A DNA stretch of 54,916 nt, taken from Coriobacteriia bacterium (GTDB taxonomy: Bacteria; Actinomycetota; Coriobacteriia; Anaerosomatales; Anaerosomataceae). Each line of letters begins with the position of its first letter. Position 1 is the first letter of the stretch. Under the pieces are notes generated by a model, which was given only the letters and a program-made list of their open reading frames with translations, was not told where the DNA came from and searched no databases. The DNA is taken from positions 1-54,916 of the forward strand of contig JAFGVD010000035.1 in assembly GCA_016938135.1 (NCBI GenBank). Reading direction: 5' to 3'. The position numbers and the translations under genes are program-made. Positions 1 to 54,916 of this stretch are shown here, piece after piece.

Positions 1-1804
1 GGGTGATACCCACGTAGCACAAGCGGCGCTCCTCCTCCAGCCCTTGCGGGTCATACATCGAGTTCGCATGCGGGAAGATCGTGTCCTCCATGCCGACAAG
101 GAAGACCACCGGATACTCAAGCCCTTTGGCGGTATGCAGTGTCATCAGTGTGACCGAGCGGTCTTCCTCGGCCAGGTTGTCCAAGTCGGAGCGCAATGCA
201 ACCCACTCCAGCAGCGCCTCAAGCGTGCGCTCCTCGTCCTCGTGGGTCTCGTCGTACTCCTGCACCACACCGAAGAACTCGCGGATGTTCTCAGCGCGTC
301 CCTCCGCCTCGCTGGTGCCTTCCGCAGCCAATGCCGAGATAAGCCCGGAGCGCTTCACGATGTCTTCGACTCGCTCACGCAAGGTGCCCTCACGCGGCGC
401 ACGCGCCTCGGCAAGCACACCGGCGAGCTCAGCGACCTTGCGGCGCGGGCCGGTGGACAGCCAGTCTTCCTCGGCAGCGCGGTCTATCGCCTCAGACAGC
501 GTGATGCCTTGCTCGTATGAGCGAGCCACGAGCGTATCCACGGTGGTCTTGCCGATACCCTGGCGCTTAGCCAGAAGCCGCTCCACCGACTGCACATCGG
601 CCGGGTTCACCACCGCACGCAACCACGACATCACATCTTTGATCTCCGCACGCTCAAAGAAGCGCGTGCCCCCCACCAGACGATAGGGCACGCCCATGCG
701 CAGGAAGATGTCCTCCAACGTACGGGACTGGGCGTTGGTGCGATAGAAGACGGCGAACTCGTCATAACCGCGATGCTCTTCTCGCAACAGCTTCTCGATC
801 TCCTGGCCCACGAAGCGCGCTTCGTCCTTCTCGTCGTTGGCGTTGTAGCGCGTGATCACCTCGCCGCCGGCGTTGGCGGTCCAAAGCGTCTTCACCTTGC
901 GTCCGGAGTTGTTGGCCACCACGGCATTGGCAGCAGTGAGAATCATCTGCGTGGAGCGGTAGTTCTGCTCGAGCTTGATGACCGTCGCCTCGGGATAGTC
1001 CTGCTCAAACTCGAGGATGTTGCGAAGGTCCGCACCACGCCACGAGTAGATGGACTGATCGTCATCGCCGACGACCATCAGATTGCGGTGCCTCGCCGCC
1101 AGAAGGTTCACGATGGAGTACTGGGCGTGGTTGGTGTCCTGGTACTCGTCCACATGGATGTAGCGGAACCGGTCCTGGTAGAACGCCAGCACCTCAGGGT
1201 GCTCGGCAAACAGCCGATGTGTGTTCACCAACAGGTCATCGAAGTCCATCGCGTTGGCGGCCACAAGGCGCTGTTGGTAGAGCGGATACACCTTCGCCGC
1301 CAGCTTCATGGGCGGCATGACCGCCTCATTGGCGTAACGCACGGGCCCTATCAACTCGTTTTTCGCCGAGGAGATCCGTCCCGCGATCATCTTGACCGGA
1401 GCCTTCTTGGGATCGATCTCGAGGTCCGCCATGATCGAAGAGATCATGCGCTTGCTGTCGTCGGTGTCGTAGATCGAGAAGTTGCGCGTGTAGCCGAGGC
1501 GATGGGCCTCGGAACGCAAGATCCGCACGCACATCGCGTGGAACGTCATGACCCACATCGAGCGCGCGCCGGCGCCGACGAGGTCCTCCATGCGATGGCG
1601 CATCTCCTGCGCCGCCTTGTTGGTGAACGTGATGGCCAGAATAGCGGCGGGCGGCACCCGGTTGTCGGCGATCAGGTGAGCGATGCGGTGCGTTAGCACG
1701 CGCGTCTTACCCGAGCCGGCACCAGCCAGCACGAGAAGAGGGCCTTCTGTGGCCAATACAGCGTCACGCTGCGCGGGGTTGAGGTCATCGACAAGGTAGC
1801 TCAT
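1..1804 (-). CDS. pcrA: ATP-dependent DNA helicase PcrA/UvrD (C-terminus beyond window)
   Basis: Superfamily 1 3'-5' DNA helicase for repair and replication-fork maintenance, in the cytoplasm. About 601 codons are present and the end lies beyond position 1. Read from the start: Q-motif region LNPAQRDAV (residues 8-16), Walker A AGAGSGKT (27-34), motif II with DEYQD, motif III GDDDQSIYSWRGA, motif IV QNYRS, motif V TLHTAKGLEYP and motif VI EEERRLCYVG close to the edge. All helicase motifs are intact. The ATG at 1804 has no visible Shine-Dalgarno sequence; a possible -10 (TACACT) lies only nine bases upstream, so the message may be nearly leaderless. PcrA rather than Rep or UvrD is chosen because the genome looks Gram-positive. 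Confidence 0.95.
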   Translation of the reverse strand, partial: MSYLVDDLNPAQRDAVLATEGPLLVLAGAGSGKTRVLTHRIAHLIADNRVPPAAILAITFTNKAAQEMRHRMEDLVGAGARSMWVMTFHAMCVRILRSEAHRLGYTRNFSIYDTDDSKRMISSIMADLEIDPKKAPVKMIAGRISSAKNELIGPVRYANEAVMPPMKLAAKVYPLYQQRLVAANAMDFDDLLVNTHRLFAEHPEVLAFYQDRFRYIHVDEYQDTNHAQYSIVNLLAARHRNLMVVGDDDQSIYSWRGADLRNILEFEQDYPEATVIKLEQNYRSTQMILTAANAVVANNSGRKVKTLWTANAGGEVITRYNANDEKDEARFVGQEIEKLLREEHRGYDEFAVFYRTNAQSRTLEDIFLRMGVPYRLVGGTRFFERAEIKDVMSWLRAVVNPADVQSVERLLAKRQGIGKTTVDTLVARSYEQGITLSEAIDRAAEEDWLSTGPRRKVAELAGVLAEARAPREGTLRERVEDIVKRSGLISALAAEGTSEAEGRAENIREFFGVVQEYDETHEDEERTLEALLEWVALRSDLDNLAEEDRSVTLMTLHTAKGLEYPVVFLVGMEDTIFPHANSMYDPQGLEEERRLCYVGIT

Positions 1805-1813
1805 AGGTTGTCC

Positions 1814-1842
1814 AGTGTACACGCGGAAGCTGCGCGACTCCA
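1814..1842 (-). promoter_or_regulatory. candidate promoter of pcrA (near-leaderless)
   Basis: On the minus strand TACACT (1814-1819) matches a -10 box at 4 of 6 positions, with a weak -35 (TGGAGT, 1837-1842) 17 bases upstream. The -10 ends nine bases before the pcrA ATG, so transcription would start two or three bases before the codon. The absence of a Shine-Dalgarno sequence is consistent with this. It is a motif match only. Confidence 0.35.
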
Positions 1843-1904
1843 GCGCAACAACGCCTCAGATGACTATGTCCGCCGAGAGAAGCACGATCACTGCAGTACG
1901 CGCT

Positions 1905-2108
1905 TCACTTCACGAACTTGATCATGGAGAAGCCACCGTTCTCACACTGCTTGAGGCAGAGGTCATGCATGGCCTTGGCTTCCCCGTGCACATGCTGCAC
2001 GTTGCCGCACTTGGCGCAGACCGGACCGTCGCACTCAGCGCAGTAGCCGAGGCGTGGCTCGCCCTCGGAGCCACAATGAGCACAAAATCCACGGAGCGGC
2101 ATATCCAT
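1905..2108 (-). CDS. small zinc-ribbon protein, 67 aa, function unknown
   Basis: A 67-residue protein with Cys pairs CAHC (residues 9-12), CAEC (23-26) and CAKC (31-34), further Cys and His residues (HVHGE, HDLC, KQC), and a basic end. The spacing suggests one or two zinc-binding knuckles, but I do not recognise the family and do not assign a role. It lies between aroF (64 bases upstream) and pcrA (100 bases downstream) on the same strand. It has a good Shine-Dalgarno sequence (GAGGTGAT) that can be paired into a nine-base-pair hairpin (2112-2150). The regular Cys spacing and the ribosome-binding site argue that it is a real gene. Confidence 0.75.
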   Translation of the reverse strand: MDMPLRGFCAHCGSEGEPRLGYCAECDGPVCAKCGNVQHVHGEAKAMHDLCLKQCENGGFSMIKFVK

Positions 2109-2111
2109 CGT

Positions 2112-2150
2112 CTACATCACCTCTCGGTCAGATACACGGCCGTGATGTAG
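2112..2150 (-). promoter_or_regulatory. hairpin masking the ribosome-binding site of the zinc-ribbon gene
   Basis: Perfect nine-base inverted repeat CTACATCAC (2112-2120) and GTGATGTAG (2142-2150) with a 21-base loop. In the transcript the 3' arm or its edge contains the AGGTGAT Shine-Dalgarno sequence of the gene starting at 2108, so folding would block translation. It could instead be a weak terminator of aroF, but no run of U follows. The arms are seen directly; control is inference. Confidence 0.45.
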
Positions 2151-2172
2151 CAACTTGCGAGCCGACTTTGTA

Positions 2173-2970
2173 TCAGAGGATGGTTCTACCTACAGATTCT
2201 GCCACAGGTTGCAGTTCGGTAACCAGCCCACGAAGTCTGGGCAGGTCAAGCGACTGCGGTCCGTCAGAGAGCGCTTTGCGGGGATTAGGATGCGCCTCGA
2301 TCATGATGCCGTCAGCGCCGATAGCGATGGCTGCCCGGCACACAGGCGGCACCAGGTCGGCAACCCCCACGGGGTGCGACGCATCGATGATGATTGGCAG
2401 GTTCGAGAGCTTCTTGACCACGGGAACCGCGGTTATGTCCAGCGTGAAGCGTGTTGACGTCTCAAACGTCCGGATACCCCGCTCGCACAGGATGACATTG
2501 GGATTGCCCTGGCTGGTGATGTACTCGCTCGCAGCAAGCCACTCATCGATCGTGGCGGCCATACCGCGTTTGAACAAGACCGGCTTGCCCGTCTCGGCGG
2601 TCACGCTGCCAAGCTTCTTGAGCAGCGAGTAGTTCGCCATATTGCGGGTGCCGACCTGCAGGATGTCCACATAACTGTCCACGAGCTCTGCATGTGCCGA
2701 GTCGACCACTTCAGTGCAAGTGAGCAGGTTGTAGCGCTCCCCTGCCTCCTTCAGCAACTTGAGCCCCTCTTCTTCCAGGCCCTGGAACGAGTACGGTGAC
2801 GTGCGCGGCTTGTACGCCCCGCCCCGGAGGACCGGGATCCCCAGCTCTGCAGTGACCGCGGCGACCTCCATGATCTGCTCGCGGCTTTCTATGGAACACG
2901 GACCCACCATGAGGGTCACCTTTGCGCCGTCGCGGAGTACCGCGCCGATCGCGCGTGCTGCATCACTCAT
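2173..2970 (-). CDS. aroF: 3-deoxy-7-phosphoheptulonate synthase (DAHP synthase, short type I-beta form)
   Basis: Condenses phosphoenolpyruvate and erythrose 4-phosphate, the first step of the shikimate pathway. 265 residues; GPCSIES (23-29), [11 protein letters not shown] (about 54-64), the VGTRNM segment and the final IDASHP and EAHPNP motifs are those of the KDO8P/DAHP synthase barrel. It lacks the N-terminal ferredoxin-like regulatory domain seen in longer relatives such as the Thermotoga enzyme. It follows a separate chorismate mutase gene by only seven bases. In several bacteria a chorismate mutase fused to or docked on DAHP synthase provides feedback control, so a two-protein complex is plausible here. 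Start ATG at 2970. Confidence 0.95.
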
Positions 2971-2977
2971 TGTGGGC

Positions 2978-3253
2978 TCAGAGCTCCTTCATGACTCGAA
3001 GGACGGCCTCGTAGATCTCACGGAGGTTGTCGTCATAAAGCGGCCCGTCGTTGCAAGACGAAAGCTGGGCGAATATCTGCTCCTCGCGCTTCGGGTCGTA
3101 CAGACCCCAGTTCACCTGCGGTTTGAGTCCGCGAATCTTCAGGGCCAGCTCGGCGCGCTCGTTGATGAGCTTCACGATGCGACAGTCGACCTGATCGATC
3201 TGCGCCCGGAGCTCTGCGATATTCTGCTGGATCTCATCGGTGTGGTCGGCCAT
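2978..3253 (-). CDS. chorismate mutase, AroQ type
   Basis: Converts chorismate to prephenate for phenylalanine and tyrosine synthesis. 91 residues, all predicted helix, with the AroQ pattern: [21 protein letters not shown], then the KPQ...YDPKREEQ segment and a final helix. I chose the ATG at 3253 over an in-frame GTG nine bases upstream because AGGTGGAG lies eight bases before the ATG and would be too close to the GTG. It is the first gene of a pair with aroF, seven bases apart. A stand-alone mutase of this size could also lend allosteric control to the short DAHP synthase. There is no prephenate dehydratase or dehydrogenase domain. Confidence 0.92.
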
Positions 3254-3298
3254 CGTATCCACTCCACCTCATGTCGGGGGGTATCTCTTTACACAGAA

Positions 3299-3320
3299 CG
3301 CCGGCGAAAAGCAGCCGGCG
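3299..3320 (-). terminator. probable terminator after guaA
   Basis: Inverted repeat CGCCGGC (3299-3305) and GCCGGCG (3314-3320) with an eight-base loop, about 15 bases after the guaA stop. On the minus strand it is followed by TTCTGTGT, a weak U-rich tail. It separates guaA from the chorismate mutase gene. Confidence 0.55.
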
Positions 3321-3335
3321 CCCGTCATACTCTGT

Positions 3336-4883
3336 CTATTCCCACTCTATGGTTCCCGGCGGCTTGCTTGTGATGTCGTAAGCCACGCGGTTGATCCCGT
3401 CCACTTCGTTGATGATCCGGTTGCTCATCTTCGCCAACAACTCATGCGGAAGACGAGCCCAGTCGGCGGTCATGGCATCTGCCGAAGCAACCGCGCGGAT
3501 GATGATGGGGTGCGCGTACGTGCGCTCATCGCCCATCACGCCCACCGAGCGGATATCAGGCAGTACTGCGAAGTACTGCCAGACGCTACGCTCCGTGTCC
3601 CAGCTGGAGATCTCCTCGCGCACGATGGCATCGGCCTCGCGCAGCATGTCGAGCTTCTCCTCGGTAATAGCACCGATGATGCGCACCGCCAGCCCGGGAC
3701 CGGGGAACGGCTGACGCTGGACGATCTCATCGGGAAGGCCCAGCTCGGCACCCACGGCTCGCACTTCGTCTTTGAACAGTGCCCTCAAAGGCTCTATGAG
3801 GTCGAAGTGCACGCCATCCGGGAACGGGATGAGGTTGTGGTGGCTCTTGATCTTGGCGGCGGTCTTGTTGCCGCTCTCGATCACGTCGGGGTACAGCGTC
3901 CCCTGCGCCAGCCACTTCACACCCTTGAGCTTGGTCGCCTCCTCGAAGAACACCTTCCAGAACTCCTCGCCGATGATCCGGCGCTTGAGCTCAGGGTCGG
4001 TCACGTGGTCGAGCAGATCAAGATAGCGCTCCTGCGCCTGCACGTGAACGAGGTCGATATGGAACTGATCGGCGAACACTCGCACAACATCAGCCGCTTC
4101 ATCCAACCGGAGCATGCCGTGGTCGACGAACACGCACGTCAGCTGATCGCCGATGGCGCGATGGAGCAGCGCGGCGACCACACTGGAGTCAACACCGCCG
4201 GAGAGTGCGCAAATCACCCTGTCACTTCCCACCTGCTCACGGATGCGGTCAACGGCCTCATCGATGATATTCACCATCGTCCACACAAGCGGGATACCCG
4301 CGATGTCATGCAAGAAGCGCCTGATGATCTGCTGCCCGTACTCAGTGTGAGCAACCTCGGGATGGAACTGCGTCGCGTACAGACCACGAGCGGCATCCTC
4401 CATGGAGGCGACGGGTGTGATCGCGGTCCGCGCAGTCACGCAGAAACCCTCAGGCGCAGTTCCTACGCTGTCGCGATGGCTCATCCACACCTGTGAGGTC
4501 CCGGGCAGGCCCTCCATCAATCGGCTCTGGGACTCGAGAAGTGCGAGCTCAGCGAATCCGTACTCGCCGATATCAGTGTGCGGCACCTCTCCGCCAAGAT
4601 CGATGGCCATAAGCTGCATGCCGTAACAAAAGCCCAGGATCGGGATACCCAGGTCGTAGATACGCGGGTCCATCTTCGGCGCCCCCGGCGCGTACACACT
4701 GGCCGGACCGCCAGACAAGATGAGCGCCGCCGGCTGGCGACGCTCGATCTCTTCAGCAGTGATGTCATGAGAGACGATCTCCGAGTAGACCTTGGCCTCG
4801 CGAACGCGACGCGCTATGAGCTGCGCGTACTGCGCGCCGAAGTCTACAACGAATACCGTGGGCTGCTGCTCGTGATAGCTCAC
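3336..4883 (-). CDS. guaA: GMP synthase (glutamine-hydrolysing)
   Basis: Converts XMP to GMP using glutamine and ATP. 515 residues, the usual length of the single-chain enzyme. The glutaminase domain (about 1-200) has nucleophile Cys86 in GFCYGMQ and its partners in [10 protein letters not shown] (His174, Glu176). The ATP-pyrophosphatase domain has the P-loop SGGVDS (228-233). The C-terminal dimerisation domain ends in KPPGTIEWE. The start is GTG at 4883, with AGGGG about five bases upstream. It follows guaB3 by eight bases and both are presumably on one message, the arrangement common in Actinobacteria. Confidence 0.97.
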
Positions 4884-4891
4884 CCTTGCCC

Positions 4892-6067
4892 CTACCGGCC
4901 CATGCCCACACCCTGCGACTGCTGGAGGACCTTGCCCTCAGTCTGCAGCGAGGGTGCAACCATTACTTCGGCTTTCTGGAATGTCTTCAGGTTCTCGTAA
5001 CCGCAGGTCGCCATCGACGTGCGAAGACCACCGCAGAGGTTGAGCGTACCGTCGTTCTCACGAGCGGGTCCTACAAGGATGTCCTCAAGCGAACCCTTGA
5101 TCCCGGCCTGGACGCGGGCGCCGCGTGGCAGATCCGGATGGAAGGTGGCCATACCCCAGTGGAAACCACGACCGGGCGCCTCGGAAGCCGAAGCGAGCGG
5201 CGAGCCGATCATGACGCTGTCCGCGCCCACGGCGATGGCCTTGGCAAGGTCGCCACCGGTACGCATACCACCGTCTGCGATCACGTGGCAGTAGGTGCCC
5301 GTCTCGTCCAGGTGGCGCATGCGAGCAGCCGCTGCATCGGCGACCGCGGTGCATTGCGGAACGCCGATGCCCAGCACACGACGCGAGGTACAGGCATGAC
5401 CGGGGCCAACGCCCACAAGCACACCCACGGCGCCGGTACGCATGAGGTGCAAGGCACCCTGGTAGCTGCAGCAACCACCGACGATGACGGGGATGTCCAG
5501 GTCACGTATGAAGGCATTGAGGTCAAGAGGCTTGTCGTAGGTCGAGACATGCTCGGCGCTGACGACGGTGCCCTGGATAACGAGGATGTCGAGTCCACCG
5601 GCCATGGCGGCATCGATGTAGCGTTCCACGTTCTGCGGGGTCAGCGAGGCAGCGGCCAGAACGCCGCCGGCCTTGATGGCCTTCACGCGCTGGGTGATCA
5701 GCTCAGGCTTCACATCAGCGGCAGCGTAGATCTCTTGCATGCGCGGTGTGGCTTCATCCTTCGAGAAGGAGGCAATGGCGTCGAGGTGCGGCGTGGGGTC
5801 TTCGTAGCGGGTCTGGATACCCTCAAGGTTCAAAACGGCGAGGCCGCCAAGTTTGCCCATCGTGATCGCAAACTCGGGATCGACGACTCCGTCCATTGCC
5901 GAAGCAAGGACAGGCAGCGGGAAGTTGTAGGTCTTGCCTCTGTGGGAGAACTCCCAGGTGATGTTCACATCGCGAGGGTCACGCGTTCTGCGTGACGGAA
6001 CGATTGCGATGTCGTCGAAGCCATATGCACGCCGTGCGGTCTTACCTCGTCCGATCTCGACTTCCAT
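4892..6067 (-). CDS. guaB3: GuaB3-family IMP dehydrogenase-related protein
   Basis: 391 residues from the ATG at 6067. That start begins [20 protein letters not shown], the typical N-terminus of the actinobacterial GuaB3 clade, and has AGGAGG 12 bases upstream. The barrel of the IMPDH/GMP reductase family is present, with the catalytic loop [10 protein letters not shown] (Cys226) and the phosphate-binding [11 protein letters not shown] and VMIGSPLA motifs. The two CBS domains of true IMP dehydrogenase are absent. The purine substrate is therefore uncertain: recent opinion favours GMP reductase activity for this clade, while database names say IMP dehydrogenase. It is coupled to guaA. No canonical guaB is in the window. 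Confidence 0.9.
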
Positions 6068-6111
6068 GCTGGTATCGCGCCTCCTGACTGCTTCTGTGTG
6101 TTGACTCGCCA

Positions 6112-6139
6112 ATTCTCACATGGAACGCCTATACGACAA
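6112..6139 (-). promoter_or_regulatory. candidate guaB3-guaA promoter
   Basis: On the minus strand TTGTCG (6134-6139), a 16-base spacer, then GAGAAT (6112-6117) preceded by TGT, an extended -10 feature. The leader would be about 40 bases. Motif match only. Confidence 0.4.
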
Positions 6140-6182
6140 GGACCAGGAATCGCCTAAGAGCATGGCGTGGTGTTCCTGGTCC
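6140..6182. repeat. inverted repeat in the guaB3/amidase divergent region
   Basis: Perfect ten-base arms GGACCAGGAA (6140-6149) and TTCCTGGTCC (6173-6182). Within the 23-base loop a second short stem, CGCC and GGCG, can form. The element sits just upstream of the predicted guaB3 promoter in the 291-base divergent spacer (6068-6358). No U run follows on either strand, so a terminator is unlikely. It could be an operator or a folded RNA upstream of the amidase. I see no other gene in this spacer. Confidence 0.5.
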
Positions 6183-6358
6183 GACAGGTGCTGCGACGTT
6201 GGCTGCTCCATGAGGCTTGCAAGGTGCATACATGCTAGCCCGAGGGGTATGGAGTGTCAATCAGCCGCTCGTCCTTATCGTGTCACCGTCATCACTGCAT
6301 GAAGGGGGTGCAGGTGTGGTTAAATGGCGGGTGTTGCACCGTCCCAAGGAGCCGAATG

Positions 6359-8056
6359 ATGCAGTCACACCACCACGTCGCAGTCGCACTCAGTCGGATC
6401 GGGAGGACTGCTGCTACTGCCGCCGCCGTCCTGGTGTTCCTCTGTACCTCTATGGCGTCCGCCCAGGCCGCACGGGTCTTCCTGGATCCCGGGCACGGCG
6501 GCGCTTATCCGGGTGCCGTCTACAGCGGAGTCGAAGAGCAGTACGTCAACCTGCTCATCGCCCTGGAGGCACGCTCCGTCCTCCAGTCCCGCGGACACAG
6601 CGTATCCATGAGCCGCACCGGAGACACCACCGTGTGCTCCACAGACATCGCCACCTGGCATTGGGATGACGACGACGAACAGTATTACCTTTATGAAGAC
6701 GACACCACCGGGGCGTACCCCATCCCCTACGACGACTTGCAGGCGCGCTGCGACAAAGCGAACAGCGCTGAGGCAGACATCTTCATCTCCATCCACAACA
6801 ACGCCGGCGGCGGCACGGGCACCGAGACCTACTACAACAGCTGGGAGACCGCGACCGACACCGGCCCATCCAAGACGCTTGCCACCTACCTGCAAACGGA
6901 GATCGTCGCCAGTGCTGGGACGACCAACAGGAAGGTCGACGACGTCGGCTACTACGTCATTCGCTGGGCCAACATGCCCGCTGCCCTTGTGGAGGTCGCT
7001 TTCCTCGACAATACGACAGATCGGACCAAGCTTCTGTCGCTGGACTTCCGGCATAAGGTTGCCGTAGGCATCGCCAACGCAGTGGACCGCTACCTTGCGG
7101 CCGACCTCATAGACCCCATCGAGCCCCGTATCGCCGGCAATACACGGTACGAGACTGCCGTTTTGGTGGCAAAGAAAGGTTGGCCGTCCGGTGCAGATAC
7201 CGTCATCCTCGCCTCTGGCGAGAATTGGCCTGACTCCCTGACCGCGGGGCCGCTCTCCTATCAGCTCGATGCGCCCCTGCTGCTCACAAGCTCGCAGAGC
7301 CTGCCGACGGCCGTCGCAACAGCCATCACCTCACTGGCCCCCAAGAACGTGATCGTCCTGGGCGGAGAGGCGGCCGTCACGTCCGCCGTCGCCACCGCAG
7401 CCGCAGACGCGGCAGGGATCGAGCGTAGCGCGGTGGAACGCATCGCGGGCGGCGATCGATACGAGACCGCGGCCCTGATGGCCGAACGGCTGGGCGTCAC
7501 TCCGGGAGCGGGCGTGACCGTCGTGTCAGGCGAGGCCTTCCCTGACGCCGTGTCCGCATCGGCATTCTCAGCGATGCGCGGCATGCCCATCTTGCTGACA
7601 CCGGCGTCGAACCTCTCGGCGTCCACCAGCAAGTTTATCACCGAGCACTCCGCCGAGGTCACCTCTGCCGTGATCGTGGGCGGCTCTGCGGCGGTCTCGG
7701 ACAGCGTCAAGACGGCGCTGGCCAGCAAACTCAAGGTGAGCCGTGTCTACGGCGCGAACCGCTACGCGACCAATGTCGCGGTCGTCAAGAAGTACTGGCC
7801 TACCGGCGATATCACACCGTATGCAGCCACAGGCAAGGACTTCCCGGACGCTCTGGCTGCCGGCCCCCTTGCCGCGAAGAACGGTGAGCCCGTGATGCTC
7901 TTCGGCTGGCGCTACTTGGACAAGACGTCGCGCGAATTCGTCATGCACCGGAATGCGGATCTCACCGGATGGACGATGGTGGGTGGGAGCAGCGCTCTTG
8001 ACTACCTCCTAGAATGGGAGCTCACTAAAGCGCGCAGGCTTGCCCCACCCTCATAG
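6359..8056 (+). CDS. secreted N-acetylmuramoyl-L-alanine amidase with three CWB2 repeats
   Basis: Peptidoglycan hydrolase anchored non-covalently to the cell wall. 565 residues from the ATG at 6359, seven bases after AAGGAG; the adjacent ATG at 6356 is the alternative. A signal peptide covers residues 1-38 (cleavage near SAQA-A). The Amidase_3 domain follows, with DPGHGG (43-48), ISIHNNAGG and VEVAFLDN carrying the zinc ligands and catalytic Glu. Three CWB2 repeats start near residues 257 (RIAGNTRYET), 361 (RIAGGDRYET) and 461 (RVYGANRYAT). In clostridia CWB2 binds anionic wall polymers. It is one of three plus-strand genes in the window, and its stop is three bases from the convergent ychF stop. 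Confidence 0.92.
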   Translation: MQSHHHVAVALSRIGRTAATAAAVLVFLCTSMASAQAARVFLDPGHGGAYPGAVYSGVEEQYVNLLIALEARSVLQSRGHSVSMSRTGDTTVCSTDIATWHWDDDDEQYYLYEDDTTGAYPIPYDDLQARCDKANSAEADIFISIHNNAGGGTGTETYYNSWETATDTGPSKTLATYLQTEIVASAGTTNRKVDDVGYYVIRWANMPAALVEVAFLDNTTDRTKLLSLDFRHKVAVGIANAVDRYLAADLIDPIEPRIAGNTRYETAVLVAKKGWPSGADTVILASGENWPDSLTAGPLSYQLDAPLLLTSSQSLPTAVATAITSLAPKNVIVLGGEAAVTSAVATAAADAAGIERSAVERIAGGDRYETAALMAERLGVTPGAGVTVVSGEAFPDAVSASAFSAMRGMPILLTPASNLSASTSKFITEHSAEVTSAVIVGGSAAVSDSVKTALASKLKVSRVYGANRYATNVAVVKKYWPTGDITPYAATGKDFPDALAAGPLAAKNGEPVMLFGWRYLDKTSREFVMHRNADLTGWTMVGGSSALDYLLEWELTKARRLAPPS

Positions 8057-8059
8057 TCT

Positions 8060-9124
8060 CTAGACGTTGAAGCGGAAGTGCATGACGTCGCCATCAGCGA
8101 CAACGTACTCTTTGCCTTCGATCCGGAGCTTGCCGGCTGCCTTGGCTGCCGCCTCGGTGCCCAGAGCGTCGTAGTCGGCATAAGAGATCACCTCGGCTTT
8201 GATGAACCCACGCTCGAAATCCGTGTGGATGACGGCTGCCGCCTCGGGTGCCTTCGCGCCCACGCGCACCGTCCAGGCGCGAACCTCCTGGACGCCGGCA
8301 GTGAAGTAGCTATGCAGGCCCAGCAGGTCGTAGGCCTCACGGATGAGTGTGTTCAGGCCCGGCTCCTCAAGGCCCTCCATCTCCAGGTACTCGGCTAACT
8401 CCGCCGCATCAAGCTCGGCCATCTCTGACTCGATCTTCGCGCAGATCGGAATAGGCTTCTGCCCGTCGATAGGCGTGAGCTCCTTGCCCAGATCGCCCTC
8501 GTCGACGTTCGCGACATAAAGCATCGGCTTCATGGTCAGAAGGTGCAGATCGTGCAGCTGCACTCGCTCCTCGGCGGTCATCTCCATCTTGCGCGCACGA
8601 TGGCCCTGCTCCATCCACGCCTGCACACGCCTGGCGAGCTCGACCTTCGCAAGCAGGTCCTTATCACGCTTGGCTTCCTTCTCAAGGCGCGGGATCGCTC
8701 GCTCCAAAGTACCCAGGTCTGCCAGGATGAGTTCGGTCTTGATGGTCTCAACGTCAGAAGCGGGGTCCACCCGGCCGTCGACATGGACCACGTTCGGGTC
8801 CGAGAAGTACCTCACGACCTCTGCGATCGCATCTGTCTCACGGATGTTGGCTAGAAACTGGTTGCCCAGGCCTTCGCCCTCGTTCGCACCCTTGACCAAA
8901 CCGGCGATGTCGACGAACTCCACTGTGGCCGGAACGACACGCTTCGGCATTACCAGCTGCTCGAGTCGATCGAGACGAGCGTCGGGTACAGGAACGATAC
9001 CCATGTTGGGTTCGATGGTGGCAAAGGGATAGTTCGCCGCGTCGACCTGCTTGCGGGTGAGCGCGGTGAACAGCGTGGACTTGCCCACGTTCGGTAGGCC
9101 GACGATGCCTATTGAGAGTGCCAA
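8060..9124 (-). CDS. ychF: redox-regulated ATPase/GTPase YchF
   Basis: OBG-family P-loop protein that binds ribosomes and prefers ATP in characterised members. 354 residues from a TTG at 9124, preceded by GAGGAG five bases away; this gives the expected N-terminus MALSIGIVGLPNVGKS, whereas the longer upstream frame has no family similarity. Motifs: G1 GLPNVGKST (9-17), DIAGLVKGANEGEGLGNQF (G3 region) and NVDE in place of the GTP-specific NKxD. A C-terminal TGS domain ends in VADGDVMHFRFNV. It is convergent with the amidase (three-base gap, no terminator) and divergent from lysE. Confidence 0.95.
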   Translation of the reverse strand: MALSIGIVGLPNVGKSTLFTALTRKQVDAANYPFATIEPNMGIVPVPDARLDRLEQLVMPKRVVPATVEFVDIAGLVKGANEGEGLGNQFLANIRETDAIAEVVRYFSDPNVVHVDGRVDPASDVETIKTELILADLGTLERAIPRLEKEAKRDKDLLAKVELARRVQAWMEQGHRARKMEMTAEERVQLHDLHLLTMKPMLYVANVDEGDLGKELTPIDGQKPIPICAKIESEMAELDAAELAEYLEMEGLEEPGLNTLIREAYDLLGLHSYFTAGVQEVRAWTVRVGAKAPEAAAVIHTDFERGFIKAEVISYADYDALGTEAAAKAAGKLRIEGKEYVVADGDVMHFRFNV

Positions 9125-9231
9125 AGATGCTCCTCGTCCGTGTTCCTGATAGCCTTGTTCCCATTCAGAGAGAAACGCCATAGTACTGTACTCGATGTGC
9201 CAGCTCGCCGCCACGTTGCGAAGAAGGTCAC

Positions 9232-9885
9232 TTGGATACCCACTCCATCACAGAGGCGTTCCGTCTTGGCGGAGCAGCATTCCTGATAGGGCTCACGGGG
9301 GCGATGGCTCCCGGGCCGTACCTCACAGTGACTATCACCCGCACACTCCGGGACGGCCGACTGGCCGCAGCGATGATGCTGGTGGGACACGCGGCTTTGG
9401 AGGGAGCCCTTCTCGTGGGCTTCGCATTCGGGTTGCAGACCTTTCTCGCACACCCCACCGTGACAACCGCCCTAGCGTTCGTCGGCGGAGCGTTCCTCCT
9501 TTGGATGGGAGGCGGTCTTCTTCGCGACGCGCTACGCGGGACAATCAGCGCCGAGGCCAGCCCCTCCGCCGCGCCCTCCCGACTGGGACCGGTTCTGCAT
9601 GGTGCCGCGATCAGCTTCTCCAACCCCTACTGGACGCTGTGGTGGGCGACCATAGGCGTGAAGCTCGCCGCCGACGGACTCGCGATAGGGCCCCTCGGCG
9701 TCATAGCCTTCTTTCTTGGACATCAGCTGGCCGATGTAGCGTGGTACGGCTTCGTGATCACCGCCGCATCAAGAGGTCGCCACCTGCTCTCCGATCGCGT
9801 CTACCGAACGACCATCGGTGGATGTGCGGTCTTCCTCGTGTACCTCGGCATCCGGTTCCTGGCCGACGGGATACTCGCCCTCTAA
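9232..9885 (+). CDS. LysE/RhtB-family exporter
   Basis: Integral membrane protein of 217 residues with about six hydrophobic segments. The GAMAPGPYLTVTI stretch near the N-terminus is the family's conserved substrate-path motif; ISFSNPYWTLWW is the second conserved loop. Members export amino acids or related small molecules, but the substrate cannot be told from sequence. The start is a TTG at 9232 with GAAGG about five bases before it; no better start fits. It is transcribed away from ychF and towards groEL, with a shared terminator hairpin after it. Confidence 0.88.
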   Translation: MDTHSITEAFRLGGAAFLIGLTGAMAPGPYLTVTITRTLRDGRLAAAMMLVGHAALEGALLVGFAFGLQTFLAHPTVTTALAFVGGAFLLWMGGGLLRDALRGTISAEASPSAAPSRLGPVLHGAAISFSNPYWTLWWATIGVKLAADGLAIGPLGVIAFFLGHQLADVAWYGFVITAASRGRHLLSDRVYRTTIGGCAVFLVYLGIRFLADGILAL

Positions 9886-9890
9886 CAACG

Positions 9891-9920
9891 AAGAAGGCCC
9901 CTCCGAGGAGGGGCCTTCTT
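9891..9920. terminator. bidirectional terminator between lysE and groEL
   Basis: Perfect hairpin AAGAAGGCCCCTCC followed by GA and GGAGGGGCCTTCTT, 14-base-pair arms, between the convergent stops. The arm ends supply short T-rich tails on both strands, so it can end both the exporter and groEL messages. Confidence 0.85.
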
Positions 9921-9941
9921 GGCCTGACGGGTGAAACGGTA

Positions 9942-11606
<1,665 letters not shown>

Positions 11607-11640
11607 TCATTGCGCAGCATGTGCCGCGGAATCTGTCTGA

Positions 11641-11928
11641 CTAGCCCTCGACGATCGCGAGAAGATCCATCTGACCCATGACGAAGTACTCGATGCCATC
11701 GATCTTGACGGCGGTCTTGCCCCACTCCTTGTACATGACAACGTCGCCTACCTTGACGTCCATCGGCACGCGCTTGCCATCCTCGTAGCGACCATCGCCT
11801 ACAGCCATGACTTCGCCGCGCTGCGGCTTCTCCTTGGCTGAATCCGGAATCACAAGGCCGGACTTGGTGTGCTCCTCGGCCTTCGCCGGCTTCACGACGA
11901 CGTTGTCGAACAGTGGCTTGAGATTCAT
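11641..11928 (-). CDS. groES: co-chaperonin GroES (10 kDa)
   Basis: Lid of the GroEL chamber. 95 residues with MNLKPLFDNVVVKPAKAEEH, the mobile loop TKSGLVIPDSAKEKPQ and the RVPMDVKVGDVVMYKEWG segment. It is the first gene of the groES-groEL operon; the leader is about 130 bases from the predicted start site. Heat regulation by HrcA is indicated by the CIRCE element upstream, although no hrcA gene is in the window. Confidence 0.98.
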   Translation of the reverse strand: MNLKPLFDNVVVKPAKAEEHTKSGLVIPDSAKEKPQRGEVMAVGDGRYEDGKRVPMDVKVGDVVMYKEWGKTAVKIDGIEYFVMGQMDLLAIVEG

Positions 11929-12032
11929 GCTCTACCCTCCTACGTCCTACGCTCCGACTGTCTACGCCCGATACCGTTGCCTTAGTGGGCGCACGTATAT
12001 CTACCCATTTCAAGCTCGGTACTAGAGCGATT

Positions 12033-12059
12033 CTGGCACTCTCAAACCTCGAGTGCTAA
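12033..12059 (-). promoter_or_regulatory. CIRCE element (HrcA operator) of groES-groEL
   Basis: Inverted repeat with a nine-base spacer. The right arm GAGTGCTAA (12051-12059) is perfect; the left arm CTGGCACTC (12033-12041) differs from consensus TTAGCACTC at two bases. It begins about eight bases after the -10 box, so it covers the predicted transcription start, the usual place for HrcA repression. Confidence 0.92.
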
Positions 12060-12067
12060 CAGAGGAG

Positions 12068-12096
12068 ATTCTACGGCTCGCTCGGCGATGATTCAA
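12068..12096 (-). promoter_or_regulatory. groES-groEL promoter
   Basis: On the minus strand TTGAAT (12091-12096), exactly 17 bases, then TAGAAT (12068-12073): a good vegetative sigma-factor promoter immediately upstream of the CIRCE operator. Motif match supported by position. Confidence 0.8.
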
Positions 12097-12165
12097 GGGT
12101 TAACTGCCACAAGTATGAAAAATCTGATGGCTAAACACTCATATCCTGGCACCCTAGAGGCACGG

Positions 12166-12197
12166 GAAGGCCCCGTCAATGAATCGACGGGGCCTTC
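12166..12197 (-). terminator. terminator after the CWB2/PPC protein gene
   Basis: Perfect 12-base-pair stem GAAGGCCCCGTC (12166-12177) and GACGGGGCCTTC (12186-12197) with an eight-base loop, 30 bases after the stop of the upstream minus-strand gene. The tail is not U-rich. It shields the groES promoter from read-through. Confidence 0.75.
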
Positions 12198-12226
12198 ATC
12201 CAAAGGTCGACTATGGAGCAGCGGCC

Positions 12227-13780
12227 TTACAGCGGCGGTACATAAGACGACTCGAATGCGGTCAGTTCTGAGATGACCGTATCACTGACTGCCGAGGTGC
12301 CGCCTATGACGTAGCAGAGCTCGGTAGGCATCCCATAATCATCCAGATAGGTCTTCACAGAGGCCGAGAGGGCTGCCTTCGGGGTCAGAAGGATGGGACC
12401 CTGAACGCCGTCTCCGTTGTTATAGGGATAGACCATGGGCCCGGCGGCCAGCGCGTCGGCAAACCCCTCACCACTGACGAGCACGAAACGGTCCGAGTTG
12501 AGTCCGACGTCGTCGACACCGTGCTCGGCGACCAGTCGCGCAGTCTCATAGCGATTCGATCCTGCCAAGCGTGTGACAGCTGGATCACCAAGCTCGGCAA
12601 CAAACTCTGCCTCGACCGCAGGACTCACGACCATTTCTCCGCCCACTATGAATACCTCTGTGATACTGAGCGCGGCCAGCGCATCGATAGTATCCTGCGG
12701 GATCATGTCCATGGCGACCGGCAGGATGACGCTTCCGTCATAGACGGCCGGCGCTGCGGCCGACAGAGCGTCGGCCCATGCCGCACCGTTCACGATGTAC
12801 GCGGTAGTGCTGGCGCCGTACACATCGTCAAACTCCTCAGCGACCTTAGATGCAGTCTCGTAGCGATTGGCTCCGGCGAGCCTGACGATCTCCAGATTCC
12901 CATCATCGATCGCCTGTGAGACCACAACGGACGCCTCCAGCTGAGTCTCTACGACAGCAGGCACAGCGGCCGTGCCACCAAGGATGTAAATCGTAAGCGA
13001 ATCCCCCATGTAGTAGACCTCAGGGCGCAAGACCCGCTCGATCTCCGCCAGCGTCGCGGCGGAAAGCCCGCTGTCGCTGGAGAGCATCAACGGGGCGTCG
13101 ATGGCCGAAGCCAAAACAGAACCCGCAAGGCCGTCAGCGGGATTCGTGCCGCTGGCTATCACGACGCCTTCGATGTCGAAGTCCCAGTCATAGCTGAACG
13201 TAGCCTGCTGATACATCAGACCGGAAATGGCATTAGCGGTGGCAAATCGGTCCGCACCATAGACTCTGCGCGCATAGCCCTGCCCCCAGCGAAGATCGTA
13301 CATGCCGGTATCATCATCACCGTGTCCGGTGACGAGCAGCAGGTAGTTCCCCGCATCGAGCCTCTCAGTGATGTACTCCGAATAGGCGTCCCAATAGTCA
13401 TGGTCATCCTCGTTGGCCACGTCAGTGAGTGTCCCATCAGCATTGAGCTCGTACAGGTACATATGAAGATCGAAGTCGTCATTGCCGTCAGTACCTTGAG
13501 TCTCGAACCAGAACGGAGTGTCATCCTCGGCAACCGAGAACTTCATCCAGTCCTCATCCTCGTAGCCACTCAAGGTATGGCTGCTCATGGCGGGAAGCGT
13601 CTTTGCAGTAGCGGTGTCGTCGTCAGACTCCCAACTGTCATCAGGAACCGTGATCACACGCTGAACGCTCGTCCCCCCGGGGTGCTTGGTGTCAGCGACC
13701 GAGATGCCCGGCAACACCATTGCCCCTACAAGGCTTGCCACTGTCACGATGGCAAGCAAACGTGAAAAACGCACTCTCAT
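12227..13780 (-). CDS. secreted cell-wall protein: PPC-like domain plus three CWB2 repeats
   Basis: 517 residues from the ATG at 13780, chosen because AGGAGG lies six bases upstream. A signal peptide covers about residues 1-30 (cleavage near SVA-D). Residues about 45-165 look like a pre-peptidase C-terminal (PPC) beta-sandwich: acidic, with DSWESDDDTATAKTL, EDWMKFSV and AGNYLLLVTG. Three CWB2 repeats begin near residues 170 (RVYGADRFAT), 300 (RLAGANRYET) and 403 (RLAGSNRYET). There is no catalytic domain, so it is probably a structural or binding protein of the envelope. The acidic first domain suggests calcium binding, which is inference. It lies between rimI-tsaD and groES on the same strand. 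Confidence 0.88.
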   Translation of the reverse strand: MRVRFSRLLAIVTVASLVGAMVLPGISVADTKHPGGTSVQRVITVPDDSWESDDDTATAKTLPAMSSHTLSGYEDEDWMKFSVAEDDTPFWFETQGTDGNDDFDLHMYLYELNADGTLTDVANEDDHDYWDAYSEYITERLDAGNYLLLVTGHGDDDTGMYDLRWGQGYARRVYGADRFATANAISGLMYQQATFSYDWDFDIEGVVIASGTNPADGLAGSVLASAIDAPLMLSSDSGLSAATLAEIERVLRPEVYYMGDSLTIYILGGTAAVPAVVETQLEASVVVSQAIDDGNLEIVRLAGANRYETASKVAEEFDDVYGASTTAYIVNGAAWADALSAAAPAVYDGSVILPVAMDMIPQDTIDALAALSITEVFIVGGEMVVSPAVEAEFVAELGDPAVTRLAGSNRYETARLVAEHGVDDVGLNSDRFVLVSGEGFADALAAGPMVYPYNNGDGVQGPILLTPKAALSASVKTYLDDYGMPTELCYVIGGTSAVSDTVISELTAFESSYVPPL

Positions 13781-13914
13781 CTTGCCCCTCCTTCCGACCA
13801 CCCCCGTGGCCATCACAGGGCAACACTGGTTGTTATGCCCCGTTTTGGAGAGGAGTCACATCACTGGGCCGCACTTGCTGACGAAGGCCTGTCACCTCTA
13901 TCGCCAGACCACGC

Positions 13915-15404
<1,490 letters not shown>

Positions 15405-15408
<4 letters not shown>

Positions 15409-16220
15409 GCCCTCTGTTCTCCTTCGGGTCCGAGAACGCCTGAGGACGGCACCGGGTCCTGGCGAAGCTTCTCGGCCTCCTCAGCATCAGATAAGCGCGT
15501 GTACACCGGCAGTAGCGCACCGGGATCTGCACGTTCATACGCCGCAGCCGCGTCAAGTCCTAGCACGCTCGCAAGACTCGACGGTCCGGTCTGAATAGAT
15601 GCGGCGGCGATCAGCGACGCGCCCGTGGGGGTCCACAGCGCTGTATCAGCAACCGTCGCCACATCACCCAATGCCTCTACGAAGACTCCGGCGTACTTGG
15701 CCAGGCCGTTGCCTGTCAGTAAAACGGGTTCATCGAGCCTGCTCCGCCACCGCTCGACCGTGAGCGCAGGCTTCTCGGCACGGTCTTCCTCCAGGCGCAC
15801 ACAGCGGCCGCTGGCACACCTGAACAACGCAGGGTACACTTCGCCCCGCATCGCGTCGCCAACCACGCCAAGCAGCCCCTCATGAGTCGAGAAGCGCCAT
15901 GCAACAGCATCCAGGGTGCCCGATCCCACCAGGGGGACGCCCAGACCGTGCGCAAGCCCTTTTGCCGAGGCGACACCGATGCGCACCCCTGTGAACGATC
16001 CCGGCCCTCGGCCCACCGCGACGACACCCAGCTGCTCCATCGTGATGCCGGACTCACCAACAAGGTCGCGCACCGCAGGCAACAGGGCCCCAAGCGCCGC
16101 ACGAGGGGCCGAGAAGTCCCTCTCGGCCACGATCCGCAGCGTCTGCCCGGGTTCGTCGATCGCGGCGAGGCCTATGGCGATGTGCTCCGTTGCAGTGTCA
16201 AACGCGATCACGTACTTCAT
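15405..16220 (-). CDS. tsaB: tRNA threonylcarbamoyladenosine biosynthesis protein TsaB
   Basis: Partner of TsaD in t6A synthesis, an ASKHA-fold protein without its own catalysis. 271 residues; begins [18 protein letters not shown] and has the family motif GRGPGSFTGVRIGVASAKGLAHG. The C-terminal third is longer and more variable than in E. coli TsaB (231 residues), ending in a charged tail. It overlaps tsaE upstream and rimI-tsaD downstream by four bases each, so translation is coupled across the three t6A proteins. Confidence 0.95.
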
Positions 16221-16702
16221 GCCGACACCTCCGGTCCGCCACAGGCCGCCACCCAGTCCACAGCGAGCTGCGATGACCTGGGTCCCGACGGGTTGATCTC
16301 AAGGCGCCGGGTGTCCACGTCTTCGCGGTGTATGACGATCTCCATGCGATCCTGGGGCAGCGCCTCGGGGAAGCGGTCTCCCCACTCGATGAACGACACC
16401 CCGTCGGATTCAAGCGTTCCCCAGAAGTCGATGTCCTCAAGCTGCTCGGCATGCTCCAACCGGTATAGGTCGAAGTGATAGAGCGGCAGCCTGCCCATAT
16501 GGACGAGCAAGATATTGAACGTAGGGCTGGTGACCGGCTCCGGCACGCCAAGGCCTGCGGCCACGCCTTTCACGAAATGCGTCTTGCCCGCACCCAGATC
16601 GCCGCTGAGAGCCACGACGTCGCCGACACGCAACAGCGCGGCAAGCCGGGTGCCCAGACGCTCGGTCGCATGTTCGCTCGAAGTATGGAGGGTAAGAGTC
16701 AC
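16217..16702 (-). CDS. tsaE: tRNA threonylcarbamoyladenosine biosynthesis ATPase TsaE
   Basis: P-loop ATPase that drives turnover of the TsaB-TsaD complex. 161 residues; Walker [12 protein letters not shown] (about 33-43), TSPTF motif, YHFDLYRLE and FIEWGDR segments are all characteristic. The start is a GTG whose last bases overlap the TGA of the uracil-DNA glycosylase gene (GTGA). A four-base overlap also joins it to tsaB. The fourth t6A enzyme, TsaC, is not in the window. Confidence 0.96.
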
Positions 16703-17340
16703 AACCAGCCTTCCAGTGCTGGAACATTCCCGTGAGGCGTACGTTCAAGGAGCGCACCCAGCACTTTGAAGTCATCGAACAGGACCTCTCGTTTGTCAGG
16801 CGAGTACAGAGCAGCCGCCGGATGGAAGATGGGGAAGACCCGCCGCCCCATCACCTCGAAGAGCCTTCCACGTAGCAGCGTTATGCCCTCCTCGGTATCG
16901 AGGATGTAGCGCGTCGCGAAGTTCCCAAGCGTCACGATCACCTTCGGATCGATGATGCGTATCTGCTCGGCCAGGAACGGTGAGCACGTCTCAATTTCCG
17001 AGCGCAACGGATCGCGGTTCTTTGGCGGCCTGCACTTCAAGACGTTCGCGATATAGACCTCCGGGCGATGGATCCCGATGCTGCTCAGAAGCTCGTCAAG
17101 CAACTTGCCCGCAGCTCCCACAAAGGGTTCGCCGCGCAAGTCCTCGTTGCGCCCCGGCGCCTCACCGATGAACAGAAGATCGGCGTGCGGATCACCAAAA
17201 CCGAACACCAGGGTGTTGCGCGTCTCGGCCAAAGAGCAGCGGGTGCATTCACCCATGCGTTGCCGTAGCGACTCAAGCTCGCCGCCGGAGCCCATCGTGG
17301 CGATAACCTCGCCCATCCCATTACCGCGCTCCGACATCAT
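16699..17340 (-). CDS. uracil-DNA glycosylase, family 4 (iron-sulfur)
   Basis: Removes uracil from DNA in base-excision repair. 213 residues. Four Cys fit the [4Fe-4S] ligand pattern of family 4: Cys32 and Cys35 (ECTRC), Cys103 ([11 protein letters not shown]) and Cys119 (ETCSPFL). Active-site motifs GEAPGRNED (59-67), FVGAAGKLL and FPIFHPAA are present. ATG at 17340 or the adjacent 17337; the upstream GTTGG is a weak ribosome-binding site. The gene sits nine bases after the nitroreductase gene and overlaps tsaE by four bases. Its pairing with t6A genes is operonic, without a known functional link. Confidence 0.94.
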
Positions 17341-17349
17341 CCAACGTCC

Positions 17350-17865
17350 CTACAGCCAGGTGGTGACTTCATCAAGCGGGCGACGCGCAGGTTTTGCAGA
17401 CGACTCAGCCGAGAAGCCCACGGGGATCACAGCAACAGGCGTGATAGGCCGCGTCGCGCCTATGGCGTCGGCCACCGCGCACTCATCGAAAGCGCCGATC
17501 CAGCACGTGGCAAGCCCCCGGTCGACAGCGGCGAGCAAGATGTTCTGCGTGGCTGCAGCGGTGTCCTGTATCGAGTAGAGATACTCCCCGCGATCGCTAT
17601 ACCGCGCCGCACAGGGACGTGGATCCACACACACGACGATCACAACAGGCGCACTTGTGGCCCAGCGCTGCGGTAGTGCTGCAGCCAGGCGCTCACGCGC
17701 CTCCGGCGACCGCACGATGTAGAAGCGCCACGGCTGGATATTGCCTGCGCTCGGGGCGCTCACAGCCGCACGGAGAAGAGCATGGAGATCTTGATCGGAA
17801 ACGGCGAGCTTGGTGTTGAAATGCCTGACGCTGCGCCTTTTGCTGAGTACGTCGCTGAACTCCAT
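17350..17865 (-). CDS. nitroreductase-family flavoprotein
   Basis: 171 residues; begins MEFSDVLSKRRSVRHFNTK, the classic FMN-binding opening of the nitroreductase fold, followed by SAPSAGNIQPWRFYIV and the C-terminal ATCWIGAFDE segment. Such enzymes use FMN and NAD(P)H to reduce nitro compounds, quinones or other electrophiles; the natural substrate is not predictable. It heads the operon that continues into uracil-DNA glycosylase and the t6A genes. A strong promoter with a palindrome lies directly upstream. Confidence 0.9.
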   Translation of the reverse strand: MEFSDVLSKRRSVRHFNTKLAVSDQDLHALLRAAVSAPSAGNIQPWRFYIVRSPEARERLAAALPQRWATSAPVVIVVCVDPRPCAARYSDRGEYLYSIQDTAAATQNILLAAVDRGLATCWIGAFDECAVADAIGATRPITPVAVIPVGFSAESSAKPARRPLDEVTTWL

Positions 17866-17898
17866 GAAACCCCCGTGCTGGTCGGCAGATACGATGCG

Positions 17899-17913
17899 GC
17901 CCCGTTACGGGGC
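17899..17913. promoter_or_regulatory. palindrome at the nitroreductase promoter, candidate operator
   Basis: GCCCCGT, one base, ACGGGGC: perfect seven-base arms placed eight bases downstream of the -10 box, over the predicted start site. Position suggests a repressor site, or a 5' hairpin in the message. No regulator is identified. Confidence 0.45.
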
Positions 17914-17921
17914 ATTTCCCC

Positions 17922-17950
17922 ATTCTAGGGACGGCTCCCCGAGTCGACAA
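17922..17950 (-). promoter_or_regulatory. promoter of the nitroreductase-udg-tsaE-tsaB-tsaD operon
   Basis: On the minus strand TTGTCG (17945-17950), 17 bases, then TAGAAT (17922-17927). The leader to the ATG at 17865 is about 50 bases. Same hexamers as the proposed glmS promoter. Confidence 0.7.
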
Positions 17951-18042
17951 CAGCGCGATAACGCCGCATGCCACTGCAAGACGATGCGATTGCAGGAATC
18001 CGCCGCCCGGATGACGAATTCAAGTGACAAGGAGGTGGGCAC

Positions 18043-18387
18043 ATGAATGGTAACCGTCCCGACGTTTCAGACGAAGATATCGGCATGAGGGCCTTCCAGA
18101 TCCGGAAGGAAAAGGCCGTCGAGCGCTCCATGGAGCGACTGCGTCAGGGCCTGAAGAGCAGCTGGAGCTTCTTCGAAGGCAAAGAACTCGACGACTTCCG
18201 GTGGATGATCGGTGAGCTCTGGGCATTCGAGAAGCGCGCCGACTGGGAAGACCTGCACTTCAGCAAGCTCAGTGCCGAAGACGTGCGAGCCATCATCGGG
18301 TATGCGCAGAAGCTCCGGGGCGATACGCATAACACGGTTGAGACCCTGGAACTCGTAGGGGACATCATTCGCGCCCGCAGCATCTAG
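18043..18387 (+). CDS. hypothetical protein, 114 aa
   Basis: I do not recognise this protein. It is small, charged and probably all helical, with a tryptophan-rich middle (SSWSFFEG, FRWMIGELW, KRADWEDL) and no signal peptide, Cys motif or transmembrane stretch. Residues 14-35 are strongly basic-amphipathic (RAFQIRKEKAVERSMERLRQ), so nucleic-acid or protein binding is possible. The gene is well supported by its control signals: AAGGAGG seven bases before the ATG and a canonical terminator at 18412-18445. It is a monocistronic plus-strand gene between two minus-strand operons. The function is unknown. Confidence 0.8.
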   Translation: MNGNRPDVSDEDIGMRAFQIRKEKAVERSMERLRQGLKSSWSFFEGKELDDFRWMIGELWAFEKRADWEDLHFSKLSAEDVRAIIGYAQKLRGDTHNTVETLELVGDIIRARSI

Positions 18388-18411
18388 CACCTCTGCAACA
18401 ACAAGATCAAA

Positions 18412-18445
18412 CAGCCCGTCCAGGAGAACCCGGACGGGCTGTTTT
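18412..18445 (+). terminator. intrinsic terminator of the 114-aa gene
   Basis: Stem CAGCCCGTCC (18412-18421) and GGACGGGCTG (18432-18441), perfect, followed by TTTT. Textbook rho-independent terminator about 25 bases after the stop. Confidence 0.93.
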
Positions 18446-18483
18446 GCTTTGTGGTACACAGACTGCTAACCCGGGAAAGAGAG

Positions 18484-18527
18484 GTGAGACGGTGCCAGAC
18501 ACCCCCCGGTAGGCGGCACCGCCTCAC
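18484..18527. repeat. 13-bp inverted repeat, terminator or REP-like element
   Basis: GTGAGACGGTGCC (18484-18496) and GGCACCGCCTCAC (18515-18527) pair with a single mismatch. The left arm continues into GGTGCCAGACACC, itself a near-palindrome. On the minus strand the arm is followed by CTCTCTTT, so it could end the V-ATPase operon. The form also resembles dispersed GTGCC/GGCAC palindromes known from other genomes. One copy only is visible here. Confidence 0.5.
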
Positions 18528-18578
18528 ACAATTGCGAGCATATCGGCCTTCGGCCCTCCGGCCTTCGACCCAGACGTG

Positions 18579-19229
18579 TCAGGCCTGCTTACGTTCCTTC
18601 GCACGTCGCTCGATCTTCTTCTTGACCTTCTTCAAGCGGAAGTTGTCCTCACGCGCACGCTCATCGAGCGCCTGGCGGATATAGGACACCTGCTCCTTGA
18701 GCGCTGGCACGGTGATCTGCTCCAGTGCGTTGACTCGACGGTTCGTCTTCTGGATCTCCTCGCCAAGCCGCTTCAGACGAGTCTCGATGTCGGCGTACTC
18801 GATGATGACATCCAAGATCCGCTCGAACTTGTCAGCGGTCTCGTCGATTCGGGACGAAACACCGGTGATCGCATATCCACGTGTGAACGACGTACGCATC
18901 GGGCTTTCGCCCTTGGTGACCACCGGCACGGAGACGCCCATGATCTTCGTACCAGTCATATCGATCGTGATCTCACCGCGCGTGGCCATGGCCGCCGAGC
19001 GAACCGACACCACGCCATCGACGGCTTTCGCGATCGCGAGGCTGTACTGCGCCTCGGAGACGGTACGCTGCAGGTCGTTGCTGAGACGCAGCGTCTCGTC
19101 CATGACTGACATGAACTCTATGAGCAGCGCGTCACGCTTCTGTTTGAGAAGGTCCATGCCCTGCTGCGCAAGCGTGATCTGTTGCTTGCGCTCGAGCAGT
19201 TCCGATCTAGTTGGCCGTACTTCTTCCAT
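18579..19229 (-). CDS. atpD: V-type ATP synthase subunit D
   Basis: Central rotor shaft that turns inside the A3B3 head. 216 residues, mostly coiled coil, with the conserved N-terminus RPTRSELLERKQQITLAQQGMDLLKQKRDALL and a C-terminal helix rich in Arg/Lys (RLKKVKKKIERRAKERKQ). It is the last gene of the nine-gene operon, 35 bases after subunit B. Length and pattern match bacterial and archaeal NtpD. Confidence 0.96.
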   Translation of the reverse strand: MEEVRPTRSELLERKQQITLAQQGMDLLKQKRDALLIEFMSVMDETLRLSNDLQRTVSEAQYSLAIAKAVDGVVSVRSAAMATRGEITIDMTGTKIMGVSVPVVTKGESPMRTSFTRGYAITGVSSRIDETADKFERILDVIIEYADIETRLKRLGEEIQKTNRRVNALEQITVPALKEQVSYIRQALDERAREDNFRLKKVKKKIERRAKERKQA

Positions 19230-19264
19230 CCGCGCACCTCCTCTCGGCCGTTACGGACAAGCCC

Positions 19265-20680
19265 TTACGCCTCGGCCTGACCGCCCGCCGTCGGGTGGTA
19301 CTTGTCGATGAAGTCACGAACACGCTTGAGCTCAGCCATAGGCAGCTCGGACATGATCTCCCAGCTGATGCTCAGAGTCTCTTCGATCGTGCGACCGGTG
19401 TCGCCCTGACCGATGATGTGCTTCTCGAATGCATCAGCGAAGTGCAGGTAGCGTCGGTCGGTATCCGACAGCGCTTCCTCACCGACGATGGCAACGAGCC
19501 TGCGAAGGTCACGACCCTGCGCGTATGCGGCGTACATCTGGTTCGCCACGGCACGATGGTCTTCGCGGGTCTTACCTTCACCGATACCGAGGTTCATCAG
19601 TCGCGACAAGCACGGCAGAACGTCGATGGGCGGATAGACGCCACGACGGTGCAGGTGACGCGAGAGAACGATCTGACCTTCGGTGATGTAACCGGTAAGG
19701 TCAGGGATGGGGTGCGTGATGTCATCGTCAGGCATCGACAGGATCGGCAGCTGCGTGACCGAACCCTTGCGGCCCTTGATGCGACCGGCGCGCTCGTAGA
19801 TGGTCGAGAGGTCCGTGTACATGTAGCCGGGGAAGCCTCGGCGACCCGGGACCTCTTCGCGAGCCGTGGAGACCTCGCGCAGCGCCTCGCAGTAGTTCGT
19901 CATGTCCGAGAGAACCACGAGCACCTGCATGTCCTTCTCGAACGCCAGGTACTCGGCGACCGTAAGAGCGGCCTTCGGCGTCAACAGACGCTCGACGGTG
20001 GGGTCGTCGGCTACGTTCAGGAAGAAGACGACGCGCTCGAGAGCGCCTGTCGACTCGAACTGCTGCATGAAGTACGCAGCCTCGCGGTGCGTGATACCCA
20101 TGGCACCGAAGACGATGGCGAACTCCTCGCCGGACTTGACGCTCGCCTGACGGATAATCTGTGCGGCGAGCTCGTTGGCGGGCAGACCCGAACCCGAGAA
20201 GATCGGGAGCTTCTGACCGCGGACGAGCGTGCTCAGGCCATCGATGGCCGAGATACCGGTCTCGATGAAGTCTGCAGGCTGCTCGCGCATGTACGGGTTG
20301 ATCGGCGAACCGGTGATATCCAAACGCTGCTCCGGAATAACAGGAGCACCGCCGTCAATCGGCTTGCCTGTACCATTGAGAACACGACCGAGCAAATCAG
20401 GAGAGACGTCGATCTTCGCGACCTCATCGAGGAAGCGGACACGCGTCACGTCCACGTCGATGCCACGCGTACCCTCGAACACCTGGATGACGGCTGTGGA
20501 GCCGGCAACCTCGAGGACCTGACCGCTGCGCTCCGAGCCGTCCGGCAACGTAAGCGCGACCATCTCGTTGTACGCAACTCCATGAACGTTCTCGACAAAG
20601 ACGAGCGGGCCGGTGATATAGCTGACCGTCTTGTACTCGACGGACAGAAGTGAGCGACCGAGCAAGGTTTCCGGACTCAT
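19265..20680 (-). CDS. atpB: V-type ATP synthase subunit B
   Basis: Non-catalytic nucleotide-site subunit of the A3B3 hexamer. 471 residues; [18 protein letters not shown] at the start, [19 protein letters not shown] in the place of the P-loop, and [25 protein letters not shown], all family hallmarks. The ATG follows the TAG of subunit A with no gap, and GAGGTG at the end of subunit A is the ribosome-binding site, so A and B are translated together as expected for equal stoichiometry. Confidence 0.97.
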
Positions 20681-22435
20681 CTACAGCACCTCGATTCCGG
20701 CGATGTCATCGGCGATCTCTTTTGAAAGCTCCTGCATACGCGCAAGCGCCTCCTCATGTGGTGTCGTCTTGAGCTTGGCGATCTCATCACGCAGGGGAAG
20801 CTGCAGGATCTGGCGCAGCGACACACCACGCGACATCGCCTGGGTCGCCGCTTCATCGAATGTGAGGATCGTCTTCAGAAGCCAGTACGACTTCTTCGGC
20901 GGGCAGTAAGCGTCCACGTCGTCGAACGCGAACTGCTGCAAGAAGTCCTCGCGCAACATACGCGCGACTTCCAGAATGATCTTCTCTGTCTCAGGCAGAG
21001 CGTCCGGACCGACGAGCTGGACGATCTCCTGGAGTTCGGTCTCCTTCTGAAGAAGGAACATCGCGCGCTCACGCGTCTCTGCCCAGTCGTCAGCGACCTC
21101 GCCCTCGTACCATGTACGCACCTGACCCAGGAACAGCGTGTACGACTTGGTCCACGAGATAGCCGGGAAGTGCCGGCGATGTGCGAGAGAAGTGTCGAGT
21201 GCCCAGAAGGCACCGGTGACTCGCAGAGAGTTCTGTGTCATCGGCTCAGACATGTCGCCGCCGGGAGGTGATACGGCACCGACCATCGTCACTGAACCGA
21301 CGCGATCTTCACTACCGAGAGGACGTACACGTCCGGAGCGCTCGTAGAACGCGGCAAGACGAGTGGCCAGGTAGGCAGGATAACCTTCCTCACCAGGCAT
21401 CTCTTCAAGACGTCCGGACACTTCGCGAAGCGCCTCACCCCAACGAGAGGTCGAGTCGGCCATCATCGCGACGCTGTAACCCATGTCCCGGTAGTACTCC
21501 GCCAGCGTGACACCGGTGTAGATGGACGCTTCACGCGCCGCAACCGGCATGTTCGAAGTGTTCGCGACCAGAACGGTTCGCTCCATAAGCGGATTGCCTG
21601 TGCGCGGATCCTCTAGCTCCGGGAACTCGGTCAGAACCTCGGTCATCTCATTGCCGCGCTCACCACAGCCGACGTAAACGATGATGTCGACGTCGGCCCA
21701 CTTGGCGAGCGACTGCTGCGTGACCGTCTTGCCCGTCCCGAAACCACCGGGGATGATGGCGTTGCCGCCAAGGGCGATCGGGAAGAACGTATCCAGGATA
21801 CGCATGCCCGTAAGGAACGGGGTGGTGGGATCGAGTTTGCGGACGTAAGGACGTCCCTCTCGGACAGGCCACCACTGGCTCATGCGGATCTCGTGCTTGT
21901 CGTCGAGAACGACAAGCACTTCATCGACTATGTAACTACCGGCAGAGATCACCTTGGTGACCTTGCCGCTCATGCGCGGGGGAACCATGACTTTGTGCAA
22001 GATCGTGGCACTCTCGGGCACGGTACCGATGCAGTCGCCACCGGTTACTTCCTGCCCCACCTCAACGGTAGGGGTGAACTCCCAAACCTTCTCATGGTCG
22101 AGTGCGGCAACAACAGTACCTCGAGCGATGAAGTCACTTGCGGTCTGTTCCGCGATGACCGGCAATGGACGCTGTATACCGTCGTAAATCGACGATAGGA
22201 GTCCCGGCCCGAGCTCGAGCATCAACGGTCCGTCAGTTGACTCGACAGGCTCCCCGATCTTCAGGCCCGAGGTGTCCTCGTAGACCTGGATCGTCGCGAG
22301 GTCACCCTCGAGTCGAATGACTTCGCCCATGAGGCCGACAAGGCCTACACGCACGACGTCGTACATCTTGATTCCGGTCATTCCATCGGCCACGACGACC
22401 GGACCGGTGATCTTGGCTAGCGTTCCGAGAATCAT
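20681..22435 (-). CDS. atpA: V-type ATP synthase subunit A (catalytic)
   Basis: Catalytic ATPase/ATP synthase subunit. 584 residues, the normal length. Walker [18 protein letters not shown] is followed by [16 protein letters not shown] and the [20 protein letters not shown] region. The 'non-homologous region' that distinguishes A from F-type beta subunits is present (about 120-200). It overlaps subunit F by one base and abuts subunit B. No sign of an intein. Confidence 0.98.
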
Positions 22436-22767
22436 CAGCCTCGCCTCAGTGTTATGTCGAATCCGATTGCTCTTCGGATCAGGCGTGCTAGGTACGCCCT
22501 GTGGTCCTCTTCTTCTTGCAGCTTCTCGCGTATCGGGAGCGTGATAACGATCGGTCGATACGTCTGGTTGATCTTCTGTTGCGTGCGCTCGTCGATATCG
22601 GTCATGAACGCTTCGTTCACAGCGACGATACCGCTCGTATCGTCATCGATGAGCTGATTAAGGGCACGACGTGCCTCTTCAGGGCCCTCGACGGCGACAA
22701 CGTCGACGCCGGCAAGCCCGAATCCGTCAGCCGTGTCCGTGTCCGTGAGCACGATGAGCTTATACAA
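22435..22767 (-). CDS. atpF: V-type ATP synthase subunit F
   Basis: Small rotor-associated subunit linking the shaft to the head. 110 residues with a Rossmann-like pattern: [20 protein letters not shown], then IVAVNEAF and [11 protein letters not shown]. It overlaps subunit C by eight bases and subunit A by one base. The charged C-terminal helix is as in the family. Confidence 0.93.
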
Positions 22768-23851
22768 TGATGAGCTCCTCCTTTATGCGCTCCACGGGCA
22801 TACCTACCGATACTCCCTTGACGATGATCCGCAGGTTTGTGACCTCATTTGCCTTGGCCCACATATATCCGATGATGATGCCAACACCCAGAGGCTCTCC
22901 CTGACCTGCCGCAAACGCACGACGCATCAAGTAGTCCTCCAGAGCACGTTCGAACACTGATACCGACCCGTGTTCGACGTACTTGATGGCTACAGCTTCT
23001 ACGGGACGTCCATAGGGCGTCCTCTTGAGTCGTTCATAAACCTCGTCAACGTCTGACATGGACGCGAGATCGCTGAACAGCTCCTCTTTGACGTGAAGGC
23101 CGCCGGGCAGGTAGAACCGGTTGACCTCTTCCGCCTCAACATCTGCGTTCAACAATCGCAAACATGTGAGCAGGTTGATCGTGTCCACTTGCACGCCAAG
23201 GAACCTGCGTGCAAGCTTCGCGTTCGATCGCCTGCAGCGCAAAGACTTGTCAGCCCATGCCGTGTAGAACTTGTCCAGCGCCAACTCGAGAACAGACAGA
23301 TCGCCATCCTCGTTGTAGTGCGCCATCTCCGCACGAAGCGGCACGGCGTATGGCAGCTCCCACGTTGCAAGAGTGTCCACAAGAGCCTTGACACTCGGCT
23401 GCTTCGCGAGCTCCACCATATCCACGTGCGACAGCTGTCCTACCGCGATGAGACTATCCTCGATCTCCTCGTGGGAGAGTGACATGTGAATGCCACGGAG
23501 GATCGTCTTGACGTTGAAGAGATCCCATCTGCCGAGCAGGACTATCATCAGGCCGTACGCTTCATCGTTGGCAAGCCCGAGGACTTTCCGGAACTTGCGA
23601 ACCATGTTGTCTTTCAGCGCTTCATCGACCTGCTGGGCGGTACGACCGTGCAGCAGCCGCTCCTCAAGATCCGGACCGTACTCCGTCTGCATGAGTACCT
23701 GGATAACGTCGCTTATGTCCTTGGAGGCCATAAGGTCATCCAGGTACGCCTGCGTGAACAGGCGTGCCCTCATGCCTCGAACACGGGCATTGGAGTAGCC
23801 GTAGTCTCTTCCCGGATTGCTCTTTCGCTGGAGTGTGGCCACTGCGCTCAT
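22760..23851 (-). CDS. atpC: V-type ATP synthase subunit C
   Basis: Funnel-shaped adaptor between the shaft and the proteolipid ring (equivalent to yeast subunit d). 363 residues, all helical; begins with DYGYSNARVRGMRARLF, the typical opening of the family, and ends VTNLRIIVKGVSVGMPVERIKEEL. It overlaps subunit E by one base and F by eight bases. Confidence 0.94.
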   Translation of the reverse strand: MSAVATLQRKSNPGRDYGYSNARVRGMRARLFTQAYLDDLMASKDISDVIQVLMQTEYGPDLEERLLHGRTAQQVDEALKDNMVRKFRKVLGLANDEAYGLMIVLLGRWDLFNVKTILRGIHMSLSHEEIEDSLIAVGQLSHVDMVELAKQPSVKALVDTLATWELPYAVPLRAEMAHYNEDGDLSVLELALDKFYTAWADKSLRCRRSNAKLARRFLGVQVDTINLLTCLRLLNADVEAEEVNRFYLPGGLHVKEELFSDLASMSDVDEVYERLKRTPYGRPVEAVAIKYVEHGSVSVFERALEDYLMRRAFAAGQGEPLGVGIIIGYMWAKANEVTNLRIIVKGVSVGMPVERIKEELIIV

Positions 23852-24426
23852 CAGCCCAAAATCTCCGACACGCGCGCATAGGTGAACTCATGCGACTTGG
23901 CCAGACGTGTTTCAAACGTATTGCTACGCAAGATACGCCCGTTCTCGGTGGAGACCACAACGCCGCCGCTTGTCTGCAGACTTGGATCGATCGTGCAGCT
24001 TGCGTTCAACTCTTTCGCTGCCTTCTCGGCAAGTCCGGCGTCTGCGGGATCGACATGCATGGTGCATTCGCCCTCGACCCCAGCCAACGCCTCTTCAGCA
24101 AGCGCCCGGAAGACACTCTCATACTCTTCGGTCGCACGCAGCGCGCCAAGCCTGACGGCAGCATCCTCGAAGACCTGCTTGACCACGCTCTCGCGCACGG
24201 CAGCCAGATGCTTCTTGTTATCCAGCTTAGCAGCATTGATGGTCTTACCGGTCCTCTGCCCGACCAATTCCCGAGCGCCTTGCAGCCTTTGCTCGCGTAC
24301 TCGATCAGCCTGAGCATTCGCTTCAGCCAACACGGCCGCAGCTTGACCTTCGGCCGCACGAACGAGTTCGCTGCACTCAGCGTCAGCCTGCTCATCGAGC
24401 GCCTTGAAGATGTCCTCTATCGCCAT
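23851..24426 (-). CDS. atpE: V-type ATP synthase subunit E
   Basis: Peripheral stalk subunit, partner of subunit H/G. 191 residues: a long N-terminal Ala/Glu/Arg-rich coiled coil (about 1-85) followed by a mixed domain containing VDPADAGLAEKAAKEL and GGVVVSTENGRI. It is separated from the proteolipid gene by 68 bases that hold a short hairpin, and overlaps subunit C by one base. The family is weakly conserved; position in the operon supports the call. Confidence 0.93.
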   Translation of the reverse strand: MAIEDIFKALDEQADAECSELVRAAEGQAAAVLAEANAQADRVREQRLQGARELVGQRTGKTINAAKLDNKKHLAAVRESVVKQVFEDAAVRLGALRATEEYESVFRALAEEALAGVEGECTMHVDPADAGLAEKAAKELNASCTIDPSLQTSGGVVVSTENGRILRSNTFETRLAKSHEFTYARVSEILG

Positions 24427-24456
24427 TCGTCAATCCTTCCGCGCGTTCACCGGGTG

Positions 24457-24482
24457 GAACGGTTTGCTGCGCCTTGCCGTTC
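24457..24482 (-). other. hairpin between proteolipid K and subunit E genes
   Basis: GAACGG (24457-24462) and CCGTTC (24477-24482) flank a 14-base loop, 12 bases after the proteolipid stop. Not followed by U. It may mark a processing or pausing site that helps raise proteolipid output relative to the next genes; this is inference. Confidence 0.35.
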
Positions 24483-24494
24483 TGAACGTGCTGA

Positions 24495-24821
24495 CTATGC
24501 AGCGGTACCGATCATGAACGCGATAACGAAACCGAGCAGTACGATGATCTCAGGGAGAGCCTGCAGAACGATCAGGTTCATGCCTGCCTCAGGACGCTCG
24601 GCGAGCGTACCGGCACCTGCGGCACCGATGCGGGCCTGTGCGTAGCCAGCAGCCAGAGCGGACACACTCATGGCCAGACCGGCCGCGATCGCACGTGCGA
24701 TATACACGTTGTCGCCGAGTGTTGCAGTAGTACCTTCCTCGGCCAGAGCAATGGCCGGGACAACCATGGCAGCAACGAATGAGCTACCGAAAACCTTTCT
24801 TGCGAGCTTGTTCTTGATCAT
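24495..24821 (-). CDS. atpK: V-type ATP synthase subunit K (proteolipid ring)
   Basis: Membrane rotor ring subunit that carries the transported ion. 108 residues. Hydrophobic segments at about 11-28, 41-61 and 82-106; the last contains the ion-binding carboxylate Glu91 in LQALPEIIVLLG, and GAAGAGTLAERPEAG forms the cytoplasmic loop. The first segment (with AIALAEEG) looks like a cleavable leader or extra helix, leaving a single two-helix hairpin of the 8 kDa type rather than the doubled 16 kDa type. H+ or Na+ specificity cannot be settled by eye. It overlaps subunit I by four bases. Confidence 0.94.
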   Translation of the reverse strand: MIKNKLARKVFGSSFVAAMVVPAIALAEEGTTATLGDNVYIARAIAAGLAMSVSALAAGYAQARIGAAGAGTLAERPEAGMNLIVLQALPEIIVLLGFVIAFMIGTAA

Positions 24822-26788
24822 GCGCTCTTTTCACCTCCGGTTTTGTGGAACGGCTTGTACTCTTCTTTGCTCGTCTCATAGTACTTCTGGCCGAACTCAT
24901 AGAAGTTGAGACGTAATGCATGAACTGTTGGCGTAAAGGCCGCCAATACCAAATGCAATGCATGGAACAGCACTGCAACGAACACTCCGACGAGGAACGG
25001 CATGCTCTCCGCCATCGTGTTGATAGCTGTTGCGAAGATGGCGTCTGAAAGGCCGACGGCCATGATACGGATGTAGCTCGCGGTATGGGACACAAGCTCC
25101 AGTGTCTCGACCGCGCCCATGACGCCTCCGTAGCGAAGCACACCATATACACCGACGACCATGACGGCGCCGCCGATCATCTGCCCCACTGGCTTGATGC
25201 CTGCGCCCAGCAGGTACGCCGATACACCAAGGATGATCCCGCCCAGGATCAGGCTGGCGAGCCCACTCTTCACATAGGCGTGCTTCATATGCTTGGTCTT
25301 GAAAGCATTGACAGCGCCAAGGATCAGTCCGAAGACCATCTGTACGACTCCAAGACCAAGCGCCATCACCATCAACGGAACGACACTGTGCTCTCGGTTG
25401 TACGGTAGAACGAAGTCACCAAACAACGGGATGGTCTTGATGACCTCAGCTTCCCAGAGGATGCCTCCGAAGAACTCGCCATAGAAGAAGCCGAAGATGA
25501 TAGCAGCGGTGGCTGCCGGACCGAACAGACCGGTCGCGAGCTGCACACCCTCGTTATCCTTGAACTTGAAACGCATCCACAGGATGATCGCCAGCATGAT
25601 GGCGCCATAGCCGATGTCGCCGACGATCATACCGAAGATCAACGGGAAGCTGATCGCCCAGACCATCGAAGGATCGACAGTTCCGTACTGCGGCTTGCCA
25701 CCCATCAGATAGCCCATGACCCATGCAGAAGGCTCGACCCACTTCGCGTTCTTGAGCGCGACCGGAGTCTCCTCGAAATCATGCTCCCCGATCTCGAGCT
25801 GATTGATGATGACATCGTCTTTGAAGCTGTCATAGACAAGACCGCGAAGCGCTTTGACGTCCGACACGGGCAACCAGCCGGTGACGATGAACGCGTACTC
25901 GGTCTGACCGAACTTGGGAATCGCGCGAACCTCATCGATCTTGTCAACGAGGACGTCACGGATGCTCGAAAGCCGCAAATACCACTTCGCGGACATGTCA
26001 TCGAGCTCCTGGCGAACCTGCTCCAAGCGTGCAGGCAAGTCCGTCTTGCGGTCCTTGAGCTGGTCATACGCCACATCAAACGGCACGTCCTGGAACTCGG
26101 AAGGCAGCCTGACCTGGTTCACGTTCTCCATCGCGAGGAACTTGTGGACCGGGTCGGAGTACTTCCTTGAGAACACCACGATAACTGCGGTCGTATCTTC
26201 ATCCACATCAGTCGACACAATCTCACACTGGCTCTTGGTGAGGTCGTCGAGCTCTTTCTTCAGTTCCTCCAGAGCGCCCTTGTACTTGCGCTCCACGAGC
26301 AGTGCCACCGAATCGAACGCGCCAGTCGTGACTATCTGCTTAGCCAGTGGCTGGATCTTGTGAAGAATCGGCTCATAGCGTGCGAGCAAAGCAAGCTCGC
26401 TCTCCATTGACGCCTGCGCCTGAGCAAGACTCGAGGTCTTGTCCTCAACCTGCTCGATGGTATCGGTGACCTGAGCGGCGAGTTCCTTGCTATCCAGCTT
26501 CCACAACTCGAGATACTGCTTTTGGCGGGAGGCCTCGTCGATCTTCGTGGCAGGCAGATTGAGGGCCTTGAGAATAGAGCGTAGCCGGAGCAGCAAGTCC
26601 TCCATACGCTCAAGTTCGACCGCCTGGTTCTCAACGACTTCCATCTGCTCAAGCGGTACATCTCCGGCCTGGATCTTCTTGGTAAGATCCTCGATATGCA
26701 GAGTGCCCTCTTCGTGCAGAAGTGAAAGAACGTCAAAGAAGCGGTTCTTCGGACCGATAAGTTCAACTTTTGCCATTGGGACTAACAT
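24818..26788 (-). CDS. atpI: V-type ATP synthase subunit I (membrane stator)
   Basis: Stator channel subunit (subunit a). 656 residues: a soluble N-terminal half with two coiled-coil arms (about 40-300), then about seven or eight membrane helices from about residue 370. Family landmarks include VTGWLPVSDVKALRGLVYDS, WVEPSAWVMGYLMGGKPQYG and the FALATAINT/LFHALHLVLAAFTPTVHALRL-type end seen as FHALHLVLAAFTP and ALRLNFYEF. The ATG at 26788 is chosen because GGAGGT lies six bases before it; an ATG 12 bases later is the alternative. Confidence 0.96.
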   Translation of the reverse strand: MLVPMAKVELIGPKNRFFDVLSLLHEEGTLHIEDLTKKIQAGDVPLEQMEVVENQAVELERMEDLLLRLRSILKALNLPATKIDEASRQKQYLELWKLDSKELAAQVTDTIEQVEDKTSSLAQAQASMESELALLARYEPILHKIQPLAKQIVTTGAFDSVALLVERKYKGALEELKKELDDLTKSQCEIVSTDVDEDTTAVIVVFSRKYSDPVHKFLAMENVNQVRLPSEFQDVPFDVAYDQLKDRKTDLPARLEQVRQELDDMSAKWYLRLSSIRDVLVDKIDEVRAIPKFGQTEYAFIVTGWLPVSDVKALRGLVYDSFKDDVIINQLEIGEHDFEETPVALKNAKWVEPSAWVMGYLMGGKPQYGTVDPSMVWAISFPLIFGMIVGDIGYGAIMLAIILWMRFKFKDNEGVQLATGLFGPAATAAIIFGFFYGEFFGGILWEAEVIKTIPLFGDFVLPYNREHSVVPLMVMALGLGVVQMVFGLILGAVNAFKTKHMKHAYVKSGLASLILGGIILGVSAYLLGAGIKPVGQMIGGAVMVVGVYGVLRYGGVMGAVETLELVSHTASYIRIMAVGLSDAIFATAINTMAESMPFLVGVFVAVLFHALHLVLAAFTPTVHALRLNFYEFGQKYYETSKEEYKPFHKTGGEKSA

Positions 26789-26838
26789 ACGCGTACCTCC
26801 CCCCAGTGATGCGATGGGTCTGACAATACCTATCTACG

Positions 26839-27207
26839 TCAGGCGTTCGTCACGATGTTGACTATGTAGTCAACAGCTTCTCCGCGACGTGCGGAAAGCT
26901 GTGCCTTCAAGTCCTTCGCTTCGTCGACGATACCTGCCCGCAGACTTTCAGCCTCTTTCTGAGCGTCGTCCAGCGCCTTCTGGGTGAACTCTTTGACTTC
27001 CTTGTCAGCCTGGGCGTCAGAGCTCTTGAGTATCTCCGTCGCCTTTCGGCGAGCTTCAGCCACGGTCTTTTCGGCCTGACCTTTAGCTGCCAGGACCCGC
27101 CCGGAGATTTCCATCTCCTTCTCGCGGATCTGATAGAGAGGCGAATTGGCGTCTTTGTTCACGACGTCCTGATGGAATCTGATCTCCTCCAGAACCTTCT
27201 CGTCCAC
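26839..27207 (-). CDS. atpH: V-type ATP synthase subunit H/G (peripheral stalk)
   Basis: 122 residues, one long coiled coil rich in Ala, Glu and Lys (about 20-105), as expected for the stalk subunit that pairs with E. The start is a GTG at 27207 with GAGGGG seven bases upstream. It is the first gene of the V-ATPase operon; operon position is a main support because coiled coils carry little family signal. The 239 bases before it (27208-27446) hold no gene and I could not settle on a promoter there. Confidence 0.85.
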   Translation of the reverse strand: MDEKVLEEIRFHQDVVNKDANSPLYQIREKEMEISGRVLAAKGQAEKTVAEARRKATEILKSSDAQADKEVKEFTQKALDDAQKEAESLRAGIVDEAKDLKAQLSARRGEAVDYIVNIVTNA

Positions 27208-27446
27208 TGGCTATCCCCTCTTCTCTATTCCGTCCTTGCGAGTCCGATCGGGACGCAGGCCCAAGAAGATCGGAAGCGCATGCTTCTACGATGAGCGCGC
27301 AAGACAAACGCGGACACGCGCTGCGGTCTCAGATGGGGTTTTCGCCAGGGGCTGAGCGGTTTCCTGCAAGATGAGAGGATTAATCTAAGTTCACGCAATT
27401 CGCGGAACAGGGGCTGCTCTGAGGACGTTCTCGCAGCTCAGAAAGG

Positions 27447-28565
27447 TCAGACGTAGCGACGCTCCATGCGACGGGAAAAACTGCATGCTGATTCATAATT
27501 GATGGTCCCGGCCTTCTCGGACAACTCATCCATGAGAATACGCTCGTCCGCCTGGGTACCCACCAGGACGACTTCATCGCCGACGCTGACGTCCAAGCCT
27601 GCAGGCACCTCGATCATGAGCTGATCCATGCACACCCGGCCTATTTGCGAGCAGCGGCGTCCGCTTATGAGGACGTCCATCTTGTTGGAGAGCACGCGAT
27701 GCACTCCGTCGGCATAACCCAGTGGCAAGGTCGCGACGGTGGTGGGTGCAGCCGCCTGCCAGGTCAAGCCATAGCTGACGCCGTCCCCAAGACCGATCCG
27801 CTTCACGAACGATACGCGCGCCTTGACGGCCATTGCAGGCTTAAGGTCGATCTTGCCGTACGTGGCCGAAGAGGGATGAAGCCCATAGATAGCGATGCCG
27901 CAACGCACCATATCCAGATGCGTGCCCGGGTGCAGGATCGTTGCAGCGCTATTCGCAGCATGCACCACAGGAGGCCTGACGCCTTCCGTTCGCATCCGCT
28001 CGAGCGCGGCGCCGAAGCTTTCGACCTGGCGGTCGAACCCCCAGTCACCCGGAGTTTCCGCAGTCGCGAAGTGCGTGAAGGCCCCTTCCATCTCCAGAGC
28101 CGGGAATCCACGCAGCCACGTCACGAAATCCGCCGCACCCTCTGCATGGACACCGATGCGGTTCATGCCGCTGTCTATCTTGAGATGAAAGCGAGCCGTC
28201 CTTTGCGAGAGCATCGCCCGCTTGCTCAGCGCCAAAGCGAACTCGCGGGTCGCGACAGCCGGTATGATGTCGTGCTCGAGCACGGTGGCCACGGCGCTTG
28301 CCGGTGGCTCGGAGAGCAAGTGTATGGGCACAGTGAGCCCTGCTTCCCGCAGCGCAACCGCTTCTTCGACTGTGGCCACGCCCAGACGATCGGCGCCACC
28401 GGCAAGGGCCGCCCGCGCGGCCCGCTGCGCACCGTGACCATAGCCATCCGCTTTCACGACGGCCATGAACCGTGTACTTGCAGGGACAAGCGCTTTCAGC
28501 GTGCGGACATTGGCAGTGATCGCGGCCGTGTCGACCTCGACCCAGGCGTAGCGGCTGTAGCCCAT
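27447..28565 (-). CDS. alr: alanine racemase
   Basis: Makes D-alanine for peptidoglycan. PLP enzyme, 372 residues. The PLP lysine is Lys38 in AVVKADGYGHGAQ; the second active-site loop is GDGVSYGLTWQ with the catalytic Tyr, and GRVCMDQLMIEVP is a further family motif. The start ATG lies four bases after the CBS-protein stop. It forms a functional set with glmM and glmS upstream, all supplying wall precursors. A weak hairpin (27418-27442) follows the stop. Confidence 0.97.
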   Translation of the reverse strand: MGYSRYAWVEVDTAAITANVRTLKALVPASTRFMAVVKADGYGHGAQRAARAALAGGADRLGVATVEEAVALREAGLTVPIHLLSEPPASAVATVLEHDIIPAVATREFALALSKRAMLSQRTARFHLKIDSGMNRIGVHAEGAADFVTWLRGFPALEMEGAFTHFATAETPGDWGFDRQVESFGAALERMRTEGVRPPVVHAANSAATILHPGTHLDMVRCGIAIYGLHPSSATYGKIDLKPAMAVKARVSFVKRIGLGDGVSYGLTWQAAAPTTVATLPLGYADGVHRVLSNKMDVLISGRRCSQIGRVCMDQLMIEVPAGLDVSVGDEVVLVGTQADERILMDELSEKAGTINYESACSFSRRMERRYV

Positions 28566-28569
28566 TCAG

Positions 28570-29031
28570 TTACTCCCCCAGAATCAGGGAGCGAACGATA
28601 TCAGACTTGCTCACGATACCCACGAGCGTCTCGCCGTCGAGGACCGGAACGCGACTGACCTCTCGGTCCACCATGAGTGTCGCCACATCCTCGACGGTGG
28701 TATCGACCTGGACGACTATGGGCTTCTCGGTCATCACATCGCCTACCGTGGCGCCCACGGCTTTCTTGAGTTCGGATTCGAAGCGTGCGGTGGCCGGCGG
28801 ATACATGATGAGCCCGTCAAGCAGGTGGATATATGTAGGGAACTCCATCTTCACATCTTGCATGATGAGGTCGCTTTCGCTCACGATGCCGACGAGCTCG
28901 CCTTCATCGACGACCGGAAGCGCGCCGACCTTCTTCTCGACCATAGCTCTTGCGGCGTCTTTGACCGTCATCGACGTGGAAACGGTCACCGGGTCAGGCG
29001 TCATGATGTCCCGAGCTGTGAGTGTTGCCAT
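28570..29031 (-). CDS. CBS-domain pair protein
   Basis: 153 residues made of two CBS domains and nothing else: first about 1-60 (ARDIMTPDPVTVSTSMTVKDA and VGIVSESDLIMQD), second about 93-153 (VGDVMTEKPIVVQVDTTVEDVA and VGIVSKSDIVRSLI). Such pairs bind adenine nucleotides and act as sensors for partner proteins. The partner here is unknown; the four-base gap to alr means co-translation. It is an addition to the usual actinobacterial nnr-alr arrangement. A stem (29049-29062) and AAGGAGG precede the ATG. Confidence 0.9.
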   Translation of the reverse strand: MATLTARDIMTPDPVTVSTSMTVKDAARAMVEKKVGALPVVDEGELVGIVSESDLIMQDVKMEFPTYIHLLDGLIMYPPATARFESELKKAVGATVGDVMTEKPIVVQVDTTVEDVATLMVDREVSRVPVLDGETLVGIVSKSDIVRSLILGE

Positions 29032-29048
29032 GATATGTCCTCCTTAAG

Positions 29049-29062
29049 CCGGCTCTCGCCGG
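29049..29062 (-). other. small stem just upstream of the CBS gene ribosome-binding site
   Basis: CCGGC, TCTC or GAGA loop, GCCGG: a five-base-pair stem ending a few bases before AAGGAGG. It leaves the ribosome-binding site exposed. Role unknown. Confidence 0.35.
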
Positions 29063-29094
29063 AGCGGGCCATCTGATCTCATATGTAGATGATA

Positions 29095-29116
29095 CCCGCA
29101 GTTCAGCACCTGCGGG
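29095..29116 (-). terminator. possible terminator after the NAD(P)HX repair gene
   Basis: CCCGCAG (29095-29101) and CTGCGGG (29110-29116), perfect seven-base-pair stem with an eight-base loop, starting six bases after the stop codon. The tail TATCATCT is only partly U-rich, so partial read-through to the CBS gene and alr is likely. Confidence 0.5.
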
Positions 29117-29122
29117 AGTCGA

Positions 29123-30652
29123 CTAGGCGAGCAGTTCTCGGATCGCGGCAGGCAGGTACCCGTCAAGATCAGAGGCGGTCAGACACGTTTGCGTGAGCTC
29201 ATCCGCAGCGAAGTCGCCCGCTCGACCATGCAGGTATGCGCCCAGGGCCGCCGCATCGAAAGCAGACAACCCCTGCGCCAAGAGAGTGCCCACCATGCCC
29301 GCCAGCACATCGCCCATCCCGGCCGTGGCCATCCCTGGGTTTCCCGCCATCGTGACCACTGCCCTACCCTCACCCGAGATGAGGGTGCGAGCGCCCTTGA
29401 GCAGACAGGCGACCTGCCCTCCGGACATGGCGGTAGCGCTTGTCATCCGATCCGCCTGTATATCCATGGTGGACATCCCCGTCAACCGCGCCAACTCGCC
29501 CGGGTGCGGAGTCAACACCGTTGGCACCTTCCTGTCGAGGATCGCCGAGGGGTCCGTTGCATCGAACGCGTTCAAGGCGTCAGCATCGAGCACGAGCGGG
29601 ATGCTCGTCTCGGCAACAAGTCGACGCACAAGCTCCACCGTCTCGGGATTCATCGTCAAGCCGGGTCCCAGAACCAGCGCGTCGGCCTCGGAGGCGAACC
29701 CCAAAAGCGCGTCTCCCGCGGTCGTCGACAGCGTTCCGGCTGGCGTCTCGGGAAGCGCACGACTGATCACGTGAGGAAGCGTCGTCTGGAGAACGGGGAC
29801 GATGGATCCGGGTACCGCCGAGAACACATAGCCCGCACCCATCCGCGAGGCTCCGCGGGCCGTCAGCACCGCGGCGCCGGCGAATGCACGCGAACCCGCC
29901 ACGATCAGCACGCGGCCTCGCAACCCTTTGTGGTCTTCAGGAGCGGGCACCCGCATCAGGCCGCGATAGTCTCCCCGGTCCCAGACCTCAAGACAGCCCT
30001 CTCGATTGATGTAGACATGCGGGACACCGATGTCATTGATCACGATCCGGCCTGCATGAGCTGCACCCGGCTGTATGAGCAAGCCCACCTTCGGCGCCGA
30101 GAAGGTCACTGTCACATCAGCCATCACAGCGGGACCGCTGACAACGCCGGTATCGGCGTGTACACCTGAAGGGAGATCCACTGCGACCACGAACGCATCG
30201 CTGTCGTTCATCGCCGTGATAGCCGAAGCATACGGCTCAGAGGCCACGCCGTGGATCCCGAAGCCGAAGAGCGCGTCGATGATGACAGGGACGCCCAGCA
30301 AGCCATGGGTGAGCTCGAGCGGACCGTCAGGAACGCTCCACGCCACTCCGGCTTGTATCGCCGTCCGCGCAGCCGTCCGGGCCACTCCCGAGAGCACCTC
30401 GGGGCCGACGATCGCAAGCACGCGCACGTCCCGACCGAGTTCGTGCAGCAGGCGCGCGGCGACCCAGCCGTCCCCGCCATTGTTCCCGTTTCCTGCAACG
30501 ACCGCGACAGGCCCGAGAGGCGCCACGCGGATCACGATGTCGGCGATGGCGTCTCCGGCCCGGTCCATCAGGGTGCCTAGGGTAGCGGCGCCATGAGAGA
30601 CCGCCTCTTGCTCGGCGCGCATCATCTCACCGGCGGTCAGCGCATACTGCAT
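29123..30652 (-). CDS. nnr: bifunctional NAD(P)H-hydrate epimerase / ADP-dependent NAD(P)H-hydrate dehydratase
   Basis: Repairs hydrated NADH and NADPH. 509 residues. The N-terminal YjeF_N epimerase domain (about 1-215) has VAGNGNNGGDGWVAARLL and VDLPSGVHADTG. The C-terminal ribokinase-like dehydratase (about 225-505) has VLTPHPGELARLTG and GNPGMATAGMGDVLAGMVG. Both halves look intact. It lies between acpS and the CBS gene; the acpS-nnr-alr order is common in Gram-positive bacteria and Actinobacteria. Confidence 0.95.
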   Translation of the reverse strand: MQYALTAGEMMRAEQEAVSHGAATLGTLMDRAGDAIADIVIRVAPLGPVAVVAGNGNNGGDGWVAARLLHELGRDVRVLAIVGPEVLSGVARTAARTAIQAGVAWSVPDGPLELTHGLLGVPVIIDALFGFGIHGVASEPYASAITAMNDSDAFVVAVDLPSGVHADTGVVSGPAVMADVTVTFSAPKVGLLIQPGAAHAGRIVINDIGVPHVYINREGCLEVWDRGDYRGLMRVPAPEDHKGLRGRVLIVAGSRAFAGAAVLTARGASRMGAGYVFSAVPGSIVPVLQTTLPHVISRALPETPAGTLSTTAGDALLGFASEADALVLGPGLTMNPETVELVRRLVAETSIPLVLDADALNAFDATDPSAILDRKVPTVLTPHPGELARLTGMSTMDIQADRMTSATAMSGGQVACLLKGARTLISGEGRAVVTMAGNPGMATAGMGDVLAGMVGTLLAQGLSAFDAAALGAYLHGRAGDFAADELTQTCLTASDLDGYLPAAIRELLA

Positions 30653-30672
30653 TCGGCACCTCCCATAAGAAA

Positions 30673-30694
30673 GGGCCGCGCATCGCAGCGGCCC
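30673..30694 (-). terminator. terminator or attenuator after acpS
   Basis: GGGCCGC (30673-30679) and GCGGCCC (30688-30694) with an eight-base loop; on the minus strand it is followed by TTTCTT. It lies ten bases after the acpS stop and 21 bases before the next start, so it probably lowers rather than abolishes transcription of the downstream genes. Confidence 0.7.
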
Positions 30695-30703
30695 CCATAG
30701 CTT

Positions 30704-31192
30704 TCACGACTCTTCGGTATCTTTGCCCACCTCGTCGAGCAACCCGCGCATCTCCTTGAAGGACGCCGCAAGCTTCTGCTGCGGCGTGAGTTCCGGGTCT
30801 TCCTTGCGTGGACGCATCTGTTCAGTGATGGCCACCGCCGAGGCCACCGCCGTGGTGTGCGTGAAGGAGAGCGAGAGGTGCATCTCCACCACGCCGCACT
30901 CGGCGGCCACTTCAGCGGCGCGACCCCTGAGATGCGGCATCGGTCGGCCGCGATCGTCTCTCACGACCTCGACATCGCAAAAACGCATCCCGGAAAACCC
31001 GGTACCGAGCGCCTTGAGCACCGCCTCTTTCGCAGCAAAACGCATGGCGTAGTGGATCTCAGGCTTGTTGCGGCCCTCACAGTAGGCGCGCTCCTCTTCC
31101 GAGAAGATTCGCTCCCTCATCCGGGGGTGACGCTCGAGCGCGGCGCGCATCCGGTCGATCTCGACTATGTCCACACCCAGGCCCGTGATCAT
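30704..31192 (-). CDS. acpS: holo-[acyl-carrier-protein] synthase
   Basis: Transfers phosphopantetheine from CoA to acyl carrier protein. 162 residues against about 120 for typical AcpS. The catalytic core has GVDIVEIDR with the magnesium Asp (residue 8), RFAAKEAVLKALGTGF with the second ligand Glu, and HLSLSFTHTTAVA. About 38 extra C-terminal residues (from MRPRKEDPEL) are charged and predicted helical, with no counterpart that I know. The start is two bases after the glmS stop. Confidence 0.94.
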   Translation of the reverse strand: MITGLGVDIVEIDRMRAALERHPRMRERIFSEEERAYCEGRNKPEIHYAMRFAAKEAVLKALGTGFSGMRFCDVEVVRDDRGRPMPHLRGRAAEVAAECGVVEMHLSLSFTHTTAVASAVAITEQMRPRKEDPELTPQQKLAASFKEMRGLLDEVGKDTEES

Positions 31193-31194
31193 GG

Positions 31195-33021
31195 CTACTC
31201 CACCGTGACTGACTTCGCGAGGTTACGGGGCTGATCGACGTTGCAGCCGCGCATCTTGGCTATGTGGTAGCTCAGCAGCTGCATCGGGATCGTCGCCGGG
31301 ATCGCCGAGATGTCCTCTGACGTCCGCGGTATGTAGAGCACGTGCTCCGCATGGGCCCTGATCTCGTCGTCACCGTGTGTCGCCACAGCGATGACCCGCG
31401 CTCCGCGAGCACGCACTTCCTGGATGTTGGAGACGACTTTCTCGTATGTGTGACCCTGGGTCGCTACGACCACCACCGGCACCTCGGGGGTGATGAGCGC
31501 AATGGGGCCGTGCTTCATCTCGCCCGCAGGATAAGCCTCGGCATGTATGTAGGAGATCTCCTTGAGCTTGAGCGCACCTTCCATTGCGACGGGTACCCCG
31601 ACCCCTCTGCCCAGGAAGAGCGAGGACACGACATCTGTATACTCGCGTGCGCACGATTCGATCTCGTGCTCCTCGGCAAGTATGGCCTCCACGATATCGG
31701 GAAGCGTGGATATCTCCGCCCACAATGCTTCGATCCGATCCTGATCCAATGTGCCTTTTGCCTGCGCAAGCTTGAGCGCAAGCACGTTGAGCGCCGCTAT
31801 CTGCGCCGTGAACGTCTTGGTAGCGGCCACGCCGATCTCGGGGCCTGCGTGAGTGTAGATGACGCCGTCGCTCTCCCTCGTCACCCGGCTGCCCACCACA
31901 TTGGTGATCGCGAAGACCTTCGCTCCGCGGCGACGCGCCTCTCGCACGGCCGCAAGCGTATCGGTGGTCTCTCCGGACTGCGTGATAGCCACCACCAGGG
32001 TTTCATCGTCGACGATGGGATCGCGATAGCGGAACTCGCTGGAGACGTCCACTTCCACAGGTATGCGAGCCCACTGCTCTACAAGGTGCTTCGCGATGAT
32101 CGCTGCATGGTAGCTGGTACCGCACGCCACGATGAACACGCGGTCCACCAAGGAGAGCTGCGCCTCGCTCATCTGGAGTTCGGAAAGCTGCACGGTCCCG
32201 TCCGCATCCATCCTGCCGAGGAGCGTCTCGCGGATCGCCCGTGGCTGCTCGTGGATCTCCTTGAGCATGAAATCGTCGTACCCGCCCTTCTCGGCGGCAT
32301 CCAGGTTCCATTCAACGTGCAGCGTCTCTGGGGTTCTCGGCGCGCCGGACACGTCTGAGACGCGAACCTCCCCGGCAGTGACGGTGGCGATGTCGCCATC
32401 TTCAAGCACGAGGATCTCGCGAGTGTACTCCAGCACCGCAGGGATATCGCTTGCCACGATGTTCTCGCCATCACCCATGCCGATGATGAGTGGCGAGTCG
32501 GCCCGCGCGGCCACTATGGTGTCGGGCTCATCCAAGTGCACGATCGCCAGGGCGTACGCGCCTTCAAGGCGTTTGATGGTCTTGGCCACGGCCTCGGTCA
32601 GGTCACCGTCGAAGTAGCTTTCAACAAGGTGCGCCACGGTCTCGGTGTCGGTCTCCGAGAGCAGGATATGGCCGTTGGCCGCCAGCTCTGCGCGCAGCTC
32701 CACGTAGTTCTCGATAATCCCGTTATGCACAACGGCGATGCGCCCGGAGCAGTCCACATGGGGATGAGCGTTCTCAACGGTGGGCTTGCCGTGCGTCGCC
32801 CATCGGGTGTGACCGATGCCCACATTGCCGGACATCGGCGTGTCCGCCACCGCTTCGCGCAGGTTGACGAGCTTGCCGATACGACGGCCTACCTCAAGGT
32901 TCCCGTCACTGACGATCGCCATGCCTGCCGAGTCATAGCCCCGGTACTCAAGTCGCGCCAGCCCGCCGAGCAAGACATCGCTCGCCTGACGGGGTCCCAC
33001 ATATCCAACTATTCCGCACAT
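31195..33021 (-). CDS. glmS: glutamine-fructose-6-phosphate aminotransferase (isomerising)
   Basis: First committed step to UDP-GlcNAc: makes glucosamine 6-phosphate from fructose 6-phosphate and glutamine. 608 residues. The N-terminal nucleophile Cys2 is in MCGIVGYVG; glutaminase motif GHTRWATHG; two SIS isomerase domains follow, with CGTSYHAA, SGETTDTLAAVREA and the C-terminal DQPRNLAKSVTVE. The ATG has GGGAGG nine bases upstream. Expression is controlled by the ribozyme in the leader (33065-33234), which would self-cleave when the product accumulates. Confidence 0.98.
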   Translation of the reverse strand: MCGIVGYVGPRQASDVLLGGLARLEYRGYDSAGMAIVSDGNLEVGRRIGKLVNLREAVADTPMSGNVGIGHTRWATHGKPTVENAHPHVDCSGRIAVVHNGIIENYVELRAELAANGHILLSETDTETVAHLVESYFDGDLTEAVAKTIKRLEGAYALAIVHLDEPDTIVAARADSPLIIGMGDGENIVASDIPAVLEYTREILVLEDGDIATVTAGEVRVSDVSGAPRTPETLHVEWNLDAAEKGGYDDFMLKEIHEQPRAIRETLLGRMDADGTVQLSELQMSEAQLSLVDRVFIVACGTSYHAAIIAKHLVEQWARIPVEVDVSSEFRYRDPIVDDETLVVAITQSGETTDTLAAVREARRRGAKVFAITNVVGSRVTRESDGVIYTHAGPEIGVAATKTFTAQIAALNVLALKLAQAKGTLDQDRIEALWAEISTLPDIVEAILAEEHEIESCAREYTDVVSSLFLGRGVGVPVAMEGALKLKEISYIHAEAYPAGEMKHGPIALITPEVPVVVVATQGHTYEKVVSNIQEVRARGARVIAVATHGDDEIRAHAEHVLYIPRTSEDISAIPATIPMQLLSYHIAKMRGCNVDQPRNLAKSVTVE

Positions 33022-33037
33022 AAGGAGGGTCCTCCCT
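33022..33037 (-). promoter_or_regulatory. hairpin containing the glmS ribosome-binding site
   Basis: In the message AGGGAGG, ACC, CTCCTT can fold into a compact stem that includes the whole Shine-Dalgarno sequence and ends one base before the ATG. It would reduce initiation independently of the ribozyme. Folding is inferred from complementarity. Confidence 0.4.
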
Positions 33038-33064
33038 CAAAAGGTCGCTCTATAGGAGTGAGGC

Positions 33065-33234
33065 GCGCAGTCCGGTAAGACGCGCGCAAGATACCGGTCC
33101 GCTGTCGCTTTGTCTCCCGGTCACCCGGGTGCTTTGTCGACAACGTCACGACCCCGGTCAGGGCCGGAGGGCCATCCGCCGAATGATTCGATAGACCCCC
33201 GCCTCGTCACCTGATCTGCATCAGGCCCGGCGCT
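33065..33234 (-). ncRNA. glmS ribozyme (glucosamine-6-phosphate-activated self-cleaving riboswitch)
   Basis: The 303-base spacer between glmM and glmS contains, in minus-strand order, the conserved blocks of this ribozyme: A then GCGCC (cleavage between 33234 and 33233); a P1 stem CCTGAT-GCAG-ATCAGG; TGACGAGG (33202-33209); TCTATCGAA; TTCGGCGGATGG (33172-33183); CTCCGG; two GACAAAG blocks (33132-33138 and 33108-33114); and a distal stem CCGGTA/TACCGG (33092-33097, 33072-33077). The order and spacing match the known double-pseudoknot fold. Cleavage leaves a 5'-OH message that is degraded in Bacillus. The 3' boundary is approximate. Confidence 0.93.
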
Positions 33235-33284
33235 TGCGTTCAGGTTGCGCAGGCTCTCCTCTCAACTGTGACAGCTACGCTCAG

Positions 33285-33311
33285 ATTCTAGCAGAGCCCA
33301 CGTAGCGACAA
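33285..33311 (-). promoter_or_regulatory. candidate glmS promoter
   Basis: On the minus strand TTGTCG (33306-33311), a short 15-base spacer, then TAGAAT (33285-33290). The start site would fall about 45 bases before the ribozyme cleavage site. The short spacer lowers confidence, but the -10 box is good. Confidence 0.5.
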
Positions 33312-33324
33312 GGTTACATCCAGG

Positions 33325-34659
33325 CTACCCTAGCTCACGCTTGACTGCGGCGACGATGGAATCGACGACCTCGCTCGCGGTAGCCTGATCGGTCGCCTCG
33401 GCCATCACGCGTATCAGCGGCTCCGTCCCCGATGGCCGCACGAGCACCCGACCGTTCTCGCCCAGACGCTCCTCTGCCGCACGCACCGCATCGTGCACGG
33501 CGGCGCTGATCGACAGGCGCGCGCTGTCCGCGACGGGCACGTTGACCAGCACCTGCGGGAAACGCTGCATGACCTTCCGCAGCTCCGAGAGCGGTTTGCC
33601 CGTCCTCTTGATGATCGCAGCCAGGTGGATTGCCGAGACAAGCCCGTCGCCGGTGGTATTGTGCTCCAGGAAGATGACATGTCCGGACTGCTCGCCACCC
33701 AGACTCGCTCCGGAGGTCCTCATCTGATCCAGCACGTAGCGGTCCCCCACTTTGGTCTTTATGACGTTGACCCCAAGCCCTCGCATGGCCACTTCAAGAC
33801 CGAGGTTGCTCATGACGGTGGTCACGAGCGTGTCATGCGCCAGCGCCGAGCGGGCCATCATGTCCGCGGCACAGACCGCCATGATCTCATCGCCGTCGAC
33901 ATCCGCCCCGGCCTCATCCACCGCAAGCACCCGGTCCGCGTCGCCGTCATGCGCGATGCCAAGATCGAACTCCCCGGATCGGACCAGGTCGGACACTACC
34001 GACAAGTGCGTGGAGCCCGACTCGAGGTTGATATCCATCCCGTTCCAGTCGCAGTTCACGCTCACCACGTGAGCACCCAGTCGCTCCAGCGCGGCCGGCG
34101 TCGTCAGAGCCGAGGCGCCATGACCGCAATCCACCGCGATCCGCATCCCGGAAAGATCTCCGTCCACACCGCCAACAGCATGCGAGACGTAACGGTCGAC
34201 CGCATCGCCTATCAGGACCGCGCGCCCCACCCCGTCACCGGTCGGACGTGCCCAGTTCCTCTCGGACACCAGGAACTCCTCGATCTCGTCCTCGACCTCG
34301 TCGGGGAGCTTGAATCCGTCACGATCGAAGAACTTGATGCCGTTATACTCGGCGGGATTGTGAGACGCCGAGATGACCACGCCGCCATCAGCTCCCAGCA
34401 CCCGCGTGAGATAGGCGACCGCCGGTGTGGGGACCACCCCGCATCGCAGCGCGTCAGCACCGCCGGAGCAGATGCCCGAGACAAGCGCCGCTTCCAGCAT
34501 GTCGCCGCTACGGCGTGTATCCATGCCCACGACGATCTTGCCGCGACCGTACTCGCCCAGGAAATGCCCGGCAGCCTCGCCCAGCCTGAACGCCAGCTCG
34601 GGTGTGAGATCCGTGTTCGCAACACCACGGACGCCATCGGTACCGAATAGTCTGGCCAT
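33325..34659 (-). CDS. glmM: phosphoglucosamine mutase
   Basis: Converts glucosamine 6-phosphate to glucosamine 1-phosphate, the step after GlmS. 444 residues. Begins MARLFGTDGVRGVANTDLTPE; the phosphorylated serine is in VVISASHNPAEYNGIKFF; the metal loop is AHDGDADR; the C-terminal phosphate-binding loop is VRPSGTEPLIRV. It precedes the glmS ribozyme and follows rpsI by 77 bases, with a terminator hairpin in that gap. Confidence 0.97.
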   Translation of the reverse strand: MARLFGTDGVRGVANTDLTPELAFRLGEAAGHFLGEYGRGKIVVGMDTRRSGDMLEAALVSGICSGGADALRCGVVPTPAVAYLTRVLGADGGVVISASHNPAEYNGIKFFDRDGFKLPDEVEDEIEEFLVSERNWARPTGDGVGRAVLIGDAVDRYVSHAVGGVDGDLSGMRIAVDCGHGASALTTPAALERLGAHVVSVNCDWNGMDINLESGSTHLSVVSDLVRSGEFDLGIAHDGDADRVLAVDEAGADVDGDEIMAVCAADMMARSALAHDTLVTTVMSNLGLEVAMRGLGVNVIKTKVGDRYVLDQMRTSGASLGGEQSGHVIFLEHNTTGDGLVSAIHLAAIIKRTGKPLSELRKVMQRFPQVLVNVPVADSARLSISAAVHDAVRAAEERLGENGRVLVRPSGTEPLIRVMAEATDQATASEVVDSIVAAVKRELG

Positions 34660-34681
34660 CGTTCCTCCCCGTTCAGATGAG

Positions 34682-34708
34682 CAAAGCCCGCCACGAGGGC
34701 GGGCTTTG
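34682..34708 (-). terminator. terminator after rplM-rpsI
   Basis: Perfect 11-base-pair stem CAAAGCCCGCC (34682-34692) and GGCGGGCTTTG (34698-34708) with a five-base loop, 28 bases after the rpsI stop. The T-rich part of the arm supplies a short U tail. Confidence 0.8.
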
Positions 34709-34736
34709 TCTGAAGTTCTGAGATGCCTCGCGGCTC

Positions 34737-35135
34737 TTAACGCTTGGAGAACTGCGGACGCTTGCGGGCCTTCTTGAGACCGTACTTCTTGCGCTCGACC
34801 ATACGCGGGTCACGGCGAAGGAACCCTGCACGCTTGAGCTCTCCACGATAGTCATCACCTGCAGCGAGCAGCGCACGGGAGATGCCGTGACGCAACGCGC
34901 CGGCCTGACCCGAGATCCCGCCTCCGTTGATGGTGGCGAACACGTCGAAGTGACCCAGGGTCTCGGTGACCTTGAAGGGCTGCTCAACGTAGTTCTTCAG
35001 ACCCTTGCGACCGAAGTGAGTCTCAAACTCACGGCCGTTGATCACATAGACACCGGTTCCGGGAGTGATACGGACACGCGCCGTCGCGGTCTTGCGACGA
35101 CCGGTGCCCCAGTAGACTGCCTTGCTCTCAGCCAT
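34737..35135 (-). CDS. rpsI: 30S ribosomal protein S9
   Basis: 132 residues. [14 protein letters not shown] at the start, [10 protein letters not shown], and the basic tail [12 protein letters not shown] that reaches the ribosomal P site, ending in the conserved Lys-Arg. Three bases after rplM, with which it forms a two-gene operon. Confidence 0.97.
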
Positions 35136-35138
35136 TCG

Positions 35139-35573
35139 CTAAACCTCCAGCGTGATCTGACGGGGCTTCTGGGCCTCATGGGGATGCTCCGCACCACCGT
35201 AGACCTTGAGCTTCATGTTCATGGCCCGTCCGAGGGTGTTCTTCGGAAGCATGCCCTTGACGGCACCCTGGATGACGCGCTCAGGGCGCGTGGCCAGCAT
35301 GTCGGAGATCGCAGTCTCCTTCAGGCCACCGGGAGAACCAGAGTGGCGGTACTTCTTCTTGTCGGCCATCTTGTTACCGGTAAGCTTGATCTTGCTGGCG
35401 TTGATCACGATGACGTAGTCACCGGTATCCACATGGGGGGTGTACTGCGGCTTATGCTTCCCCTTGAGGATCGATGCGACTTCGCTCGCCAGGCGACCGA
35501 GCACCATATCTGTGGCGTCGATGAGCAGCCATTCCTGCTCAACCTCGCCGGGCTTGGCGTAATAGGTCTTCAA
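35139..35573 (-). CDS. rplM: 50S ribosomal protein L13
   Basis: 144 residues beginning with [26 protein letters not shown] and containing [17 protein letters not shown] and MLPKNTLGR. The start is a TTG at 35573; GGAGG lies four bases upstream and no ATG fits. It has its own strong promoter and a 5' hairpin in the leader, a layout reminiscent of autoregulated L13 leaders. Confidence 0.97.
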
Positions 35574-35602
35574 TGCTCCTCCAAAAATACGGACTTTGCA
35601 GC

Positions 35603-35631
35603 GTTTCTTGAGTTCACGGGGCTCGAGAAAC
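35603..35631 (-). promoter_or_regulatory. leader hairpin of rplM, possible autoregulatory site
   Basis: GTTTCTTGAG (35603-35612) and CTCGAGAAAC (35622-35631) pair at nine of ten positions with a nine-base loop. The element begins within a few bases of the predicted start of transcription and 30 bases before the TTG start. L13 leaders controlled by the protein are known in Firmicutes; whether this is one is inference. Confidence 0.5.
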
Positions 35632-35641
35632 GAACCCTTAG

Positions 35642-35670
35642 ACTATAGCCACGGGGTTTCATTGTGTCAA
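35642..35670 (-). promoter_or_regulatory. promoter of rplM-rpsI
   Basis: On the minus strand TTGACA (35665-35670), exactly 17 bases, then TATAGT (35642-35647): the best consensus promoter in the window. Leader about 62 bases. Confidence 0.85.
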
Positions 35671-35718
35671 CAAACGCCCCCGGGCGTATCCATCAGTCCC
35701 AAGAGCCAGACCATACCA

Positions 35719-36492
35719 CTACAGCCAGCACTCCTCCGGGTACTCGACATGCCACAACACCAGGCCTTGCGGAGGTGCCGTGGGTCCGGCGGCGCTCCGC
35801 TTCCCTGCGGCAAGCACCTCTGTCAGCCAGGTCTCAGAACGCCGTCCTCGACCGACCTCGACAAGGCTTCCTACAACGATCCTGATCATCGAATGCAGGA
35901 ACGCGTTGCCGACCACACGCACCACGATGCTGTGCTCACCCAACTGAGTCTCAGGCGATATGTCGATAAGCTCCAGCGTGCGGACGGTACGTTTCCCTTC
36001 CGCGGACGCCGCCACACAAAACGACCTGAAATCATGCTCGCCGATCAGCGACGCAGCCGCCCTACGCATAGCGCCCAGATCGAGCGCGTCTTTCACCCAC
36101 CACGCCCTGTCCGCAAGAAACAACGGCGGTATGGGTCCGGGAACGATCCGGAAGCGGTACTCCCGGCTGACCGCTGAATGACGCGCGCTGAATCCCTCTG
36201 CGGCCGAACGGACCTCAGTGACCACGATACCTGTGCCGGCAAGCGCATTGATCGAGCGTCGCAATGTGTGCAAGTCCAGGTCATCCGATTCCGTCTGAAA
36301 GCTCATCACCTGGCCCAACGCGTGAACCCCGGCGTCCGTACGACCTGCCCCTACCGTCTCCACGTCATGCCTCAACACAGTCGACAGCGCCTGCTCGATT
36401 CGGCCCTGCACTGTCGGCAGCCCCGGTTGACGGGCAAAGCCCGCGAACCCGGAGCCATCATACGAAAGGGTAAGGACGACCGTTTGAGCCAC
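35719..36492 (-). CDS. truA: tRNA pseudouridine(38-40) synthase
   Basis: Modifies the anticodon arm of many tRNAs. 257 residues from a GTG at 36492 with AGGAGG four bases upstream; the longer upstream frame is not conserved. QTVVLTLSYDGSGFAGFARQ, the catalytic Asp in GAGRTDAGVHALGQV, and FLHSMIRIVVG are family motifs. It lies eight bases after ecfT. The placement rplQ-ecfA1-ecfA2-ecfT-truA-rplM-rpsI is the one familiar from Firmicutes. Confidence 0.96.
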   Translation of the reverse strand: MAQTVVLTLSYDGSGFAGFARQPGLPTVQGRIEQALSTVLRHDVETVGAGRTDAGVHALGQVMSFQTESDDLDLHTLRRSINALAGTGIVVTEVRSAAEGFSARHSAVSREYRFRIVPGPIPPLFLADRAWWVKDALDLGAMRRAAASLIGEHDFRSFCVAASAEGKRTVRTLELIDISPETQLGEHSIVVRVVGNAFLHSMIRIVVGSLVEVGRGRRSETWLTEVLAAGKRSAAGPTAPPQGLVLWHVEYPEECWL

Positions 36493-36500
36493 GAAACCTC

Positions 36501-37298
36501 CTACGCGAAGATCCCCAGCGCGACCAGCGCTGCCGTCCCACAGCATAGCACCGCCCAGTCGCGCATCAGCATACGGGCGGGGGTCAACCGCGTCCTGCCC
36601 GGCCCGCCATGATAACAGCGCGATTCCATCGCCACCGCAAGCTCATCGGCACGTCGGAACAGGTTCACGAACAACGGGATGAGCACAGGCACGTATGCCC
36701 GGGCGCGACGCAAAAGGCCGCCCTCGTCGAATCGCGCCCCACGGGCCATCTGCGCCACGATGATCTTGTCGGCCTCCTCGGCGGTGGTAGGAATGAAGCG
36801 AAGGGCCACCGTAAGCATCATGGCCACATCACCTGCGGGGAACCCGAACCGGGAGAGCGGGCGCATCAGCCGCTCAAGTCCGTCGGTGAGCTGAACGGGC
36901 GTGGTGGTGAGCGTGAGCAGCGATGTGCCTACGACAAGGAGCATGATGCGTGCGGCAAAGAACAGCCCCGTGCGCAGTCCGCCGGCGTCCACAGCTATAG
37001 GCCCCAGGCGGAGGAGCGACTCCGTAGCAGGGTTCCAGCGCAGCGCGTGGGCAAGCACGGTGAAGGTGAGAATCATAGCCACTGCCCTGATGCCACGAAG
37101 CGCGAGGCGCGATGGCACGCATGCAACCAGCATGACCAGGAAGATGAGCGCCGCTGCGATTCCCAGGCCCACGAATCGTTCGACCGTGAAGAGCCCTACG
37201 GTGTAGGCGGCCACCAGTCCCATCTTGGTCTTGGCGTCCAGCCGATGCACGGGAGAATCCACCGCCACATACTGTCCGAAGGTGCGGGGAATCCTCAT
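36501..37298 (-). CDS. ecfT: energy-coupling factor transporter transmembrane protein EcfT
   Basis: Membrane scaffold that links the two ATPases to vitamin- or metal-binding S components. 265 residues with about five or six hydrophobic helices and the two cytoplasmic coupling motifs ARGARFDEG and ESRCYHGG (Ala-Arg-Gly type). Start ATG at 37298 overlaps the TGA of ecfA2 (ATGA); an in-frame TTG six bases earlier is less likely. No S component is encoded in the window, which fits a shared group II module. Confidence 0.93.
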   Translation of the reverse strand: MRIPRTFGQYVAVDSPVHRLDAKTKMGLVAAYTVGLFTVERFVGLGIAAALIFLVMLVACVPSRLALRGIRAVAMILTFTVLAHALRWNPATESLLRLGPIAVDAGGLRTGLFFAARIMLLVVGTSLLTLTTTPVQLTDGLERLMRPLSRFGFPAGDVAMMLTVALRFIPTTAEEADKIIVAQMARGARFDEGGLLRRARAYVPVLIPLFVNLFRRADELAVAMESRCYHGGPGRTRLTPARMLMRDWAVLCCGTAALVALGIFA

Positions 37299-38116
37299 GA
37301 GCAAACCACCCTGGCCGCCGAGAGGACACGTGCAGTCCCCTCCACATCGAGCGCCACTTCAGGGATCAAGGCCCCCCGCTGTCTGGCCAGGTGCTGCGCA
37401 AGCACCAGAGACGGGAGGGAGAGCCCCGCTTTCTCCCACACGTCAGGCCTCTCGGCCATCGCCCCCGGCTTACCGTCGAACAATGCCTTGCCTTCGTGCA
37501 GCGCGAAGACGCGATCCGCTATCGGCATGAACTCGTCGGCATCGTGAGTGACCACCAAGATCCCGACCCGGCCGCTCAATCCAACCAGTGAACGCAAGAC
37601 AGCACGCCGACCGAGCGGGTCAAGTCCTGCCGTAGGTTCATCCAGCAACAGATACGGGGTGCGCATGGCGAGCACTCCTGCGATAGCGACCCTTCGCGCC
37701 TCGCCGCCGGAAAGCGTGAACGGCGAACGTGGTTTGTAGATATCAGGATCGAGCCCCACTGAATCAAGCGCATCATCCACGGCGCCCTCGATATCGGCGA
37801 TGCCAAGGTTCCTGGGCCCGAAAGCGACGTCTGCCTCAACGGTCTCCGCAAAGAACTGCGCCTCCGGATTCTGGAATACGATGCCTACCGAACCCTTCGT
37901 GTTCGCAGGGGAACCGTCTACCAGGACCGACCCTCCCACAGGCTTGAGCAAGCCGGCGCAAAGGCGCAGCAAGGTGGACTTCCCTGACCCGGTGGCACCC
38001 ACACAGACGACGATCTCACCGGCTTGCACCTGAAGACTGATCTCCTCAAGGACAGGCGCCGCTATGGATGTACCGACCTCATAGGTGAAGCCGAGTGACT
38101 GCACTGTCAGGGCCAT
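37295..38116 (-). CDS. ecfA2: energy-coupling factor transporter ATP-binding protein EcfA2
   Basis: ABC ATPase of the ECF module. 273 residues: Walker A GATGSGKSTLL, Q-loop VFQNPEAQFFAETV, signature LSGGEARRVAIAG, Walker B LLLDEPTAGLDPLG, switch His in VVTHDADEF. The ATG overlaps the end of ecfA1 by ten bases and the stop overlaps ecfT by four. Confidence 0.94.
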   Translation of the reverse strand: MALTVQSLGFTYEVGTSIAAPVLEEISLQVQAGEIVVCVGATGSGKSTLLRLCAGLLKPVGGSVLVDGSPANTKGSVGIVFQNPEAQFFAETVEADVAFGPRNLGIADIEGAVDDALDSVGLDPDIYKPRSPFTLSGGEARRVAIAGVLAMRTPYLLLDEPTAGLDPLGRRAVLRSLVGLSGRVGILVVTHDADEFMPIADRVFALHEGKALFDGKPGAMAERPDVWEKAGLSLPSLVLAQHLARQRGALIPEVALDVEGTARVLSAARVVCS

Positions 38117-38919
38117 AGCGCCTCCACCAGACTCTGAGCATTGGCGACGGCCACAGGGACATCCAGACCAGAGCGCCTCAAAGCGGTCGCCACCGAAGCG
38201 AGCGGAGGCAGCTCAAGACCGATACTCACAAGAAGTCCCTCATCAGAGAACAGCTCTTCCGGAGTCCCGTCGAACGCGATGGCGCCTGAAGCCAACGCGA
38301 TGACCCGATCAGCATCAGCCGCATCATCAAGGTGGTGCGTGACATGGAGGATGCCGTGCCCGGCGACACGGAGTTTGCGCATGACCGCGAGCACATCCCG
38401 GCGACCCTGAGGATCGAGCATCGCGGTGGACTCGTCGAACACCATGTACCGTGGCTGCATCGCCAACGCCCCCGCGATGGCCAGTCTCTGTTTTTGCCCT
38501 TCAGAAAGCAGGTGCGGCTCTCGTCGCTCCAGGCCGCTCAACCCCACTGCGGCCAAGGCTTCATCAACCCGGACTCTCAGCTCCGCACAGGGTACGCCGA
38601 GGTTCTCCGGACCGAACGCCACATCCTCCTCCACGACGGTACCTACGATCTGGTTGTCGGGATTCTGCAGAACCAACCCCACGCGAGCGCGGATATCAAA
38701 GGCAACCTTGCCATCAGAGGTGTCCATGCCGTCAACAGTAACTGACCCCTCATCCGGTATCAGCAGACCGTTACACATCCGGGCCAGCGTTGATTTCCCG
38801 GATCCGTTTGCGCCCACAAGCACGACGATCTCCCCCGGCGAGAGGCACAGCGACACGCCGGCGATCGCCTGGCTGTCGGCCCCCGGGTAGGAGTAGCGCA
38901 CTCGCTGAAAATCGATCAT
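38107..38919 (-). CDS. ecfA1: energy-coupling factor transporter ATP-binding protein EcfA1
   Basis: First ATPase of the ECF pair. 270 residues from the ATG at 38919 (AAGG nine bases upstream; an in-frame TTG at 38940 is the alternative). Walker A GANGSGKSTLA, Q-loop LQNPDNQIVGTVVEEDVAFG, signature LSEGQKQRLAIAG with Glu where Gly is usual, Walker B MVFDESTAMLDPQG with the catalytic Glu, switch His in VTHHLDDA. Separated from rplQ by a terminator hairpin, so it may have its own promoter, which I could not identify. Confidence 0.94.
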   Translation of the reverse strand: MIDFQRVRYSYPGADSQAIAGVSLCLSPGEIVVLVGANGSGKSTLARMCNGLLIPDEGSVTVDGMDTSDGKVAFDIRARVGLVLQNPDNQIVGTVVEEDVAFGPENLGVPCAELRVRVDEALAAVGLSGLERREPHLLSEGQKQRLAIAGALAMQPRYMVFDESTAMLDPQGRRDVLAVMRKLRVAGHGILHVTHHLDDAADADRVIALASGAIAFDGTPEELFSDEGLLVSIGLELPPLASVATALRRSGLDVPVAVANAQSLVEALWP

Positions 38920-38947
38920 CACAGACAACCTTACCGTCAACGGAAAC

Positions 38948-38981
38948 GAACGAGGGCCTCACTATACAGCGAGGCCCTCGT
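38948..38981 (-). terminator. terminator at the end of the ribosomal superoperon (after rplQ)
   Basis: Perfect 12-base-pair stem AACGAGGGCCTC (38948-38959) and GAGGCCCTCGTT (38970-38981) with a ten-base loop, about 33 bases after the rplQ stop. The arm end gives a short U tail (CGTTCGTTT). Confidence 0.82.
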
Positions 38982-39013
38982 TTCACGCAGACCCGTTCCC
39001 GGGTCGTATGGTC

Positions 39014-39367
39014 TTACTCGACCAGCTCGATGATCACCATCGGAGCAGCGTCGCCCTTGCGGGGGCCAAGCTTGAGGATGCGAGTGTATCCGCCCTCACG
39101 CTCAGCGTAGCGCGGCGCGATGTCATCAAAGATCTTGTGCACGAGTGCACGGTCCTTGATCTCGGCCAACGCGAGGCGGCGCGCGTGCACGTCACCTTCC
39201 TTGCCCCATGTGATGATGCGATCCACGAGGGTCCGCATCTCTTTGGCGCGAGTCTCGGTGGTCTTGATTCTCTCGTGCTCGAACAGGGCAGCAGCAAGGC
39301 TGCGAAGCATAGCCTGTGTGTGGCTAGCATCGGTGCCGAGCTTGCGTCCTCTCTTAGCGTGTCGCAT
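39014..39367 (-). CDS. rplQ: 50S ribosomal protein L17
   Basis: 117 residues. [20 protein letters not shown] at the start and [16 protein letters not shown] are the family signature. Last gene of the alpha operon, 12 bases after rpoA, followed by a strong terminator. Confidence 0.97.
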
Positions 39368-39379
39368 ATTCGGTATCTC

Positions 39380-40318
39380 CTACTGAGCCAGCCCCAGGCC
39401 CATCGCCTGAAGCTTGTCTTTGACTTCCTCGATCGACTTAGCGCCGAAGTTACGGATGTTTAGAAGATCCGTCTCGGAACACTCGTTAAGCTGACCGATC
39501 GTGTTGACGCCCTGCCTCTTCAGGCAGTTGTAGGAGCGTACCGAAAGGTCAAGCTCCTCGATAGGCGTATCCAGCACGCTTTCCTTCTCGTCAGGAACAG
39601 CCGAGAAGATACCCTCTTCCGGCAGACCGGTGACGGCCTGCTCGGCGAAGAGCATCATGTGCTCGTTGATGATGCGGCCAGCACGCGCTACGGCATCCTG
39701 AGCATCGATCGCACCGTTGGTCTCCACCTCGAGGATAAGCTTGTCGTAGTCGGTACGCTGACCGACACGAGTGTTCTCCACCGAATACGCGCAACGCGAT
39801 ACCGGTGAGAACAGCGAATCCACAGTGACAACGCCCAGCGGATCCTCGGGACGCTTGTTACGGTCGGCGGTAACATAACCGCGACCCACGCCCACTCGTA
39901 CGCTCATCTCCAGGGTCGTGCCCTTGTCGAGCGTTGCGATGACATGCTCGGGGTTGACGAGCTCGAACTCCGCGGGCACCTTCAGGTCCGCACCGGTGAC
40001 TTCACCGGGACCCTTTGCCGTCAGAGTCGCTACCGCATCTCCCTCGCCGATCTCGGTCTCGCGGAACACGAGACCCTTCACGTTGAGAACGATATCGGTC
40101 ACGTCTTCGCGGACACCGTCGATAGTGGCGAACTCGTGCTGTACTCCCTCGATACGGATCGATGTCGCTGCGGCGCCCTGCAAAGATGAGAGCAACACAC
40201 GGCGCATCGAGCTGCCCAGGGTGTACCCATAGCCGCGCTCGAGCGGTTCCACAACGAAGCGCGCGGTGCTGTCATCGATCACATCGACTGACACCTGGGG
40301 CCTCATGAACTCGGTCAT
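39380..40318 (-). CDS. rpoA: DNA-directed RNA polymerase subunit alpha
   Basis: 312 residues, normal length. The N-terminal assembly domain has ERGYGYTLGSSMRRVLLSSL. A linker leads to the C-terminal domain (about 235-312), with LDLSVRSYNCLKRQGVNTIG and IRNFGAKSIEEVKDKL, which binds UP elements and regulators. Placed between rpsD (33 bases) and rplQ (12 bases), the universal alpha-operon position. Confidence 0.98.
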   Translation of the reverse strand: MTEFMRPQVSVDVIDDSTARFVVEPLERGYGYTLGSSMRRVLLSSLQGAAATSIRIEGVQHEFATIDGVREDVTDIVLNVKGLVFRETEIGEGDAVATLTAKGPGEVTGADLKVPAEFELVNPEHVIATLDKGTTLEMSVRVGVGRGYVTADRNKRPEDPLGVVTVDSLFSPVSRCAYSVENTRVGQRTDYDKLILEVETNGAIDAQDAVARAGRIINEHMMLFAEQAVTGLPEEGIFSAVPDEKESVLDTPIEELDLSVRSYNCLKRQGVNTIGQLNECSETDLLNIRNFGAKSIEEVKDKLQAMGLGLAQ

Positions 40319-40351
40319 TGACTAAGCCTCCTTGGCTTCGTTCACGTCGTT

Positions 40352-40978
40352 CTACTTCGAGTACAGCTCGACGATGAGCTGTTCGCGCACGGGCGCATCG
40401 ATCTGCTCGCGAGTCGGGAGCGACAAGATCTTGCCGGTGAGCTTCTCGACATCAACCTCAAGCCAGCCGGGGATCTCGATCTTCGAAGACGAGATCATCG
40501 CGGCCTTCAGAACCGTGAGGTCTTTGGACTTCGGAGCCACGGCTATGACATGACCGGGGCGGACGCGGAAGGACGGGATGTCCACGCGACGACCATCGAC
40601 CATGAAGTGACCGTGACGGACCATCTGGCGAGCCTCATCGCGAGACGCGGCAAAACCAAGACGGTACACGACGTTGTCCAGGCGACTCTCCAGCAGACGC
40701 AACAGGTTCTCACCGGTGATCCCCGTCATGCGGGAAGCCAGCTTGTAGTAGTTGCGGAACTGCTTCTCAAGAAGCCCGTAGATCCTCTTCGCCTTCTGCT
40801 TCTCGCGAAGCTGAACGCGATATTCCGAGTCACGAGGCCGCTTCTTGCCAGCCTGGCCCGGGGGGTACGGACGACGTTCGATACCACACTTGTCGGTGTA
40901 GCAGCGGTCGCCCTTCAAAAAGAGCTTGATTCCTTCGCGGCGGCACTGTCTGCAGTCCGCCCCAGTATAACGTGCCAT
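40352..40978 (-). CDS. rpsD: 30S ribosomal protein S4 (zinc-binding form)
   Basis: 208 residues. The N-terminus contains four Cys (residues 9, 12, 26 and 31; CRQC and CYTDKC) and so is the zinc-binding form, not the Cys-less paralogue. The S4 RNA-binding domain follows ([25 protein letters not shown]). S4 starts assembly of the small subunit and in many bacteria represses its own operon. 21 bases after rpsK. Confidence 0.97.
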
Positions 40979-40999
40979 AGAGGTATCTTCCTCCTAGAA

Positions 41000-41401
41000 C
41001 TACACGCGACGGCGCTTGCGCGGCCGACAACCGTTGTGCGGAACAGGTGTGCAGTCACGGATGCTCGCAATCTCCAGACCAGCGGCCTGAAGCGAGCGAA
41101 TCGCGGTCTCACGACCGGATCCCGGACCTTTTACAAACACTTCAACACGACGCAGCCCATGCTCCTGCGCCATTTTCGCGCACGCCTCTGCAGCAAGCTG
41201 AGCGGCGAACGGAGTGGACTTACGCGAACCCTTGAAGCCCACCGTACCGGCAGACTGCCAGGAGATCACATTGCCCTGAGGATCTGTGATGCTCACGATC
41301 GTGTTGTTGAACGTGCTCTTAATGTGCGCCTGACCGACAGCGATGTTCTTGCGCTCACTGCGGCGTACTCGCGTCTTGACGTTCTTCTTCTTCGCTACCA
41401 T
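41000..41401 (-). CDS. rpsK: 30S ribosomal protein S11
   Basis: 133 residues. [20 protein letters not shown] and the C-terminal [19 protein letters not shown] are diagnostic. Lies on the small-subunit platform near the mRNA exit. Three bases after rpsM. Confidence 0.97.
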
Positions 41402-41404
41402 GTG

Positions 41405-41779
41405 CTACTTGCCCTTCTTCTTCGCACCGATCTGGCGACGCGGACCTTTGCGCGTGCGCGCATTGGTGTGCGTGCGCTGACCGCGGACAGGAAGTCCACG
41501 GCGGTGACGGAGGCCGCGGTAGCAGCCAATCTCCATGAGGCGCTTGATGTTCTGGCTGGTCTCTCGGCGAAGATCTCCTTCGACCTTGAGGTTGCGATCG
41601 ATGTACTCACGCAGCCGAACAACTTCTTCCTCAGTGAGGTTGCGCACCCGGGTATCCGGGTTGATACCGGTATCGCGCAGAATCTGCTGGCTCGTAGTGA
41701 GCCCGATGCCGAAGATGTAGGTCAGTCCGATCTCTACACGCTTCTCGCGCGGAAGATCGACGCCTGTTATTCGCGCCAA
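41405..41779 (-). CDS. rpsM: 30S ribosomal protein S13
   Basis: 124 residues. The start is a TTG at 41779 with AGGAGG eight bases upstream; the product begins [44 protein letters not shown] is the C-terminal rRNA and tRNA contact. 16 bases after rpmJ. Confidence 0.97.
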
Positions 41780-41795
41780 AGCCGGTTCCTCCTGC

Positions 41796-41909
41796 CTAAC
41801 CTTGCCGCTGCTTGTGACGCGGGTTCTCGCAGATCACGAGTACCCGGCCGTGGCGGCGGATCACCTTACACTTCTCACACATTCTTTTGACCGACGGTCG
41901 AACCTTCAT
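41796..41909 (-). CDS. rpmJ: 50S ribosomal protein L36 (zinc-binding form)
   Basis: 37 residues, read directly from the sequence: begins [20 protein letters not shown] and ends NPRHKQRQG. The zinc ligands are Cys11, Cys14, Cys27 and His32, the C+ form. ATG at 41909 with AAAGGA six bases upstream. Positioned between infA and rpsM as in most bacteria. Confidence 0.97.
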
Positions 41910-42001
41910 CGATCGTCCTTTCATATCTCTCAATAAGATCTATCTTCACGTCCAGCCGCAGACGTCTTCTTTTGATACCGTGCTGCCGTACAGACACCAG
42001 T

Positions 42002-42019
42002 GGCGCCGAACACGGCGCC
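42002..42019 (-). other. hairpin in the infA-rpmJ spacer
   Basis: GGCGCC (42002-42007) and GGCGCC (42014-42019), self-complementary arms with a six-base loop, in a 141-base spacer that holds no other feature I recognise. Confidence 0.4.
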
Positions 42020-42050
42020 TGTTGTTCCTCTCGCGAAGAACGGACGCACC

Positions 42051-42272
42051 CTACTTGAAGCGGTACGTGATCCTCCCGCGGGAGAGATCATATGGTGACA
42101 GTTCTACGATCACCTTGTCGCCTGGGAGGATACGAATATAGTGCATGCGCATCTTCCCAGAGATATGGGCCAGAACCTTGTGCCCGTTGTCCAGCTCAAC
42201 GCGAAACATCGCGTTAGGTAGCGGCTCGACAACGGTGCCTTCCATCTCGATGGAGTCCTCGCGCTTGCTCAA
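42051..42272 (-). CDS. infA: translation initiation factor IF-1
   Basis: 73 residues, one OB fold: [34 protein letters not shown] and [13 protein letters not shown]. The start is TTG at 42272, eight bases after AAGGAG; no ATG is available. A promoter candidate lies upstream, so infA and the alpha operon can be expressed separately from map. Confidence 0.97.
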
Positions 42273-42311
42273 ATACCTTACTCCTTCACAGGGCTGAAGT
42301 CACAAGCGTGT

Positions 42312-42341
42312 AGTATAACCTATGCATGTGACCAGCGTCCA
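42312..42341 (-). promoter_or_regulatory. candidate promoter of infA and the alpha operon
   Basis: On the minus strand TGGACG (42336-42341), 18 bases, then TATACT (42312-42317). Good -10, moderate -35. The leader would be about 33 bases. Confidence 0.55.
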
Positions 42342-42345
42342 GCGG

Positions 42346-43092
42346 TCACTCTACCGTCAAGATCAGCGGGCCCTCTTCGGTCACTGCGACCGTATGCTCA
42401 AAGTGCGCAGACAGCGAGGAATCCGCGGTCACCACGGTCCATCCGTCAGACAGACTATAGACATCGTACTTGCCCGCATTGACCATCGGCTCGATTGCGA
42501 TGACCATCCCGACCTTGAGCGCTGGACCGGTTCCCACCTTGCCGAAGTTCGGAACCTGCGGGTCCTCATGCATCGCTCGGCCGATCCCATGACCCACGTA
42601 TTCACGTACCACGGAGAAGCCGGCACGCTCAGCGACGTCCTGCACGGCGGCACCGATGTCATAGAGCCGCATCCCCTCTCGGCATCGTGCGATGCCCGCC
42701 TGAAGGGAGGCCGCTGTGGCATCCAGAAGAGCCTTTGCTTCAGTAGAGATGGTTCCCACTGGGAACGTCAACGCTGAGTCGCCGTAGAAGCCGTCTATGA
42801 CGGCGCCACAGTCAACCGAGAGGATATCCCCGTCTGCCAGGCGGCGCTTGGCAGGAATGCCGTGCACGACCTGCTCGTTGATGGATGTGCACAAAGTCCC
42901 CGGGAAGCCATGGTAACCCTTGAAGGCGGGTACCGCGCCCTCTCCCCTGATGCACTCCTCGGCAATACGATCGAGCTCGGCGGTCGTCACACCCACCCGG
43001 ACAGCCTCGCCAACGACGCGGAGCGCCTTGGCGGTGATGCGTCCGGCCTCTTGCATGGCCTCGATCTCAAGCTGTGATTTGATGACGATCAT
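42346..43092 (-). CDS. map: methionine aminopeptidase, type I
   Basis: Removes initiator Met from new proteins; a two-metal enzyme. 248 residues. Begins MIVIKSQLEIEAMQEAGRI; metal ligands lie in VDCGAVIDGFYGDSA (two Asp), GHGIGRAMHEDP (His), AIEPMV (Glu) and the C-terminal EEGPLILT (Glu). No N-terminal SH3-binding or zinc extension. Six bases after adk. Confidence 0.97.
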   Translation of the reverse strand: MIVIKSQLEIEAMQEAGRITAKALRVVGEAVRVGVTTAELDRIAEECIRGEGAVPAFKGYHGFPGTLCTSINEQVVHGIPAKRRLADGDILSVDCGAVIDGFYGDSALTFPVGTISTEAKALLDATAASLQAGIARCREGMRLYDIGAAVQDVAERAGFSVVREYVGHGIGRAMHEDPQVPNFGKVGTGPALKVGMVIAIEPMVNAGKYDVYSLSDGWTVVTADSSLSAHFEHTVAVTEEGPLILTVE

Positions 43093-43098
43093 AAGCGA

Positions 43099-43743
43099 CT
43101 AGCCCTTCAGGATCGAGTCGACTGCAGTCCAGACATCCCCGACATCCTGATTGCCGTCCACGTGGCGCAAGACGCCCTTCTCGGCGTAGTAGTCGATCAG
43201 CGGAGCCGTTGAACGCTCGTACACGTTCAGCCGATTGGTGACGGTCTCAACGGTATCATCATCACGCTGGTTCAGCGCACCGCCACACGTGGGACACACG
43301 CCGTCAAGAAGCTCAGGCCGGACTATGACGTTGAAGATGGCACCGCACGCCCCACAGGTACGACGGGCGGTCAGCCGTGCGATCAAGGACTGCTTGTCCA
43401 CGTCGATACTGACAACGGCGGTCAACTCCTTGCCAAGCTCGACAAGGACCTCCCCCAGAGCATCCGCCTGGACGACCGTGCGTGGAAAACCATCAAGAAT
43501 GAATCCCACATCTGTGTCCGGCTGGGACAGACGCTCCTTGACGAGTCCGATGACGACGGAGTCGGGAACGAGCTCTCCCGCATCCATGTAGCGTTTGGCC
43601 TCGATGCCGAGCGGAGTCTGATCGGCGACGGCTTTACGCAGGATGTCACCGGTTGAGATATGCGGAAGGCCGTATGCCTCGATGATCTTTGCGGCCTGGG
43701 TGCCCTTGCCGGCGCCAGGCGCCCCCAACAGCATGACGTTCAT
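43099..43743 (-). CDS. adk: adenylate kinase (zinc-lid type)
   Basis: Interconverts ATP plus AMP and two ADP. 214 residues from the ATG at 43743, five bases after GAGGAGG; the longer upstream frame is spacer. P-loop GAPGAGKGTQ (7-16), AMP-binding GFPRT, and a LID domain with four Cys (CGACG and CPTCGG) that should bind zinc, the Gram-positive type. Six bases before map and 84 bases after secY. Confidence 0.97.
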   Translation of the reverse strand: MNVMLLGAPGAGKGTQAAKIIEAYGLPHISTGDILRKAVADQTPLGIEAKRYMDAGELVPDSVVIGLVKERLSQPDTDVGFILDGFPRTVVQADALGEVLVELGKELTAVVSIDVDKQSLIARLTARRTCGACGAIFNVIVRPELLDGVCPTCGGALNQRDDDTVETVTNRLNVYERSTAPLIDYYAEKGVLRHVDGNQDVGDVWTAVDSILKG

Positions 43744-43767
43744 GGTTCCCTCCTCGGTAGTGATACT

Positions 43768-43802
43768 ACGTGGGACCCCGTAGAAGCTACGAGACCCCAC
43801 GT
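43768..43802 (-). other. long hairpin in the secY-adk spacer
   Basis: Outer arms ACGTGGG (43768-43774) and CCCACGT (43796-43802); inner arms CGTAG (43779-43783) and CTACG (43787-43791) with a three-base loop. It lies between the secY stop and the adk ribosome-binding site. No U run, so it is not a normal terminator; possible processing, pausing or partial-termination site. Confidence 0.55.
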
Positions 43803-43827
43803 TTGACTTCGGTGTGTCGGCGATCTC

Positions 43828-45090
43828 CTACTTGAAGAAGCCGTCGTAGTGACGCATCTTCAGCTGACTCTCCAGCTGCGTCATCGTCTCAAGCGCAACA
43901 CCCACCATGATCAAGATCGACGTACCACCGAACGTCCGCAGTAGCGGCGCATTCGTGGCCTGGAACAGTATCTGCGGTGCAACCGCGATAGCCGCCAGGA
44001 AGATCGCACCGGGAAGCGTGATGCGGTTCAGCACGTTCTCGATGTAGACCACAGTCGCCTTACCGGGACGGACGCCCGGGATGAATCCACCGTTCTTGCG
44101 CAGGTTATCGGCAAGGTCGATCGGGTTGAAGATCAGGGCGGTGTAGAAGTACGTGAAGAAGATGATCAACACCGCGTACAGGATGATGTACGGCGCACCT
44201 GTTGAAAGGGCGTCGGACAACTTGATCAACCAGGTGACATTCGGGAAGAAGTTCGCCAGAGTCGCCGGGAACAGCAGAAGGGACGAGGCGAAGATGATAG
44301 GGATGACGTTAGCGCCGTTGATCTTCAGCGGGATGTAGGTTCCTACCCCACCGTAGACCCTACGCCCCACCACGCGCTTCGCATACTGCACCGGTATTCG
44401 CCTTTGGCCGCGTTCCATCACAACGACCGCCGCCACAACGGCCAGCGATATGACGAGGAACGCAGCGACAAGGATCGGATTGGAAAGCTGCAGGGACTGC
44501 ACGATGGTCACGGGGAACCGGGCCACGATGTTGGCGAAGATCAGCAAGGACATGCCGTTACCGATGCCACGCTGGGTGATGAGCTCACCCATCCACATGA
44601 TGAACGCGGTACCGGCCAGCAGGCTGATGACGACGATGATGCGTGTAGGCCAGTCAAAGGTCACGCCCGCTCCACCCTGACTCGCGGGAGCCTGAAACAG
44701 CGAGAGGAGCCCGACGGACTCGATCAGACCGATGCCAAGCGTCAGGTATCTGGTCACCTGGGTCGTCTTGCGCTGACCCGCTTCGCCTTCTTTTGCCCAG
44801 CGCTCCAGGGTCGGTATCACCGCCTGAAGTAGCTGCATGATGATCGATGCCGTGATGTAGGGCATGATCCCCAGCGCGAAGATAGCGAAGTTCTCAAGTG
44901 CTCCACCGGCAAACAGGTTCAGAAGGCCGAGAGCGGCACCGCTCTCGATAGCCGTCTTGATGGCCGCCGGATCGACCCCGGGAACCGCGATGTGGGCACC
45001 AACGCGATAGAGCGCGATGATGCCCAGTGTGAAGATGATCTTCTTGCGAAGATCAGGGATGCGGAAAGCGTTGACGAGGGCCTCTATCAC
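43828..45090 (-). CDS. secY: protein translocase subunit SecY
   Basis: Channel of the Sec export machinery. 420 residues with ten hydrophobic helices. GVDPAAIKTAIESGAALGLLNLFAGGALENFAIFALGIMPYITASIIMQLL contains the plug and helix 2 region; RNNGGFIPGVRPGK-type loop is seen as LRKNGGFIPGVRPGKAT. The start is a GTG overlapping the TGA of rplO (GTGA), so it is translationally coupled to L15. Confidence 0.97.
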   Translation of the reverse strand: MIEALVNAFRIPDLRKKIIFTLGIIALYRVGAHIAVPGVDPAAIKTAIESGAALGLLNLFAGGALENFAIFALGIMPYITASIIMQLLQAVIPTLERWAKEGEAGQRKTTQVTRYLTLGIGLIESVGLLSLFQAPASQGGAGVTFDWPTRIIVVISLLAGTAFIMWMGELITQRGIGNGMSLLIFANIVARFPVTIVQSLQLSNPILVAAFLVISLAVVAAVVVMERGQRRIPVQYAKRVVGRRVYGGVGTYIPLKINGANVIPIIFASSLLLFPATLANFFPNVTWLIKLSDALSTGAPYIILYAVLIIFFTYFYTALIFNPIDLADNLRKNGGFIPGVRPGKATVVYIENVLNRITLPGAIFLAAIAVAPQILFQATNAPLLRTFGGTSILIMVGVALETMTQLESQLKMRHYDGFFK

Positions 45091-45533
45091 GGCAGCTCGA
45101 CCGTCCCTCCCGCAGCCTCGATCTTGGTACGCGCCGCCGCGGACACCTTGTCCACCTTGACGGTGAGCGGCTTCGTGATATCGCCGTCACCAAGCACCTT
45201 GACCGGAACCGACTTCGACTTGATGACGTTCTTTGCGAACAACACGTCGATGTCGACCGTGGCGCCCTTGTCGAACAGCTCCTCAAGACGCGAGATGTTC
45301 ACGATGGCGTACTCGACGCGATTGCGGTTCTTGAAGCCAGGGAGCTTAGGCAGGCGCATTGCCAGCGGGTTCTGTCCACCCTCGAATCCCGGGCCCTTCC
45401 CGCCACCCGCACGAGAAAGCTGACCGTTGTCGCCTCGGCCACTTCGTCCACCGTGGCCGCTACCATGGCCGCGTCCGACACGCTTGCGGTCCTTGCGGGA
45501 CCCCGGAGCCGGGAAAAGGTCATGAATCTGCAT
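45087..45533 (-). CDS. rplO: 50S ribosomal protein L15
   Basis: 148 residues. DLFPAPGSRKDRKRVGRGHGSGHG, the Gly/Arg-rich arm GGRSGRGDNGQLSRAGGGKG and GFEGGQNPLAMRLPKLPGFKN are diagnostic. Four-base overlap with secY; 93-base spacer to rpmD with two hairpins. Confidence 0.97.
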   Translation of the reverse strand: MQIHDLFPAPGSRKDRKRVGRGHGSGHGGRSGRGDNGQLSRAGGGKGPGFEGGQNPLAMRLPKLPGFKNRNRVEYAIVNISRLEELFDKGATVDIDVLFAKNVIKSKSVPVKVLGDGDITKPLTVKVDKVSAAARTKIEAAGGTVELP

Positions 45534-45554
45534 GTGTTACTCCTTCTTGTCGCC

Positions 45555-45590
45555 ACCGGGATACCCGGTCGCCGGCCGCTCGCCGCCGGC
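45555..45590 (-). other. tandem hairpins in the rpmD-rplO spacer
   Basis: ACCGGG-ATA-CCCGGT (45555-45569) followed at once by GCCGGC (45571-45576) and GCCGGC (45585-45590). No U tail. One of a series of structured spacers in this operon. Confidence 0.5.
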
Positions 45591-45626
45591 AGACTGTCAT
45601 CGTGACGCAGGATGCGCCAAACGGAT

Positions 45627-45821
45627 CTAGGCCTCTTCGACCTTGACCAAATGCTTCACCTTGAACACCATACCGCGAACCGCCGGGTTGTCCGGCAACA
45701 CAACGGTCTGGTTGAGACGCTTCAGGCCGAGTGCACGGACAGTGGCCTTCTGATCCTTCGGAAAGCCGATGCCGCTCTTCACCTGTGTGATAGTAAGTGT
45801 CTTCTCAGTTGCCTTTGCCAT
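45627..45821 (-). CDS. rpmD: 50S ribosomal protein L30
   Basis: 64 residues. [44 protein letters not shown] is the whole conserved fold. Six bases after rpsE. Confidence 0.96.
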
Positions 45822-45827
45822 TGGAGA

Positions 45828-46343
45828 CTACTCCTCCCAGCCATAGACCTGGCCCACGGTCTTACCGCGCAGACGGGCGACTTCCTCCGGGCTGCTGAGA
45901 TCCTGAAGACCCTTCGCTGCCGCTTTCACCATGTTGAGAGCATTGTTGGTGCCAAGCGACTTGCTGAGGACGTCAGTAACGCCACCCAGCTCCAGCAGGG
46001 CACGAACCGGACCGCCGGCGATGACACCGGTACCGGGAGCAGCCGGCTTGAGCAGGACCTTGCCTGCGCCGTACACGCCCATGATCTCGTGCGGAATCGT
46101 CGTACCCGACACCGGGAACGTGAACATGTTCTTCTTCGCGTCTTCGACGCCCTTCTTGATCGCAGTGGGGACCTCGGCAGCCTTGCCCAGACCGACACCA
46201 ACACGACCCTTGCCATCGCCCACGACCACGAGGGCTGTAAGGGAGAAACGACGTCCACCCTTGACGACCTTCGATACGCGGTTGATGTACACGACCTTCT
46301 CCTGAAGCTCAGATACAGGAGCGCCGCTGGTTTCGCGTGCCAT
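45828..46343 (-). CDS. rpsE: 30S ribosomal protein S5
   Basis: 171 residues from the ATG at 46343, seven bases after GGGAGG; the longer frame upstream is spacer and part of rplR read out of frame. [43 protein letters not shown] carries the decoding-accuracy loop; [27 protein letters not shown] is the second domain. 13 bases after rplR. Confidence 0.96.
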
Positions 46344-46356
46344 GCGTATTCCTCCC

Positions 46357-46725
46357 TTAAAACTCGAGGCCAGCGCTGCGCGCGCCCTCAGCAAGTGACT
46401 TCACACGGCCGTGATAGAGCTGACCGCCACGGTCGAATACGACCGTCTTGATTCCCGCATCGAGCGCCCGACGGCCGACGAGTTCGCCGACCACTTTGGC
46501 CGCGTCGACATTCGAGCCGTTCTTGACCTCAGAGCGCAGCTCGGCATCGATCGACGAAGCCGCAACAAGCGTGGTGCCAGAGAGGTCATCGATGAGCTGT
46601 GCGTAGATGTTCGAGTTCGAACGGGTCACGCGCAGGCGCGGCCGCTCGGCAGTGCCGGAAACCTTTCCCCGCACTCTACGCTGACGGCGGGCGAGACCTG
46701 CCGCCTTTGCCTTCATCTTGTCCAT
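46357..46725 (-). CDS. rplR: 50S ribosomal protein L18
   Basis: 122 residues, basic N-terminus ([36 protein letters not shown]) and the C-terminal [20 protein letters not shown]; binds 5S rRNA with L5. 57 bases after rplF. Confidence 0.96.
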
Positions 46726-46782
46726 GATCGCTTCCTAACTCTCTTCAAATCACGCGACCTATCGCCGCGTGCTCGCTGTCTA

Positions 46783-47319
46783 CTACTTGGCGGCCTTACC
46801 GAGCTTGCGACGGACATGCTCGCCCGCGTACCGAACACCCTTGCCCTTGTACGGCTCCGGGGGACGGATCTTGCGGATCTCAGCGGCGACCTGACCGACG
46901 CGCTGCTTGTCGATACCCTTGACGCTGATCTTCGTGGGAGCCGGCACCTCGAAAGTGATGCCGTCTTCGGCTGTGACGATGACCGGGTGGCTGAATCCGA
47001 GACTCAGGTCCAGGTCAGCGCCCTTCAACGTCGCACGATAACCAACGCCGACGATCTCCAGGTCCTTCTGATAGCCCTCGGACACACCGACGACCATGTT
47101 GGCCACCAGGGTGCGGGTCAGGCCATGCAGTGACCGATGACGACGCTCGTCAGTGGGGCGGGTCACCAGTACCACGCCGTCCACCAACTCTATGTTGATA
47201 TCGCTCACAAAGGTCTGCGTAAGAGTCCCCTTGGGGCCTTTCACAGTGACCTCACTACCATTGATGATGACTTCCACCCCGGACGGGACCGGGATGGGCT
47301 GCTTGCCGATACGAGACAC
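46783..47319 (-). CDS. rplF: 50S ribosomal protein L6
   Basis: 178 residues, two tandem L6 folds. [32 protein letters not shown] at the start and [31 protein letters not shown] at the end. 27 bases after rpsH. Confidence 0.97.
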
Positions 47320-47346
47320 GGCTGTGCTCCTTTCTCAGTCCGTCCG

Positions 47347-47745
47347 CTACCAGATGTATGCGATTACTTCGCCGCCGACTCCGGCGGAACGTGCCTGCTT
47401 CTCAGTCATGACGCCACGCGACGTCGAGATGACCGCAATGCCCAGTCCGCCCAGCACCCGGGGAAGCTCGTCTTTCTTCGCGTACACGCGAAGACCGGGC
47501 TTGCTGATGCGACGGATACCTGTGATGGTCCGCTTCTTGCGCGGGCCATACTTCAGGGTGATCTCAAGGGTCGCCTGCGGATCGGAGGGCTTCACCACGA
47601 AGTCGGTGACGTATCCCTCCTCTTTCATGATGCGGGCGATCTCTACGATCTTTTTCGACGACGGCATAGACACGGTGGACTGGAACGCCGAATTGGCGTT
47701 ACGCACACGTGTCAGCATGTCGGCGATAGGGTCTGTCATGCTCAT
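47347..47745 (-). CDS. rpsH: 30S ribosomal protein S8
   Basis: 132 residues. [43 protein letters not shown] and the C-terminal [26 protein letters not shown] are diagnostic. S8 is the autoregulator of the spc operon in E. coli; I did not find an obvious target here. Spacer of 102 bases to rpsN with hairpins. Confidence 0.97.
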
Positions 47746-47765
47746 GTTTCTTTCCTCCTATGGTC

Positions 47766-47781
47766 CGGGACATCCGTCCCG
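47766..47781 (-). other. hairpin in the rpsN-rpsH spacer
   Basis: CGGGAC (47766-47771), four bases, GTCCCG (47776-47781), followed by GC-rich sequence able to form a second small stem. No U tail. Confidence 0.4.
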
Positions 47782-47847
47782 CCGGTTCGCTCCGGCCCAT
47801 GACCGGAACGCCTGTCGGGCGGCTCAGCCCCGACGCGACTGCTCGGC

Positions 47848-48033
47848 TTACCAGCTAGCCTTGCGCACGCCGGGAAGCTCGCCGCGGCTGGCCAGCTCGC
47901 GTACACAAATACGGCACAGGCCGAACTTGCGGAAATAAGCGCGCGGACGACCGCAACGGTTACAACGGCTCACGGCGCGTACGGAATACTTCGGCTTCCG
48001 CTTCGCCTTGGCGATCATTGACTTCTTAGCCAC
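47848..48033 (-). CDS. rpsN: 30S ribosomal protein S14, type Z (zinc-binding)
   Basis: 61 residues from a GTG at 48033 with AGGAGG seven bases upstream, the standard length for the type Z form. Zinc ligands CNRCGRP and CRIC; ends [11 protein letters not shown]. Upstream extension of the frame lies in spacer and is rejected. Confidence 0.97.
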
Positions 48034-48058
48034 TGGGTGACCTCCTTGCCTGAGCAGC

Positions 48059-48073
48059 GCCGCTCTCCGCGGC
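48059..48073 (-). other. hairpin in the rplE-rpsN spacer
   Basis: GCCGC (48059-48063), five bases, GCGGC (48069-48073), within a 55-base spacer and about 15 bases before the rpsN ribosome-binding site. Short, and could be chance at this GC content. Confidence 0.3.
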
Positions 48074-48088
48074 CCCACTCGTGCTCAT

Positions 48089-48631
48089 CTATTTACTGAA
48101 CGGGAATCCGAACGCATCGAGCAGCGCCCGGCACTCCTCGTCTGTCTTCGCAGTCGTGACGAACGTGACATCAAGACCCCTGATGCGATCGACCTTGTCA
48201 TAGTCGATCTCGGGAAAGATCAGCTGCTCCGTGACGCCGAGCGAGTAGTTGCCTCGTCCGTCAAAGGACTTCGGGTTGATGCCCCGAAAGTCCCGGATTC
48301 GCGGAAGCGCGGTCGCCAAAAGGCGATCCATGAACTCCCACATACGGTCTCCACGGAGGGTGACCTTGGCGCCGATGGGCATGCCCTGGCGCAACTTGAA
48401 CGTTGCGATGGACTTCTTGGCTCGGGTGATTGCCGGCTTCTGTCCGCTGACAATCGTCAGGTCGACGATGGCCGCATCAAGCGCCTTGGCGTCCTGGACG
48501 GCCGCCCCAACACCCATGTTGAGCACTATCTTCTCGAACTTCGGGACCTGGTGGATGTTCTCGTAACCCATCTTCTCGATGAGCCCGGCAACAACCTCGT
48601 CCCTGTACTTCTCTTTGAGTCGTGGCGTCAC
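48089..48631 (-). CDS. rplE: 50S ribosomal protein L5
   Basis: 180 residues. [40 protein letters not shown] at the start; [27 protein letters not shown] and [33 protein letters not shown] follow. Binds 5S rRNA and contacts the P-site tRNA. Confidence 0.97.
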
Positions 48632-48687
48632 TGCCTCTTCCCTTCACTTTTCTGCGCCCGCCAGATTGCCGACCCGACGGGACTTAG

Positions 48688-48706
48688 CATCCGATGGTAT
48701 CGGATG
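48688..48706 (-). other. hairpin directly after rplX
   Basis: Perfect eight-base-pair stem CATCCGAT (48688-48695) and ATCGGATG (48699-48706) with a three-base loop, ending one base from the rplX stop codon. The message continues to rplE, so it is not an efficient terminator. Confidence 0.55.
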
Positions 48707-48707
48707 A

Positions 48708-49031
48708 CTACTTATCGATGTCCTTGCCGCACTTCTTGCATACTCGAGTACGCACGCCATCATCGCGCCTGCGCGCAACGCGGGTGGGCTCGCCGCAGCT
48801 CGGGCAAACCAGCATCACGTTAGAAACGTGGATCGTGCCTTCCATCTCGAGAATCCCGCCCTGCGGGTTCTTCTGACTCGGGCGCGAGTGCTTCTTGATC
48901 ATATGTACGTTCTCCACGACCACACGCTCGGCTTGGGGGTTGGAACGCAGGACTTTGCCTTCCTTGCCCTTGTCCTTGCCGGCGATGACCCGGACTCTGT
49001 CGCCCTTGTGGATCGTCATCGACTTCGCCAT
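48708..49031 (-). CDS. rplX: 50S ribosomal protein L24 with C-terminal zinc ribbon
   Basis: 107 residues. The N-terminal KOW motif (IHKGDRVRVIAGKDKGKEGKVL) is normal; NVHMIKKHSRPSQKNPQGGI is conserved. The C-terminal part has CPSCGEP and CKKCGKD (four Cys), a zinc ribbon present in some bacterial L24 proteins and missing from E. coli L24. 13 bases after rplN. Confidence 0.96.
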   Translation of the reverse strand: MAKSMTIHKGDRVRVIAGKDKGKEGKVLRSNPQAERVVVENVHMIKKHSRPSQKNPQGGILEMEGTIHVSNVMLVCPSCGEPTRVARRRDDGVRTRVCKKCGKDIDK

Positions 49032-49044
49032 TTTCGCAAACCTC

Positions 49045-49413
49045 CTAAAGGACCTCGGGCGCGAGTGAGACGATCTTCATGAACTTGCGATCACGAAGCT
49101 CACGCGCCACGGGGCCGAAGATGCGAGTGCCGCGGGGGTTACCCTGTGCGTCGATGATGACGGCGGCATTCTCATCAAACCGGATGTAGCTGCCGTCGGG
49201 ACGACGGACCTCTTTCTTGGTGCGCACGACGACCGCTTTCACGACGTCACCCTTCTTGACGGTGCCGTTCGGGATAGCCTCTTTCACCGTGCATACGATC
49301 GTATCGCCGACATACGCGTAACGACGCTTCGAGCCGCCCAGCACCTTGATGCAGAGCACCCGGCGTGCACCCGAATTGTCGGCCACTCTTAGCCGGCTTT
49401 CTGCCTGAATCAT
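49045..49413 (-). CDS. rplN: 50S ribosomal protein L14
   Basis: 122 residues. [28 protein letters not shown] and [14 protein letters not shown] are signature segments. It sits at the intersubunit face. 58 bases after rpsQ. Confidence 0.97.
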
Positions 49414-49432
49414 TGCTTCCTCCGTACCTTCC

Positions 49433-49446
49433 CGGTCATCGGACCG
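49433..49446 (-). other. small hairpin in the rpsQ-rplN spacer
   Basis: CGGTC (49433-49437), four bases, GACCG (49442-49446). Five base pairs only, so weak. Confidence 0.3.
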
Positions 49447-49471
49447 TTCGACATGCCCGAGCGGACCAGTG

Positions 49472-49732
49472 CTACTTGGCCTTCTCTACAATCTCCACGA
49501 GGCGCCAGCGCTTCAGTTTAGAGACAGGTCGCGTCTCCATGATGACCACACGGTCACCGACCTCAGCGAGGTTCTCCTCGTCATGCGCGTGGAACTTGGT
49601 GCTGTGCGTGAGCATCTTGCCGTACAGCGCGTGCTTCTTGCGGTCTTCGACCAGCACCACGCATGTCTTGTCGCCGGCTGCGGATACCACGATCCCCTGC
49701 CGTTCCTTGCGACTGTTACGAACGGTGTCCAT
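49472..49732 (-). CDS. rpsQ: 30S ribosomal protein S17
   Basis: 86 residues from the ATG at 49732, nine bases after [39 protein letters not shown] and [32 protein letters not shown] are diagnostic. The longer frame upstream overlaps rpmC and is not the gene. Confidence 0.97.
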
Positions 49733-49751
49733 CCTGTGATCCCTCCTCGCC

Positions 49752-49964
49752 CTATGACGCCTGGCTGCGTGCCGCGTCGATCTCACGGACGCGCAGCTCA
49801 GTGTGCAGGCGGGCGATGACTTTCTTGACGGCGTTGATGCGCTGGGGATTGTCCAGCTGGCCCGTTGCAAGCTGGAACCTCAGGTTGAACAGCTCCGCAC
49901 GGGACTCCTTGATCTTCTCCAGCAATTCGCTGTCCTGAAGATCTCTGATCTCTGTTGCTTTCAT
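49752..49964 (-). CDS. rpmC: 50S ribosomal protein L29
   Basis: 70 residues, two long helices: [42 protein letters not shown] is typical. Its ATG directly follows the rplP TAA (no gap), so translation is coupled. Lies at the polypeptide exit. Confidence 0.96.
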
Positions 49965-50390
49965 TTACGCCTCACCGCCAGCATCTGATCTGGTGACGAA
50001 CTTGCACTTGATGGGCAGCTTCTGAGCCGCAAGGCGCATGGCCTCTTTGGCGACTTCATCGCTGACACCGGCGATTTCGAACATGATACGGCCGGGCTTG
50101 ACGACTGCTACCCACTTCTCGGGGTTACCCTTACCGGAACCCATGCGGGTCTCGGCAGGCTTCTGCGTGATGGGCTTGTCCGGGAAGATGTTGATCCAGA
50201 CCTTACCGCCACGCTTCATATAACGGGTCATTGCGATACGAGCGGCCTCGATCTGACGGTTCGTGATCCAAGCCGGCTCAAGCGCCTTGAGGCCGTATTC
50301 ACCGAAGTTCACTTCGGTGCCGCCTTTCGCGACGCCCTTCCGGGAGCCACGCTGCACCTTACGGTGCTTTACTCGCTTAGGCAGCAGCAT
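49965..50390 (-). CDS. rplP: 50S ribosomal protein L16
   Basis: 141 residues. [39 protein letters not shown] and [24 protein letters not shown] are diagnostic. It abuts rpsC upstream and rpmC downstream with no spacer. Confidence 0.97.
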
Positions 50391-51113
50391 CTAGCTTCTC
50401 CCTTCACCTTCGCGCCGACGACCGCGGTTAGAGCGGTTCGGACGCTGACGCTCGGCAGGCGCCTGCTCAAGAGCGGTCTGGGTCTGGCCGGGCATGACGT
50501 CGCCCTTGTAGATCCACACCTTGACGCCGATGCCACCAAATGTGGTCACAGCCATGGCTGTTCCGTAGTCGATCTTCGCACGAAGAGTGTGGAGCGGAAC
50601 GCGACCCTCGCGATACCACTCACGACGACCCATCTCCGCGCCGCCCAGACGACCGGAGCACTGGATCCGGATACCCGGGGCACCGCTCTTCATCGCGCTC
50701 GTGACCGCCTTCTTCATAGCGCGGCGGAACGAGACACGACCGACGAGCTGCTCGGCAACGCTCTGTGCGACGAGCGTGGCGTCAAGCTCGGGACGCTTGA
50801 TCTCTACGATGTTCACTGCAACGGGACGACCGGCAAGCTTCTCCAGCTCCTTGCGGAGTGTGTCTACTTCGGCGCCCTTCTTCCCGATGACGATGCCGGG
50901 ACGAGCAGTGTAGAGCTCAACGATGACCTTGTCGCCCTTGCGCTGGATGTCGACGCGCGACACAGCGGCGCGAGCAAGCTTCGCCTGCAGGTACTTGCGA
51001 ATGCCAAGATCCTCGGCGAGGGTCACGCTGTAGTTCTTGCCCTCGTACCACCGGGAACGCCAGTCCTCGGTGATGCCGAGCCGCAGACCGATGGGATGGA
51101 CCTTCTGACCCAT
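50391..51113 (-). CDS. rpsC: 30S ribosomal protein S3
   Basis: 240 residues from the ATG at 51113, nine bases after GAGGAGG that overlaps the end of rpl[21 protein letters not shown], the KH domain loop [12 protein letters not shown] and [17 protein letters not shown] are diagnostic. A basic disordered tail ([20 protein letters not shown]) extends beyond the core. Confidence 0.97.
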
Positions 51114-51117
51114 GCTG

Positions 51118-51459
51118 CTACGCCTCCTCTCGCTGCTTGACGACGACCGTGATATGGCTGGTGCGCTTGTTGATCTTGGACGCACGGCCCATAGCACGCG
51201 GACGGATGCGCTTGAGAGTAGGACCCTCGTTCACATACGCCTCCGAGACATACAGCGTCTCGGGTTTGATCTTAAGGTTCTTCTCGGCATTGGCCGCAGC
51301 GCTGTGCACGACCTTGCCAACGACCTCAGCGGCTGCTCGAGGCGTGAACTTCAAGATCGCCTCGGCCTCCGCCACGGACTTGCCGCGAACGAGGTCGACG
51401 ACGAGACGCGCCTTGCGCGCGCTCACCCTCACGTATCTCGCTGTTGCTTTGGCTTCCAT
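51118..51459 (-). CDS. rplV: 50S ribosomal protein L22
   Basis: 113 residues. [34 protein letters not shown] and the tunnel loop near [25 protein letters not shown] are diagnostic. Four bases before rpsC. Confidence 0.97.
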
Positions 51460-51480
51460 GTACTCTTCCTCCGACTGTCA

Positions 51481-51513
51481 CCCGGGCCGATGCTCGTTGG
51501 TGAGCTACCCGGG
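51481..51513 (-). other. nested hairpin in the rpsS-rplV spacer
   Basis: CCCGGG (51481-51486) and CCCGGG (51508-51513), self-complementary, enclosing GCTC and GAGC around a six-base loop. It lies about 20 bases after the rpsS stop. No U tail. Confidence 0.5.
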
Positions 51514-51531
51514 TTGTGGACCCTCAGGCGA

Positions 51532-51801
51532 CTAGCGCCTGCCCTTTGCTGCATGCCCGCGGAATGTGCGCGTGGGCGCGAACTCTCCGAACTTGTGGCC
51601 GACCATGGACTCGGTGACATACACCGGCACATGCTTGCGACCGTCGTGCACAGCGACCGTGTGGCCGACCATCTCAGGGAAGATAGTCGAGGCACGCGAC
51701 CACGTCTTGATGACCTTCTTCTCGCCGGCCTCGTTCATCTTCTGGATACGCTCCAGAAGACGCGGCTCGACGTAGGGTCCCTTCTTCAGGCTTCTGCTCA
51801 T
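51532..51801 (-). CDS. rpsS: 30S ribosomal protein S19
   Basis: 89 residues. [61 protein letters not shown] is the conserved body. 27 bases after rplB. Confidence 0.97.
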
Positions 51802-51828
51802 GGTCTGACTCCAGCTCCTTAGCCCGCG

Positions 51829-52659
51829 CTACTTCTTGCGACGGCGAATGATCATCCGGTCGGACGCCTTGTTCTTGTGACGCGTACGGTGGCCCTTGGT
51901 GGGAACACCCCATGGCGTTACAGGATGACGGCCAGCGGTCTTGTTCTTGCCCTCGCCACCACCGTGCGGGTGGTCGACCGGGTTCATCGCAGTACCACGA
52001 ACCGTCGGGCGGACACCCTTCCAGCGATTACGCCCGGCCTTACCGATCGAGATACCTTCGTGCTCAGCGTTGCCTACCACGCCAACCGTTGCACGGCAGG
52101 TGAGTGGCACCATACGCATCTCAGAAGACGGCATACGCAAGATAGCGTTGGGTCCCTCCTTCGCCATCAGCTGAGCCGATGTACCCGCAGAACGGGCCAG
52201 TGCTGCACCCCTACCCGGCTGCATTTCGATCGCATGCACCACCGTACCGGTAGGGATGTTCTCAAGCGGCAGCGAGTTGCCGGGCTTGATGTCGGAGCCA
52301 GGTCCGGACTGGACCATGTCGCCAACGCCCAACTTCTGCGGGGCCAGGATGTAGCGCTTCTCGCCATCGGCATAGTGCAGCAGCGCGATACGAGCAGACC
52401 GGTTGGGGTCATACTCGATCGATGCGACCTTGGCGGGAACGCCGTCCTTGTTCCGCTTGAAATCGATCTTGCGGTAACGCCTCTTGTGGCCGCCACCCTG
52501 GTGACGCGTGGTGATACGACCATTGTTGTTGCGGCCACCCTTTTTGGGGAGCGGCTCGAGCAGCGACTTCTCAGGAGTCGTCTTCGTGATGTCTGCAAAG
52601 TCAGACACCGTCTGGAATCGACGTCCTGGTGATGTCGGCTTGTACCTCTTCAGTCCCAT
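51829..52659 (-). CDS. rplB: 50S ribosomal protein L2
   Basis: 276 residues, normal length. [25 protein letters not shown] at the start; [22 protein letters not shown]; and the peptidyl-transferase-proximal [27 protein letters not shown] with the conserved His. Preceded by a 125-base spacer with a strong hairpin. Confidence 0.98.
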
Positions 52660-52727
52660 CGTGTCTCCTTCCGTCCGATCGCCGGTCCACCTGGGACTAG
52701 TGACCCGAACCCGGACCTACCACGGTG

Positions 52728-52759
52728 CCGGGCGGCTCCATCATGGAGCGAGTGCCCGG
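52728..52759 (-). other. strong nested hairpin in the rplW-rplB spacer
   Basis: Outer CCGGGC (52728-52733) and GCCCGG (52754-52759); inner GCTCCAT (52735-52741) and ATGGAGC (52743-52749) with a one-base centre, so 13 base pairs in total with small internal loops. No U tail; transcription must pass it to reach rplB and everything downstream. Confidence 0.6.
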
Positions 52760-52784
52760 ATAGCCGTGTACTCTACTTGCTTAC

Positions 52785-53072
52785 CTATCGACCTTCGAAG
52801 AAGTCGATCTTGTCGCCAGCCTTGACGGTGACGACAGCCTTCTTCCATGTACGCGTGAAACCCTTGTTGTACCTAAGACGACGAGGCTTCCCGTTCACCG
52901 TCATCGTGTTCACCTTGGTGACCGTCACGCCGAAGATCTCCTGGATCGCCTGAGCGATCGCCGGCTTCGTGGCACGACGCTCCACCTCGAAGGTGTAGCG
53001 GTTCTGCTCCATGAGCGCGTAAGACTTCTCGGACACTATGGGCCGAAGAATCACGTTGTGCGCATCATACAT
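52785..53072 (-). CDS. rplW: 50S ribosomal protein L23
   Basis: 95 residues from the ATG at 53072, which shares one base with the rplD TAA (TAATG). NVILRPIVSEKSYALMEQNRYTFEV and TMTVNGKPRRLR are diagnostic. Docking site for trigger factor and SRP at the exit tunnel. Confidence 0.96.
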   Translation of the reverse strand: MYDAHNVILRPIVSEKSYALMEQNRYTFEVERRATKPAIAQAIQEIFGVTVTKVNTMTVNGKPRRLRYNKGFTRTWKKAVVTVKAGDKIDFFEGR

Positions 53073-53695
53073 TACTTGAGCACCCCCTCGAGCCACTCGA
53101 GGGCCGGTTTTGTGAAGAGCACGGATACGTTGTCGACGAGGTCATAGGTGTTGGCCTCTGCCGCGGTGATCACACGCACTTTGTCGATGTTACGCAGCGA
53201 CTTGATCGCGACCATATCGTCGTTGGCGACGACCACGGTGACCCGTCCCTTGATGCCAAGCGCGCTCAGCGTAGCCGCAGCGGTCTTGGTCGAAGGCTCA
53301 GTGAGACCGAAACCGTCGACGACGAACAGGTTCTCCTCGGCGTACTTGGCCGAAAGAGCACTGCGCATCGCGAGCTTGATGAGCTTCTTCGGCACCTTGA
53401 ACGCATAGCTGCGCGTGTGGGGACCGAAGACGACGCCACCGCCCGACCACTGAGGTGCGCGGATCGTACCCTGACGGGCGCGACCTGTGCCTTTCTGACG
53501 CCACGGCTTCGCGCCACCGCCGCGGACTTCACCGCGGGTCTTGGTGTTCGCGGTGCCCTGACGGCGAGCCGCAAGCTGACTACGCACGACCTGATGCATC
53601 GCAAACGTGTTCGGCTCAACGGCGAAGACGGTCTCGGCGAGAGCAGCCTCGCCCACCTTCTTGCCTGATATGTCTTTTACTTCAACAGTTGCCAT
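53072..53695 (-). CDS. rplD: 50S ribosomal protein L4
   Basis: 207 residues. The tunnel loop ARRQGTANTKTRGEVRGGGAKPWRQKGTGRARQGTIRAPQWSGGGVVFGP is intact. L4 controls the S10 operon in E. coli through a leader before rpsJ; only 40 bases separate tuf and rpsJ here, so that mechanism is unlikely in the same form. 31 bases after rplC. Confidence 0.97.
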   Translation of the reverse strand: MATVEVKDISGKKVGEAALAETVFAVEPNTFAMHQVVRSQLAARRQGTANTKTRGEVRGGGAKPWRQKGTGRARQGTIRAPQWSGGGVVFGPHTRSYAFKVPKKLIKLAMRSALSAKYAEENLFVVDGFGLTEPSTKTAAATLSALGIKGRVTVVVANDDMVAIKSLRNIDKVRVITAAEANTYDLVDNVSVLFTKPALEWLEGVLK

Positions 53696-53726
53696 CGTTC
53701 ACTCCTTGCAAAGCCTGACGCTTACG

Positions 53727-54347
53727 TCAGACGGTACGGATCGTCAGAAGGCTGTTCTTACCGCCAGGTACGGCACCCTTCACAAGCAGAAGATTCTGCT
53801 CCACATCGACGCGCACGACCTCGAGGTTACGGACGGTGATCGTCTCGCTACCCATGTGGCCCGGCATCTTCTTCCCCTTGAAGACACGTGAGGGGGTCGC
53901 ACACTGACCTACAGAACCCGGTGCACGGTGGAAGTGCGACCCGTGGCCTCCGGGACCGCCCTTGAAGTTGTGCCGCTTGATAGTACCGGCAAACCCCTTG
54001 CCCTTGCTGGTGCCTGTTGCGTGGACATGCGAGCCAGGCTCGAAGATATCGACCTTGATCTCCTCGCCGACCTTGAACTCCTCGCCATCCGCAAGACGGA
54101 TCTCCGAGAGATAACGCTTCGGAGCGACACCCGCCTTCGCGAAGTGACCCTTCATGGGCCGGTTGACCTTTGACTCCTTGATATCGCCGAACCCGATCTG
54201 AATAGCACGGTAGCCATCCTTCGCGAGCGTGCGAACCTGGGAGACGACACAGGGCCCGGCTTCGATGACGGTGACAGGGATGAGCCTGTCGTCATCGCTC
54301 CAGACCTGGGACATCCCCAGTTTCCTACCGAGTATTGCCTTTCCCAT
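53727..54347 (-). CDS. rplC: 50S ribosomal protein L3
   Basis: 206 residues from the ATG at 54347 (AAGGTGG upstream), giving [56 protein letters not shown] is the long peptidyl-transferase loop. The longer frame extends into the hairpin-bearing spacer and is rejected. Confidence 0.97.
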
Positions 54348-54427
54348 CGTCCCACCTTCTAGCTCGTGCGGTCTTGGGACCATCAGCAGCACGGATTGCC
54401 ACTTCCCCAGCGGACCACTTCCACTTA

Positions 54428-54449
54428 CCGATGAGCCTGCGCTCATCGG
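54428..54449 (-). other. hairpin in the rpsJ-rplC spacer
   Basis: Perfect nine-base-pair stem CCGATGAGC (54428-54436) and GCTCATCGG (54441-54449) with a four-base loop, 12 bases after the rpsJ stop, in a 114-base spacer. No U tail on the transcribed strand. Confidence 0.6.
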
Positions 54450-54461
54450 GGCAAACCCTTG

Positions 54462-54770
54462 TTAGAGCTTGATCTCGATATCTACGCCCGCGGGGAGATC
54501 GAGTCGCATGAGCGAATCGACCGTCTTGGGCGTGGGCTCGAGAATGTCGATGAGGCGCTTGTGCGTCTTCATCTCGAAATGCTCCCGGCTGTCTTTGTTA
54601 ACATGCGGCGAGCGTATCACGCAATAGAGATTACGCTCTGTAGGCAGCGGGATCGGTCCCGCGACCTTTGCGCCGGTCTTCTGCGCGGTCTCCACGATCA
54701 GCTTCGTGGACTGATCCACGATCTCGTGATCGTAAGCCTTCAACCGGATCCTGATCTTCTGGTTCGCCAA
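54462..54770 (-). CDS. rpsJ: 30S ribosomal protein S10
   Basis: 102 residues. [43 protein letters not shown] and [23 protein letters not shown] are diagnostic; also the transcription antitermination factor NusE. 40 bases after tuf, so probably on the str-S10 message. Confidence 0.98.
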
Positions 54771-54810
54771 CTCTCAACCCTCCGTCACAAAATGGAACGA
54801 GTCGCCTCGA

Positions 54811-54916
54811 TTACTTCAAGATCTTCGTAACACGGCCCGAGCCAACGGTGCGGCCACCTTCGCGGATAGCGAAGCGCAGGCCGTCTTCCATCGCGATCGG
54901 GTTGATGAGCTCACCA
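54811..54916 (-). CDS. tuf: elongation factor Tu, C-terminal end (gene continues beyond window)
   Basis: The last 34 codons are visible: [20 protein letters not shown] then [13 protein letters not shown] and TAA. This is the unmistakable end of EF-Tu, which delivers aminoacyl-tRNA to the ribosome. Its place directly before rpsJ implies that the str operon (rpsL, rpsG, fusA, tuf) continues outside the window. Confidence 0.95.

Follow-up and report, generated by a model that had tools for sequence, protein, structure and literature searches.

The window, the whole 54,916-nt (54.9 kb) stretch of Coriobacteriia DNA that was analysed, carries the gene series truA-rplM-rpsI-glmM-glmS-acpS-nnr-CBS protein-alr, with a predicted ribozyme in the spacer between glmM and glmS (Table 1). 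The first-pass annotation had read the series as glmM-glmS-acpS-nnr-alr, which is correct in its order and incomplete in its content, a gene for a CBS-domain protein lying between nnr and alr. When the window was scanned with cmscan, the only Rfam match at gathering threshold was to the glmS ribozyme family RF00234, which scored 92.6 bits (E 3.1e-20; curated gathering threshold 37 bits) and covered model positions 1–167 of 167. The match ends at 33091 and glmS starts at 33021 on the same strand, which places the element in the 5′ leader of glmS. The conserved blocks previously read from the letters (AAGCGCC, CCTGAT/ATCAGG, TGACGAGG, TATCGAA, TTCGGCGGATGG and two copies of GACAAAG) were all found in place, and alignment to the class cleavage site puts predicted self-cleavage where it had been expected. 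The 3′ edge, earlier drawn at 33065, is better set at about 33093, the end of pseudoknot P3.1.

Table 1 Coordinates of the features described in the text (window positions unless a locus handle is given)
Feature	Position	Strand	Evidence or remark
glmS, gene regulated	31195–33021	-	TIGR01135, 853 bits (cut-off 418)
glmM, upstream neighbour	33325–34659	-	TIGR01455, 548 bits (cut-off 448)
Extended -10 promoter element TGCTAGAAT (putative)	33285–33293	-	Consensus match
glmS ribozyme (predicted)	33091–33245	-	Full-length RF00234 match
Predicted self-cleavage site A33234/G33233	33233–33234	-	Aligned to class cleavage site; AGCGCC invariant in 36 aligned homologues
Stem P1, 7 pairs, loop GCAG	33209–33226	-	5/7 pairs change on both sides (36 homologues)
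Core pseudoknots P2.2 (33232–33229 with 33180–33177) and P2.1 (33206–33204 with 33191–33189)	33177–33232	-
Stem P2	33167–33200	-	5/5 pairs change on both sides somewhere
Stem P3	33149–33166	-	87% of cells paired; 3/6 pairs covary
Pseudoknot P3.1 (P3 loop 33158–33155 with 33096–33093, ACCG/CGGU)	33093–33158	-	4/4 pairs covary
Stem P4 with P4.1	33101–33144	-	All P4 pairs covary; P4.1, 5/7
Family f51 ribozymes before the glnA-glmS pair	L196 1430–1672; L204 1437–1679		55–62 bits (low); long insertions
glmS-class ribozymes of family f18, immediately ahead of nagB	L213, L214, L216, L218–L220, L223–L228, L230; L189 3782–3931; L190 1534–1687

The structure was tested as 40 base pairs, including two pseudoknots, across 36 aligned homologues, with shuffled alignments and versions slid by one to three columns as controls. 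In the real alignment 89.3% of cells were paired, compared with 75.1% after shuffling and 33–47% after sliding, and 29 of the 40 pairs change on both sides. The letters of the core are invariant in all 36 homologues. P2.1 and P2.2 were assigned after the core map in PMC7125110; P2.2 (CGCC/GGCG) is paired in 36/36 homologues with zero variation, and in P2.1 the CGA strand is invariant and its UCG partner nearly so, such that the two core pseudoknots offer no test by covariation. The fold of the single sequence is only modestly more stable than that of its shuffles (z = -1.9), which we counted against the explanation favoured below.

Beyond the core, P3.1 joins the P3 loop to the stretch after P4. 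This pseudoknot is absent both from the Rfam model and from the first-pass annotation, and it covaries across Actinomycetota: its strands read ACCGG/CCGGU in most of the window's order, GCCAC/GUGG in families f46 and f30, GGGUG/CACCC or a variant of it in f18, and CGGGC/GCCCG in several members of f40. Swapping tails between families weakened P3.1 from a mean of -11.8 to -9.8 kcal/mol (s.d. 0.8), with 3 of 300 swaps reaching as low a value. In known glmS ribozymes, this 3′ pseudoknot aids cleavage.

On the strength of the score, the invariant core and the covariation, it is very highly probable that the spacer element is a genuine glmS ribozyme within the glmS 5′ leader, acting in product feedback through cleavage dependent on glucosamine 6-phosphate (GlcN6P); the identity proposed in the first-pass annotation, and the covariance-model check suggested there, are thus borne out. 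A degenerate ribozyme, which still binds GlcN6P or folds and has lost cleavage, is very improbable given that every core letter conserved across the 36 aligned homologues is intact, AGCGCC, GACGAGG and UCGGCGG included.

Two further readings of the element do not survive comparison with its relatives. P1 had been called unusually short, yet its seven pairs fall within the normal range: the spacer between GCGCC and GACGAGG spans 16 to 73 nt across 81 homologues, and the 20 nt of the window, although at the short end, are matched or undercut (≤ 20 nt) in 15 of the 80 others. The doubled GACAAAG, which is shared with seven other homologues (eight in all), had been taken as a possible alternative register of the P3/P4 part. 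Both copies are indeed present, which would favour a second regulatory state built on such a register, but they lie one on each side of the P4/P4.1 internal loop and occupy two different conserved positions, the first aligning to a conserved AAA and the second to a conserved ACAAAG on the opposite side. Moreover, the number of ACAAAG words in other homologues varies from none to three while the fold stays the same, and it is in the standard register that P4 and P4.1 show covariation, with slid versions pairing far worse. The homologue alignment and this covariation together rule out a register switch between the copies, and the alternative state is scarcely credible.

The element is ordinary in kind; it belongs to a known class, in a host group that is less familiar. 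With the RF00234 members of B. subtilis, B. anthracis and T. tengcongensis it shares the full-length match, the cleavage site, the double-pseudoknot core, the P3/P3.1/P4/P4.1 domain and the position before glmS. It differs from them in its high-G+C actinomycetotal host, in its short P1 of seven pairs with a GU pair at the base, and in its first loop motif, which is GACAAAG where the RF00234 consensus has AUAAAA. Other Actinomycetota ribozymes (in f18, f30, f40, f46, f55 and other families) are of the same class, with an invariant core among the aligned members, and form P3.1 with compensatory changes as the window's does.

Upstream of the ribozyme, 29 of 31 members of the order have the motif TGnTAnnnT ahead of the cleavage site, mostly at 49–64 nt, and a generic promoter scan found no sigma-70 site. 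The conservation of this extended -10 element makes it probable that glmS is transcribed from a promoter of its own, behind glmM. Also observed at the same place across the order was a purine-rich stretch resembling a Shine-Dalgarno sequence (GGAGG/GAGGAG/AGGAGA; 33255–33264, minus strand, in the window), which lies 27–49 nt before the cleavage site in 21/31 members, compared with 3/31 in the preceding 70 nt. As candidates, a leader ORF following this stretch was ruled out by the absence, by eye, of a consistent start codon, and a leader hairpin sequestering the glmS ribosome-binding site by folds that vary between relatives.

In the mechanism that we propose, a leader RNA transcribed from the promoter behind glmM would fold into a double-pseudoknot core of P1, P2, P2.1 and P2.2, braced by P3, P3.1, P4 and P4.1. 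When abundant, GlcN6P would bind the pocket and take part as cofactor in cleavage at A33234/G33233. The downstream glmS mRNA, now bearing a 5′ hydroxyl end, would then be cleared, with RNase J as the most likely nuclease, and the GlmS level would fall. RNase J1 degrades the equivalent product in B. subtilis, where cleavage in the presence of GlcN6P leaves the mRNA with a 5′ hydroxyl (PMC3328962, PMC7125110), and an RNase J gene is found in the window's genome (604 bits). By analogy, we infer that ligand, cleavage and decay follow the same product feedback as in the rest of the class.

The distribution of the ribozyme was set beside a GlmS phylogeny. The ribozyme occurs in 49 of the 69 genomes of the window's order, and in 75 of 396 genomes of the Actinomycetota sample. 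The nearest named GlmS (90%) belongs to the 'Coriobacteriia bacterium' MAG JAUSOQ010000059.1, which has the same ribozyme at 99.6 bits. In the tree, the order's GlmS orthologues form one clade (support 100) that stands beside f18 and named Eggerthellaceae (support of the join 87), with f46 next.

The first-pass annotation had left the choice between an old shared feature and transfer. The single GlmS clade and the wide spread within order and phylum favour vertical inheritance in the window's order, with several losses, and thus an old inheritance inside Actinomycetota. Recent horizontal transfer of the ribozyme from Firmicutes, with or without glmS, would suit a class best known from that phylum (PMC11477304), and the presence of a ribozyme in only 2 of the 35 genera of f18 would fit either transfer or many losses there. 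However, the ribozyme is found in 14 of the 16 families of the order and in numerous further families of Actinomycetota, and the neighbours of the order's GlmS clade are other Coriobacteriia and Actinomycetota, which makes recent transfer improbable. The tree did not include Firmicutes, so that an ancient transfer is possible. If vertical inheritance holds, glmS ribozymes would be less a speciality of Firmicutes than an old possession of deep-branching Actinomycetota, one that has been lost repeatedly. They would also offer a broad natural set for study of the class, including the clearly covarying P3.1 that the Rfam model lacks.

The 20 genomes of the order that lack the ribozyme comprise seven with a distant GlmS, eight with an orthologous glmS and five with no readable GlmS. 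None of the seven distant-type genomes (GlmS identity 49–50%) has a ribozyme, and the five of them placed in the tree form their own clade apart from the order's GlmS; this separation suggests that glmS was exchanged and that the ribozyme was apparently lost along with it. Within the window's own family, loci L180–L184 (genera g5, g9, g10 and G077) encode a GlmS of 49–50% identity and carry no ribozyme, so that gene and switch were apparently replaced as one. The eight genomes that retain an orthologous glmS indicate that the ribozyme is dispensable. A lax-threshold scan of the glmS locus in twelve hit-less genomes of the order found no hidden or divergent ribozyme, and a weak hit in G124 (E 2.6e-4), a 39-nt core-like stretch in a 4-kb locus with no GlmS match, was set aside as chance.

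A different arrangement was found in f18, another family of Coriobacteriia, represented by 140 genomes from 35 genera. Here ribozymes are confined to two genera, with 24 copies in 23 genomes, of which eleven precede glmS, as in the window, whereas thirteen precede nagB. The nagB-linked copies score 62–72 bits and lie 26–47 nt ahead of the nagB start codon; NagB is assigned as GlcN6P deaminase by TIGR00502 (381 bits, cut-off 237). In the six clusters that were read, the gene after nagB encodes a GlmU-like acetyltransferase domain (6/6), and glmM comes next in four of them (4/6). One genome, G395, has a ribozyme before glmS and another before nagB, in a row. Among the other 12 genomes with a nagB-linked copy, 11 encode a GlmS of 82–85% identity; a lax scan found no ribozyme at these eleven glmS loci, ruling out a missed copy there. 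No true GlmS was found in G770, a nagB-linked genome that is 77% complete. Genomes that carry the glmS-linked copy alone have only a distant NagB, about 40% identical.

This pattern suggests that in two f18 genera the ribozyme was either relocated, or duplicated with later loss of the copy at glmS, and may now control a nagB-acetyltransferase-glmM cluster, a reading that we regard as evenly balanced. If it is true, GlcN6P-triggered cleavage would switch the deaminase off just when its substrate is high. This puzzle would be resolved if NagB ran in reverse, making GlcN6P from fructose 6-phosphate and ammonia and so acting as a second synthase, or if cleavage before nagB raised expression; in both cases the glmS ribozyme class would have found a new use. 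The nagB-linked copies pose a testable question, namely whether NagB may serve in biosynthesis, under feedback from the metabolite that the ribozyme senses, and they ask what role a self-cleaving switch has before a gene for the opposite reaction. No report of a nagB-linked glmS ribozyme was found in the literature searched, which did not take in the main survey of the class. According to the abstract of McCown et al. (2011), only two of 463 glmS ribozymes reportedly lie outside glmS mRNAs.

In the 50-nt stretch preceding the nagB-linked ribozymes of f18 (L213–L230), a putative stem such as ACGGATTCCT/AGGAGTCCGT, with the loop GGAGGAGG, was seen by eye in several members, and it seems to be placed just before the cleavage site.

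A further variant occurs in f51, at two loci in genomes of 1.0–1.4 Mb. Their ribozymes stand before a glnA-glmS pair, where the window's stands before glmS, and their core starts with GCGCA in place of GCGCC; glnA was named here from its sequence rather than from a family search. This arrangement would bring glutamine supply under the same ribozyme control.

Finally, two f18 genomes were seen to have a ZMP/ZTP riboswitch near glmS (L292 14511–14590, plus strand; L253 1027–1106, minus strand), at 51–52 bits with a cut-off of 39.
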